A stretch of 64,000 nt of DNA from Deroplatys truncata. Lineage: Eukaryota; Arthropoda; Insecta; Mantodea; Mantidae. Shown one piece after another: positions 1-64,000 of this stretch (its first letter is position 1; every line of letters begins with the position of its first letter). The notes below the pieces were generated by a model. It had not been told where the DNA came from. It did no database searches and saw nothing but the letters and a program-made list of their open reading frames with translations. The stretch spans positions 62,448,001 to 62,512,000 of the forward strand of contig CM060989.1 in assembly GCA_030765065.1 (NCBI GenBank). The letters run 5' to 3'. The position numbers were made by a program, and so were the translations under genes.

Positions 1-1
1 T

Positions 2-590
2 AAACTCATCTGGGTGCCGGGTCATAGTGGCATAGAGGAAAAAGAAAAAGCTGATGATCTTGCAAGACAAGGAGCACCTTTACAATTTATTGGGCCGAAG
101 CCTGCTCTAGAAACATCTCGATGTTTAGTAAGAGAGGCTATTAAGAACTGGTCCAAAGTAGAACATCATAAAACCTGACTTAAAACTCCAGGAAACAAAC
201 ACGGTAAACTATTTATTAGAAAACCATGTAAGAAAAGAGCTACTTAAATGTAGCAGACTTCAGCTGAGAACAATTATTGCATTTCTCACAGGACATGCTC
301 CTTTGAAAAAGCATCTTAAGACGATGGGAGTGTTTCAGGGTAACTTAGATTGCAGATTGTGCAAGTAAGAACCTGAAACAGCCCAGCACATTACGTGAGG
401 CCTTGGCTAACAGGAGGTATATTGCTCAATGTTTTTAGAACCAGAAGAATTTGAAACTAAATCTTTTACGAGACTGCATTCCTTGGTAAAGAGTGCAGGT
501 GTCGTGAAATGGTTTTAAAACAATACAGGGAGTACAATAAAGCCAAGGCTGAAATGAGTCCGGAGAAATGATGGAAATCTGTATTGGGCA
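2..590 (+). pseudogene. LINE 3' end: RNase H domain and C-terminal tail (degenerate)
   Basis: Frame 2 from the left edge reads WVPGHSGIEEKEKADDLAR, the last conserved block of the RNase H domain of R1/I/Jockey-group non-LTR retrotransposons, and stops near 178. Downstream, in other frames, come LQLRTIIAFLTGHAPLKKHL and then a tail ending KSAGVVKWF with TAA at 516-518. These match the cysteine-motif and tail region of the same ORF2 families. At least two frameshifts and several stops break the frame. The 5' part lies outside the window. Family rank is inferred from motif memory; being the dead 3' end of a LINE is well supported. Confidence 0.8.
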
Positions 591-727
591 AGACAAATGA
601 ATACCAGATTTTCGGTTTTTAATTATGCTTTTCATAGGCAGGCATATATGAAATTGTTCTAAATTTTTAGGGGTGGAGAATTCAGGGAGTCTCAAAACAT
701 GTATTTGTGGTGAAATATCGATATTAA

Positions 728-1624
728 TTACTTTCTCTACTACGTATAGTAAGTAGAGGAAGTATTGTATTCCACCCAAAAATTCGATACCGAGATTTAA
801 CCGGAAATACGTGTTTTGAGACCCCCTGAATCCAAAAAAAGCAGTTTTGGAAACATGTCCATGTGTGTGTCTGTCTGTGAACAGCATAACTCAGAAACGA
901 ACAGTCGGATAAACACCAAACTTGGTATTTAGGTTCAGTATCTTCCAGAGATGCGACACGAAGGTTTTCAAGAAAATCCCCCCACCCCAGATTACCCTTT
1001 ACATAGAACATTTTTCGAAAATTTTAATTTTCTCAAAAATGGCTTTAACGATTTTGATTAAAATATCGTATGTTTAAGATATTTTCATGACAAATAAAAT
1101 GTATATCTTGAATTTTCTGGGAATGTCTCCAAAAGTATTCTTCATTGTGAACGACTTTTGCATAACTGGTAAACCATAAGAGATAGACACCATTTTACTA
1201 CACAAAAAATGTAGATCGCGTTAAAATACATAATTTATGTCATATACATTTTTGTTGTTGAGTGAACCATTTTCGAGATATTACTTGTTTTTCCCTTAAA
1301 CTTTTCAATACTTATTTTCTCAAATGGGAATTCGTTATTCATTTTTTGTCTTGGATATGCAAAGAGTATTAATCTGTGGGAAAGGGAATGGTGCTGCACC
1401 TAGCAACCAGCTATTAAAAGATATATATGTGCTTAAAGGCTACTGTATTTTCAAATTGCCATTGTAAATATATATTCCCCTTACATCTACAAGAAAATTA
1501 GCAATAAGATAGAGTCTGCAAATGTTTATCTCGATTAACATGAAGTAGATGGAGAATGAGAGTTTGTATAAATAGTTTGTACAAGAGTAGAGAAAGTCAT
1601 GTGCGTGTAACACATCAGATTTTT
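728..1624 (-). mobile_element. HLR element, subfamily A, near full length
   Basis: It starts ACTTTCTCTACTACGTATAG and ends ..CACATCAGATTTTT, the two termini of the HLR family, here in reverse orientation. The middle segment is the A version (reading GTGCTGCACCTAGC), shared with the copies at 19790, 49240, 55362 and 62909. It carries the usual GT/CTGT tract near 860-880 and no coding capacity that I trust. Confidence 0.85.
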
Positions 1625-2083
1625 AGAGTAAGTTTTTGTCTACTGTTAGTTTACAAGTTATACAAAGTTCATTCTGTCATTAAAAATCTGTCATGTTTGC
1701 AATAAAGTGCTAAAAACAGGCGCTGATATACATACTTAACGAAACGGGATTGAAATTCGGTGGCATGACTACCCCATCCCCAGTTTTAGAAATTTTGGAA
1801 AGGTTATGTAGCGTATGACAGTATGGAAGAATAGGAATTTTCAATAATGAAAGAGTTATCATAATCGGTTAGTGGTTTTTGAGATTACTCCCCCCTCCCC
1901 CATATACACACAAATATCTCTCTTTGTTATAGTACTTAATTCTTTTCTTCTTCTCCCTCTTCTTCTTACCTTCCATACTGTATTTGATAGAAAAATTAGG
2001 AAGTATAGAAAAAACACTTTCAAATGTGTATATGAGATTTTGAATGTTGGCGGATATTAACAGAAAACCTGAGATGATACACT
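1625..2083. other. Unassigned AT-rich stretch
   Basis: There is a pyrimidine-rich patch at about 1886-1970 and weak similarity to HLR motifs near 1650-1680 (a TTTACAAGTTATAC-like piece). I see no gene. Confidence 0.4.
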
Positions 2084-2630
2084 TACATGAATTTCTCCAA
2101 TCCTTTATCTTTGTTGGAAAGATAGCGCGAAAGCTATCTTTCTATTTACTTCATTTTAATCGAGATAAACCTTTGCAGAAATTGCTACGTTACACGCTTC
2201 GTTATAGATGCAAGAAGAACAGCGATAGTCAAATATTTAAGAACTGGACGCTATATGCTGACCTTAAAATTCAATACTGTTTCCATGCAATCGCGAGAAA
2301 CAACTGAATGTTAATGCGACTTTAAGAGTAATGAAAAATCATTTATGAGGGATATTTTAGAAATCGCTTATGCCTCAAAAAATTATTTAAAATAAATTGT
2401 GTGTTTTAAAGAGATCTACATTGTTTGTGTAGTACGTTTTCGTCTATCGCTTAACGTCTACCAGTTATACAAGGTTATACAACATTCCTTCCGAATTGCC
2501 CCCTCCCTTAAATTCAGAAAGAATTCTTTAGTTAGAAATAAATCAGAATGGAGTAAAAGTTACGGTTTTATAAAAATCTTAAATATTTTAATGATGATTT
2601 TAAGTATAAAATCGTTATTTAGTAGTTAGC
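2084..2630 (+). repeat. HLR, old subfamily C, truncated
   Basis: It matches the older HLR subfamily (landmarks TTTTAATCGAGATAAACC, AGAACTGGACGCTATA, TTTACCAGTTATACAA). Both termini are missing. It lies just downstream (in gene sense) of the P450 stop codon. Confidence 0.65.
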
Positions 2631-2874
2631 AAATATACTTACATCATACTACAAATGATTAAGCTATTTATAGTCTAAACATTATGACCACTCTTTAAAA
2701 ACTAAACATACTATAAATTGAAATACAACCCGAAGATTGTCACTTTTAAGTTCAAGAAAAAAACAGTTTGATCCACTGCAGACAACTGGAGCACATTCAG
2801 AAGGTCTGATCACTACACTAGACTTAAAATTCCTCTCAGCACACTGGATAACACAAACTTCTTCCCGTTTCCAC

Positions 2875-3315
2875 CTAACCCACTGCAGAGATGCGTGGCG
2901 TAATTTGGATGTTGAACCCTGTGGAAGGTTTGAGCACTACGCCAGATTCCAGGTTCTTCTCGATGTCCTTCATGCCGCCAACGGTCTTGACCACCCTGTA
3001 TCGCCTCAACAGAGTAGACAGCAAGGTCTTTTCCTCCATGAGACCGAATTTGTAAGCCACGCACATGCGTCGTCCAGCTCCGAAAGGTATGTAGGCGTAA
3101 GGATGCCTTCCCACCGAGTTTTCCGGAGAAAAACGCTCCGGGTCGAACCGCTCGGGATCCGGGAAGTACTTGGGATTGCGATGACTGGCGTAACTGATGA
3201 TCATAGAATAGCAACCCGCCGGTAATATGTACCCATTACCCAGGTCTGTCTCCGTCTCGATCATCCGGAATAGGTACGGTATTGGAGGGTACAGCCTCAT
3301 GGCCTCCTTTATCAC
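2875..3315 (-). CDS. P450 coding exon 3 (residues 361-506)
   Basis: It begins VIKEAMRLYPPIP, continuing PYLEQ of exon 2 to form the K-helix. It carries PDPERF, the heme loop and the C-terminal beta region, ending PRISAVG with TAG at 2875-2877. I could not place a poly(A) signal with confidence downstream. Confidence 0.93.
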   Translation of the reverse strand: MIKEAMRLYPPIPYLFRMIETETDLGNGYILPAGCYSMIISYASHRNPKYFPDPERFDPERFSPENSVGRHPYAYIPFGAGRRMCVAYKFGLMEEKTLLSTLLRRYRVVKTVGGMKDIEKNLESGVVLKPSTGFNIQITPRISAVG

Positions 3316-6300
3316 CTGCAGGCAGAGTAAGAAAATGTGTTACATTCAAATAACTTTCTCTAACCACTATCGTTTATTTTTATAGCGCTTCTGCATGCTA
3401 TTCTTACGAAAGGCTGTTTTTCTGTCTACTTCATCTTAATCGAGATAAACCTTTAGAGAAACAGTCAGGTGATTAAATGTGAGTCGCTATATTCCGGCCT
3501 TGAAATTCCATACTCTTTCTATGACATCCGAAAAACAATTGGGTAGCGATAGCACTATTAAAAATAACGAAGTATTGAACATTTTATATCAATAATAACG
3601 GATATCTTGGAAATAGCTGAATAAAACATTATTTGAAATAAACTCTTTATTTTAAAGGATCTACATTGAGGCAGTATTTTAACACTTGAATAATTTCAAT
3701 TAAATTATATAATATATAAATTCAATAACAGCCCGCCTTGAAGCAATATGTATGTAATAATTTGTAAAATGTATGTAACAGTCATTGCATATGCTTATAT
3801 TATTGTAAACATGTTCAATAATGTTATGTGATAGCATTACGTAATTTAATAATGTAAGAGCTGTGAGAATAATAAGTTTAAAGTTTCTAACAATGAGGTA
3901 ACAATGAGGTAACCTTGAGGCAATAATGAGCTTGAGAGTTTGAATGCTAGTCATGATTAGGGCAACGATAATGTAAATTTTGTGACAGTTTAAAAATAGC
4001 CAATCAACAGCCAGAAAAAGCTTTAGTAAATGCAGGTATTCTATTGGACTAGGATTAGCCAATCAGAGACTTGAAATACAGAAAGTTAAAAGTTTATACG
4101 GTTGACATAAGTTCAGTTGCTGGCAGACCTTGATAGTAACCGGATGGAAGATGCGTTCTCTAGAGAAATATTACGTATTCGTGTGAGACTTAAAATAAGT
4201 AGGTATACTCAATAGAAAAGTGCAAGTATTAAATTAAAGAATCTCACAGCTCTTGATATCAGTGTAGTGCTATTTAATTTGTGTCAACGATTAATAAAAA
4301 GAAGTGAATTTAAACTTAAAATCTGTGTAAAGCCTACATTCTTGTTGCACCACGCCCTGATTAACAGAAACGTGTCTCTAAAGAAATACTGACACAGACG
4401 AGGCAAACATAAACATAAATAGTTAAAGAAGCAGTGTAATAAGCACAGTTAATATTTATTTTTAAACTTGGAGCGTAGCAAATAAAATACATCTTCAAAT
4501 AGGCTTTACATACGTAATAGTATATAACGTAACAAACAATCTTCTTCAAATTGACATTCATACGTAGAGCTAAATAAATAAACAACATATCTACTTCAAA
4601 TTGGCTTCCCAATTGTGAGGCTAATAAACTTAAACAACGTAAACTCGAAGAACAATATCTACTTCAAATTGGCGCCCAACGTGGGGCATAAAAAATAAAC
4701 AACCATTACTTTAAATTGGTTCCCAAACGTGGAGCAGAAAAACATCTTTCTCAAATTGGCTCCAATACGTGGGACAGTTAAACTACGTAAACTAAAGCAA
4801 ACTACCCTTCCTCAACATTTTTTGTGTAGTGCAGCACAAAGTTAATGTTTCCCAATTATACAAAATTCCTTTTGAATGAAGAGGACTTTACACTATTCCT
4901 AACAAATTCAAGATATGCATTTTATTTGTCATGTAAACATCTTAAATATACGGCATTTTAATCAAAATTGTTAGAACCATTTTCAGAAAATAAAAACTCT
5001 TGCATGCAAAGCGCAGTTGAAGGTGGGGGATTTTCTGGAAAATCTTTGTATCGCATCTTTGGTAGATACCCGACTTTTACAGCTGTGCTGTTCACACACA
5101 CTTTTTTTTCTTAAAAATCTTATGTGCTACATGCAAATGACTTTATCTTCTCTCCTTTATTAGTGTGTGTAAACACACTTACGAAAGTTTAATTTTCTAT
5201 TTAAAGTCTATTTAAAAGAAACACAATTCGAATCATTAATAACGGAAAACTAAGAATTGGCTGATGCCATATAAAAAGTTATTGGAAATAAATCGTGCGA
5301 TTTGAAGAGATATAATTTATGTAGTACGTTTCCGTCAATCCGTTAACGGATTCTTTTAGGCATTTTTTTAGAAAATCAAAAATTTGAAAATGTAAAGGCT
5401 AGTTTTGGGTGGGGGGATTTTCTTCAAAATCTTTGTTGCATCCTTGGAAGGCCTTGAATTTATATACCAAGTTTCATATTTAACCCACTTTTCCTTTTAT
5501 TTGTATGCTGTTCACAGATACACACGGATCTTTTCCTAAAAATGCTTTATACCTTCTCTACTACGTATTGCATTGCACCCAAAAAATTCGATACCGAGAT
5601 TTCACCAAACATACATGTTTTGAGGTGACTGAATCCAAATAAAGCATTTTTGGAAACATGTCAGTGTGTTTTTCTGTCTGTCTATCGGTCTGTCTGTGAA
5701 CAGCATTACTCAAAAACGAAAAGTTAGATAAACACCAAACTTGGGATTTGAGTTTAGTATCTTCCAAGGATGCGATATGAATATTTTCAAGAAAATTCCC
5801 CCACCCCATACTACCATTTACATGGAACATTTTTCATAAATCTTGATTTTCTCAAAAATGCTTCTAACGACTTTGATTAAAACGTCATATATTTAAGTAA
5901 TTTTAATTACAAATAAAATGTATATCTTGAATTTTCTGGGAATGTCCCCAAAAGTTCTCTTTTTTATGAATAGCTTTTCATAACTGGTAAACTGTAAGAA
6001 AGAGAAATGTTTTCTACACAAGAAATGCAAAGCTCGTTAAAACACACAATTTATGTCATATACTTTTTTGTGGATAGAACCATTTGTGAGATATTCCTTG
6101 TTATTTGTTTGAATTTCCCAACACTTATACTTTTTCTCAGATGGGATTCGTTATTCGTTTTTTATGTCCTGGACATACAAAGAGAATGGAATACTCCACA
6201 TAGCAACCAGCTCTTAAAATATTTGATTATCGCTTAAAGCCTACCAATTCCCCTTGCATCTACAAGAAAATTAGCAATAAGATTAACATGAAGCATATGG

Positions 6301-9300
6301 AGAATAAGCGTTTGTAGAAATAGTTTGTACAAGAGTAGAGAAAGTCGTGCGATATGGAATTTTTAGGCAGAATACAATACCTTCTCTACCTGCTAGGTAC
6401 TACGTAGTAGAGAAAGTAGGAATTGAGACCTCATTTCCACACCTACGACTATGTAACCTGCGTTCTCATACTCGCAGCTTATTCTGATGCTAAACGGAGA
6501 AAGTCTTCATTGAACTTGAGTTCCTTCCACAACACTATCTAAGTGATGAAACGTGCACAAGAGCATCTTGGTCTATAGTGAAGTAGCATGCAATCAAAAA
6601 AGCATTAACCGAAACCTTACGTAACTTCATTTACATGATTTTCTGTATTCACTCTTCTACAAACTATTCTTATTCTTATATCTACTTATTGTTAATACAG
6701 ATAAACCTTCATTGCACATTTATTATAGGTATAAAAAATTACAGTACTCTAAAGCCATAACTAGACTTTTAAAAAGTGGACCGCATGCGATGGCTGTGAA
6801 ATTACATTCTCTTTGCATGCCCACAAGAAAAAACGAATAGCAACTACCCAGTTGCAAAAAGTATAAGTTTTTGAAAATTAAAACCAATAACAAGGAATAT
6901 CTCAGAAATAGTAAACGGTACAACAAAACTTGACATAAATTGTGTGCTTTAACAGAATCAACATATTTTAAGTTACAAGATTTTGTCTCTCTTAAGGTTT
7001 ACCAGTTATATAAACGTCACTCAGAATAAATAAAGATCTTACCTGTTACATTCACACGACTTTGCTTATTAGTAGGTATACTTACAAATTATTCTCACGA
7101 AAGCTTATTTTCATATATACTTTATTTTAATCCACATATACCTTTGCATAAATAGCTCCATTTCATATTATGTTATAGATAGGAAGCGAAAAGCGACAGA
7201 AAAATGTATTATAACTGGATGCTATACGCTGGCCTTAAAATTCCAAACCCTTTTCAAGTTATCGCGAGAAACAGATGAACCACGACAGGACTTTAAAAGA
7301 ATGGGTAAGTATTGATCAACTCGAACCATTAATAACGAACTCCTTTGAAATAAATTGTGTTTTAAAGATATGTACATTGTTTCGTTTTCGTCTATTGTTT
7401 AACGCTTACCAGTTATGCAAGATTATTAAAAATTCCTTGCGAACGAAGAAAACTTCAAAGGCTATTCCCACAAGATTCGAGATATGCACTTTATTTGTTA
7501 TGTAAATATCTTTAATGTGTAGTATTTTAACCAAAATCGTTAGAACAATATTTTAGAAAATCAAGATTTTCGAAAAATGTTCCATGTAAAGGGTACCTGG
7601 GATTTGGGAATTTTCTTGAAAATCTTCGTGTCGTATCCTTGGAAGATACTGAGCTGAGATACCAAGTTTGATACTTATCGAACCGTTTTCTAAAAATGCT
7701 TTTTTTATTCAGGAGGTCTCAAAATGCGTATTTCGGGTGAAATCTCGGTATCGAATATTTGAATGGAATGTAATGTATTTATGCCTACTAGGATCGTAGT
7801 AGAGAAAGTAATAAGTTTGAGTAAGAATAGTTTGTACACCCACTAATAAACGATAGAGGCTGTAGAAAGACATGTGAATGTATCACATCAGATTTTTTAA
7901 AACATGGATCACTATATGATGACTCTAGAAATTCTCTTTGCATGACCATGAAAAAAACGAATTCCGACTTTCCATTTGCAAAAAGTATAAATCTTTGAAA
8001 ACTAAAACCAATAACAAAGAATATCTCAGAAATGGTTAACGCTAAGCAAAATTGACATAAATTCTTTGCTATAAAAAGATCTACATATTTTGTGTAGTAA
8101 GATCTTTTCAATCTCTTTACCAATTAAAGAAAAGTCATTTAGAATTTAAAAAATTCTATGTAAAGGGGTGTTTCGGATGATGGGGATATTTTTGAAAATC
8201 TTCGTGTCGCATCCTTAGAAGATGTCGAAGTTCCAGTCTCGAAAACCCATCTTACTGATGGAGTTGCCTAGAGAGGGCGATGAACGACCAAACAGCATTC
8301 TAGTGTCCACTGGAAATACTCTTTCCTTTGGGCAAGCATCTACGCCATCTGTCCGGCACCGCCATACACCACGAAACCTAGAAGCATACCTGAAAGATGA
8401 GAAGGAAATGGAATGAAAGGGAAATGTTTGAAAGCAAATCGGAGTAGATGAGAAACCACACCAGCATTCGCCTACCAACCAGGGAAAACTTTGAAAAACC
8501 CCAGGTTGAGGGGGATCGAACCCGTGATCTCCCGAATGTGAGGCTCACACATTACTGGGGCGCCATCTCGCTCCGTTAAGGTGTACTTAAGTGAAATTAT
8601 GTTATAAATAAATGCTATAAAACGAAATAATACTGGTATTGACAAGCATAAAATAATCCTAAAATAAGAAAAACAGGTTGGTATTGGGGTTAATAGAAAT
8701 CTAAAAGGAAAACTTAAAAAATGACTTAAGGCATGGAGATATACCTGTTCAAGGTAGGGCATGTGCGGAAGGTCTTCGCTTGTAACATCCCTCAAGAAAT
8801 CATCGCCAAAGACAGCCTTCTGCTCCTCGAACACCTTCTCCTGTATGTCCTGGTACTCGCCTAACAACGCCAGCACATACGAGGAAGAGGTAGCCGTGGT
8901 CTCCGAGCCCGCAGCCACTATGGTTACCACTTCGTCGTGGATCTCTTCAGGAGACAGCTGTTCATCCTCAATGAGCAGATCCAGAAGCGATAGCTGCCTC
9001 TTTCGGCGTCGAAGAGCCTCAGCATCCTCAAGCTCAGTCTTCACCCTGCCTTCCTTTCTGTACTGTTCCATCTTCTCTATTACTACCTGCCAATACAACG
9101 TCTCATTGAAATTTTCGTTACATTCACATAACTTTCGCTACCTAATATCGTTTATTTTTATGTAACTTCTACAAACTATTCTTACAACACCTTATTGATT
9201 TCTCTACTACGTATAGTCAGTAAGGGAAGTATTGTATTCCACCCAAAAATTCGATATCGAGATTTCATCGGAAATGCATGTTTTGAGACCCCCTGAATCC

Positions 9301-11668
9301 AAAAAAAGCATTTTTAGAAACCTGTACGTGTGTGTGTGTCTGTGTGTGTGTGTCTGTGAACAGCATAACTCAGAAACGAACAGTCGGATAAACACCAAAC
9401 TTGGTATTTAGGTTCAGTATCTTCCAGAGATGCGACACGAACGTGTTCAAGAAAATCCCCCACCCCAGATTACCCTTTACATGGAACATTTTTCGAAAAT
9501 TTTAATTTTCTCTAAAATGACTAACGATTTTGATTAAAATATCATATGTTTAAGATATTTTCATGACAAATGAAATGTATATCTTGAATTTTCTGGGAAT
9601 ATCTCCAAAAGTATTCTTCATTGTGAGCGACTTTTGCATAACTGGTAAACAATAAGAGATAGACAAACGTTTACTGCACAAAAAATGTAGATCGCGTTAA
9701 AATACACAATTTATGTTATATGCATGTTCGTGGTTGAGAGAAGTATTTTCGAGATATTGCTTGTTATTCCCTTAAATTTTCCAATACTTATACTTTTTCT
9801 CAAATTCGTTATTAATTTTTTCTGTCCTGGTAATGCAAAGAGAATGGAATACTCCACAGAGCAACCACCTCTTAAAATATTTGACCATCGCTTAAAGCCT
9901 AGCAATTCCCCTTGCATCTACAAGAAAATTAGCAATAAGATTAACATCTCGATATCTCGATTAACATGAAGCATATGGAGAATAAACGATTGTAAAAAAA
10001 ATCTGATGTGTTACACTCGCATGACTTTCTCTCTTCTTGTACAAACCATTTTTACAAGCGTTTATTCTCCATATGCTTCATGTTACTCAAGATATCGATA
10101 TGTCAATCTTATTGCTAATTTTCTTGTAGATGCAAGGGGAACATGGTAGATTATAAGCGATAGTCAAATCTTTTAAGCGCTGGTTGCTATGTGGCGCATT
10201 CTATTCTGTTTGCATATCCAGGACATAAAAAATTGAATAACGAATTTGAGAAAAAGTATAAGTATTGGAAAATTCAAGGAAATAACAAGCAATATCTCGA
10301 AAATGGTTCACTCAACTAAAAACATGTATATGACATACATTGTGTAGTTTAACGCGATCTACATTTTTGGTTGTAGTAAAATTTTGTCTATCTCTTATGG
10401 TTGACCAGTTATGCAAAAGTCGTTCACAATAAAGAATACTTTTGGAGACATTCCCAGAAAATTCAAGATATACATTTTATTTGTCATAAAAATATCTTAA
10501 ACATATGATATTTTAATCAAAATCGTTAGAGCCATTTTTGAGAAAATTAAAATTTTCGAAAAATCTTCCATGCAAAGAGTACTCTGGGGTGGGGGTATTT
10601 TTTTGAAAACCTTCGTGTCGCATCCTTGGAAGATACTGAACCCAAATACCAAGTTTGGTGTTTATCCGACTGTTCGTTTCTGAGTTATGCTGTTCACAGA
10701 CACACACAGACAGACACACACACACACAGACACGTTTCCAAAAATGCTTTTTTGGCTTCAGGGGGTCTCAAAACATGTATTTCCGGTGAAATCTCGGTAT
10801 CGAATTTTTGGGTGGAATACAATACTTCCCCTACTTTCTATACGTAGTAGAGAAAGTAATAGTTTGTACAAGAGTTGAGAAAGTCATGTGAGTGTAACAC
10901 ATCAGATTTTTTACTCTAACTGTGACTTACTTGTCGAGCATGTCTGTGAAGGTATTCCAGCACCTTAGCCTGTTCGCGACCCAGATCTGTTAGGTTGTAG
11001 ACCCAGTCGAGTGCTAACCAAGGACGCATGAATCGCTCACCAATTAGTTCCACAGACCGCAGTACATTCCTGACGTACACCCCATCATCATCCAGTTGTG
11101 CATTCACTTTAGTTCCCATGGCCGTTTCACAAATTACGTCTAGCGTGAAGAGACTGATCAGCGGGTACACGTTGAAAGTTCTTCCATCGGACACCTTGGA
11201 AAGTTTCTGCGAGAGAATGCCACTATTCTTAGCAAAGTTGTCCACAAACTGGTCCAGGACGTTGGTATGGAATGTTGAGGCAATAATCTTGCGGTGTACC
11301 CTCCAGACTTCGCCGTCGGACATGAGCAGACCGTTCCGGAAGAAGGGTCGACCCAATTTGGTGACGTAGCCTGTACGCTTGATGAAGATCTTGTTGCCCA
11401 AAATGCGTTCCAGAGCAACAGGATCCGCAACGAGCACAAAAAGATCGGTGCCCATCCAAACCCGCGCTATGGGGCCATGAGCCTGCAGGATGCCCAACAG
11501 CCTTTGGAAGAACTGCACCAGGTCGCAGCCGGCGAAGGTGAGGAGATTGCCGAGTAACGGGACAGCACCAGAAGGTCCGGGTAGACGTGCCGCTAGCTCG
11601 TAGAGGCGTCTGCGTGTCCACCAATAGGTGGCAAGGGCCAGGAACAGTATCCAGATCAGCCACCACAT
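2875..11668 (-). CDS. Cytochrome P450, CYP4 clan; gene join(10931-11668, 8745-9086, 2875-3315)
   Basis: This is a heme monooxygenase, expected to be anchored in the endoplasmic reticulum and to take electrons from P450 reductase. Family members oxidise fatty acids, hormones or xenobiotics; the substrate cannot be read from sequence. The three exons give 246 + 114 + 146 = 506 residues, a normal full length. Motifs in order: N-terminal hydrophobic anchor (3-17), LPGP hinge (29-32), C-helix WRVHR (122-126), ETAMG (181-185), I-helix AGSETT (305-310), K-helix EAMR (364-367), PERF twice (414-417, 419-422) and heme loop FGAGRRMCVA with ligand Cys445. All splice junctions are phase 0 with GT/AG ends, and no stop or frameshift was seen, so it looks functional. 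CYP4 clan rests on the ETAMG region and overall layout; the exact family needs a tree. Residue 447 is Ala where the signature usually has Gly. Confidence 0.93.
3330..3666 (+). repeat. HLR, old subfamily C, left part
   Basis: The left end region of an old HLR (GTTACATTCA..ACTTTCTCTA). It is cut at GATCTACAT by LTR-1a and resumes at 4815. Confidence 0.7.
3667..4814 (+). mobile_element. LTR-1a: solo LTR with array of primer-binding-site-like units
   Basis: This 1,148-bp unit starts TGAGGCAGTATTTTAACA and ends CTTCCTCA, with the 4-bp duplication ACAT at 3663-3666 and 4815-4818. It lies inside an old HLR whose two halves (GATCTACATT / TTTTGTGTAGTG) join correctly once it is removed. TG..CA ends, terminal TGAGG/CCTCA and a 4-bp duplication indicate a Ty3/gypsy-style solo LTR. 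CCAAT-like motifs (AGCCAATCA) and AATAAA-type sites (AATTAATAAAAAG near 4290-4305) are present. The last ~320 bp is the unit array described separately. Confidence 0.88.
4493..4814 (+). repeat. Six-unit PBS-like array at the 3' end of LTR-1a
   Basis: Six diverged units share the pattern (C)TTCA-AATTGGCnCCC-AACGTGGGGC and then a 20-45 nt AT-rich spacer. They start near 4493, 4544, 4594, 4662, 4709 and 4749. The best one (4670-4687) reads TGGCGCCCAACGTGGGGC, the 18-mer complementary to the 3' end of tRNA-Lys (established retroviral PBS). A PBS normally follows an LTR once; here it lies inside the LTR several times. Confidence 0.8.
4815..5116 (+). repeat. HLR, old subfamily C, right continuation after LTR-1a
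   Basis: It resumes with ACATTTTTTGTGTAGTG and the GAAGAGGACTTT and GGTGGGGGATTTTC landmarks. It ends at the CACACAC tract near 5100 without its right terminus. Confidence 0.65.
5117..6413 (+). repeat. HLR, old copy interrupted by a reverse HLR
   Basis: The left end is AAAAATCTTATGTGC at 5117. The body runs to CTAAAAATGCTT near 5547 and resumes at about 6356 with GAATTTTTAGG.., ending GTAGTAGAGAAAGT. The insert between is a separate HLR copy. Confidence 0.65.
5548..6355 (-). mobile_element. HLR nested in an older HLR
   Basis: It runs CCTTCTCTACTACG.. to ..GAGTAGAGAAAGTCGTG with the B-type middle segment (AATACTCCACATAGCAACC). The outermost bases at its right end are lost. Confidence 0.7.
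6414..6619. other. Intron sequence, unassigned
   Basis: About 200 bp inside P450 intron 2 with no similarity I can place. Confidence 0.4.
6620..7035 (+). repeat. HLR, old diverged fragment
   Basis: Internal landmarks are present (CTCTTTGCATGCCCA, AATATCTCAGAAAT, TTTACCAGTTATATAA); both ends are degraded. Confidence 0.55.
7040..7812 (+). repeat. HLR, old subfamily C
   Basis: It runs from CTGTTACATTCACACGACTTTG to TCGTAGTAGAGAAAGT at about 7809. The microsatellite section is deleted. Confidence 0.7.
7813..8225. repeat. Two abutting HLR fragments in opposite orientation
   Basis: 7813-7898 is the reverse left end (..TGTATCACATCAGATTTTTT). 7900-8225 is a forward internal piece (TCTCTTTGCATGACCA.. 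to CGTGTCGCATCCTTAGAAG). Confidence 0.6.
8218..8580 (-). mobile_element. tRNA-headed SINE
   Basis: On the minus strand the head reads GAGCGAGATGGCGCCCCAGT (A-box-like) and then ACGGGTTCGATCCCC (near-perfect B box). A body follows with the module TTTTCCCTGGTTGGTAGGCG that recurs in other SINEs here. It lies about 165 bp from exon 2 of the P450, in the gene's own orientation. Confidence 0.75.
8745..9086 (-). CDS. P450 coding exon 2 (residues 247-360)
   Basis: The exon runs VVIEKMEQYRKEG.. to ..LPHMPYLEQ. It holds the basic 'RRRKRQLSLLDLLIEDEQLS' stretch before the I-helix and the oxygen-activating AGSETT. The Thr pair is present, but Glu replaces the commoner Asp/His-Asp pattern. The acceptor ends ..TTGGCAG; the donor after CAG is GTATAT, a weaker site. 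Confidence 0.93.
9197..9996 (-). mobile_element. HLR, subfamily B, first part (P450 intron 1)
   Basis: It runs from the right terminus TCTCTACTACGTATAG to ..AAACGATTGTAAAAA, where a forward HLR copy interrupts it. The last ~50 bp reappears at 10858-10911. Confidence 0.8.
9997..10857 (+). mobile_element. HLR, subfamily B, nested in the reverse copy
   Basis: AAAAATCTGATGTGTTACAC opens it and GTAGTAGAGAAAGT closes it at 10857. The outer copy's GATTGTAAAAA|TAGTTTGTACAAG is split inside its A-run. Both termini are therefore intact and datable. Confidence 0.85.
10858..10911 (-). mobile_element. HLR, remainder of the outer copy
   Basis: It reads ATAGTTTGTACAAGAGTTG.. to ..ACATCAGATTTTTT, ending 14 bp before the P450 exon 1 donor. 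Confidence 0.8.
10931..11668 (-). CDS. P450 coding exon 1 (residues 1-246)
   Basis: The start ATG at 11666-11668 opens MWWLIWILFLALATYWWTRR, a typical P450 signal anchor with basic residues behind it, so I prefer it over the in-frame extension reaching 11986. That extension is pure HLR repeat. The exon ends ..HRHARQ, followed by the donor GTAAGT (10925-10930). A possible 3' splice site (TTCAG, AG at 11676-11677) lies 7 nt upstream of the ATG, so an upstream non-coding exon is plausible. Confidence 0.92.
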
Positions 11669-11698
11669 CCTGGACCTGAAGAGAGTAAACACATTTTT

Positions 11699-12541
11699 AC
11701 TTTCTCTACTACGTATAGTAAGTAAGGGAAGTATTGTATTCCACCCAAAAATTCGATACCGAGATTTCACCGGAAATACATGTTTTGAGACCCCCTGAAT
11801 ACATAAAAAGCATTTTTCGAAACATCTCCGTGTGTGTGAGTCTGTGTGGCTGTGAACAGCATAACTCAGAAACGAACAGTCGGATAAAGACCAAATTTGG
11901 TATTTAGGTTCAGTATCTTCCAGAGATGCGACACGAAGGTTTTTAAGAAAATCCCCTAACTCCAGATTACCCTTTACATGGAACATTTTTCGAAAATTTT
12001 AATTTTCTCAAAAATGGCTCTAAAGATTTTGATTAAAATATCATATGTTTAAGGTATTTTCATGACAATAAAAATGTATATCTTGAATTTTCCGGGAATG
12101 TCTCCAAAAGTATTCTTCATTTTGAACGACTTTTGCATAACTGGTAAACCATAAGAGATAGACAAAATTTTACTACACAAAAAATGTAGATCGCGTTAAA
12201 ATATACAATTTATATCATATACATTTTTGTTGTTGAGTGGACCATTTTGGAGATATTGCTTGTTATTCCCTTAAATTTTCCAATACTTACACTTTTTCTC
12301 AAATGGGAATTCGTTATTCATTTTTTTGGTCCTGGTAATGCAAAGAGAATGGAATACTACATATAGCAACCAGCTCTTAAAATATTTGACTATAGCTTAA
12401 AGCCTACCAATTCCCCTTGCACCTACAAGGAATTTAGCAACAAGATTAACATCTCGATTAACATGATGCATATGGAGAATAAGCGTTTGTAAAAATAGTT
12501 TGTACAAGAGTAGAGAAATTCATGTGAATCTAACACATCAT
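11699..12541 (-). mobile_element. HLR, subfamily B, immediately upstream of the P450 start
   Basis: It starts ACTTTCTCTACTACG 31 bp upstream of the P450 ATG and ends near ..CTAACACATCA. Its reverse strand is open in frame with exon 1 for 106 codons, which is why a longer ORF appears to start at 11986. The extension is repeat sequence found elsewhere without the P450, so it is not part of the protein. Confidence 0.85.
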
Positions 12542-13285
12542 AAGTTTTTTTCGTATTTTATTTATGCTTTTTTTTGGCATCACTTTAGATGATGCTGGTC
12601 ACAATTTGACCTGCCTAGTTTGCACTTGCATTTGTCTTCCGGCTCGGGGAACTTCTTTGTCTGGTATATCCAGTGATGCAAACCATGCACAGCGAATCTC
12701 GTTAGGGTCATACCTGCTTGCGTCCAATCCTGTAATCATCGTATCCATAGAGAAGAAATCCGGCCATATCTCTTGTTGCTTCTTATTTAGTTGTTTAGTA
12801 CTTCCTTGTAGGCTTCGGTTTGTGGTAAAAACAGATCTAGTTGAAGTTCTTCTATGAAGAATTTCCCTTTAGCTAGCAGGTATGAGAGTCGTGACAGTGT
12901 ATACTTGGATATACTTAGTGCTTTTTAAGGAGGATTTATGTTAATTCAATTTTTTGTGGCTTTAACCGTTGGGAATTTCCAGCACTTCAAACTACACACT
13001 TTTGAAATGTTATATCTGTATAAAATCCGGCATACATACAACCAGCTTCTTTTAAACGTCTAACTCCGCTATGTACTGTATGTTGTAACCAGTTCGAAAA
13101 ATGTTTAGCTGATAAGAACAAATAGAAAGTTTTTTATAAGTAATATGCAGAATAGATATGAAAGTACCCATATGGGCAGAGATTAATTGTTCACACTAGG
13201 TTAACCTTTAAGTGAATTTGAAGCTGCTCCAGTTAGAACACAAACTATACAATTTGATTCCGCCTTAATGTCAGCTTCTTATATA
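12542..13285. other. Unassigned stretch with one open frame
   Basis: On the minus strand about 12590-12865 is open for ~85 codons and includes LDASRYDPNEIRCAWFASLD. The plus strand is also open for 97 codons. I do not recognise either product. It may be an old element or pseudogene fragment. The rest (12900-13285) shows nothing. Confidence 0.25.
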
Positions 13286-14690
13286 CAGAGTTATTCAAAA
13301 AGAAGGAACAGATTTTAAACATTCATTTTTAATAAACGACAATAGATAGCAACACATACGACACATCATGGTATAGAGAAAATTTCAAAGTTTTAAGCCC
13401 CATATATTAGTTTCATTTAGGCCTACAGCGGCGCTTTGTTTGTTTACGAGAAAATGGCGACGCCACAGGAAAAGTCGTTTTGTGTGCTGCAGTATGCAAA
13501 GAGTGAATCGATTGTTTCATTTAAGCGTGGATTTCGTTACAAGTTCAACAACGAGGCGCCTCGTCATAAAAATTTACAATTGATACAATAAAGTCGTAGA
13601 AGATGGTTGCGGATGCAAACGGAAAGGCACTGGTCGTCCTCGCATAACAAATGGTGCTCATTTTGAACACACAAAATAAAATTTTGAACTTTTCTCAATT
13701 CAGTGATGTATCGCCATCTATTGTCGTTCATTAGAAATAAATATTTAAGGGGACAAGGTACTCTGAAATGGTCAAAAGTCTCACGTTTTGTTTTAAGCAC
13801 TAACAAAATCTCTATTATTTCCAGTTTCAGAAAATATATACTTTTGGGGGGTTAAGAGGTTTTTAAGACATTTAAATACCATTTAAATGCTAGTCTACAT
13901 TCCTTTAAAGCTGTCATGCAACCCTCTTTTTAGAACATTTTTGTATCTTTCAATAACGAACTACTATATCATGCCCAGCGAGCAGTTCAGCAATTGACAA
14001 AAGAGGCCAGGACCAAGAGAAGGCAATCAGAAAAGTTGCAGTAATCCAGGAATGTAGGTTTAGATGATAACTACTCTGGAATATACTGCTGTGTCAGAAT
14101 TTTAAGGTTGAAATCTTAAATTCAATTTTCTCAAAACAACACTTTTGGACGCTTATGTGCCTTTTTCTCAGAAAGTATGAAAGGTAGAAACCTGCATGTA
14201 CACAACACATAGTTAAACTTTCTGAACGTCAATCATAATTTTATAATTTATATTAGTGATATTAAGAAAGCAACAACATTGCAAATTTTCCACATTTTTA
14301 CTTTTTTGACTCTGCAATTATTTTTTTTTTCAATTTCTAGTGAACTGATATACATAACTAAATAACTGAGGTGCGGAAGACAGCTGATTATACTAAAAAC
14401 AAGCATGCAAACGTGTGATTCGGTATTGAAGTAGTATCAGGGAAAAAGGTACATGAATTCGCGTGTTTTAAGAGTAAATTGTATTATTTTTCTGCTGAAT
14501 GAAATAATTATTACGGACTCAACTACATAAGCTTGAAATAATTGTAATTATTTATAAAATAATAAAACCTTCAGGAAAAGCCACTGAGAACTTTAAGAAC
14601 AGTGGAATTTAAAACATTTAAGGTGTAATTTCCACGTGTTCAGACTACCTTGTCCCCTTAAAGTCTGTTCCTTCTTTTGGAATAACCCTG
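13286..14690 (+). mobile_element. Internally deleted Tc1/mariner-group element (DUF4817-type) with a nested MITE
   Basis: Terminal inverted repeats CAGAGTTATTCAAAAAGAAG.. and ..GGAATAACCCTG sit in TA/TA. The coding remnant at 13454-13640 begins MATPQEKSFCVLQYAKSE and, after a frameshift, reads KVVEDGCGCKRKGTGRPRIT. This is the N-terminal helix-turn-helix region (DUF4817) common in insect transposases. The catalytic part is gone. An inner inverted repeat (13318-13345 against 13717-13745) marks the true end of the element before the MITE. Confidence 0.75.
13749..14657 (+). mobile_element. piggyBac-like MITE at TTAA
   Basis: Termini GGGGACAAGGTACTCTGAA and TTCAGACTACCTTGTCCCC form an inverted repeat with one mismatch over 19 nt. 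It is flanked on both sides by TTAA (13745-13748 and 14658-14661). Strict TTAA targeting is the hallmark of piggyBac elements (established). There is no transposase, so it is non-autonomous; length 909 bp. Confidence 0.8.
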
Positions 14691-14692
14691 TA

Positions 14693-15239
14693 TATTTCTG
14701 ATTATCGACTTAATGTTTGATCCTATACACTTACTCAAAGAAAAACCCAAACAGTATGTGCCCGGCCTCCAGCACTGTTGTCCGCGTGCGTGAGGAACAG
14801 AGAAATAATTATTGGAGAATTTTCACTTTGCAAGACCATGCTTTTTCTCCACGAAAATAAAGAGAAAGGATGCCCTATTTGTATGACCCCAGTCAGCTTG
14901 GTTATGCAACACACTGGAAATTTATTTGACACCTCTGCTCATCTTCACTTTCTCTTCTTAAACACATAGACAATGGAAAAGCAACCGGTTCTCTGTTAGT
15001 CATGTGTCACATTACTAAATAAACAACTCATGTCTCCTACTTGTTAAATTATTAATTCCCAGTATCGTCCACCTATTCCTTTATGCAATTCTATTACTTA
15101 CGTAACATTCCGCGCAGTTTCTGCGTAACATTCGCCAGATGTGTAATGTGTTTCCACAATCCGTATTCGTTGTTGTGTTGTAAAGCGTTCCATGATAACT
15201 AACCACCAGAAATACTGACTACAAAACGTGCAAACAAAA
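14693..15239. other. Unassigned stretch
   Basis: Two overlapping short frames on opposite strands at 14735-14969 look accidental. I recognise no gene or repeat. Confidence 0.35.
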
Positions 15240-15515
15240 TGATCCCATGCCAACAATGCAACAATACCGCGCAATTAATGACCGGCGTCCACCCCATAGT
15301 ACTTTAGCGAAGAAGACCGCCCAGCCGCAACAGGCCGAACACCGCGCCTGGTACTGCAACCCTGAAACATATGATGAAGGAATTGAGAGACAGGGAAGTC
15401 GTGGTAGAAGAGCAACCACCCATCATTGCCTACCGACCTAGGGAAACCACGAAAACCCCAAGGTCAGAGTAGGTGGTCCACTGGAGTCGAACATGGGACC
15501 TCCCGAATCTCGCTC
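15240..15515 (-). mobile_element. SINE with partial tRNA head
   Basis: The minus strand starts GAGCGAGATTCGGGAGGTCC, with a B-box-like GTTCGACTCC and then the shared SINE module (TTTCCCTAGGTCGGTAGGC). The A box is missing. Confidence 0.6.
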
Positions 15516-15773
15516 GATAAAGCTTTGAGATACTCTAAGGCGATTACACTATGCACATTTCTTTGGACCAATAACATAGTTAATATTTACTGTGGCAGAG
15601 CTACGGCCATAAGGCTCAACCACCTAGAACAATCCTGAATACAATATCCGATCACATTGATGGTACACAGATAATATTTAAAGAAACATAAAACAGAAAC
15701 AACACAAATATTAGAGGAACAGTTAAGTCAATTGAAAATATAGAGAAACTAAGTTAATAGTAATGAATATCTT
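15516..15773. other. Unassigned AT-rich spacer
   Basis: Nothing recognised. Confidence 0.3.
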
Positions 15774-16562
15774 AAAAATCTGATGTGTTACACTCACATG
15801 AGTTTCTCTACTCTTGTACAAACTATTTTTACAAACGCCTATTCTCCATATGCTTCATGTTAATCGAGATATCGAGATGTTAATCTTATTGCTAATTTTC
15901 TTGTAGATGCAAGGGGAATTGCTAGGTTTTAAGCGACAGTTAAATATTTTAAGAGCTGGTTGCTATGTGAAGTATTTCATTCTCTTTGTATTACCAGGAC
16001 AAAAAGAAAATGAATAACGAATTTGAGAAAAAAGTATAAGTATTGAAAAATTTAAGGGAAAAACACGCAATATCTCGAAAATGGTTCACTCAACAACAAA
16101 AAATGTATATGACATAAATAGTGTATTTTAACGCGATCTACATTTTTTGTGTAGTAAACTTTTGTCTATCTTTTATGGTATACCAGTCATGCAAAAGTCG
16201 TTCACAATGAAGAATACTTTTGGAGACTTTCCCAGAAAATTCGAGATATACATTTCATTTGTCATAAAAATATCTTAAACATATGGTATTTTAATCAAAA
16301 TCGTTAAGAGCCATTATTGAGAAATTAAAATTTTCGAAAAATGTTCCATCTAAAGGGTAATCTGGGGTGGGGGATTTTGTTGAAAACCTTCGTGTCGCAT
16401 CTCTGGAAGATACTGAACCTAAATACCAAGTTTGGTGTTTATCCGACTGTGCGTTTCTGAGTTATGCTATTCAAAGACATGCACACAAAGGTGAAATCTC
16501 GGTATCGAATTTTTGGGTGGAATACAATACTTCTCCTACTTACTATACGTAGTAGAGAAAGT
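15774..16562 (+). mobile_element. HLR, subfamily B, microsatellite deleted
   Basis: Both termini are present (AAAAATCTGATGTG.., ..GTAGTAGAGAAAGT). The segment from the CA tract to the GGTCTCAAAACATG block is missing near 16480. Confidence 0.85.
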
Positions 16563-16609
16563 AAAAATATGGCATACATACACTATATACAATGAAAATG
16601 ATATTTCTT

Positions 16610-16960
16610 CTAAGTTAACAATTTTTTAACTAAAATCTGCAACCTGTGACGAAAAGCATATAAAGTATGACAGCCTTTGACATCTTGTGGAAGTGAATTC
16701 CAGAGCCTAGCAACCTTCACAGTAAAAGATGATGAGTATAGAGCGTTCGATGAAGTGGTATTGAAAGTATGTGACGATATTCCGAGCGTGTATGAAGGTT
16801 GTGAGACATACAAACTTTTAAAGCGAGAAGCTAGGTATGTAGGGGAAGAAGTATGAATAAGTTTAAAGAGAAGTAAAGACAATGAATGTTTCTACGGTCA
16901 ACTAGATGGAACCGTGACAACTGGTGGAGACATGGTGTTATATGATCTCACAGATGTAAT
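16610..16960 (-). pseudogene. LINE C-terminal fragment
   Basis: The minus frame 16882-16610 ends ..VKVARLWNSLPQDVKGCHTL and ..LVKKLLT stop. The 'RLWNSLP' block is the typical C-terminal end of many CR1/Jockey-like ORF2 proteins. Upstream, in another frame, RFHLVDRRNIHCLYFSLNLF continues it. The frame is broken and there is no RT domain. Confidence 0.65.
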
Positions 16961-17351
16961 GTACACATGTATTGTGAGCCAGCTGTAATGTACGTGACAG
17001 ATCAGACCATAAGTCTGTGAGGACGGAACCATAATAATACGCATATAATGTAATGGAGTAACGGTAAATGTCAAAACAAAATTATATGTTCTTATTCTGT
17101 GACGTCGATATTAGTTTCAGCTTTGCGTGCAGTAGTAAAGACAAATTGTAGGATTTCACTCATGGAACCCTTGGAGAAGAACCTAGAGAAAGTAATGTAG
17201 TGGTAAGTGATTAGATCAACATACACGTGACATAGGTGCGAACACACATATCTCGTCACTTTTGGGCATGACAACGTGTAAGTAAATTGCAGGCACACTC
17301 GAGGCAACAGACGGTAAGGCATGGCAGGGAGAATATTGCCTAATAAGAAAA
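16961..17351. other. Unassigned stretch
   Basis: No gene or repeat recognised. Confidence 0.3.
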
Positions 17352-17443
17352 CTACAATGTGTTACATTCACATGATTTCCTCTACACACTATCATTTATT
17401 TTTATGTGGCTTCTGCAAACTATTCTTACCAAAGGTCAATTGA
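17352..17443 (+). repeat. HLR, old subfamily C, left end (piece 1 of 3)
   Basis: It reads GTGTTACATTCACATGATTTC.. to CTATTCTTACCAAAG. It is then interrupted by a retroposon and by LTR-1b and resumes at 17660 and 18557. Confidence 0.7.
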
Positions 17444-17660
17444 TCGTTCTTTCAAACAAGCCTTGTTTAGGACAAGATTGGAAAGATGAATTATATTAAG
17501 AAATTCAATGCCGTAGCCGGGATTTGAACTACGGATGCTAGTCAGTTGGGGAATTTAATGCCGTGCCATGATAATGCAGTTGCTTAGAGTAATCGGACGA
17601 AAGCGCAAGATCCGTGGTTCAAATCTCGGCTATGGAATTGAATTTTTCAGTCTAATTCTA
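17444..17660 (+). mobile_element. Palindromic tRNA-like retroposon
   Basis: It is flanked by a ~17-bp imperfect direct repeat (AACTATTCTTACCAAAG / AACCTATTCTTACCATAG), as left by target-primed insertion. The right half is tRNA-like on the plus strand: TTGCTTAGAGTAATCGG as an A box and CGTGGTTCAAATCTCGG as a B box. The left half carries the same B-box arm in reverse (CCGGGATTTGAACTACGG), so the two halves form a long hairpin. No intact tRNA gene is present. Confidence 0.6.
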
Positions 17661-17709
17661 TCTTTTCAACCTATTCTTACCATAGCTTATTTTTCTATCT
17701 ACTTCACAT
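17660..17709 (+). repeat. HLR, old subfamily C (piece 2 of 3)
   Basis: A short continuation, AGCTTATTTTTCTATCTACT, up to the LTR-1b target ACAT. Confidence 0.6.
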
Positions 17710-18556
17710 TGAAGAAAGTTATGGCTTTTTACATAGATTTCCCCAAGTTTAAAAATATTTAACTTTGTAGTTTTACTGTTTCTTTAAATATTTAATATTT
17801 ATGTTTGCCTCGGCTAGGTCAGTATTTATTTATAGAGACATGGATGTCTTGGCAGGGCGTGATGCGACAAGAATGTAGGCTTACACGATTTTAAGTTTTA
17901 ATTCACTCATTTTTATTAATGCTTGACACAAATTAAATGGTACTTCACTGATATCGAGAACTGTGAGATTCTTTTATTTAATACTTGCACTTTTTAACAC
18001 GTATACTATTTTCGTCTCACACGAATACGTAAAAAAATTCTCGCGTCTGGTTATAAGCACTGTCTAGAAGCAACACGTCTGGTTATGATCACTGTTTGGA
18101 GGCAAGTAAATTGATTTCAACCGTCTAAACTTGTAAATTTCTGTATTTCAAGTCTCTGATTGGCTATTTTATTTTTATTCCAATAGAATACCTGCATTTA
18201 GCTAAAGCTTTTTCTGGTTGTTGATTGGCTATTTTCATAAACTGTCACTAAAATCACATTAAAGCTTCCAAGAATCACAAGTAACATTTAAACTCTCAAA
18301 CTCATTATTGCCTCAAGGTTACCTCAAGGTTAGCAACTTTTAACTTATTATTCTCACAGATCCTACATTATTAAATTACGTAATATATTCACATAAGATT
18401 ATTGAACATGTTTACAATAATACAAGCATATACAGTGACTGTTACATACATTTTACAAATTATTACATACACATATTGCTTCAAGGCGGGCTGTTATTGA
18501 ATTTACTTATTATATAATTTGACTGAAATCATTTAAGTGTTAAAAATACTGCCTCA
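17710..18556 (-). mobile_element. LTR-1b: solo LTR, shortest copy
   Basis: 847 bp. In LTR orientation it starts TGAGGCAGTATTTTTAACA and ends CATAACTTTCTTCA. The flanks are ACAT (17706-17709) and ATAT (18557-18560), a 4-bp duplication with one mismatch. It lacks the clear PBS-like units of other copies; after AACTTGGGG it has only ~30 bp before the CTTCTTCA end. Confidence 0.82.
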
Positions 18557-19005
18557 ATATTAATCGAGGTAAACCTTCGTAGAAACAGTTTCATTACACT
18601 TTAGATAGAAGGGGGACAGAGGAAACCGAATCGATAGCCAGATTTTCAAAGCGGATAGCTCTTTTGTTGACATCGTGAGAAACAACTAAATAGCGACTTC
18701 ACTTCAAAAATTACAAAGAATTAATATTTTGAAACCAGTAATAAAGATATCCCGAAAAAGGATAATGCCACAAAAAAGTTATCGGAAACAAATTTTGTGA
18801 GAGATCTACATGTATTTGTGTAATACAGTTATGTCTATCTGCTAAACGTTTACCAGTTATACAAAACTATATAAAATTCCTTCCGAATGAAGGGCATTAC
18901 TTAACGCTATTCCCAGAAAATTCAAGATATGCATTATATTTTGGATTTAAACATTTTAAATATATGGTATTTTGATCAAAATCTTAGAGCAATGTTTGAG
19001 AAAAT
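18557..19005 (+). repeat. HLR, old subfamily C (piece 3 of 3)
   Basis: It resumes ATTAATCGAGGTAAACC after LTR-1b and breaks off at GAGAAAATAAAAA, where a younger HLR starts. Confidence 0.65.
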
Positions 19006-19789
19006 AAAAACCTGATGTGTTGCAGTCACATGACTTTCTCTACTCTTGAACAAATTATTTTTACAAACGTTATTCTCCATCTACTTCATGTTAGTCGAGA
19101 TAAAATCTTATTGCTAATTTTCTTGGGGTGCAAAGGGAATATGGCAGACTTTAAGCGATAGTCAATTCTTTTAAGAGCTGGTTACTATGTGGAGTATTCC
19201 ATTGTCTTTGCATGTCCAGGACACAAAAAAAAACCAATAACGAATCCCCATTTGAGAAAAACTATAAGTATTGGAAAATTCAAACAAATAATAAGGGATA
19301 TCTCGGAAATGGTTTACTCAACAACAAAAAAGTATACCTACGACATAAATTGTGTGTTTTAACGAGATCTATATTTTTGTGTAGTAAAACGTGGTCTATA
19401 TCTTACAGTTTACAGTTATGCGAAAATCATTCAGAATTAAGAGTACTTCTGGGGACAATCCCAGAAAATTTAAGATAAACATTTCATTTTCCATCAAAAT
19501 ATCTTAAACGTATGACACTTTACTCAAAATTCTCGAAAAATGATCCATGTAAAGGTTAGACTGCTGTGGGGGAATTTTCTTGAAAATCTTCGTTGCATCA
19601 TTGGAACATATTTAACTCAACCAAGTTTGGTATTAATCCGAAGTTTCGTTTTTTGAGTTATGCTGTTCACAAACTGACAGACACACAGGCAGATACACCC
19701 ACAGACATGTTTCCAAAAATGTTTTATTTGGATTTAGGGCACCACAAAACATCTTGTATATTTCCGGTGAAATCTCGGTATCGATTTTT
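19006..19789 (+). mobile_element. HLR, outer copy, first part
   Basis: It runs from the left terminus AAAAACCTGATGTG to CTCGGTATCGATTTTT, where a reverse subfamily-A copy has inserted into the T-run of the GAATTTTTGGG motif. Confidence 0.8.
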
Positions 19790-20663
19790 ACTTTCTCTAC
19801 TACGTATAGTAAGTAGAGGAAGTATTGTATTCCACCCAAAAATTCGATACCGAGATTTCACTGGAAATACATGTTTTGAGATCCCCTGAATCCAAAAAAA
19901 AGCATTTTTGGAAACATGTACGTGTGTGTGTCTGTCTGTGTGTCTGTCTGTCAGTCTGTGTGTCTGTCTGTGAACAGCATAACTCAGAAACAAACAGTCG
20001 GATAAACACCAAACGTGGTATTTAGGTTTAGTATCTTCCAGGGATGCGACACGAAGGTTTTCAAGAAAATCCCCCCACCCCAAATTACATGGAAGATTTT
20101 TCGAAAATTTTAATTTTCTCAAAAACGGATCTAACGATTTTGATTAAAATATCATATGTTTAAGATATTTTTATGACATATAAAATGTATATCTTGAATT
20201 TTCTGGGAATGTCTCCAAAAGTATTCTCCATTGTGAACGACTTTTGCATAACTGGTAAATCATAAGAGATAGACAAACTTTTACTACACAAAAATGTAGA
20301 TCGCGTTAAAATACACAATTTGTCATATACATTTTTTGTTGAGTGAACCATTTTCGAGATATTGCTTGATATTCCCTTAAATTTTTCAATACTTATATGC
20401 AAAGAGTATTAATCTGTGGGAAAGGGAATAGTGCTGCACCTAGCAACCAGTTATTAAGAGATATGTATGTGCTTAAAGGCTACTGTATTTCTATATTGCC
20501 CTTGTAAATATATATTCCCCTTACATCTACAAGAAACTTAGCAATAAGATAGAGTCTGCAAATGTTTATCTCGATTAACATGAAGTAGATGGAGAATAAG
20601 CGTTTGTAAAAATAGTTTTACAAGAGTAGAGAAAGTCATGTGAGTGTAACACATCAGATTTTT
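19790..20663 (-). mobile_element. HLR, subfamily A, nested in another HLR
   Basis: It runs ACTTTCTCTACTACG to ..CACATCAGATTTTT. Removing it rejoins TATCGA(A)TTTTT with (GGG)TGGAATGCAAT of the host copy. Confidence 0.85.
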
Positions 20664-20726
20664 TTATGGAATGCAATAATTCCTCTACTTACTATACGCA
20701 GTAGGGGAACCAAAAAAAAAATAAAG
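20664..20726 (+). mobile_element. HLR, outer copy, right end
   Basis: It reads TGGAATGCAATAATTCC.. to ..ACGCAGTAGGGGAA, the degraded terminus of the copy that started at 19006. Confidence 0.7.
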
Positions 20727-20892
20727 CAGCATATTTTTAGTTATACTGTTCATAAACATATACGGATCTTTTTCTAAATTTGCTTTTCTATTCTGAGCTT
20801 CAAAACATGCAGTTCCTTTTCAATCTTGGTATCGAATTTTTGGGTGGAATACAATGCCCCGTTTAGCAACTAGGTATGTGATGGGGAAAGTA
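20727..20892 (+). repeat. HLR, old right-end fragment
   Basis: It reads TTAGTTATACTGTTCATAAA.. to ..ATGGGGAAAGTATA. Confidence 0.55.
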
Positions 20893-21663
20893 TAACTGTA
20901 GGGAAATAAATGGCAAAGGGCTTTCAGAAGCGTCAGGGTTGTACTTTCATTTGTTTATTGCTCTGCCGTGTCTTGCCTCTAGCGGATGCGAATTTAGACG
21001 CAATGCCAGACGAGATTTATTCTTTATTTTTCATTTATACCCCGACTTTAACTACAATGGTCTTATCGACGGCCTTTTAGCTTTGAAACATCCTGCCTAT
21101 CGGCAATAGTGTTAACTCGTATACAGTTGTCATCAGATTTCTGGTTCCTCTTTGGGCATTCCCCAGCCGGGAATCTCACCCTGGAGCCCTCTCACAGCAG
21201 CTATTCTGCGACCGAGCTAATTGATTCTTTATCAAAAGAAGTTAAGACGAATAGGTTCATATTTGAACTGACATTCCCAGTTATTTTTCGATTTGAAGGA
21301 CACTTTCATATTTTACTTTCTCCATAGAACCTATGCTTCAAAACAAGAAATTATTTTTGCAAGGAAAATACGGTAACAATAACTGTAATAAATCGATTTT
21401 TAAATAAATGCAGTAAATTAATCTGCTTTTTAATTTTTTCCAAAATTTAGATTAGTTTAACTAACGTAGTTTGTGACGACTACTTAGGGAATTGCTATTT
21501 TGTACTCTCAAAGGTAAGAACGGGCGTTAAACACTATTATATCATCCCAGTATTATCATTGCTACCACCCTTTACCAGAATTTAACCAGGGCAGAAGGGG
21601 CGAAGCAGTACTAGCAACTCTATGCTTCCAGTTATTTATACTGCTAAATTATTTCAAGTTACA
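20893..21663. other. Unassigned stretch with a weak tRNA-like arm
   Basis: Minus strand ~21228-21166 has TTAGCTCGGTCGCAG and AGGGTGAGATTCCCGG, an A/B-box-like pair and possibly a SINE relic. Otherwise nothing is recognised. Confidence 0.3.
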
Positions 21664-22634
21664 CAGTGCTTTTCGTTCACACTGTGGCCACCGAAGTGCT
21701 ACTCGCGCGCCGGCCGCCGCGGCTCAGACTTCCGCCAAAATAGTTGTAACATCCCCGTATTCACCTCACATTTTCTTAGTTACAGTTAGAATTATTATAA
21801 GAGATGTTGGGAATGTTGTCCATTTTCAGGAAAAGTTATTTCACCTGAAGAGTTGAATATCCGAAATTGAGTAAACTTTTCGCCTACGCTTTCCTTTAGT
21901 ATTTCTAATGTATGGAGTTTGTTGCATACACTTTTATCTTCATGTGATCATCAAAGTCGCGTAAGTTTCTGTAATTGAATTTTGCGAAATGATAGAGTAA
22001 TTGACACACGCTAAATATTATTCTCCGACGAAGCATGGTTCCGTTTATACGGCTATGCTTCGTCGCAAAATAACACGTATTAGATTACAGGGAAACCAGA
22101 TTTTATACGCGAAAATGGGTGTGTAGTAAATGCATACAGAATAATAGCACCTGTATGTTTTTAACAAACAATAAAAGGAGGGAAGAATAGGAATGAATTA
22201 CTCACACCATTTTTTCAACAGCTGTCCGACCTTAAATGGATTTTTCCAACGAGACTTTGCTACCGCGCGTAAAATTGATGAGTATTCAGGAATTTTTTTA
22301 AGATAGGGGAACTTTATCTATGGAAACTTTAAAAATAGATTGCACACGACATTGAAAAACTAAAAGACAACAGACGAGAAATTGGCTCAATTTCGGATAT
22401 TTAACCCTCCAGTATAAATGAAAATTTCCTGAGATGATGTCAGAAATGTGTGGATACAGAAGGACATTTCCAACACCTCTTATGATAAGGTATGTGCTTA
22501 TTATTATTTTAACTGTAACTGTGATAACGTGAGGTGGTTGCGGGGATATTATAATTCTTTTGGCGGGAATCCGAGTTACAGTGCCCGGCTCGCGAGCGAC
22601 CGTGCGGTGGCCACAGTGTGAAGGAAAAGCACTG
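21664..22634 (+). mobile_element. DNA transposon remnant with ~175-bp GC-rich inverted repeats
   Basis: The ends CAGTGCTTTTCGTTCACACT and its near-perfect reverse complement at 22605-22634 extend as diverged arms over 21664-21840 and 22455-22634. Inside, around 22023-22150, the plus strand reads FSDEAWFRLYGYASSQNNTY and then NAYRIIAPV, the catalytic-domain start of the DUF4817-linked Tc1/mariner-group transposases. LLTPFFQQLSDLKW follows after shifts. There are many stops and no intact enzyme. The target duplication is not clear. Confidence 0.65.
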
Positions 22635-22661
22635 CAAATGGCACACTAAATAATTATATTT

Positions 22662-22950
22662 TCACTTTGTGTATCGCTTACCCATGGTAGCTAGAAGTAT
22701 TGTATTCTACCTAAAATATTGATATCGAAATTTCACTGTAAACACATGCTTTGTGGTTTTGTGAACGTTCCCTCCCCCGAACACTAAGGCATGTTTACAA
22801 GAATTTCGTATGTGTGTTTGTCTGTGAACAGCACAGCTCGAAAACGAATAAATGGATACATACCAATTTGGTATTTATATTCACCTTTTTAAAGCTATAT
22901 TCCCTAAAATTTCCCAAACTACCCTTTACCTTTGAGGTAAAGCATTTATG
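22662..22950 (-). repeat. HLR, diverged right-end half
   Basis: The reverse right half: GAAGTATTGTATTCTACC.., GTGTGTTTGTCTGTGAACAG and ACTACCCTTTACC. The terminus is degraded. Confidence 0.6.
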
Positions 22951-22952
22951 TA

Positions 22953-23450
22953 ACCGAGCGGGATGGCTCAGGCGATAACGTATATGGCCCGCATTCGGAA
23001 AGTCCCAGGTTCCATCCCCGGCGTCCACCCAATCTGACTCATGGTTTTTTTTCGAGGGTTTTCCCGGGTCGTCAGGCGAATTCTGGAGTGGTTTCTTTCA
23101 TCCCCCGAATTTTCTGTCCCTTCATTAAGCATTTCATTCATCCTTCACCCCATTTGGCCTGTTTCGGGGTTGAAAGAGTCGGCGATGGAGTTTCGATGCA
23201 GCGTGGCAGGGGAAAAAGGTGAACTTTCTCGTTCCTTGGCCTTCCACTGGTTGCCGGAGTATAAGAACCGCCCCTTGGAGGGACGTTGGAACCTATGTTG
23301 GGAGAGGTCCCCGGTCTGCCTGTCCGACTGCTGAAGCGTTTATATCTGGAAGCTGTAAGGACCCTGTCATTCCCGTGCAGTCACTCCTGGTTCCAGCCGC
23401 CGGGTATCCCCCTTCATCCCATCCATTCTTCCCGGGGACGATCCACAATC
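22953..23450 (+). mobile_element. tRNA-headed SINE, near full length
   Basis: The head CGAGCGGGATGGCTCAGGCG gives an A box and AGGTTCCATCCCCGG a B box (23008-23017). A ~430-bp body carries TTTTCCCGGGTCGTCAGGCG, AGTATAAGAACCGCCC and TCACTCCTGGTTCCAGCCGC. The same body recurs in reverse at 32480-33010. The tail ends in CAAAAATCAAAAAAATT. Confidence 0.8.
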
Positions 23451-24635
23451 CAAAAATCAAAAAAATTATTCATGTAACTACTATTTCTGATACAGACTTC
23501 TGAGCGCTCAAATTTCTGCAAATGTTTAAATCTCCAAGTCTGTAAGTTGTTACGTCACTACGTATTATGCAGGTATGTAAATTCTGCTGAAACGTATATC
23601 CGCAGTTAAGTGGACTGATTTCAATATCCATGGACGTAAGAATTTAAGAAGAAAGTCATTAAAATTAAAAGTTGGGCATTTCTGGTTCTAGTAAAGGCAG
23701 CAGTATTAGTTTTGAAGTGTTTATACGCGCTTCCTACAAATCAACCTTTGTACCCAATAGTTTTAGCCTAATATTCGAAATCTGGTCGTAGTTCTATATT
23801 ATCACAATTTGATTATAATAATCAGTCTTAAAACTACAATGAATGTTAAATGCAAAACTAATGATGTGCTAAACGATACTGACTTGGATGTTAAAATGGA
23901 GTGAGTAAACGTGACCTGGCAGCAAAAACCTCCAGGGATATATACGCCGCATTTCGATCATCTCGAAAGATGGTTAGAATCAAATGAACGTCGAACGCTT
24001 CGAAAAATAACAACAAAAAGTGAGAGTTAAGTGATAAAATTATCTAAAACTAGAAAGTACAACTGTACGGTGAAAGCAACGGTTTGGCTACCTGTCGTTT
24101 AGATAAATGGTTTCCGACACGAGATAGAGTGACTGATAGATTTTTAAATGTTCCCTTCCTGGTGGGCACCAGCTAGCATTAGATGCCGTATTTTTGTTTT
24201 CCTTTCTGTATTTCTTTCTAAAATGTACAAGTAGGTTTTTAAAGTATGATCCATTATGCAGTAGAATGAGAACTGAACCACCAGTTTACATAATCAATTA
24301 AATTCTCATTCTGATGTAATACCATATCAATCTGTAGATCCTATAGCAAGTTAGACCAACTTAAGAGACAGCCAGTCTAATCTAGGATGTAGATTACGTC
24401 AAAACTACATAATTACAATTTGTTCATTTGGAAAAACAACCGTAATTCTTATGTAGGGTATGTCAGAGCTAAAAACTACAAATTAATGTTGTTTACATTC
24501 AAAATATTTACAATTTCACTAATAGTATTAATTTTTAGTATTTACAAAACTGCATTAATTTTGGGGTAAAATTTGTAGTACAGTTATTTTTTGAATGACT
24601 GATATGGTATCTTTATAATGCTACCTGAATTTATT
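23451..24635. other. Unassigned ~1.2 kb
   Basis: AT-rich, with no frame longer than chance and no recognised repeat. Confidence 0.4.
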
Positions 24636-24738
24636 ACTCTCACTACTACGTACAGTAGGTAGAGAAGGTATTGCATTCCACCCAAAAAATGATACCGAGA
24701 TTTCATGGAAATACATGTTTTGAGGCCTCCTGAAACAA
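24636..24738 (-). repeat. HLR, right-end fragment
   Basis: It reads TCTCACTACTACGTACAG.. to ..GGCCTCCTGAA, then an A-run where the next copy begins. Confidence 0.65.
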
Positions 24739-24741
24739 ACA

Positions 24742-25588
24742 AAAAATCTTATGTGTTACACTCACATAACTTTCTCTACTCTTGTTCAAACTATTTTTAC
24801 AAACGCTTATTCTCCATATGCTTCACGTTAATCGAGATATCGAGATGTTAATCTTACTGCTAATTTTCTTGTAGATGCAAGGGGAATTGGTAGGCTTTAA
24901 GCGATAGTCAAATGTTTTAAGAGCTGGTTGCTATGTGGAGTATTCCATTCCCTTTGCATTACCAAGGCAAAAAAATAAATAACGAATTCCTATTTGTGAA
25001 AAAGTATAAGCATTGGAAAATTTAAGGGAATAACAAGCAATATCTCGAAAAAGGTTCACTCAACAAAAAATGTATATGACATAAATTGTGTATTTTAACG
25101 CGATCTACATTTTTGTGTAGTAAAAGTTTGTCTATCTCTTATGGTTTACCAGTTGTGCAAAAGTCGTTCACAGTGAACAATCTCCTTTTGCAGACATTCC
25201 CAGAAAATTCAAGATATACATTTTATTTGTCATGAAAGTATTTTAAATATATGATATTTTAATCAAAATGTTAGAGCCGTTTTTGAGAAAATTAAAGTTT
25301 TCGAAAAATGTTCTATGTAATCTGGGGTGGGGGGATTTTCTTGAAAATCTTTGTGTCGCATCTTTGGAAGATGCTGAACTAAAAACCAAGTTTGGTGTTT
25401 ATCTGACTGTTCGTTTCTGAGTTATGCTGTTCACAGACAGACACACAGACACACACGGACATGTTTCCAAAAATGCTTTTTTTTGGATTCAGGGGGCCTC
25501 AAAATATATATTTCCGGTGAAATCTCGGTATCGATTTTTTGGGTGGAATACAATACTTCCCCTACCTACTATACGTAGTAGTGAAAGT
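24742..25588 (+). mobile_element. HLR, subfamily B, full length
   Basis: It runs from AAAAATCTTATGTGTTACAC to GTAGTAGTGAAAGT. It has inserted into the A-run of the preceding reverse fragment (..CTGAATCCAAAAAAAGC in other copies). Confidence 0.85.
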
Positions 25589-26511
25589 AATAACAACAGT
25601 TTACGAACAGTTGATCGTGAAAACAATACAAAATGCTACACATGTTTCAGAACACATGTAATTACTTATCAAGCTGCCCATGAATGATTCGCAGTATAGT
25701 CAAATTTGCTAACAGTGGAATAGCTATCTATGAAATAGAGGTGTTGTACAAATAGTCGCCTATTTATACTCTAGTCAGAGTATTCCGAGTTTAACTATCT
25801 AAGATATATTCCGAGTTCGTACAATCGGTCCTTAATGAGATATCCTAGTTTGTGAAAATGGTCAAACACTGTTATCAAATACTACAAATCTTCTATTTTA
25901 GTTCCGTGTAGCTTCTAAAGTTTTATCATTTTTAAAGCATGTCACAGAATGATTAAAATGTCTGTCTATAACCCTAAATTCCTATTAAATTGTGGTAACA
26001 AACGAACAAATATTCAAGAGAAGTCCAAAGAATCTTAAAATACAATTACCGCAGAGGAGCAGAAAAAGACAAACGAGGGCCTGTATATGCACTAAATACT
26101 TTTTAAGCAACATTAAGTCTGGAATAGTGTTATTTGAGGATTATAATTTTTAAACTTTCTTCTTCTTTTTAAACTATCGTTTCTAGGCACATTCTCATTT
26201 TCTAATTATTCCACGACATATTTTTGGATATAAATCAATGAAATTTGGTATACTTCCTTTTAAATAGCAATATAAAGAAACGATGAGATAAATTTTTGTT
26301 AAATGCTAGTAGCAATGTTACTAAACAATAATGTTCATATTCTATAAATTTTTAAGCAAAAAAATTCATTAGTACATTTAACATTTATTTTCTCCCAAAG
26401 TAATAGGATAATTTAAAATTCATCTCTACAATTTATCTATATACTATTAAAAGCTTAACTATAAAATATTTTTTCAAAAAGTAATTGCATTGTGGAGCAA
26501 TTTATTGAAAC
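25589..26511. other. Unassigned ~0.9 kb
   Basis: Very AT-rich, with no gene or repeat recognised. Confidence 0.4.
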
Positions 26512-26738
26512 AAAATCTGATGTGTTACGCTCTTACTTTCTCTACTCTTGTACAAACTATTTTTACAAACGCTTATTCTCCATATGCTTCATGTTAATCG
26601 AGATATCGAGATGTCAATCTTATTGCTAATTTTCTTGTAGATGCAAGGGGAATATGCTAGGTTTAAAGCGATAGTCAAATATTTTAACGCTGGTTGCTAT
26701 GCCGCGCATTCCATTCTCTTTACATGTCCAGGACATAA
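26512..26738 (+). mobile_element. HLR, outer copy, left part
   Basis: It runs AAAATCTGATGTGTTACGC to ATGTCCAGGACATAA and is interrupted in the following A-run by a second HLR in the same orientation. Confidence 0.85.
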
Positions 26739-27464
26739 AAAAATCTGATGTGTTACACTCACATGACTTTCTCTACTCTTGTACAAACTATTTTTACAAA
26801 CGCTTATTCTCCATATGCTTTATGTTAATCGAGATATCGAGATGTCAATCTTATTGGTAATTTTCTTGTAGAAGCAAGGGGAATATGGTAGCTTTTAAGC
26901 GATAGTCAAATATTTTAACGCTGGTTGCTATGTGGCGCATTCCATTCTCTTTGCATATCCAGGACATAAAAAAAATGAATAACGAATTTGAGAAAAAGTA
27001 TAAGTATTGGAAAATTTAAGGAAATAACAAGCAATATCTCGAAAACGGTTCACTCAACAAAAGAAATGTATATGACATAAGTTGTGTATTTTAACGCGAT
27101 CTACATTTTTTGTGTAGTAACATTTTGTCTATCTCTTATGGTTTACCAGTTATGCAAAAGTCGTTCACAATGAAGAATACTTTTGGAGACATTCCCAGAA
27201 AATTCGAGATATACATTTCATTTCTCATGACATTATCTTAAACATATGATATTTTAATCAAAATCGTTAGAGCCATTTTTGAGAAAATTAAAATTTTCGA
27301 AAAATGTTCCATGTAAAGGGTAGTCTGGGGTGGGGGGATTTTCTTGAAAACCTTCGTGTCGCATCTCTGGAAGATACTGAACCTAAATACCAAGTTTGGT
27401 GTTTATACGACTGTTCGTTTTTGAGTTATGCTGTTCACAGACACACCCCACACACAGACACACA

Positions 27465-27509
<45 letters not shown>

Positions 27510-27646
27510 ACACACGGACATGTTTCCAAAAATGCTTTTTTTGGATTCAGGAGGTCTCAAAACATGTATTTCCGGCGAAATCTCGGTATCGAATTTTTGG
27601 GTGGAATGCAATACTTCCCCTACTTACTATACGTAGTAGGGAAAGT
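26739..27646 (+). mobile_element. HLR, subfamily B, nested, with long CA tract
   Basis: AAAAATCTGATGTGTTACAC opens it and GTAGTAGGGAAAGT closes it at 27646. The flanks CCAGGACATAA and AAAACGAATAACG join into the normal HLR sequence. Confidence 0.88.
27437..27516 (+). repeat. CA/CAGA microsatellite inside HLR
   Basis: About 70 bp of CA repeats with CAGACA interruptions, at the fixed microsatellite position of the HLR family. It is one of the longest tracts in the window. Confidence 0.9.
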
Positions 27647-28264
27647 AAAAAACGAATAACGAATTTGAGAAAAAGTATAAGTATTGGAAAATTTAAGGGA
27701 ATAACAAGCAATATCTCGAAAACGGTTCACTCAACAAAAGAAATGTGTATGACATAAATTGTGTATTTTACCGCGATCTACATTTTTTGTGTAGTAAAAT
27801 TTTGTCTATCTCTTATGGTTTAGCAGTTATGCAAAAGTCGTTCACAATGAAGAATACTTTTGGAGACATTCCCAGAAAATTCGAGATATACATTTCATTT
27901 GTCATGATAATATCTTATACATATGATATTTTAATCAAAATCGTTAGAGCCATTTTTGAGAAAATTAAAATTTTCGAAAAATGTTCCATGTAAAGGGTAG
28001 TCTGGGTTGGGAGGATTTTCTTGAAAACCTTCCTGTCGCATCTCTGGAAGATACTGAACCTAAATACCAAGTTTGGTGTTTATACGACTGTTCGTTTCTG
28101 AGTTATGCTGTTCACAGACACACAGACACACACACGAACATATTTCCAAAAATGCTTTTTTGGATTCAAGGGTCTCAAAACATGTATTTCCGGTGAAATC
28201 TCGGTATCGAATTTTTGGGTGGAATACAATGCTTCCCCTACTTACTATACGTAGTAGAAAAAGT
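27647..28264 (+). mobile_element. HLR, outer copy, right part
   Basis: It continues the copy that began at 26512, from AACGAATAACGAATTTGAG to GTAGTAGAAAAAGT. Confidence 0.85.
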
Positions 28265-28956
28265 AATAATAACAACTTAATATCTCTGGAACTGATGTAG
28301 AAATATGCAAATTAAATATTAAACCGTCTTTGTTGTATTAATATTTCAATTGAATCGACATGGAACTGTGAATTTTTGAAATTTTACAGATTTATCAAAG
28401 GTACTGATTTCGAATCAAGGCTTAGTCAAAGGCAACTTTCTTTTATTAAAATAATTTTCATTCTATCTCAAGAACAACGGAGAGAGCGAATAAACGAGTT
28501 TCAAAGTAGTGGAGCAAAGAAACAAAATAAAAGAGTTATCACCGGAGTCAAAACCAGACTTATGTCCAGAATAGTTAAACGCGTCTATATAAATGAGGCA
28601 ATAAAAAGAAAACAAAAATTCACAAAAGTGGTAGTAGACTGTCTCGATACCAGTCAAGTGTGAAGCTGGTGTTAACGTTTTCTAAGACTTTTTAATTGCA
28701 CGCTTGAAGTTGTCGGTGACCTACAAACTCACTCCAGCGAGTGACGTCTTCTACAAGTGCAAGCTTCGTTTATGTGACGACAGAGTTTGGCCTAACCGCA
28801 ACGTCACAACACCCTGTGCTGATGTTAAGCTATTTGGAGTTACCTATCGGACTGTCTTCAGTAATACCACTAATTTAACTGAGGTTAACCAATGCTCGGT
28901 CTCGAAATAATTATTATCTAATGACAACATGCGTATGTTTCATAGCTAAATTAAAC
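28265..28956. other. Unassigned stretch with two short open frames
   Basis: The plus frame 28376-28663 (95 codons) is rich in Lys/Arg (GAKKQNKRVITGVKTRLMSR). The plus frame 28704-28910 reads DVFYKCKLRLCDDRVW, with a cysteine spacing that could suit a secreted domain. I recognise neither and see no splice support. Confidence 0.25.
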
Positions 28957-29736
28957 AAAAATTCATGTGTTACACTCACATGACTTCTACCTTTGTACAA
29001 ACTATTTTTACAAAAGCTTATTCTCCATATGCTTCATGTTAATCGAGATGTTAATCTTATTGCTAATTTTCTTGTAGATGCAAGGGGAATATGGTAGGTT
29101 TTAAGCGATAGTCAAATATTTTAAGAGCTGGTTGCTATGTGGCGCATTACATTCTCTTTGCATGTCCAGGACATAAAAAAACGAATAATAAATTCCCATT
29201 TGAGAAAAAGTATTATTGGAAAATTCAAACTAACAACAAGAAATATCTCGTAAACGGTTCACCCCACAAAAAATGTATATAACATAGATTATGTGTTGTA
29301 GCGAGATCTACATCTTTTGTATAGAATTTTTTTTCTATCTCTTACAGTTTACCAGTTATGCAAAAGTCATTCAGAATGAAAAACGACTTTTGGGGACATT
29401 CCCAGAAAATTCAAGATATACATTTCATTTGCCATTAAAATATCTTAAACATATTTTAATCAAAATCGTTAGAGCCATTTTTGAAAAATGTGTCATGTAA
29501 AAGGTAGTCTGAGGTGGGGGATTTACTTAAAGATCTTCCTGTCGCACCTTTGAAAGATACTGGTTCGTTTTTGAGTTATGGTGTTCACAGATACGCAGAA
29601 AAAGTCGGACTTTTTTCTAAAAATCCTTTTTTTTTTATTCAGGAGGCCTCAAAACATGCATTTTTGTTAAAATCTCGATATCATTTTTTAGTGGAATGCA
29701 TTGCTTCCTGTACTTACTATACGTGATAGAGAAAGT
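28957..29736 (+). mobile_element. HLR, intermediate age
   Basis: It runs from AAAATTCATGTGTTACAC to TGATAGAGAAAGT. The microsatellite is missing and many substitutions are present. Confidence 0.78.
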
Positions 29737-30103
29737 AAAAATGTATTTGAAATAAATAATGTTTTTAAAGAGATCCGCATCTTCGGAAGGGAAGTAAAGC
29801 CGGCGGTAAAAGAACCCCAAGCCTGATAACGATGCCACTGAGCAAAATTTCCGATCTTTCACGCCCAATATAGAATGGAACGCTAAGAACCATAGCAGTT
29901 AACGAGCGCCATAATTAAAACTCAGTGTAATTTAACGTGTATTTGGGAACGTCCTTCAAATAATGTGCCGCGGTGGAATCGGTTTAGCGATGGTTGTTCG
30001 CTATGCAGTGGTTGCATCATTTAACCTTACAATAACAGCATTTCGCAGACAATCATGTTACAACTTATTATAAACGCGTAACGTTACTTAACGAAGGAAA
30101 GTT
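29737..30103. other. Unassigned, host of LTR-1c
   Basis: No gene recognised. It resumes after the LTR at 31148. Confidence 0.35.
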
Positions 30104-31143
30104 TGATGCTGTTTTTAACATTTAAATGATTTCAGTCTAATTATATAATATATAAATTCAATAACAGCCCGCCTTAAACCAATATTTGTGTGTAACAATA
30201 TATAAAAAGTGTATATTACAGTCATTGTATATGTTTATATTATTGTATCCATGTGTAATAATGTTATGTGAGTATATTACGTAATTTAATAATGTAGGAG
30301 CTGTGAGAATAATAAGTTAAAAGTTGCTAACAATGAGGTAACAATGAGGTAACCTTGAGTCAATAATGAATAAGGAAGTTTAACAGTACTACTTGTGATT
30401 CTTGGAGTAACAATAATGTAAGTTTAGTGACAGTTTATAAAATAGCCAATCAACAACCAGAAAAAGCTCTAGTTAAATGAAGGTATTCTATTGGAGTAGG
30501 ATTAGCCAATCAGAAACTGAAATACAGTAAAATTTACAAATCCAGAAGACAGTTGCCTGCAGACAGCGTTACTAAACAGACGCAAAAAGTGTCCTCAAGA
30601 AATTTAATACGTATTCGTGTGAGACGAAAAATAAGTTTACTTGTTAAAAAGTGTAATTAATTAATAAAAAGAATCCCACAGCTCTCTATATCAGTGAAGT
30701 GTTATTTAAATCGTATCAAGTATTAATAAAAGGAGTGAAGTAAAATTATAATATGTGTAAGTCTACATTCTTGTCGCATCACAACCCTACCAAGAGAAAC
30801 GTGTCCCTAACAAAAATACTGATGTAGCCGAGGCAAACATAAATATTTAAAGAAACAGTTTAATTACAAAGTTAATATTTTTTTAACTTGGGGCAAAGGC
30901 CACCTGAAACTACATTTGGGCCGAAGGATAACGGAAACTGTTTACTATACGTGCGGTTGCAACTACTACAAGTTCGGTTCCCCAACAGTTGAACTATAAT
31001 ACAACTCCTTCAATACACCTTCTTCAAATTGACGCCCAAAGCGTGGTGTTGCACATAACAATACAAACCGACTTTCCATACGTAGAAGCAAAACCATCTT
31101 TCTCAAATTGGCGTCCATACGTGGAGCTAACAAAACATCTACA
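30104..31143 (+). mobile_element. LTR-1c: solo LTR with PBS-like array
   Basis: 1,040 bp, from TGATGCTGTTTTTAACATTT to AAAACATCTACA, with a perfect duplication AGTT (30100-30103 and 31144-31147). It has CCAAT-like boxes, an AATTAATAAAAAG signal near 30658 and four to five unit cores from 30966 (AAGTTCGGTTCCCCAACAG, AAATTGACGCCCAAAGCGTG, AAATTGGCGTCCATACGTGG). No coding sequence. Confidence 0.86.
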
Positions 31144-31249
31144 AGTTGGAATACTGTTTCCGATCACTGTCAGTGATGCTGTCAAAATGCTCCAATAAAT
31201 TAATAGGTTATAAACAGGTTTTATGTTGCTTGGAAACCTGCTTTCTCTC

Positions 31250-31638
31250 TTTTTTACTTTCTCTACTACTTATCTATAGTAACAGAGGAAGTATTACACC
31301 CAATCTAAAAATTAATACCTAGTGAGAATTTATTGGAAATACACGTTTTGCGGTCCCCAAATTAATAGTTTCTTAGAAGAATGTCCGTGTTTGTGAACAG
31401 CATAACTCGAAAGCGAAAAGTCGCTTAAATACCATTCTTGATATTTAAATTTAGCGTTCTCCACGCGAAGATTTTCAAGAAAATGCCCCACACGAAACTA
31501 CCATTTCTTTATGTGAAAACATGTTCTTATTTCTACTGTCTCAAAAATGCCTATAACGATTTGGGATAAAATAGCTTCTGTTTAGGTATTTACATGGCAA
31601 ATAGGATGTATCTCTTGAGACGGGCAAAAATCTTACAA
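31250..31638 (-). repeat. HLR, old reverse fragment
   Basis: It reads TACTTTCTCTACTACTTATC.. to ..GGATGTATCTCTTGAG; only the right half is kept. Confidence 0.6.
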
Positions 31639-31639
31639 C

Positions 31640-32404
31640 AAAAATCGTATGTGATACATTCTCATGCCTTTATCTACCCTCTATCGTTTATTACTGGGTA
31701 TACAAACCATTCTTACCAAAGCTTATTTTTCTGTCTACTACATTTTAACCCAAAAAACCAATTGCAGAATTAGCTACATTACGTATTTCGTTCTAGTTAC
31801 AAAGAGAACAGCGATAGTCAAATGTTTAAGAACTGGACGCTATACGCTGTCTTATAATCCCATATTGTTTCCATGCAATCGCGGGAAACAACTGAACGTT
31901 GACAGGACTTCAAGAGAATGACCGAGTAATAAACAATTCGAACCGTTACTAATGGATATTTGAGAAATGACTTACGTGTAGTACGTTTTCGTCTACTTAA
32001 CGTTTACCAGTTATAGAAAATTATAAAAAATTCCTTCCGAATAAAGACTTCACAAACTACTCTCAGAAAATTCAGGATGTACGTTTTGCTCGTGTAAGTA
32101 TCAAAATCATTAATACCACTTTTTTTAGAAAATAGAAATTATCGAAAAATGTTCATTGTAAAGAGTAGTTTGGAGTAGGGAGATTTTATTGAAAATCTTC
32201 ATATCGCATTCTTGGAAGGTACTGAATCTAAATACGAAGTTTGGTATTTATCTGACTTTTGGTTTTTGAGTTAGACAGACACACACACGGACATATTTCC
32301 AAATGAGCTTTATTTGGGTTCAGGGCACCTGAAAACATATATTTCCGGTGAAATCTCGGTATCGAATTTTTGGGTGGAATGCAATACTTACCCTACGTAG
32401 TAAA
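31640..32404 (+). repeat. HLR, old subfamily C
   Basis: It runs from AAAAATCGTATGTGATACAT to CCCTACGTAGTAAAAATAA; the right terminus is mutated. Confidence 0.7.
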
Positions 32405-32479
32405 AATAATAAGCCTGTGTAAGAACAGTTCAAAGCGAAAGCAGTGCCGTCTAAAATTGATAATGATATTACAAAGTAC

Positions 32480-33010
32480 TTATTACTCTTTTTATCGGAT
32501 ACAGAGAGAATATTGTGCCTATGCCCCTTAAGGGGCGGGGCACGGGAGGGAGGACGAGGAGGTGAGAGGAGACACTGGGCGGCCGGAACCAGGAGTGACG
32601 GCACAGCAATGACGGGTTTGCAGATTGAGACGCCGCGACAGTCGGACAGCCAGACCGGGGACCCCGCTGCACACATAGGGTCCAACGCCCCATCCGAAAG
32701 GGCGGTTCTTATACTCCGGCAATCAGCTGAAGGCCGAGGACAGAGAAAGTTCCACAGAGAGCATCATTTTCCCTTATGCGCTGCACCGAAACACCATCGC
32801 GAATCTTCCAACCCTGAAACGGAGCTAACGAGGTGAAGGCTGAATGAAATTATGAATGGAACGAAATGGAGGGACAGGAAAGTAACCATACCAGCGACCC
32901 GGGAAAATCCCCGGAAATACCATAAAGTCGGAGAGGGCGGTTGGCGAGAATCATACCCGGCATATTCCGAATGCGAGTCGCACGCGTTACCACGGCGACA
33001 CCTTGCTTGG
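32480..33010 (-). mobile_element. SINE, same family as 22953
   Basis: Read on the minus strand, the head region CCGTGGTAACGCGTGCG and a B-box-like GGGTATGATTC are followed by TTTTCCCGGGTCGCTGG, AGTATAAGAACCGCCC and TCACTCCTGGTTCCGGCCGC. The body is as at 22953; the head differs. Confidence 0.75.
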
Positions 33011-33289
33011 TTGTTAAACTATAGATACAAACACGTTTACACTTTGAAGCTGAAACCAACTGTCAAATGCAATTTCAAAATATGCAGTACACAAAAAGGA
33101 AACATTGCTTTGAACATATTTATAGTTTGGTTTTATAATGTGATTCTCTAGAAAAATCTGGATTACGAGGCACGAGTAAGAGCCGGTATTATAAAATGTT
33201 TAAACTACACTTTTTAGTTTTACTCAGTGATATAAACTTAAATCTTCAGTTTAACTTAACATAAATGTGACTCACCCTAGGCGAATCTA
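33011..33289. other. Unassigned spacer
   Basis: Nothing recognised. Confidence 0.3.
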
Positions 33290-33725
33290 TTATGCCTACC
33301 ACCCCCAGGAGGAACGGATGAGGTGAAGGCACCGCAGGAGGCTACACGCCGCCGATTGCCCCGCCGACAAAGAAGCGCGGAGGTCCCTAGCGATTCCAAG
33401 CTTGATGCCGCGGTCACACCGGCGGAATGCTCAAAGAAGGCTTTGCTATGGCGAAGGTGGCCCAGAGAGGTTGTTACCTGGCACGGCCGATAAAAACTGT
33501 CCAACGAGCAAGCATATGCTACATTTATCAAACACCGACTGAAACTGCACAACTCCAGGCCCACATGAAACACGAAAGGGGAACCGAAATAACAGTGAAA
33601 GGGAATTTGTGGTACAAGCATTCGTCTTTCCAACCAGGGAAACTCAGGAAAAACCCTTAGTAAGAATGGCAGGTCCCCAGGATCTCTAGTCTCTCACGTT
33701 ACTGCGGAGTCATCCCGATTAGTAG
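33290..33725 (-). mobile_element. SINE with degenerate tRNA head
   Basis: The minus strand starts near AATCGGGATGACTCCGCAGT, then the module TTTCCCTGGTTGGAAAGACG and a distinct 3' body. Boxes are degenerate. Confidence 0.5.
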
Positions 33726-36301
33726 TTTAACCTAACTGGAACTCGTCCTCCATTTTAACTACAGTTTAATACTGTGTTGTAAGATGGTGTCCCAGCTGTA
33801 CATGTGGATATTGGAGAGCAATTTCTGAGTGAGGAAGTTACTAGGATTATTGAAAGACAAAATTTTCCTACATATACCTCATAATTAACGATGAATGACC
33901 TGTGTCACCTTTTAAAGTCGTCTCCAATATCTGCTGTTGATTTGCTGTTGGCTGCTACAGTGGCTGGCTACGAGATCTTTCTCTCAGGGTAACACCAGTT
34001 TAAACTGACTGAGAAATTTAATGTAATCTAATACTTGAGCTACTGAAGCAAGTTGCCGGCCGTTTGAAGATAAAGAATGACACTTATTATGGATCGTACC
34101 ACTCGAAATTACAATTACCTGCTAACTTCTGCAGTATCAATTGTACGGTTTGAAATAACTGTTTTCTCAATAAATAAAAAAAACTGAAGTGTAATTTTAA
34201 TTCGGCCCTATCCACGCCTTCACCTCTGACTTGTTTATGTGAAGTATCTCCAAGGCACTATGTGGGAGAAAACTGTAGGTCCTTTCATTCCACCGCCATC
34301 GTCATCATCATCCTACCATCGGAGGCAACGGATTCCGCCCGCCGGGTGCCTCTACCTCAAAAATCAGTCCAATCATCGCTTGTAGGAACGAGGTATCACC
34401 GAAGATCATAGGCTATATGGGGAGCTTTAGAAACAACATTTTCATAACCGTACACTGGCGGCTGCCGTACAACAGCACGTGAACACACAACTTTGACACC
34501 TTGTGGATTATCTTTGAATGCCATTAAACGTAACATATACGCGGTAATTTAAAAGATACGGCGCTATTCCTCTAAACTCGATGAAACATGGCAAGAGGGT
34601 CGCTAGCACATGTTGACTTGTGCACTTTTTAGGAAGCTTTTGTGCATGCGCAACTGGTATGACGCAATTATCTTATGGGTCAAATACATACGGATCGTGT
34701 ACACTTGAAGGCGTGCTTCTCCCACGCTCTGTTTTCATATTATCACTACAATTTTACGTCAATGACATTAGATGGTAGCTCACTGTGGCAGAAGCAGGTA
34801 ACGTGCACGAGAGCGGAAACTTCTCCTGCTTTCTCCATAGCATCTATACTCCCAACTACAATTTAATTTACACATTACTTTGTACCTACCCTAAAACGCT
34901 GTACTTAATTATGCAGTTGCATCAATCTGTTCATAATCACAATTATTATGCAGCAGATGCTATTTCACATTTTCAGGACTGTCTAAATCTAAAATAATGC
35001 GAATACCTAAAATGTATATTCAGGAACCGCTGCTGACCCTATGAATCAAATACATTACGGATCAGAGTTAAGGCACCTAAAATTCAGGAAAATTCTTACA
35101 GTAAATATGTACCTTCGGTTTAAACCTGCCTCTCAGGATGAAGAAAGACGGTGCATATTGTGGTATATTAATAATTTGGGGGTTTCATTGTCATTACCAG
35201 ACGTATTGTTGTTTTACATTGTCATTGCCAGGCATATTGTTGTTTTTGTGACGTCACTCCTGACTGGGAGTTTTTGCTAGCCACGATTTGTGGGGATATA
35301 GCGTCTGTCTTACTTAGTATTCCGTGAGAAGCGGATCGCGCGTGCAAGCCGGCTTTTGGATCATGGACATCTCCTTTCACCTTTCATATTTAATAATGTA
35401 GGAGCCCCAAACGGTTGGGAATTAAATCTAGGAATGAGTAAGTAGATTTGTGTTATGGATTTTGTACAGTGAAAAACCCACGCCTTCCTCTTAACCTTCA
35501 CGCCACGTTTCGGTCCTCCGCAGCCAAGTAAGTTTACATCCCCTCAATGTGCGTACTGGGTACTAAAAATTAATTTAATTTTTCATGTGAACCTTCAGGC
35601 CTCTACCCAGCATGTAACGATATAGCTTGACGGAATGTTTTTATCGCCTGACCTTGCATTGCATTTATAAGGGAGTGGGAAGAATACATGTCAGCGGGGC
35701 AAGGTTATAAGAAACAGGGTTTAAGGTCAGTCGTTTCCTTCTCTTGAATATGTTTTGAAAATTCATAGGACAACCTTCTTCTAATCATTGTTTAGTAAGA
35801 CTTCCGACAAATGTAATACCAGCAAAATGTCCGGATCATCTCATTTGAATTTTCGCCCAGAATACATATGCTAAAACATACAGCTAATGAACCGGATGAT
35901 AGGCAGATGTCAGAGCTGAGTTCTGTGTTGGCTTTCTAGAAATACTCAGCGATTTTCTCAAGTATCAAGTTAAATGCTGTCTTGAAGGCATCCAAAGGTT
36001 AATACATTAGCCAATCAAAGGAAAGAGGAAGGAAAGGGAGCACGGAAGAACGCATGTCAGCGGGGTGAATTTACAAGAAACAGGGTTTAATCAAGGTCTC
36101 ACATTTGTCGATGTGTTGAAAAAAACATTTTTCAGAATTGTGTATACAAAATACCACTCCCATATGTGCAACAGTGTCCTGCGCTTGGAGAGTAGGTTCG
36201 GTGCTCGCTCAGTACGTGATGCATTTGAGAAGCTACGATAGATAGCGGTCTGTAGGCCACAGCCAATGCTCGGTCTGCGGGAAGACTGGAACCTTGCGTA
36301 T
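33726..36301. other. ~2.6 kb without recognised gene
   Basis: Only short frames are present. A diverged direct repeat is visible: 35682-35730 and 36045-36095 share CATGTCAGCGGGG and ACAAGAAACAGGGTTTAA-like blocks. A run of CATCATC lies near 34305. I cannot assign the region. Confidence 0.4.
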
Positions 36302-36531
36302 TGATGCAGTAATTTGTATCACAAATTACTTAAATGTAAATAATGATTGTAATATGAATATGCATTTTTATGTGACATTGATTTGAGATGTTTATTGATT
36401 GTAATTATTGTTGAAAAGAAGTTTATACCGCCTTACTGAAACTGACAATAATAGCGTGCAATAATGCAGCGAGGGGGTGAGCTGTTTATCATTATTGGAA
36501 ACGAGGAAGTTACGTAATGTTGGCGCGTTTA

Positions 36532-36549
36532 GAATATTCTGGAACGTTT
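36532..36549 (+). promoter_or_regulatory. Heat-shock-element-like motif in LTR-2
   Basis: GAATATTCTGGAACGTTT holds four alternating pentamer cores: GAA, TTC, GAA, TTT. It matches the nGAAnnTTCn heat-shock element with one final mismatch, about 120-137 bp upstream of the TATA box. Confidence 0.55.
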
Positions 36550-36668
36550 CCCTAGAGCATATGTATTCATAATTTTCATTGGATATTAAAAATAGACGCT
36601 AATGTTGGCGCGTTTTATTAGCCAATTGCAGTTCAGTTATAATCTTTAGGCATATCTGGGTGAAGGAG

Positions 36669-36676
36669 TATAAAAA
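36669..36676 (+). promoter_or_regulatory. TATA box of LTR-2
   Basis: TATAAAAA, with transcription expected to begin near 36700. Confidence 0.6.
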
Positions 36677-36955
36677 GAGTAGGTTAGAGGTAGACCCCGC
36701 CAGTTCATCAAAATTCTTTGTACACTACACGTCGCATTCCCATCAGTTCGTCGAAAGTATTTGTACGGCACATTTCGGATATCAATTTGCAGGTTACGCG
36801 TAACAGAGTTATGAAAATTCTCAAGTATGGTAAAGTTAATTATACAAAAGGTTGAAGTACGTGGATTAAAAGTGATTAGTAAGAAGTTGTTATAACAGTT
36901 TCAGTTTGGCGAGTGTTAAGATCAATGTATAAATGTGATAGTTAACGTGTTCGAC

Positions 36956-36961
36956 AATAAA
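36956..36961 (+). terminator. Polyadenylation signal of LTR-2
   Basis: AATAAA, 287 bp downstream of the TATA box. This defines an R region if the LTR start is near 36700. Confidence 0.6.
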
Positions 36962-37129
36962 AGTGTAAAACAAATTTCTTCATCAGTGTTATCTTTGGAT
37001 AAAAGATTCCTTTCCGTTTACACAACCTGTATTAAGAGAAGTGCTTAACCCAAAAGATCAGAGCTAGCCGGAGGACAGTAAACAAAAAAAATTAAATCAA
37101 ATAACAGTCGCATTCTTTCAAACAAACAC

Positions 37130-37321
37130 TAATACTACCGCAAATTGCTAACACCAGATGGAGCTAACAAACCTAACAAATGAATCACGTCACAAGATGG
37201 CTTCCACGCGTGAAGTAAACACAAATACACAAACATTATAGGTAATACACCAGCAAATTGGCGCCCAACGTGGGGCTACACAATAATGTTAAATAAATAA
37301 CATTACAAGTATACTACTGCA
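37130..37321 (+). repeat. PBS-like unit array at the 3' end of LTR-2
   Basis: The units begin CTACCGCA|AATTGCTAACACC (about 37134), then CACAAGATGGCTTCCACGCG (37191), then CCAGCA|AATTGGCGCCCAACG (37250). The LTR ends CTACTGCA, the same signature that precedes each unit. Confidence 0.75.
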
Positions 37322-37325
37322 GTAT

Positions 37326-37924
37326 TTAGGCGTGAGGTCGGCATGGTCCACAAGGGCTGTAGTGCCTCAGAATTAACTCTACTGTGCAGCTGTTTGTGAA
37401 ATGTTGCATCCTTAGAAATAGTCATATGGACGGACAGAAAATCGGCCAAACCAACTCTAGTTTGCTGTAGTAAAGGCAAATGCGGAGAAATGAAATAAAA
37501 CAAAAAAACAGTCCTTCTGATACATAAGCTGAGCAAGAATTGTAGTTAACATTCAGGTGATGGAACATTAATCATTAACTTTCACTTGCACAGATTCGTT
37601 CTGTGAATTTTTTATGAGAACAGGTGCATCATAAAACCTGTATCCCATTCCATCTCACTGCACTTGCATGTCTGGTTAGCATGCTTTCTACAGTTATCCG
37701 TATTAACATAAAATATGGCCCCGTTAAACGCAAATTTTAAAAAAATATGACTGCGATTTGTTAGTAACAATAGTCTGGATGGCAACAGGAAACTATTTCA
37801 GTTACATTCTCGGATATATAGAACAGGGAGCGCTGTTTATTCTCGCTGTTCAGTATTGGTATAGTGAATATCCAGATACTGTATTCCAAGTTACTGTGTC
37901 AAATTCATTAACTTTGAGACATAA
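37326..37924. other. Unassigned spacer
   Basis: No recognised gene. Confidence 0.35.
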
Positions 37925-38754
37925 TAAAAAATATCTGCGCTACGCTCACATGACTTTCTCTACTCTTGTACAATCCTTATTCTCCATCTGCTTCATGATA
38001 ATCGAGATAAACGTCTGCAAAAATTATCTTATTGCTAATTTTCTTGTAGGTGCGAGAGGAATATAGTAGGCTTTAAGCAATAGTCAAATATTTTAAGAGC
38101 TGGTTACTATGTGCAGTATTCCATTCTCTTTGCATTACCAGGACCAAAAAAATGAATAACGAATTTCCATTTGAGAAAATTTAAGGGGAATAACAAGCAA
38201 TATCTTGAAAATGGTTCACTCAACAAAAAAATGTATATGCCATAAGTTGTGTATTTTAACATCTACATTTTTTGTGTGGTAAAATTTTGTCTATCTCTTA
38301 TGGTTTACCAGTTATGCAAAAGTCGTTCACAATGAAGAATACTTTTGGAGACATTCCCAGAAAATTACAGATATACATTTCATTTGTCATGAAAATATCT
38401 TAAACATATGATATTTTAATTAAAATCGTTAGAGCCATTTTTGAGAAAATTAAAATTTTCGAAAAATGTTCCATGTAAACGGTAATCTGGGGTGGGGGAA
38501 TTTTCTTGAAAACCTTCATGTCGCATCTCTGGAAGATACTGAACCTAAATACCAAGTTTGGTGTTTATCCGACTGTTCGTTTCTGAGTTATGCTGTTCAC
38601 AGACACACATACGGACACACACACGGACATGTTTCCAAAAATGCTTTTTTTTGGATTCAGGGAGTCTCAAAACATGTATTTCCGGTGAAATCTCGGCATC
38701 GAATTTTTGGTTGGAATACAATACTTCCCCTACTTATTATACGTAGTAGAGAAA
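37925..38754 (+). mobile_element. HLR, subfamily B
   Basis: It runs from AAAAAATATCTGCGCTACGC (mutated left end) to GTAGTAGAGAAAAA. It carries the CACACGGACATG tract and all inner landmarks. Confidence 0.82.
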
Positions 38755-38851
38755 AAAAATCACTTTTAGAAAAAGGTCCGCGTGTATGTCTGTGTGTTTG
38801 CGTGACTGTGAACAGCATAACTCAAAAACGAAACCTCGGATTGTTCCCCAG
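38755..38851 (-). repeat. HLR, small reverse fragment
   Basis: It reads CTTTTAGAAAAAGGTCCG.. to ..GTGAACAGCATAACTC. Confidence 0.6.
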
Positions 38852-39709
38852 GACATGAGCGCATTCCTTACTAGGCCTCCAAACATGGTAAAACATCCCG
38901 ATGTGGGTACCAGAAATGGAACCCGTTGGTGGGCCAACATTTGTTTTACCTTTAGGTTGGTATTAAAGTAAAATCTGTGGTAGCCTGTTGGATGGAATTC
39001 TTTCTATATGTTGATGCCAATTAGGTAATATATTTTCGATTCTTTCTAAACGGTTAAAAATGCTTAAATCATATCTTATTTCCTCATGTATCTTTTGTCC
39101 TCATGGCAGGTTTCTGTACCAAAACAATGCTATATTAATGCATTATTCATAAAGGTGTGTATTTTTGATGTAATCCTAGTGTTAATTAATTTTTTTGTGA
39201 TTGTTGTGTTAGCGATATTTCTGGTATACGACGCAAGAATATTTCCACTGGATACGATTTTAAGAGCAAGAACTTGTTCACACAAAAGAAAGGGGAAATT
39301 TTCGCATAGTACAAAGAGCTCTTGATGACAGTACAGGCTAGAAAGGTTTAAATTTTCCACGCCAGGGAAACTCCGAACAAAGTTGCAGGCCGGGGATTCC
39401 ACCATTGTATTAAATTATGTGAATCTTGAGAAGCCAACAAGGAGAAACCTACGCCCCCACCCAGATTTCTCAAACTTGAGAAATCGCGGTATTAGTCAGC
39501 CAATGAAGAAATCAGAAGTAAAATACAGATCGATTGACTATCACCCTATATAGGTTAAGTTCCAGGAGGCAAGTTACGCTTTCTGTTAAATTCGCTTAAG
39601 GGATAAATCTGCGACACTGATCATAAACCTCCGGCGCCAAAATATTAAGTGTAAAGACGTAATATAAAGAATATCGTGTGCGCGACGGTGGCTATTTCCA
39701 AAGTGAAAA
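38852..39709. other. Unassigned; possible promoter-like segment
   Basis: About 39498-39560 has AGCCAATGA and CTATATAGG in a promoter-like arrangement. The sequence continues on the far side of the mariner at 40610. No gene recognised. Confidence 0.3.
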
Positions 39710-39711
39710 TA

Positions 39712-40607
39712 CGAGGGCTGATCAACAAAGACTGAGACTGATTTTTTTCACAGATATTTATTACTCCAATTCAATGTTTACAATATCTTTTTCAAAGTAG
39801 TCCTCTCCTACTTGAATGCACTTTTTATAGCGTTTCTGCCAGTCCTTGAGCACGTGCTGCAGACCATTCTTTGTCGGGTCCTTGAGAATCGCCTCACTTT
39901 TCTTGCACACTGATTCAGAGTTCTAAATTCGAATACCCCTAAGCTTTGCCTTTAGTGATGGGAATAAAAAAAAAGTCACAGGGTGCAAGATCGGGGCTAT
40001 AAGGTGGATGTGGTACACAGGTAATGTTGAATCGAGCCAGAAACTGCATGACTTGATTTGCGACGTGAGGCCGTGTATTGTCATGATGAAGTCGCCACCC
40101 AGTCCGAGAAAGCTCTGGTCGTTTCTTTGTAATGTGCTTCCTCAGTGTAGCCAATACTGACTTGTAGTATGCTGCTGTAACAGTAGTGTGAGGGGGAACT
40201 GTATGCAGGTAAATCATTCCATTACAGTCAAAAAATGTGATCACCATCGCTTTCCCTGCAGATGGAACAACTTTTGCCTTTTTTGATGTTGGAGAACCTG
40301 GCGATTTCCACACTGTGCTGGCTTGTTTTTTTTCAGGATCATAATGATGCAGCCATGACTCATCACCGGTGATAATCGATTTAAAAAATGCATCCCCTCC
40401 ATCAGCAAAAAGACGCAGTTGGTATGCGAAATGCACGTAGGGTCTACAAAATAGAGCATTACTACCAACCTACCAATACGAGAGTGCTGCCGCCTACCAA
40501 CATTATACATAAAAACCCGCTCTTTTCAAATATTTATGTTACAGATACGAGTCTATCACAGAAGCTACAGGAAAAAATCAGTCTCAGTCTTTGTTGATCA
40601 GCCCTCG
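39712..40607 (-). mobile_element. mariner element, internally deleted
   Basis: Inverted repeats CGAGGGCTGATCAACAAAGA at both ends continue for ~35 nt, flanked by TA (39710-39711 and 40608-40609). The element is 896 bp against ~1.3 kb for complete mariners. The minus strand encodes the C-terminal half of the transposase; the N-terminal DNA-binding domain is deleted. Confidence 0.9.
39780..40436 (-). pseudogene. mariner transposase, C-terminal catalytic half
   Basis: ITGDESWLHHYDPEKKQ carries the first catalytic Asp and RLHHDNTRPHVA the second. PYSPDLAPCDFFF carries the third, exactly 34 residues after the second, the mariner DD34D signature. A frameshift after FFIPITKGKA puts the true C-terminus (NGLQHVLKDWQKRYKKCIQ) in another frame. 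It cannot make an active enzyme. Confidence 0.88.
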
Positions 40608-40609
40608 TA

Positions 40610-41109
40610 CTAGTGTTACTCACTTGACGTTAGAATTACAACCGTCAGAGAAATGATTCCGCGTTCATAAATACGTGCGACGTAAGAAACAAAGAAATGC
40701 CGAGTGCGTGAAGGCAAGCAGTTTCAAGAAAGTGTTGTGCGTAAGTAAACATCTCCATCGAACAAAGTGTGTGCAGGAACTAACGATCCCAAGTCCAGTA
40801 AAGTGGAAATGCGTCAGTTATAGCTATCAGAACTATTGTCAAGTGCTATTGTCACATTTTCGTGCAAATTTATTCAAAGTAAACACCATTAACTTAAGTT
40901 TCATTCGTGTCTTCAATTTTAACACGTCTTATAAGGCATACCTTTGAGATTCCACATCCAGTCTCATGCTCAATAATGTTTATTAACAGCCGACAGCAGC
41001 AGCTAGAACCTGAAGACCGGACCTCGTAACTAGCCGACTCTATTAGTAATTACCCCTTCTATTCAGCCAGAGTAATAGCCCTACAGTGATTACTTTGAGT
41101 TGGCAAATT
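40610..41109. other. Unassigned, with a possible splice donor
   Basis: This is the host sequence right of the mariner. TTGTGCGTAAGT near 40735-40746 would make a good donor, but no coding frame supports an exon. Confidence 0.3.
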
Positions 41110-41815
41110 TATGTCTAATTTATCCTTCGCCATTTATGCTGCATAATTAATGGCAAGAAATAACAATCAACAAGGAGGATAATGTGAAAGTCTAGTAATG
41201 TGTAACCTGCTGTTGAACGTAATAACTCCATTTCTGCAGACTCTATTCTTCGTTTATCTGATCTGTTAAATGTCCAGTTTTCGCAAGCGTAGGTTTGAAT
41301 GGGTACCGCCATTGTTTTGTAAAATTTCAACTGTGTTATTTTCAAGGTTTTGCTTTTCAACGTTCTTTTTATTGTACTGCACATATTCTTATATCTATTT
41401 AGTTTTATATCCATGTCATTCTTTTCACAATATGATACGTTGAATCCTAAATAACTGAAACCTATTCTATTAGTTTGTTGTTTATCGTTATTTTACATCG
41501 TCTATAATTTATTCCTTCGAAAGCCATTATCTTGGTTTTCTTATCAGAAATGTTCAAGTAATATTCATTTGCGAGTCAATTTAATTTTTGGGTTGCAATT
41601 TGTAATTCATCTTCCGTTCCACTTGGTCATCTGCGAACAGTATGGTGTTTCAAGACCTCGTCAATGATTATAAAAAGGGCATTTAATTGTTCTTGCCATT
41701 TCTTAATGACATTGTCAATATGCTAAATATGTCGTATATACTAAATAGTGTTGGGGACATCGGTCAACCCTGTTTAACTCCTTAGGTTTAGTTTTATTAG
41801 TTCGCTGATAATTTT
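41110..41815 (-). pseudogene. LINE fragment: RT palm and C-terminal region
   Basis: On the minus strand, GVKQG..PMSPTLFSIY and TILFADDQV are reverse-transcriptase motifs, in broken frames near 41640-41790. An open part (41414-41115) follows: CSTIKRTLKSKTLKITQLKF and then VPIQTYACENWTFNRSDKRR. It is the same kind of element as the LINE at 53300-55260. Confidence 0.75.
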
Positions 41816-42009
41816 GTCTGATATTTTGATTGATATGTGTATTCCAAAGTACAGACTCTGTATTGCTCTTATCAAAATAATAATAAGAAGAAGAAGATAA
41901 TCGCGCCCGTCCCCGCGTACAGTGTAACCTATTCTCGGCCTCGAACCACGCCAGGCCTAAGTATTTCGACCCTTTCACACCTCAAATGTTCATACATTGG
42001 TTTCGTATA

Positions 42010-42555
42010 CAGAGTGGACCATTTAAGTTGAGACTGTACAATATCTCCAAAACTAAGCGTTGTAGAAAGAAATGTCTTGAATAAAAGTTGCTTGATATTA
42101 TGGGGGAAAGTAAATGCCATTAGTCGTGTTTTGTTTGGAGGATGTTCTGACGGTCATTTTAGGGTCCATTTAATTTTTGTCAGTGTCTCTTTGCCTCATC
42201 GCCCACTGCTATTATGCTGCACTGTGTTGAATGGGTCCAACCATTCATTGCGCTCTTCGTACATACCCATTCAGAATTTTCGTTGTTATTTATGTTGGTA
42301 AGAACAATTGCAAGATGATTCATACAAAAGTTGTTTAATTTTTTATGAGAAATGAGAAAACGACATACAAAATCTAGTTTTCCATTAAAAAAATTAAATT
42401 GACCCTAAAATGACTATTATAACGTCCTCCAAATAAAACGAGACTAACGGCATTTACTTTTCCCCATAATATCAAGCAACTTTTATTCAAGACATTTCTT
42501 TCTACAACGTTTAGTTTTGGAGATATTGTAGTCTCAACTTAAATGGTCCACCCTG
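42010..42555. mobile_element. Fold-back MITE with ~170-bp inverted repeats
   Basis: The left arm (CAGAGTGGACCATTTAAGTT.. to ~42178) and right arm (~42390 to ..TTAAATGGTCCACCCTG) are near-complementary over ~165 bp. They are separated by ~210 bp and lie in TA/TA context. No coding capacity. Confidence 0.8.
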
Positions 42556-43014
42556 TATAAAGAACTGAAATACATAGACGATTGTCGTATTTCCAGAAAT
42601 CTGAAGACTTGCACTTAGCAGAAACGTTGCAATCTGCAAATGGATTTATATAGCGTGCAACCTGCTCATTCAGACAGTTGCCTAATTGTGGTAGGGGAAG
42701 GAGGAAAACCGGTGTTTCAACATGTGGAGGTCGCTGACCCCTCGCTCACGGATTACATTCCCTTCATCCAGTTACATCAGAATATACGCCTTTCTGAATG
42801 CCAGTGCGGCCGACAATAGGTCAAACGTATCGGATCCTTTTATTGTTCTTAGTATTCATAAAACTGTCCCGGAGTTGCAGGCGAAGACGAACGCGAGCGA
42901 AATCTATGTCAACTAACTTCTGTCTAAACAAAGTAGTGTCAGGGCAAATGTAATTGAGGCTAGTTATATGTTTGGAAATATTTTCCGAAGCGTGACTTCG
43001 ACAACAAACTACGG
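42556..43014. other. Unassigned spacer
   Basis: No recognised feature. Confidence 0.35.
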
Positions 43015-43740
43015 TATTAGAAACATCTGTGTTACATCACATGAACTTTCTCTACCCTCTATCGTTTATCAGTAGGTATACAAATTATTCTTACGAAATA
43101 TTATTTTTCTATATAACACATTTTAACCGAGTTAAACCTTTGCAGAAACAGCTAACTACATTACACAGCGACAGTCAAATGTTTAAGAACTGGACGCTGT
43201 ATTCTGACCTTAAAACTCCATACTGTTTGCATACAATCGCGAGAAACAACTGAATGTTGGCAGAACTTAAAATGAATGGCTAAGTATGAACAATTCGAAC
43301 CATTAATAACGCATATCTCGGAAATGGCTGATGCCACAAAAAAGTTATTTGAAATAAACTCTGTGTTTTAAAGAGTTCTATGTTTCTTGTGTAGTAAGTT
43401 GTCGTCTATTGCTTAAAGTTTACCAGTTATACAAGATTATATAAAATTCCTTCCGAATGAAGAGGACTTTAAAAGCTGTTCTCAGAAAATTCAAGATATA
43501 CATTTTATTTGTCATGTAAATATCTTTCATATACGCTATTTTAATCAAATCGTTACAACGATGTTTTTGAAAATCGACAAATTTTCCATATAAAGATAGT
43601 TTGGGGTGGGGATTTTCTTGAAAATCTTTGTATCGTATTTTGGAAGTTACTTAACTTAAATACCAAGTTTAGTGTTGATCTGACACTTCGTTTTTTTAGT
43701 TATGTTGTTCACAGACACAAATACAGATCCGTTTTACCGG
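43015..43740 (+). repeat. HLR, old subfamily C
   Basis: It runs from ATCTGTGTTACATCACATGA to the ACACAAATACAGATCC tract; the right terminus is missing. Confidence 0.72.
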
Positions 43741-43829
43741 GGAAGTATTGCATCCCACCCAAAAATACCCGAGATTTCACCGGACCTACATGGTGCCCTG
43801 AATTCAAGTACAGCATTTTTGTAAACATG

Positions 43830-43877
<48 letters not shown>

Positions 43878-44035
43878 TGTCAGTCTGTGAACAGCATAAC
43901 TCAAAAACGAAAAGCCGAATAAATTCCAAGACTTGGTATTTGAGTTTAGTATCTTCTAAGGATTTGACACGAAGATTTTCAGGCACATCCCCCACCTCAG
44001 ACTACCCTTTATATGCGAAATTAAAATTAGTAAAT
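43741..44035 (-). repeat. HLR, reverse right half with GT tract
   Basis: It runs GAAGTATTGCATCCCACCC.. to ..CTACCCTTTATATGC. A pure GT repeat lies at 43833-43876. Confidence 0.7.
43833..43876. repeat. GT microsatellite
   Basis: 22 uninterrupted GT units at the standard microsatellite position of an HLR copy. Confidence 0.9.
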
Positions 44036-44159
44036 TAGTAAAATTAGTAACCTATAAGGGAATTTCACTAAAAACTGAATGCCAATGAAAAAGAATTATT
44101 TTGTCGAAGGAAAATGCCACGTGATTGAAAAGAACAATAGGGGAATTAGCTGCCATGGC

Positions 44160-44625
44160 ACGCACTGAAAAAAATCTGATGTGTTGCATTCACACGACTT
44201 TCTCTTTCACGTCTCACCACGTGGCCGGACACTATAGAGGAAAGGAGCGACATTACACACCTCCTCTATTCCTCCTCTTTAAAACACAATTTACTTCAAT
44301 TAACGTTTTTGTGCCATCAGCAATAACATATCCATTATAAATGGTTCGAATTGTTCAATACTTTGCTATTCTTTTAAAGTCCTGTCGATTTTCAGTTGTT
44401 TCTCGCGATGTCATGGAAAGAGTGTGGAATTTAAGGCTAGCATATAGCGTCCAGTTTACAACGTTTAACTCGCTATTCCCTTTGTCTCCATTTCTGAAAA
44501 GATATTTTTGGGTTAAAATGAAGTAGAGAGAAAAATAAGCTTTCGTAAGAATAATTTTATACCCACTAATAAGCCTTAGAGGGCAGAGAAAGTCATGTGA
44601 ATGTAAGACATCAGATTTTTATTAT
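44160..44625. repeat. HLR, old end fragments
   Basis: 44164-44215 is a forward left end (AAAAAAATCTGATGTGTTGC). 44330-44622 is a reverse subfamily C piece ending ..GTAAGACATCAGATTTTT. Confidence 0.6.
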
Positions 44626-44754
44626 TTCCAAACGTCATCCCTTTCCACCTCCAATAGTATTGTTTTCCAGAATGTAAGTCATAATATATGCACCGACTTT
44701 GGCTGAAATTGCTCCAGGTGTTCCAGAGTTATGGTGGAACATACCTCCATCCAT

Positions 44755-45195
44755 TTTTATTTTCTCTATCATTATAGTAACTAGGGGAAGTTCCAAAATT
44801 TCGTTGCGGATGTTTCACCGGAAATACATGTTTTGAGGCTCCCTAAATCCAAAGTCATTTTTGGAAACATTTCTGTGTGTGTATAAAACACCTAACGAAT
44901 GGTCGAATAAATACCAAACCTGATACTTCAATTCAGTATCTTCCAAGGATGCGACACTTACGATTTTCAAGAAAATCCTCCCACACCAACTACCCTTTAC
45001 AAGGAACATTTTTTGAAAGGTTTGATTTTCTAAAAAAAATTTCTCTAACCATATATGAAATTTATTTAGATTACAAACAAAAATTTCATCTTGAATATTC
45101 TGGGAATGGCCTTTGAAGTCCTCTTCAGTTGAAAGGCACTTTGTATGCACTTGTATAACTGGTACACGTTAAGCGACAGACGATAACGTACCATA
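44755..45195 (-). repeat. HLR, old reverse fragment
   Basis: It runs TTTTCTCTATCATTATAG.. to ..GTTAAGCGACAGACGAT. Confidence 0.6.
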
Positions 45196-45198
45196 CAA

Positions 45199-45969
45199 AA
45201 AAATCTGATGTGTTGCACTCACATGGCTTTCTCTACTCTTGTACAATCTATTTTTACAAACGCTTATTCTCCATATGCTTCATGTTAATCGAGATGTTAA
45301 TCTTATTGCTAATTTTCTTGTAGATGCAAGGGGAATTGGTAGGTTTTAAGCGATCGTCAAATATTTTAAGCGCTGGTTGCTATGTGGCGCATTCCATTCT
45401 CTTTGCATGTCCAGGACAACAAAAATGAATTACGAATTTGAGCAAAAAAAAATAAGTATTGGAAAATTTAAGGGAATAACAAGGAATATCTCGAAAATGG
45501 TTCACTCAACAAAAAATGTATATGACATAAATTGGTATTTTAACGCGATCTACATTTTTTGTGTAGTAAAATTTTGTCTATCTCTTATGGTTTTCCAGTT
45601 ATGCAAAAGTCGTTTACAAAGAAGAATACTTTGGAGAAATTCCCAGAAAATTCGAGATATACATATTATTTGTCATAAAAGTATCTTAAATACCTATATG
45701 ATATTTTAATCAAAATCGTTGGAGCCATTTTTGAGAAAATTAAAATTTTCGAAAAATGTTCCATGTAAAGGGTAGTCTGGGGTGGGAAGAATTTCTTGAA
45801 AACCTTCGTGTCGCATCTCTGGAAGATACTGAACCTAAACACCAAGTTTGGTGTTTATCCGACTGTTCGTTTCTGAGTTATGCTGTTCACACACACACAC
45901 ACACGGACATGTTTCCAAACCATGTATTTCCGGTGAAATCTCTTACTTACTATACGTAGTAGAGAAAGT
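45199..45969 (+). mobile_element. HLR, subfamily B
   Basis: It runs from AAAAATCTGATGTGTTGCAC to GTAGTAGAGAAAGT, with a ~60-bp deletion removing the GGTATCGAATTTTTGGG block. Confidence 0.83.
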
Positions 45970-46350
45970 AAAAATGCAGATGTATTTAAAACACACAATT
46001 TACTTAAAATAAGTTTTTTTGTGGCATAAGCCGTTTCTAAGATAGCCACTATTAAATGTTCGAACTGTTCAATACTTATTCATTTAAAACCCCCAATGAT
46101 TTTCAGTTGTTTCTCCCGATTCGTGGAAACAGTATGGAATTTAAAGGCCAGCGTATAGCGTCCAGTTTTTAAACATTTGACTATCGGTGTTCTGTTTGTA
46201 TCTATAACGAATGTGTAATGTAGATATTTTTGCAAATGTTTCTTTGGATTAAATGTAGTAGATAGGAAAATAAGCTTTAGTATGAACAGTTTGTATAACC
46301 AGTAATAAAGATAGTGGTTAGAGAAAGTCATGTGAATATTTTAAAAATGC
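45970..46350 (-). repeat. HLR, old subfamily C, reverse left half
   Basis: It runs AAAACACACAATTTAC.. to ..AGAGAAAGTCATGTGAAT. Confidence 0.6.
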
Positions 46351-47156
46351 ATCGCGTTCAGCGTTGTTATTAGAACAATGAATTTACACAATGAAAAGTT
46401 AATTTTTAAATAACCATATAAGCTAAAATTTTGATACATGGCAAAAATACTAGTTATTGTAGGTAATAATTGGCAAACATTTCAGCGAGATATTTTATAT
46501 ACTGTGGATTTACCAAATTTCATAGATGCATTACCTTAAAACACAAGTAACAAGAAGGTCTAAAATAATGTTTATGTTTCGTCTTATTCTGATTACTCTG
46601 GAGCAAAGGCTCACATTTGATATAGAACAATACATCTGTACTTGAATGTGCGCACTTACCGCTGGCTGGGTGTGAGAGTCGAATAGAGGTACCTCTCAGC
46701 TACCGCATCCTCGCACACTGCCTGCAGAACTGACCCGAATCCCAGAGATAAGGTTGCGTGCGACTGACAGTGAAAGTGTCTGCCGATCCCTCCGTGGTCT
46801 ATGGTGGAAAGCGATACCATGGCACTACCACAACAACCACTTTTTCTTTGGCGGGGAACCGCACTAAAGGAAGGATAAATGTTCAAGAGAATGCAGAAAT
46901 ATACAATTTTATTATCCTGTCAGATATTAATATCGGAGTAAGATACTCCTATATACTGATGGCCGGAGTCCGGAACTTAGGTAGAATGCCTTTTTAAATG
47001 TGCTAAGTCTATCTTCAATTTGTTAAGCGAATCTGTATGAATTATACCTTTGTGATTGAAATGCCACAGTTTGATGCTGCCTTTTTCTGCCTTTTTAAAT
47101 ACGTATAAAGACTTATTTTACGAAATAAATGCTTTATGTTGCATTTATTTCATTAT
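46351..47156 (-). other. Unassigned; GC-richer block with strong minus-strand splice donor
   Basis: 46660-46880 is clearly GC-richer than its surroundings. On the minus strand it contains two arthropod initiator-like TCAGT sites (near 46770 and 46735). It ends CACCCAGCCAGCG|GTAAGT (donor 46654-46659). It could be a 5' non-coding exon of a minus-strand gene; the P450, 35 kb downstream with a possible acceptor at 11676, is the only candidate here. This is inference. Confidence 0.3.
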
Positions 47157-47160
47157 TTAT

Positions 47161-48969
47161 TGAAGTAGATTGTTGCTTCACGTATGGAAAGCCAATTTGA
47201 AGTAGGAGTTTTATTGTAGTTCAACTGTTGGGGAGCCGAACTTGAAGTAGTTGCAACCGCACGTATGGTAAAAAGTTTCCGGTAGCCTTTGCCCAAATGT
47301 TTAAAAATATTATTAACTTTGTAATTTTTTACTGTTTCTTTAAATATTATATATTTATGTTTGCCTCGGCTACGTCAGTATTTATATTTTTTTTAGAGAC
47401 ATGAATGTCTTAGCAGGGGGTGGTGCAACTTAAGAATGTAGGCTTACACAGATTATAATTTTATTTCACTCCATTTATTAATGCTTGACACGATTTAAAT
47501 AACAGTTCACTGATATAGAGAGAGCTGCGAGATTTTTTTTATTAATTACTTGCACTTTTTAACACTAAATTATTTTCGTCTCACACTGAATACGTATTAA
47601 ATTTCTCGAGGACGCATCTCGCGTCCAATTAGGAACACTGTCTACAAGCAACTGACTTGATTTCCACCACCTAAATTTGTAAATTTCTATATTTCAGTTC
47701 TGATTGGCTAATTCTACTCCAATAGAATACTTTCATTTAACTAACCTTTTTTCTGGTTGTTGATGGGCTATTTTATGAACTCTCACAAAAATTACATTAT
47801 TGCTTCCAAGAATTACAAGCAGTATTGTTAAATTTTCAAATTCATTATTGCCTCAAGGTTACCTCATTGTTACCTCATTGTTAGCAACTTTTAACCTATT
47901 ATTCTCACAGCTCCTACATTATTAAATTACGTAATATATTTACATAACATTATTGAACATGTATACACGAATATAAACACATACAATGACTATAATATAC
48001 ACTTTTTACTTTCTCTACTACGTATAGTAAGTAGGGGAAGTATTGTATTCCACCCAAAAATTCGATACCGAGATTTCACCGGAAATACATGTTTTGAGAC
48101 CCTCTGAATCCAAAAAAAGCATTTTTGGAAACATGTCCGCGCGTGTGTGTGTGTGTGTGTGTCTGTGTGTCTGAGAACACCAAAACTCAGAAACGAACAG
48201 TCGGATAAACACCAAACTTGGTATTTAGGTTCAGTGTCTTCCAGAGATGCGACACGAAGGTTTTCAAGAAAATCTCCCCACCCCAGACTACCCTTTACAT
48301 GGAATATTTTTCGAAAATTTTAAGTTTCTCAAAAATGTCTAACGATTTTGATTAAAATATCATATGTTTAAGATATAGTCATATGAAATAAAATGTATAT
48401 CTCGAATTTTCTGGGAATGTCTCCAAAACTATTCTTCATTGTGAACGACTTTTGCATAACTGGCAAACCGTAAGAGATAGACAAACTTTCACTACACAAA
48501 ACATGTAGATCGCATTAAAATACACAATTTATGTCATATACATTTTTGTTGTTGAGTGAACCGTTTTTGAGATATTGCTTGTTATTCCCTTAAATTTTCC
48601 AATACTTACACTTTTTCTCAAATTCGTTATTCATTTTTTTATGTCCTGGACATGCAAAGAGAATAGAATGCGCCACATAGCAACCAGCGCTTAAAAGATT
48701 TGACTATCGCTTAAAACCTAACTTATTCCCATTGCATCTACAAGAAAATTAGCAATAAGATTGACATCTCAATATCTCGATAAACATGAAGCATATGGAA
48801 GATAAGCGTTTGTAAAAATAGTTTGTCAAGAGTAGAGAAAGTAATGTGAGTGTAACACATCGGATTTTTATATCTTGTTACATACACATATTGCTTTAAG
48901 GAGGGCTGTTATTGAATTTATATTATATAATTAGACTGAAATTATTTAAATGTTAAAAATACTACCTCA
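47161..48969 (-). mobile_element. LTR-1d: solo LTR split by an HLR
   Basis: In LTR orientation it starts TGAGGTAGTATTTTTAACA and ends ACAATCTACTTCA. The perfect duplication is TTAT (47157-47160 and 48970-48973). Without the HLR at 48008-48869 it is ~947 bp. The 3' part has two clear units (ACTTCAAGTTCGGCTCCCC and ACTTCAAATTGGCTTTCC). The LTR then stops exactly at the next CTACTTCA. Confidence 0.87.
48008..48869 (-). mobile_element. HLR, subfamily B, nested in LTR-1d
   Basis: It runs ACTTTCTCTACTACG to ACACATCGGATTTTT. The host reads ATACACTTTTT|ATATCTTG, as seen uninterrupted in LTR-1c and LTR-1e. The insertion site is therefore a T5 run. Confidence 0.9.
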
Positions 48970-48973
48970 TTAT

Positions 48974-49239
48974 CTATTCATTATTAAACATTTCCTTCAG
49001 GTACATTTTATTTCAATAACCGCTAGTCCGTGACAATGAAAGTTAGTTCGCCGAATGAATATTATTGTCTTTAAGTTGCAGATAACATAGGCGTCCTTCA
49101 TTCAGTTCATTATTTTCTTTTCAACAATCAGTGCTGCCGCGAAATAAATGTATAAATAACAGAAAGCGTTTGAATTACCGCTTGTGTTTATTTTAAAAGG
49201 CAATAATGAGTGCGGGTCTAACTTTGTTTTTCTTTCATT
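48974..49239. other. Unassigned spacer
   Basis: Nothing recognised. Confidence 0.3.
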
Positions 49240-49367
49240 ACTTTCTCTACTACGTATAGTAAGTAGGGGAAGTATTGTATTCCACCCAAAAATTCGATAC
49301 CGAGATTTCACCGGAAATATATGTTTTGAGACCCCCTGAATCCAAAAAAAGTATTTTTGGAAACATG

Positions 49368-49407
<40 letters not shown>

Positions 49408-50147
49408 TGTCTGTCTGTCTGTCTGTGAACAGCATAGCTCAGAAACGAACAGTCGGATAAACACCAAACTTGGTATTTAGGTTCAGTATCTTCCAGAGAT
49501 GCGACACGAAGGTTTTCAAGAAAATCCCCCCACCCCAGATTACCCTTTACATGGAAGATTTTCCGAAAATTTTAATTTTCTCAAAAATGGCTCTAACGAT
49601 TTTGATTAAAATATCATATGTTTAAGATATTTTCATGACAAATAAAACGTATATCTTGAATTTTCTGGGAATGTCTCCAAAAGTATTCTTCATTGTGAAC
49701 GACTTTTGCATAACTGGTAAACCATAAGAAATAGACAAAATTTTACTACACAAAAATGTCGATCGCGTTAAAATACACAATTTACGTCATATACATTTTT
49801 TGTCGTTGAGTGAACCATTTTCGAGATATTGCTTGTTATTCCCTTAAATTTTTCAATACTTATTTTCTCAAATGGGAATTTGTTATTCATTAATGCAAAG
49901 AGCATTAATCAGTGGCAAATGGAATGGTGCTGCACCTAGCAACCAGCTATTAAGAGATATGTATGTGCTTAAAGGCTACTGTATTTCTATACTGCCCTTA
50001 TAAATACATATTCCCCTTGCATCTACAAGAAAATTAGCAATAAGATAGAGTCTGCAAATGTTTATCTCGATTAACATGAAGTAGATGGAGAATAAGCGTT
50101 TGTAAAAGAGTAGAGAAAGTCATGTGAGTGTAACACATCAGATTTTT
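49240..50147 (-). mobile_element. HLR, subfamily A, with long GT/CTGT tract
   Basis: It runs ACTTTCTCTACTACG to ..ACACATCAGATTTTT. The GT run at 49371-49406 is followed by CTGT units to 49426. Confidence 0.88.
49371..49426. repeat. GT/CTGT microsatellite inside HLR
   Basis: About 18 GT units, then five CTGT units. Confidence 0.9.
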
Positions 50148-51035
50148 TTCATTGCGACGTTGTTGTAGCCAACAGAAAGATGTCGAAATTCAGTGTTTCT
50201 TTACGTAGTAAATTACAAAGTTACGTTAATACTTTTGGATTCAACGCATTTTGTGCAGACGGTAAAGTACATGCAAAATATGCGCGCAGTCAGTGAACTA
50301 CGAAAAGAAGTGTTTTATATCACAGCATATCGGCAAAAACAAACACAAAAATGCACTTTCCCGACTCCACGTTTGCATTCGACTTATGCAAAGCTTTCCT
50401 CAGCGCCGGAATCCCTTTGTGGAAATTACAGAAACCTACATTATCACAGCTTTTGGAGAAGTATACTAACCAAACTGTACCTAGCGAGCCAAGTTTGCGA
50501 AAATGTTACTTTTCCGAATGTTACGATGACAGTGAAAATCATTAAAGATAAAATGAAAAATAAGATTTGGATTTTTATCGACGAGTCAATGATACCATGG
50601 GTAGTTTCATTGCCAATGTTGTTATTGGATCATTATATCCTACAGAAGATGAATCAATGAAACCATTCCTGCTTACAACAGAGTGTCTTGAGAAATTTAA
50701 TTCAACTATCGCGCAGTTATTCATTAAAGTCGCTGCGGCCTGAAGAGATTCAATACAACAGCGACTTACTTTTCATCAGTGACGCTGCACCATATATTAA
50801 AAAGGCTGAAATAGCATTAAAAGTGCTATTTCCAAACATACGTCACGTGACCTGCGTAGCACATGGCTTTCACAGGGTGCCAGAAGAAATACGATGCTTG
50901 CTTCCAGTATTAAGAAGATCTTTGTGAAAGCCCCAACATGAATCTTGACATTTAAATCCACTGCACCAGATGTACCTCTGTCCCCCAACCTACCATAACG
51001 AGATGGGGGACATGGATTTCAGCAGCACTTGACTA

Positions 51036-52192
51036 CGAGGGGCACTATTATTTTTTACCATAATCTACTTCAAACATTTTGTCAATATGCGTCATTTGTT
51101 TTGTTTACACTACCTTGAAAATTGTGCATCAACAAAAACATGGAATTAACTCCTGAAAATGTTCGTGCAATGATTTATTACGACTTTTGACGTGGATTAT
51201 CAAGACAAGAGTGCATCGATCAACTAACTTTCACATTTGGCGACGAAGCTTCATCTTTTGCCACTGTGAAACGAATTTAATCGTGGCCGCCGTTCGTGAA
51301 GGTCATCCAAAATCAGTTGTGCCAGAAAACATTGATGTTGTGCAAAACCTAATAATGAAAGATCGTCATGCGACATAGTGTGAGTTTGAGGCAACCCTCG
51401 GCATTAGTTCCACCAGCATATATAAAATATTGCATGATTATTTAGCCGTGAAAAAGGTTTGCTCTCGTTGGATCCCACATAATTTGACGCAATCTCAAAA
51501 AGATGCTCGTGTGGATTGGTGTACAAAAATGCTCAAGAAATACAATGGCGGTGCCTCAAAAGACGTATATAAGACTGTAAAGACGAATCATGGATCTATG
51601 TGTATGTGCCGGAACTTAAACATCAGTCGACTGTATGGGTGTTTCAAGATGAAGCAAATCCAACAAAAGTTGTTCGCACTCGAAGCACTTCGAAGCAAAT
51701 GGTCGCCGCTTTTTCAGCAAAAAGGCAACAGTGCCTTTAGAGGAACGTAAAACGGTCAATGCCGAATGGTACACAACCATTTGTTTGCCGGAAGTCTTCG
51801 GTGAAGCAAAGAAAACCAACAAGAACCGTAGGATTGTTCATCAAGACAATGCGAGCGCACACATATCTCGTCTAACATCAGAGTATTTGAAGGCTCAAAA
51901 AATCTAATTGATGGGTCATCCGCCATACAGTATTTATTTGGCACCCAATGACCTTTTTTTGTTCCCTAACATCAAGAATAAATTGCGTGGACAACGATTT
52001 TCGTTGGCAGAAGATGCCGTTGATGCCTTCAAAAATCATGTAGACTGGAATAAATGCTTTGACAAATGGTTCAAACAGATGCAAAAGTGTATTGTTCATA
52101 AAGGAGAATATTTTGAAAAACAATAAAACAGTTTTCAATCATAAATTACTTTGTTTTAATTATTAGGCTCTAAATATAAATAGTGCCCCTCG
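51036..52192 (+). mobile_element. mariner element inside the hAT
   Basis: The inverted ends CGAGGGGCACTATT and AATAGTGCCCCTCG are flanked by TA on the left and CA (mutated TA) on the right. 1,157 bp, close to full length. Removing it rejoins the hAT reading after RWGTWISAAL. Confidence 0.85.
51140..52126 (+). pseudogene. mariner transposase, full span but broken
   Basis: It starts MELTPENVRAMIYYDF with a stop in the first helix. KILHDYLAVKKVCSRWIPH and DESWIYVYVPELKHQ follow in shifted frames. VHQDNASAHIS has the second Asp. GHPPYSIYLAPNDLFLFPN keeps Asp in the third site's region, but Asn replaces Cys before it. The tail is FKQMQKCIVHKGEYFEKQ. Multiple frameshifts; inactive. Confidence 0.85.
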
Positions 52193-53299
52193 CACGCTTC
52201 AAATTTCCAGAGTATAATTGACGTGGTGAACGCTCTGGAGGATGAAGCATCTTTAATTGTAGGAGCCAAGAAACTTGTCAGCTCTTCGGAAGTGAAAAAT
52301 GACAGCTTTCGTTGCGACCCAGTTTGGGTTCCTGCCACAAGTGATCTGCCAGCTTCAAGAAAGTGGACAACCTTTAACGAAGTCAGTGAAAATTTTGGAT
52401 GATGCAGTGCAAAGACTGGACAGCGTACAACGGAAGCAGGGTTCATTAGTTAGCGAAAAGTTTTATCGAAAAATTGTGATCTGGATAAACTTAGAAACAT
52501 TTCAAAAATTCTACAAGGTGACAATTCTGTTGCAGTTGAGATGGATCCTACAATGTGCTATGTTTTAGATTTGCTCCAATAACCTCTGTCGATGTTGAGA
52601 GGTCATTTTCTCATATGAAAAATGTGTTATCTGACAGGGGACTCAACATGACCCCAGAGAACTTAAAAAAGTATTTGGTTGTCATGTTCAAGAATAAGGC
52701 ATTGCAACACACAGGCCTTTTTAATAAATATTTCATTTTTGTGTCAATTACAACACTAGCATTTTGTTTAAAACTTTGAAGTTCTTTAAAATATGACGAT
52801 CGAGTTATTGATTAGTGTAATCTATTATATAAATGGGTTTTTAATTACCTTCTACTGCCTCTTTCAGGCAATTTTTGGATGTATTCTGGCCTAGATAAAG
52901 GCCTACTTTATCAAATAGCAACCATGGCTATTAGAGGTTCAATTCTCATCCTCAGAAATCATTTGTATTGAATATAATATCGATACACACTTTAAAAATC
53001 ATTGAAATGTTATATATTTATTTATTTTAACTGCATAATAGGAATATTTTATAATACTTTTCTGTCCCGATTTAAATTCGTTTGTATTTCCATTTTAAGT
53101 TGATTATCATTATTTTGATATGTTAACTATAAATCCTCATTATCATTGTTAATTTAAATTTGTTAATTGTACAGATATACCTTGTCTATATGGCAGACCT
53201 TAATTGAGGGAAGTGTTATAATAAATAATAATGCCCTTTTCCTGCCTATTTTAGCTATTTAAAATGTCTTTTTGCCTGGCTATTTTAATGATTTATAAT

Positions 53300-53343
53300 G
53301 CTTAAACTTCCGGTCTCTGCTGATGACCAAGTAATCATTTCTG
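53300..53343 (+). pseudogene. LINE RT catalytic motif, left of LTR-1e
   Basis: GCTGATGACCAAGTAATC reads ADDQVI, the F/YADD box. It is interrupted after ATTTCTG by LTR-1e. Confidence 0.75.
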
Positions 53344-54317
53344 TGAGGCAGTATATTTAACATTCAGTCAAATTATATAAAATATAAATTTGAATAACAG
53401 CCCGCCTTAAACCAATATGTGTATGTAACAATATCTAAAAAGTGTATATTACAGTCATTGTATATGCTTATATTATTGTATACATGTTCAATAATGTTAT
53501 ATGAATGTATTACGTAATTTAATAATGTAGGATCTGTGAGAATAATAAGTTAAAAGTTGCTAACAATGAGGTAACCTTGAGGCAATAATGAGTTTGAGAG
53601 TTTAAATGTTATTTGTGATTCTTGGAAGCATTAATGTAATTTTAGTGACAGTTTATAAAAAAACAGCCAATCAACAACCAGAAAAAGCTTTAGTTAAATG
53701 CAGGTATTCTATTGGAGTAGGATTAGCCAATCAGAGACTTGAAATACAGAAATTTACAAGTTTAGACGGTTGAAATCTAGTCAGTTGCCTGCAGACAGTG
53801 ACTGTAACCGGATACTTTTGCGTCCTCGAGAGATTTAATGTGTGTTTGTGTGAGACGAAAATAGTTTTACGTAGTAAATAGTGTAATTAATTAATAAAAA
53901 GAATCTCACAGCTCTACATCAGTGAAGTGCTATTTAATTTGTGTCAAGGATTAATAAAAAGGATTGAATTAAAATAAAATCTGCGTAAGCCTACATTCTT
54001 GTCGCATCACGCCCTGCCAAGACTTCCATGTCTTTAACAATAATACTGACGCAGCCGAGGCAAACATAATTATTTAATACTTAAACAAACAGTTTAATTA
54101 CAAAGTTAATATTTTTTTAAACTTGGGGCAAAAGCCACCTGAAAGTACATTTGAGGCGAGATTACTGGAAACTGCTTACTATACGTGCGGTTGCATCTAC
54201 TTCAAGTGTTCGGCTCCCCAACAGTTGAAATACGATAAAACTCCTTCAATACAAACTACTTCAAATTGACGCCCAAAGCATGGTGCTAATAAATAACATA
54301 ACAAAATACCTTCTTCA
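53344..54317 (+). mobile_element. LTR-1e: solo LTR inserted in a LINE RT
   Basis: 974 bp, from TGAGGCAGTATATTTAACAT to AATACCTTCTTCA, with a perfect duplication TCTG (53340-53343 and 54318-54321). Deleting the LTR and one TCTG restores the LINE frame (ADDQVIIS..DNEDTLQ). Unit cores near the 3' end: CAAGTGTTCGGCTCCCCAAC and CAAATTGACGCCCAAAGC. The LTR ends at a third CTTCTTCA. Confidence 0.9.
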
Positions 54318-55260
54318 TCTGATAACGAAGATACGTTACAAAGAGCACTATTTGAACTACATAAAATAGTTTTTAATTATAATTTAGTTATATCAAAAAA
54401 TAAAACTAAATTCATGGCTTTTCACGGTACCCATACGTTGAGATTTACCCTTGTATTAGATAATAATATAATTGAACAAGTAAACACATTTAATTTTTTA
54501 GGAACTTCAGTATCGTATATTAAAGAAGCAGATATAGGAACTAAAATAGAAAGTTTTGCAAAAGTATGTGGAACAATTAAAAGAACTTTAAAAAATAAAG
54601 TGAGAAAAGATACGATGATGAAGTTGTATAGAACCTGGCAATTCCAGTTGCTCTATATAGTAGCGAAACCTGGACAGTGACAAATAGAGATAAAAGCAGA
54701 TTACAGGCAGCAGAAATGAGATTTTTAAGAACAGTATTAGGAGTCACTAGAAGAGATACAAGAAAGAATGATAACATAAGAAAACAATTAAGGATCTTTA
54801 ACCTAAATGAAGAAATAGAGCAGAACAGACAAAAGTGGCTACAACACGTAGAGAGAATGAATGATTTTTTTTTTTTTGAAAGGGGTGACAGATGTAGAGT
54901 TGGAGGGGAAAAAGAGTTGGCTTATTTCGCCAGGATAGTTGTGGAGATAGGTGGGTAAATAGTGAAGGTGGTAGTAAGGAGTTCCGCTAAGAGCACCTCC
55001 GTTATTAAGGGGTGGGGTTGTCGATGCTGCCGTCTATGACGGGAGCGGGTAAGGAAGAATTGTCTAGGTAGAACGTTACCCAAGGAAAATATTCTAGTAC
55101 ATACCTAAAGGAAAACGAAATGTCGGAAGACCCAGGAAACGATGGATAAATCAATAAATTAAACATCTGGAGCGTGCAACAAGCTTTAGGAAAGGTTTTG
55201 ATACGGTTCAACTAGGCCCCGTGTTTGATTTGATTGTATATAGATTAAAAAAAGATGTAA
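54318..55260 (+). pseudogene. LINE RT and C-terminal region, right of LTR-1e
   Basis: DNEDTLQRALFELHKIVFNY and VISKNKTKFMAFHGTHTL lead to FNFLGTSVSYIKEADIGTKI. After a frameshift near 54635 it continues SSETWTVTNRDKSRLQAAEM, FLRTVLGVTRRDTRKNDNIR and, later, GRPRKRWINQ. This is the common insect 'endonuclease-reverse transcriptase' C-terminus. Broken. Confidence 0.82.
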
Positions 55261-55361
55261 AATGTTGTATATAATATTAAAACTCGATAGGAAAAACTCG
55301 ATACAAAATGTTTCAACTGTTTGAGGAAGTAAGGTTCGACTCAACGGCCTATCCCTTTTTT

Positions 55362-56252
55362 ACTTTATCTACTACGTATAGTAAGTAGGGGAAGTACTGT
55401 ATTCCACCCAAAAATTCGATACCGAGATTTCACCGGAAATACATGTTTAGAGACTCCCTGAATCCAAAAAAAGAATTTTTGGAAACATGTCCCTGTGTGT
55501 CTGTCTGTGAACAGCATAACTCAGAAACTAACAGTCGGATAAACACCAAACTTGGTATTTAGGTTCAGTATCTTCCAGAGATGCGACACGAAGGTTTTCA
55601 AAAAAATCCCCCCTCCCCAGATTACCCTTTACATGGAAGATTTTTCTAAAAGTTTAATTTTCTCAAAAGTGGCTCTAACGATTTTGATTAAAATATCATA
55701 TGTTTAAGATATTTTCATGACAAATAAAATGTATATCTTGAATTTTCTGGGAATGTCTCCAAAAGTATTCTTCATTGTGAACGACTTTTGCATAACTGGT
55801 AAACCATAAGAGATGGACAAAATTTTACTACACAAAAAATATAGATCGTGTTAAAATACACAATTTATGTCATATACATTTTTTTGTTGAGTGAACCATT
55901 TTCGAGATATTGCTTGTTATTCCCTTAAATTTTTCAATACTTATTTTCTCAAATGGGAATTCGTTATTCATTTTTTTGTCTTGGATATGAAAAGAGTATT
56001 AATCTGTGGCAAAGGGAATGGTGCTGCACCTAGCAACCGGCTATTAAGAGATATGTATGTGCTTAAAGGCCACTGTATTTCTATATCGCCCTTGTAAATA
56101 TATATTCCCCTTACATCTACAAGAAAATTAGCAATAAGATAGAGTCCGCAAATGTTTATCTCGATTAACATGAAGTAGATGGAGAATAAGCGTTTGTAAA
56201 AATAGTTTGTACAAGAGTAGAAAAAGTCATGTGAGTGTAACACATCAGATTT
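55362..56252 (-). mobile_element. HLR, subfamily A
   Basis: It runs ACTTTATCTACTACG to ..ACACATCAGATTTA; it is intact apart from terminal substitutions. Confidence 0.87.
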
Positions 56253-57247
56253 ATTTGGGACAGGAAAGGTCTTTCGGCACGTATACAAATGCACTGAGCC
56301 ATTAAATAAGGGTCTGTGGAAAATAAATCTCGGAAAGTGCTATTTCTTTTCAAAGCGGAAGAAACATTATGTTTGTGCCGAGAAAAGGATTAAAGCCATA
56401 AATATATGTACGTGCTACAGTATAAATTAAACTAATCGTAAATAGTACCGTGGGAAGAGAAAGCTGAATGGAACTGAAATTTTAGCCAGTAAATGGAAAG
56501 TCAAGAATACAAACTGACGAATACGAAAACAGGAGATCCTCACATGATTGAAAACCGAACAAAATAATGGGGAGTAGGGATGAAATCGGACATGACGAAA
56601 TTCACAAAATACAAGTAACTTCACTCTTAGTTAAACTCGCGCCGTTAAAGTCAGGCCGCGATTATGAACGCCGGGAAAGCATTACAATACTTCTTAATAC
56701 TGCCGACTAACAAATCATCTGTATGTCAGTCGCGTATAATTGACGGAGTGGTGGCTCGCGTTCCTAATGTGTAACATAGCAGTACCATAAAGCCAATATA
56801 CACCAGAGCCGATGTTATTATTATCGCAATAGATATATAATTTTACCACCCCCTGTAGACTTTACAGAGTCGACACTGCTCAACGCTAGCCGGAGAAAGA
56901 AGAGACTTAATGGTTACGCATCGAGGACGCGGCCAGTTTCAGTTTTAATGCTTGGTGAAGAAGAATTATGCTGTCTTTAACATAGTGGCAATAGGCACTA
57001 AATTATAAAATAGTCACTACAACCAGTGTCGGCTGAAGCATGAATGCAGTAGTAGTGTCAGGAATACATCCCTGAAATTGTTATATGATGCAATAAATAT
57101 ACCACCACTGTCACCACCACACTCTTTTTGTATGGTTACCTCCAAGTTACTACTCTAACCGCTACCCGAGGTGGCGGTTAGTTCATCGCTAAGAATTAAC
57201 TCCCGGTTAGCTGTTAACCAAAGGTCGTAATAACGAACATTTTCCTG
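56253..57247. other. Unassigned ~1 kb, host of LTR-1f
   Basis: No gene recognised. The sequence just left of the LTR (CGGTTAGCTGTTAACC..GTCGTAAT) partly recurs just right of it (CGGTACCTTAACCGG..ATCGTAAT). Confidence 0.35.
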
Positions 57248-57251
57248 ACTT

Positions 57252-58299
57252 TGAGATGTAGTTTTGTTGTAGGAGTTGTATTGTTATTTGCCCCACGTAT
57301 GGAAGCCAATTTGAAGAAGGTGGTTTGTTACGTTATTTGCACCAAGCTTTGGGCGTCAATTTGAAGTAGTTTGTATTGAAGGAGTTGTATTATATTTCAA
57401 CTGTTGGGGAGCCGAACTTGTAGTAGTTGCAACCGCACGTATAGTACCCGCTTTCCGGTAGCCTTCGCCCCAAATGTACTTTCAGGTGGCCTTTGCCCCA
57501 AGTTTAAAATAAAATACATTAACTATGTAATTTGACTGTTTCTTTAAATATTATATATTTATGTTTGCCTCGGCTGCGTCAGTATTATTGTTAGAGACAC
57601 GTTTCTCTTAGCAGAGTTGTGATGCGACGAGAATGTAGGTTTACACATATTATAATTTTACTTCACGCCTTTTATTAATGCTTGATACGATTAAAATAAC
57701 ACTTCACTGATATAGAGAGCTGCAACATTCTTTTTATTAATTAATTACACTTTTTAACACGTAAACTTATTTTTCGTCTCACACGAATACAGATTAAATC
57801 TCTCGAGGAGGCACAAGCAACGCATCCAGTTATGAGCACTGTCTGCAGGCAACTGAATTGATTTAAATCGTCTAAACTTGTAAATGTCTGTATTTCAAGT
57901 CTCTGATGGCTACTCCTAATCCAAAAAGTTACCTTCATTTAAATAAAGTTTTTTCTGGTTGTTGATTGGCTATTTTATAAACTGTCACTAAAATTACATT
58001 AATGTTGTTCCAATAATGACTAGCAACATTACTAAACTCTCAAACTCATTATTGCATCAAGGTTACCTCATTGTTACCCCACTGTTAGCAACCTTTAACC
58101 TATTATTCTCACAGCTCTTACATGATTAAATTACGTAACACATTCACATAACATTATTGAACATGGATACAATAATATAAACATTTAAAATGACTGTAAT
58201 ATATTGTTACATACATATATTGCTTTAAGGCGGGCTGTTATTGAATTTATATATTATATAATTGACTGAAATCATTTAAGTGTTAAAAATACTGGCTCA
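57252..58299 (-). mobile_element. LTR-1f: solo LTR with PBS-like array
   Basis: 1,048 bp. In LTR orientation it starts TGAGCCAGTATTTTTAACA and ends AAAACTACATCTCA. The perfect duplication is ACTT (57248-57251 and 58300-58303). Unit cores include AAGTTCGGCTCCCCAACAG, AAATTGACGCCCAAAGC and AAATTGGCTTCCATACGTGG (57252-57430). Confidence 0.88.
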
Positions 58300-58472
58300 A
58301 CTTCCAGTTAATATCTAACCGGTACCTTAACCGGAGATCGTAATGCAGGTCCTTAATGGTAGAGGCACTATATAACACCACGGTTCCCGTTCAGTCACGC
58401 GCGCAAATTCACAGCTGGCCAGGTGCAGGTGCTGTCTATAAAGTCTTTACTTCTCTTTCAGTGGAATGCTGG

Positions 58473-59254
58473 CTGTGTTAGAATCACATGACTTTCTCTA
58501 CTCTTGTACAAACTGTGTTTACAAACGCTTTTTCTCCATCGTATTGCTGATTTTCTTGTAGGTGCAAGGGGAATTGGTAGGCTTTAAGCGATAGTCAAAT
58601 CTTTTAAGATCTGGTTGCTATGTGGAGCATTCCATTCTCTTTACATGTCCAGGGCATAAAAAAACGAATAAGGAAAGAGTATAAGTATTTGAACATTCAA
58701 ACAAATAACAAGGAATATCTCGCAAATGGTTCATTCCACATAAACAATATATATAACACAAAGTGTGTGCTTTAACGATATCTACATTTTTTGTGTGGAA
58801 CAATTTTGTCCATCTCTTACGGTTTACCAGTTATGCAAAAGCCATCCAGAAAAAAGGACTTTTGTGGGACATTCCCAGAAAATTCAAAATATACGTTTTA
58901 TCATGAAAATATCTTAAATATATTATTTTAATCAAACCCGTTAGAACCATTTTTGAAAGATTCAAAATTTTCGAAAAATATTCCATATAAAAGGTACTCT
59001 GGAGTGGGAAAATTTTCTTGAAAATCCTCGTGTCGCATCTTTGAAATATATTAAACCTAAACACAAAGTTTGGTAATTATCCGACTTTTCGTTTTTGAGT
59101 TATGCTGTTCACAGACACGCGCGCACACACACACCTTTTTTTAAAAGCATTTTTGGGAATTAGGGGCCTCAAAAATTATTTCCGGTGATGCCGCGGTATC
59201 GAATTTTTGGGGAATGCAATACTTCCCCTGGTTACTATACGTAGTAGAGAAAGT
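58473..59254 (+). mobile_element. HLR, intermediate age
   Basis: It runs from TTAGAATCACATGACTTTC (outer left bases lost) to GTAGTAGAGAAAGT. Confidence 0.78.
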
Positions 59255-60455
59255 AAAAATGATTCGTTTAATTTAAGTATAAACAATAGAAAAGTAACGA
59301 ATATAATGTAACAAAAGACAATTTTCTGTTAGCTTTTACACTGCAAGCTATTGGTACCTTATTTCTCATTTATCAGTATAGCATACTTTGTTATTGGTGT
59401 ACAATAAAGTTGGTACTTATGATTCGCATGTGCTGCCAAGATAAGCCGTAACAGCCCAGAGTGCTATGGACCCGTGCCAGGACAGAAGTAGCTCGGAACC
59501 ATACAAAACTAATATTATAAAGTTGCAACTTGCAATTTGCAGTTGCTTCCTTCAGCCTCTATGGTTACGCAAGCTATTTTATTGCGCCTTTAAGAATAAT
59601 AAGCATGGCCGTATTCTTGGTGTGATCATTGAGTATACAAATAATTTCAAGCCGTGGCAAGGAGGCACTACCCCCGGAACCTCCCCTGACTGCAACCAAA
59701 ATAGGCACTATCAGTAATGATAAGCATTCAAGTAGGCACAACATTTATTTATTTACCACTTAAAAACACATTTTGGCATGACAGAATAGTATAGAAATAT
59801 CAAATACTCTAACACCATATATTAAATTTACTAAACCCCACTACTCTTAATGGAGTGTCAACTGTAAACATTATTTCTTTAAATGTGCACTTTTCAGTTA
59901 CTATGTACTTTAAGGCAAACTCTGTTTTAAGTAATTTCTCTCTTGTTTACAGTTCAACGCTGGTTTGTAAGAAATGTATTATTGAGTCGGCTATATTTTA
60001 TTGTTAAACAGGCTATTGTTGCGTTTGCAATGCAATAAGTCTAGTCTTTTTAGGTTAGTACTGTGTTTTCGCCAACGTGGGAAGCAGAAAACAATAAAGT
60101 CGTCGTATTAATTAACAAACGGATTAATTTAATACTAAAATGATCGATTTTCCGGTTATAAACCAATACCTTTTTGTACTTGACCATTTAGTTTATTGTA
60201 CTAAGTAGTCACTACTTTATTATTACACGAAACAATTCAACTGCTGATGTTAGGAAAGGAACGCTGGTATTACAAGCTTCCTCAGGCGTGTTGTCAACAA
60301 TAATTATTACTCACTGGCTCTGCGCGTGAAATATTAATTGCAATACTAAGGTTAACGTCGCATTAAGAAATAATTTTATTAAATAACCGCCAATAACAAA
60401 CATTATGAAATTATCAGGATGCATTTTTTTAAATTTATTTATTTTAAGTCGTTTT
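59255..60455. other. Unassigned ~1.2 kb
   Basis: AT-rich. Short frame 59466-59717 is not recognised. No repeat identified. Confidence 0.4.
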
Positions 60456-60459
60456 AACT

Positions 60460-60580
60460 TGCGGCGATACCATGAGAGGACGCTGGGCGCCAATTTGCGG
60501 CGATACCATGGGAGAACGCTGGGCGCCAATTTGCGGCGATACCATGGGAGGTGCTGTGAGTCAATTTGGTGGCACGGGAT
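60460..60580 (-). repeat. 36-bp tandem PBS-like units in LTR-3
   Basis: Read on the minus strand, two near-identical units GCCGCA|AATTGGCGCCCAGCG.. start at 60531 and 60495. A degenerate CACCA|AATTGACTCACAG precedes them, and the terminal GCCGCA ends the LTR. The core TGGCGCCCA is shared with the LTR-1 and LTR-2 units; the 3' part of the site (GCGTTCTCC) differs, so another primer may pair there. Confidence 0.75.
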
Positions 60581-61215
60581 TTGCAGGGACGGTCCCGGGT
60601 TTGATGCTAGCTCAGGGACTCGCTTGGATCATGGATCTTGGATTTAGGATTGGTGATTAATACAACTGATTCATTTTCCTGCCCGTTTACTTCCCGTCAC
60701 CGTTTTAAAATCGAGTTCTGATATTACCTCGCCACACGCACACGCGCGCGCGCAACTCTTTACTACTGTGTTTCATACCATCGCCCCAATTCACCGGCAC
60801 TCACCTTTGTTTTCAGAACGACTTCCAAGGAAATTCCACGAATAAGTGTTTACTAAACTCTCCTGTTTCTTTATTTCAAATGTCCTATCTCCCGATTTCA
60901 CTATTACCTGATTTCTACCCTCTTTCTTATTGGATGCCTTGGCTATGACAGCACTGACCCTTTTCTACACATCTGATTTTCAGGCGGCTTAAGGGTACAC
61001 TAACAAAGCGTATTCTGCTCTCACTCGGATACAATTGAGGGAAAAACCAACCCCGTTTCCGGCCTGCTGTTGGCACTGTCTTTTCAACCCATATTCACCT
61101 TTACAGTAATAGTCATTTCCCAATCTTATTTAATAATACAATTCCTACTGTTATTAATATTTATTTTCCATGTGGTTATAACTTTATATTTATCTACGCA
61201 GAACGTTCTGTCTCA
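60460..61215 (-). mobile_element. LTR-3: solo LTR of a third family, with tandem 36-bp PBS-like units
   Basis: 756 bp. In LTR orientation it starts TGAGACAGAACG and ends CATGGTATCGCCGCA. The perfect duplication, read on the plus strand, is AACT (60456-60459 and 61216-61219). AATAAA on the minus strand lies at 60870-60875. No coding sequence. The 3' end is the 36-bp array. Confidence 0.8.
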
Positions 61216-61290
61216 AACTCACAAAGGCCTATTCGCGACTCTTACCTTAATATAGTGGTGGTTCAGCATAAATAGATTTCTAGGAATATA

Positions 61291-62524
61291 CACTACGTGA
61301 TCAAAAGTATCCGGACACCTGGCTGAAAATGTCGTACAAGTTCGTGGCGGCCTCCATCGGTAATGCTGGAAGTCAACATGATGTTGGCCTACCCTTAGCC
61401 TTGATGACAGCGTTCACTCTCGCAGGCACACCTTCAATCAGGTGTTGGAAGGTTTCTTGGGGAATGGCAGTCCATTCTTCACTGAGTGCGGAACTGAGGA
61501 GAGTTATCGGTGAGGCCTGGCACGAAGTCGGCGTTCCAAAACATCCCAAAGGTTTTTATAGGATTCAAGTCAGAACACTGTGCAGGCCAGTCCATTACTG
61601 GGATGTTATTGTCGTATAACCACTCCGCCACGGCCTGTGCAATATGAACAGGTGCTCGATCGTGTTGAAAGATGCAATCGCCCTCCCCGAATTGCTGTTC
61701 AACAGTGGGAAGCAAGAAGGTGCTTAAAATATCAATGTAGGTCTGCGCTGTGATCGTGCCACGCAAAACAACAAGGGGTGAAACCCCCTCCAGGAAAAAC
61801 ACGACCACACCATAACACTACTACCTCCGAGTTTCACTGTTGCCACTACTCACGCTGGCAGGTGACATTCACCGGGCATTCGCCATACCCACACCCTGCT
61901 ATCGGATCGCCACATTGTGTACCGTGATTCGTCACTCCACACAACGTTTTGCCACATTTCAATCGTGTAATGTTGACGCTCCTTACACCAAGCGAGGCGT
62001 CGTTTGGAATTTTCCTGCGTGATGTGTGGCTTATGAGCAGCCGCTCGACCATGGAATCCAAGGTTCTCACCTCACGCCTAACTGTCATAGTAATTGCAGT
62101 GGATACTGATGCAGTTTGGAATTCCTGTGTGATGGTCTGGATAGATGTCTGCCTATTCTCTTTACGACCCTCTTCAAATGTCGGCGGTCTCTGTCATTCA
62201 ACAAACGAGGTCGGCCTGTACGCTTTTGTGCTGTACATGTCTCTTCACGTTTCCACTTCACTATCACATCAGAAACAGTGGACCTAGGGATGTTTGGGAG
62301 TGTGGAAATCTCGCGTACAGACTTCTGACACAAGTGACACCCAATCACCTGACCACGTTCGAAGTCCATGAGTTCCACTGAGCGTCCCATTCTGCCGTTT
62401 CACGATGTCTAATGACTACTGAGGTCGAGAATAATGAGTACCAGGCAGTAGGTGGCAGCACAATGCACTTAAGATGAAAAACGTATGCTTGTGGGGGTGT
62501 CCGGATACTTTTGATCACATAGTG
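61291..62524 (-). mobile_element. Tc1-like transposon
   Basis: Inverted repeats CACTACGTGATCAAAAGTAT.. (28 of 29 nt identical) with TA on both sides (61289-61290 and 62525-62526). 1,234 bp, close to the full length of short Tc1-like elements. Confidence 0.9.
61479..62390 (-). pseudogene. Tc1-like transposase, frameshifted
   Basis: The N-terminus MGRSVELMDFERGQVIGCHL with helix-turn-helix (REISTLPNIPRSTVSDVIVK) and the GRPR hook is intact at 62390-62085. The catalytic end at 61808-61479 has FQHDRAPVHIAQAV and WPAQCSDLNPI. Then one base is missing, so the expected ENLWDVLERRLR is read as KTFGMFW. This loses the third catalytic residue. Confidence 0.85.
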
Positions 62525-62526
62525 TA

Positions 62527-62908
62527 CATACATAATATCATCTGATAATAAACAGATAAAGCTTTTCTTATGTGAACAATATAATTAAAGAACAGTTATA
62601 ATTACATTACAATTGTTTTAAATGTCATACAGTTGTATGTTTTGTAAGAACATTAGAATCTTGTTATACATTTTGGAATCATTAAGAGAGGTAATATCAT
62701 TTGGGATGTTATATATTTTCCTGTTATATCGAGTACATCAGAAACTTCTTTGGTGATCAGATAGGAGTGTGTCATCTTTGTACGTCCAATTCTTAAGTGA
62801 TAATGATAAATTGATGTTTCTTGTTTAACTTTGTAAAAATACATTTGTTGTTTAAAGATCCTATAACAGTAAGTAGGTTGTTTCCCCTGATTTTGAGACC
62901 ATATTTTT
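62527..62908 (-). pseudogene. LINE C-terminal region, left of an HLR
   Basis: From 62906 downward the minus strand reads YHYHLRIGRTKMTHSYLITK, the 'RLRIGHT.LTHSYLL' block of RNase-H-bearing LINEs. After a shift it ends NKILMFLQNIQLYDI with a stop near 62620. It continues the LINE that lies right of the HLR. Confidence 0.75.
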
Positions 62909-63827
62909 ACTTTCTCTACTACGTACAGTAAGTAGGGGAAGTATTTGTATTCCACCCAAAAATTCGATACCGGGACTTCACCGGAAATACATGTTTTGAG
63001 ATCCCCTGAATCCAGAAAAAGCATTTTTGGAAACATGTCCGTGTGTGTCTGTCTGTCTGTGTGTGTGTGTGTTTGTCTGTGAACAGCATTACTCAGAAAC
63101 GAACAGTCGGATAAACACCAAACTTGGTATTTAGGTTCAGTATCTTCCAGAGATGCGACACGAAGGTTTTCAAGAAAATCCCCCCACTCCAGATTATCCT
63201 TTACATGGAACATTTTTCGAAAAGTTTAATTTTCTCAAAAATGGCTCTGACGATTCTGATTAAAATATCATATGTTTAAGAAATTTGCATGACAAATAAA
63301 ATGTATATCATGAATTTTCTGGGAATGTCTCCAAAAGTATTCTCCATTGTGAACGACTTTTGCATAACTGGTAAACCATAAGGGATGGACAAAATGTTAC
63401 TACACAAAAAAAGATGTAGATCGCGTTAAAATACACAATTTATGTCATATACATTTTTTTGTTGAGTGAACCATTTTCGAGATATTACTTGTTATTCCCT
63501 TAAATTTTTCAATACTTATTTTCTCAAATGGGAATTCGGTATTCATTTTTTGTCTTGGATATGCAAAGAGTATTAATCTGTGGGAAAGGGAATGGTGCTG
63601 CACCTAGCAACCGGCTATTAAGAGATATGTATGTGCTTAAAGGCTACTGTATTTCTATATTGCCCTTGTAAATATATTTTCCCCTTACATCTACAAGAAA
63701 ATTAGCATTAAGATAGAGTCTGCAAATGTTTATCTCGATTAACATGAAGTAGATGGAGAATAAGCGTTTGTAAAAATAGTTTGTACAAGAGTAGAGAAAG
63801 TCATGTGAGTGTACACATCAGATTTTT
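62909..63827 (-). mobile_element. HLR, subfamily A, nested in a LINE
   Basis: It runs ACTTTCTCTACTACG to ..ACACATCAGATTTTT. Its target is the A-run encoding Lys in the LINE; taking the HLR out with its extra A/T bases restores an open frame across the junction. Confidence 0.9.
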
Positions 63828-64000
63828 TTCCATGAAGTAATGATTTTGGTTCGGATGTATGTAGGTCTGAATGGCTTGTTATTATCTCTGTATTAAATGT
63901 TGGTTTTTGGATGGTCGCTTTAGCAGCTTCTTATTTGTTGCTGTGATGGAATCCAAAACAATAACACTTGTTTTGCTTGTTCCATTACGTGGTTATATGG
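63828..64000 (-). pseudogene. LINE RNase H end, right of the HLR
   Basis: The minus strand reads VLLFWIPS (RNase H motif WVPSH), then after a shift AAKATIQKPTFNTEIITSHS and PKSLLHG up to the HLR. The element continues beyond the window. Confidence 0.7.

What the first reader, a model, noticed from the sequence alone, without database searches (positions are those of the whole stretch)
4493..4814. LTR-1: primer-binding-site-like units repeated inside the LTR, with the LTR ending at a unit boundary
Six solo LTRs of one family, bounded by TG..CA and 4-bp duplications, end in a variable number of units of the form CTTCA|AATTGGCGCCCAACGTGGGGC plus spacer. The best copy of the core is the exact 18-nt tRNA-Lys-type PBS. 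In 1a, 1b, 1d and 1e the LTR terminus is CTTCA or CCTCA, the bases that precede a PBS core. A model that explains this is a leader with several tandem PBSs, where priming from a downstream one makes U5 longer and traps the upstream PBSs inside the new LTR. LTR length (847 to 1,148 bp) would then record which site was used. I know of no description of this as a regular family property.
Basis: partly seen in the sequence, partly recalled or inferred. Interest (0 to 1): 0.88.

Follow-up and report, generated by a model that had tools for sequence, protein, structure and literature searches.

The report
Retrotransposons with sliding LTR edges
In this genome many LTR retrotransposons carry the sequence that matches the primer tRNA several times in a row, and their terminal repeats end just before different copies in different elements, likely because copying can start at any of them, so that the edge of the repeat would move from one generation to the next and leave a trail of older sites inside it.

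Summary
The six LTR-1 copies carry PBS-like units, and their ends coincide with unit boundaries. LTR-2 in the same window has an exact PBS inside it. The window's own genome was searchable: 9,167 sites within 2 mismatches of the 18-mer, reversed control 20; 299 pair matches of a 16-nt PBS core spaced 30-91 nt, control 0. In 21 complete elements (10 of them picked because they hold an exact pair) the LTR ends CA, and TGG of a PBS follows after 3 nt (20) or 4 nt (1). The border falls at different units. Exact PBSs: 4 of 37 units inside the LTR, 19 of 21 at the border, 10 of 21 in the leader; in the 11 elements not picked for a pair 1 of 22, 9 of 11 and 2 of 9. Some spacer modules lie inside the LTR in one element and outside in another. 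Units match tRNA-Lys worse the further upstream they lie. Most likely mechanism: priming from one of several tandem PBSs sets the LTR end. No description appeared in the (capped) paper listings.

The parts
3667..4814 (+). solo LTR-1a, 1,148 bp, TG..CA, TSD ACAT; lies between two exons of a P450 gene that runs on the other strand
4498..4814 (+). array of PBS-like units at the 3' end of LTR-1a; the LTR ends at a unit boundary (CCTCA)
4670..4687 (+). exact 18-nt match to the 3' end of tRNA-Lys (with CCA), trapped inside LTR-1a
   Evidence: a host tRNA-Lys(CTT) gene with this 3' end
17710..18556 (-). solo LTR-1b, 847 bp, shortest, ends CTTCA, TSD ATAT/ATGT
30104..31143 (+). solo LTR-1c, 1,040 bp, TSD AGTT
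47161..48969 (-). solo LTR-1d with a nested repeat of about 0.84 kb, TSD ATAA
53344..54317 (+). solo LTR-1e, 974 bp, TSD TCTG; ends where 1c and 1f go on with another unit
57252..58299 (-). solo LTR-1f, 1,048 bp, TSD AAGT
36302..37321 (+). solo LTR-2, 1,020 bp, TSD GTAT, same architecture
37259..37276 (+). exact 18-nt PBS trapped inside LTR-2, preceded by CAGCA AAT, one unit before the LTR end
60460..61215 (-). candidate LTR-3, 756 bp, TSD AGTT; single copy seen, not verified by a genome search (tool busy)
60460..60551 (-). 36-bp tandem units with CGCA AATTGGCGCCC inside candidate LTR-3, which ends at a unit boundary
43300..43480 (+). copy of the repeat into which LTR-1a inserted; shows the empty site

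Best explanation
Tandem copies of a match to tRNA-Lys lie across the border between LTR and leader in most of the complete elements examined, the LTR ends 3 or 4 nt before one of them in 21 of 21, and the copy from which reverse transcription is primed likely decides where the new LTR ends. Shown: the position of the border relative to the units, its different place in different elements, some of the same modules on either side of it, exact PBSs inside LTRs and in leaders, and the poorer match of units further upstream. Inferred: tRNA-Lys anneals to one unit of the array; minus-strand DNA starts there, so U5 runs up to that unit and everything upstream, older PBSs included, becomes LTR in both copies. 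The used PBS is rewritten from the tRNA during plus-strand synthesis and so tends to be exact; trapped ones are no longer rewritten, drift, and become a layered record of earlier borders. A downstream unit makes the LTR longer, an upstream one makes it shorter. New units likely arise by template switching or misaligned strand transfer within the array; L015/L016, whose 3' LTR has an extra PBS plus 13 nt of leader plus a repeated unit, looks like such an event.
For: 21 complete elements, 19 of them with a matching 4-bp target duplication: terminal CA, then TGG after 3 nt (20) or 4 nt (1). Clear units inside the LTR: 0-6 per LTR. Exact 18-mers: LTR 4/37, border 19/21, leader 10/21; Fisher LTR vs border 1.6e-9, LTR vs leader 0.003, border vs leader 0.006. 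In the 11 elements not picked for holding an exact pair: 1/22, 9/11, 2/9 (LTR vs border 1.3e-5); without the four whose border is less sure: 4/31, 15/17, 8/15. L034/L040 and L025/L026: exact PBS trapped at the same place in both LTRs, border at a later unit. L112: one exact PBS in the 5' LTR, one at the border, one in the leader. Of 39 spacers in 13 elements, clustered at 75% identity, four of the six clusters with more than one member hold spacers from inside the LTR and from outside; e.g. one module is inside in L018 and L025 and outside in L023 and L032. 299 pair matches of the 16-nt core spaced 30-91 nt, reversed-pattern control 0. Solo LTRs with exact PBS trapped and perfect duplication: window 1a and LTR-2, L098, L029, L038 (two), L122 (two), L124 (two). 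Gradient: of unit pairs within one LTR the downstream one matches better in 120, worse in 11 (0 of 2,000 permutations as high); with only clear units 33 against 8, p 0.001. A host tRNA-Lys(CTT) gene has this 3' end. RT domain in one internal piece of the long element L034/L040. Experimental precedent for initiation from two PBSs in one RNA: Voronin and Pathak 2004, seen only as a title in the reference list of PMC3902901.
Against: Nobody has seen priming here; all is inferred from genomic copies. Loci were chosen because they hold at least one exact 18-mer, and 10 of the 21 because they hold an exact pair, so exact units in LTRs and leaders are over-counted; in the 11 others LTR and leader do not differ (1/22 and 2/9, p 0.19). 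The border of the 5' LTR was assigned by inference in L015 and L104; in L037 and L039 the 5' LTR start is replaced or cut and no duplication was established; L110's is TTTT, weak, and its LTRs align at 90.6% over the part compared. The border PBS is not exact in 2 of 21 (L023 one mismatch, L025 a 2-nt bulge), so rewriting by the tRNA is not complete. Unit number differs between LTRs in L015/L016 and module content in L110/L111, so recombination within arrays also acts. L100/L101 has a single PBS and no clear unit in its LTR, L039 none in its LTR. Copies share descent, so permutation and Fisher values overstate the number of independent events. For LTR-1 proper no complete element with several exact PBSs was fetched.
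Confidence: 0.87

Rival explanations
1. Ordinary repeat growth at the 3' end of U5: units multiply by slippage or unequal exchange in the genome, the PBS is always the same one, and CTTCA recurs only because the integrase needs that end.
For: Units do vary and shuffle; the two LTRs of L110/L111 carry different modules; L015/L016 are unequal.
Against: In 21 of 21 complete elements a PBS follows the border, while comparable or exact PBS units lie inside the LTR or further down the leader in all but one of them (L100); some modules are on either side of the border in different elements; equal unit number in both LTRs in 20 of 21, which exchange after insertion would not give.
Confidence: 0.06
2. 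The array has another job (for example to catch or titrate tRNA-Lys or 3' tRNA fragments, or to shape the leader RNA), and the moving border is a side effect of keeping many tRNA-matching units.
For: Many PBS sites in the genome and hundreds of exact tandem pairs.
Against: Units inside the LTR are mostly not exact (4 of 37) and match worse upstream, which argues against selection on the trapped ones.
Confidence: 0.15
3. The end of the LTR is chosen at integration: the cDNA always has the same long end and integrase cuts back to one of several internal CA ends.
For: Units are mostly preceded by CA (29 of 37 inside the LTR, 19 of 21 in the leader).
Against: Trimming would change only the 3' LTR; the 5' LTR would still run up to the outermost PBS. 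In the complete elements both LTRs end at the same unit (20 of 21), in 16 of 21 with further PBS-like units after the 5' LTR.
Confidence: 0.02

Closest known systems
Osvaldo lineage of Ty3/gypsy (Metaviridae) in insects, as described for Culex in PMC3286476 (passages incl. part of Table 1, and section 13 read)
   Same: LTRs of 997-2,055 bp, PBS always complementary to tRNA-Lys, 4-bp target duplications in most; in three of them a conserved stretch of about 30 nt across the LTR/PBS border
   Different: In the parts read no tandem PBS-like units inside LTRs are mentioned; one element (cqgypsy_1) has a tRNA dimer at the PBS
Retroviral vectors built with two primer-binding sites (Voronin and Pathak 2004; title seen in a reference list, content recalled)
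   Same: Two PBSs in one RNA, both able to start reverse transcription
   Different: Engineered constructs; here the arrangement is natural, multiple and inherited
Drosophila rover 5' UTR tandem repeat (PMC12992720, passages read)
   Same: Whole-unit expansion near the LTR in an insect Ty3/gypsy-type element
   Different: 151-bp unit in the 5' UTR; the passages read mention neither a PBS in it nor a change of the LTR border

Membership tests
LTR retrotransposon | pair of direct terminal repeats TG..CA with target duplication | tested here: met
   21 complete elements, 19 with matching 4-bp duplication; the TG start was not seen in L037 and L039
LTR retrotransposon | PBS complementary to the 3' end of a host tRNA beside the 5' LTR | tested here: met
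   host tRNA-Lys(CTT) gene
LTR retrotransposon | reverse transcriptase domain inside | tested here: met
   RVT_1, E 1.2e-25, in one internal piece of the long element L034/L040; not looked for in the others, of which many are short and presumably non-autonomous
Ty3/gypsy, Osvaldo lineage | LTR about 1-2 kb, tRNA-Lys PBS, 4-bp duplication | tested here: met
   (LTR 970-1,333 bp); criteria from PMC3286476
Ty3/gypsy, Osvaldo lineage | place in a tree of RT, RNase H and integrase | not tested
   no tree was built
LTR-1 of the window as member of the tandem-PBS group | LTR ends at unit boundaries; PBS units trapped | tested here: met
   15 copies (12 perfect duplications, 2 with one mismatch, 1 not matching); L098 with exact PBS trapped
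LTR-1 of the window as member of the tandem-PBS group | complete element with PBS right after the LTR | tested here: inconclusive
   only L015/L016, which starts like LTR-1; its two LTRs are unequal

The most novel reading that the evidence does not exclude
In this group the LTR is not a fixed sequence with a fixed end: a row of tRNA-Lys sites lets the border be set anew at each round of copying, the tRNA rewrites the site in use, and the discarded sites pile up inside U5 as dated layers, so that an LTR is both a working part and a record of the priming history of its lineage. Modules of spacer plus PBS behave as cassettes that are duplicated, lost and exchanged between elements.
Probability: 0.7. 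Interest if true: 0.9.

Novelty: new variant of a known kind. Interest (0 to 1): 0.85.

Why it matters
Textbook LTR elements have one PBS that fixes where the LTR ends. Here one genome holds hundreds of natural tandem pairs of exact PBS cores, which makes the choice of primer site, the rewriting of the PBS by the tRNA, and strand-transfer errors readable from genomic copies. It also matters for annotation: LTR length and LTR ends cannot be taken as fixed within such families, finders that rely on a PBS may misplace borders, and dating by LTR alignment must allow for array exchange.

Tried and rejected
Chance: rejected (0 in 100 shuffles; 9,167 against 20 for the reversed pattern). Matches of the 18-mer in viral and prokaryote collections (1 and 12 stretches) lie in DNA of 58-74% GC without AAT before TGG; taken as chance and dropped. 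Another tRNA as target of the variant units (CATACG forms) was considered; by my own reasoning, not by a call, their length does not fit an acceptor stem; left. Fate of the 43 stretches with an exact 18-mer (8, 20, 6, 9): 21 gave a complete element, 4 are second LTRs of those (L016, L019, L026, L040), L021 overlaps L020, 5 are solo LTRs with a settled duplication (L029, L038, L098, L122, L124), 5 are single or rearranged LTRs not settled (L024, L028, L030, L033, L041), 6 gave no usable second LTR (L014, L022, L035, L114, L120, L126), and L096 does not look like this group. Ten of the 20 places (L030-L039) and all 9 were picked because they hold exact pairs. Two of the 10 fetched LTR-1 tails (L080, L082) were dropped before the count because the end was unclear or interrupted; L088 was kept although its duplication does not match. 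The genome search with LTR-3 and the one with LTR-2 did not complete. Literature: the listings showed no account of tandem PBSs as a family property; the lists (40 of 1,574; 20 of 131) were capped and mostly about the buffer PBS, and the library lacks most subscription papers.

Full report
What was checked. The window holds six LTR-1 copies with TG..CA ends and 4-bp duplications, perfect in five and with one mismatch in 1b. A relative of the flanking repeat gives the empty site of 1a. Beyond a shared body (pairwise identity 81.5-88.0%) the copies differ at the 3' end by units of the form CA + AATTGG-type core + A-rich spacer. In 1a five units score 7 or more, shuffled tails at most 4 in 20 trials; one is the exact 18-mer at 4670-4687. 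1e ends exactly where 1c and 1f go on with another unit; 1d lacks a whole unit that c, e and f have; 1b stops about where 1a has its first boundary. A second family, LTR-2 (36302-37321, TSD GTAT), has the exact PBS inside and ends one unit later. A third candidate (60460-61215, minus strand) ends after 36-bp units with AATTGGCGCCC; it rests on one copy.

The genome. The window's own genome (4.29 Gb, 818 contigs) answered a pattern search after several busy replies: 4,493 forward and 4,674 reverse matches to the 18-mer with up to 2 mismatches, against 4 and 16 for the reversed pattern. Pairs of an exact 16-nt PBS core spaced 30-60 nt: 257; 61-91 nt: 42, some of which are next-but-one units of longer rows; control 0 in both. 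In 601 bases of a tRNA cluster ARAGORN calls two Lys(CTT), one Lys(TTT) and one Asn(GTT) gene; one of the Lys(CTT) genes ends in exactly the sequence that the PBS matches.

Complete elements. Around 43 stretches with an exact 18-mer (8, 20, 6, 9) I looked for a second LTR, mostly in separately fetched downstream pieces. 21 complete elements resulted, 19 with a matching 4-bp duplication; 10 of the 21 had been picked because they hold an exact pair. In all 21 the LTR ends in CA and TGG of a PBS follows, after 3 nt in 20 and 4 nt in one. In L015 and L104 the two LTRs are not collinear to the end and the 5' border was assigned by its match to the end of the 3' LTR. LTRs whose two ends are known are 970-1,333 bp (where L027 was given a wrong start; it is 1,085 bp). 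Counting units with a score of 7 or more, from 420 nt before the border to 260 nt after it: inside the LTR 37, exact 4; at the border 21, exact 19; in the leader 21, exact 10. In the 11 elements not picked for a pair: 1 of 22, 9 of 11, 2 of 9; in the 10 picked: 3 of 15, 10 of 10, 8 of 12; without L015, L104, L037 and L039: 4 of 31, 15 of 17, 8 of 15. So the excess of exact PBSs at the border over the LTR holds in each set, while the difference between LTR and leader is not seen in the 11 unpicked ones (p 0.19). Clear units inside one LTR number 0 to 6.

The border slides. L034/L040 (99.5% identical LTRs) has an exact PBS 131 nt before the end of both LTRs and another exact one at the border; L025/L026 (99.7%), not picked for a pair, has one trapped 133 nt before the end of both, its border PBS having a 2-nt bulge. 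L112 has one exact in the 5' LTR, one at the border, one in the leader; its 3' LTR copy of the trapped unit has one substitution. Ten elements have a further exact PBS in the leader beyond the border. Spacers of the first 13 elements (39 in all) were clustered at 75% identity by single linkage: of six clusters with more than one member, four hold members both inside the LTR and outside; the clearest is a module of about 65-70 nt, inside in L018 and L025 and outside in L023 and L032. Solo LTRs with exact PBSs trapped and perfect duplications: 1a, LTR-2, L098, L029, L038, L122, L124, the last three with two each.

Layers. In 37 LTRs, the downstream unit of a pair within one LTR matches the tRNA better in 120 cases and worse in 11 (31 LTRs with two or more units of score 3 or more); with clear units only, 33 and 8 (20 LTRs). 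Copies within a family share their older units by descent, so these are not independent. The trend fits outward growth with decay of sites no longer in use; it does not say how fast.

LTR-1 itself. The genome search with the LTR-1e body scored 40 copies, itself included, of 5,983 candidates. Of 10 tails fetched, 8 could be read to an end; with the 6 of the window and L098, 15 copies: duplication perfect in 12, one mismatch in 2, not matching in 1. Terminal 9-mers, sought with up to 2 mismatches inside other copies, were followed by a PBS-like start in 212 of 439 cases, against 66 of 3,990 interior positions; for 1c and 1f alone it was 4 of 27 and 1 of 13. The order of unit types differs between copies (by eye). 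None of the 8 tails holds an exact PBS; 1a and L098 do.

Results against. Unit number differs in L015/L016: the 3' LTR runs past the border of the 5' LTR with an exact PBS, 13 nt of leader and a repeat of the preceding unit, and its end has the matching duplication TACA. I read this as a template switch during minus-strand synthesis; gene exchange between copies would also do. L110/L111 have equal numbers but different modules. L023 and L025 have an inexact border PBS. L100/L101 has one PBS only. Loci were chosen for an exact 18-mer, and 10 for a pair.

What is known. In mosquitoes the Osvaldo lineage has LTRs of this length, tRNA-Lys PBS and mostly 4-bp duplications (PMC3286476, passages and section 13); lineage membership by tree was not tested. 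Vectors with two PBSs were studied by Voronin and Pathak (title in the reference list of PMC3902901; the paper itself is not held). Eight searches of the paper library, seen as listings of which two were capped, showed no description of tandem PBSs inside LTRs.

Verdict.

Noticed in passing
window 2875-3339, 8472-9137, 10916-11998 (-): Pieces of a cytochrome P450 gene in exon order on the minus strand; LTR-1a lies between two of them, in the other orientation.
   Followed up: partly
G000:C9:191136768-191189776 and perhaps beyond; L128: Large tandem cluster of tRNA genes with a 144-bp period (Lys-CTT, Lys-TTT, Asn-GTT in 601 bases); 93 of the 100 listed matches (127 in all) to one tRNA-Lys 3' end pattern lie in it.
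   Followed up: partly
L041; L065: PBS arrays followed closely by an inverted copy of the same kind of array, like a palindrome at the end of an LTR.
   Followed up: no
L109; L108: The PBS match to tRNA-Lys is prolonged well past 18 nt, in L108 apparently into the anticodon arm, as if more of the tRNA had been copied (by eye).
   Followed up: no
L018, L019, L055: Three near-identical LTRs in tandem with copies of the inner part between them.
   Followed up: no
L014, L017, L018, L025, L027, L037: The last unit before the leader proper has two extra nt in an otherwise good match (TGGCACCCAGAACGTGGGGC and similar), recurrent in different elements.
   Followed up: no
window 39939-40469 and 61479-61817 (-): Transposase pieces with DDE domains.
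   Followed up: no
window about 48007-48855: A dispersed repeat of about 0.84 kb nested in LTR-1d; similar open frames recur through the window (by eye).
   Followed up: no
L100/L101: An LTR family with a single exact PBS and no clear units near its LTR end, LTRs 100% identical over 1,145 bp: the ordinary arrangement beside the tandem one.
   Followed up: partly
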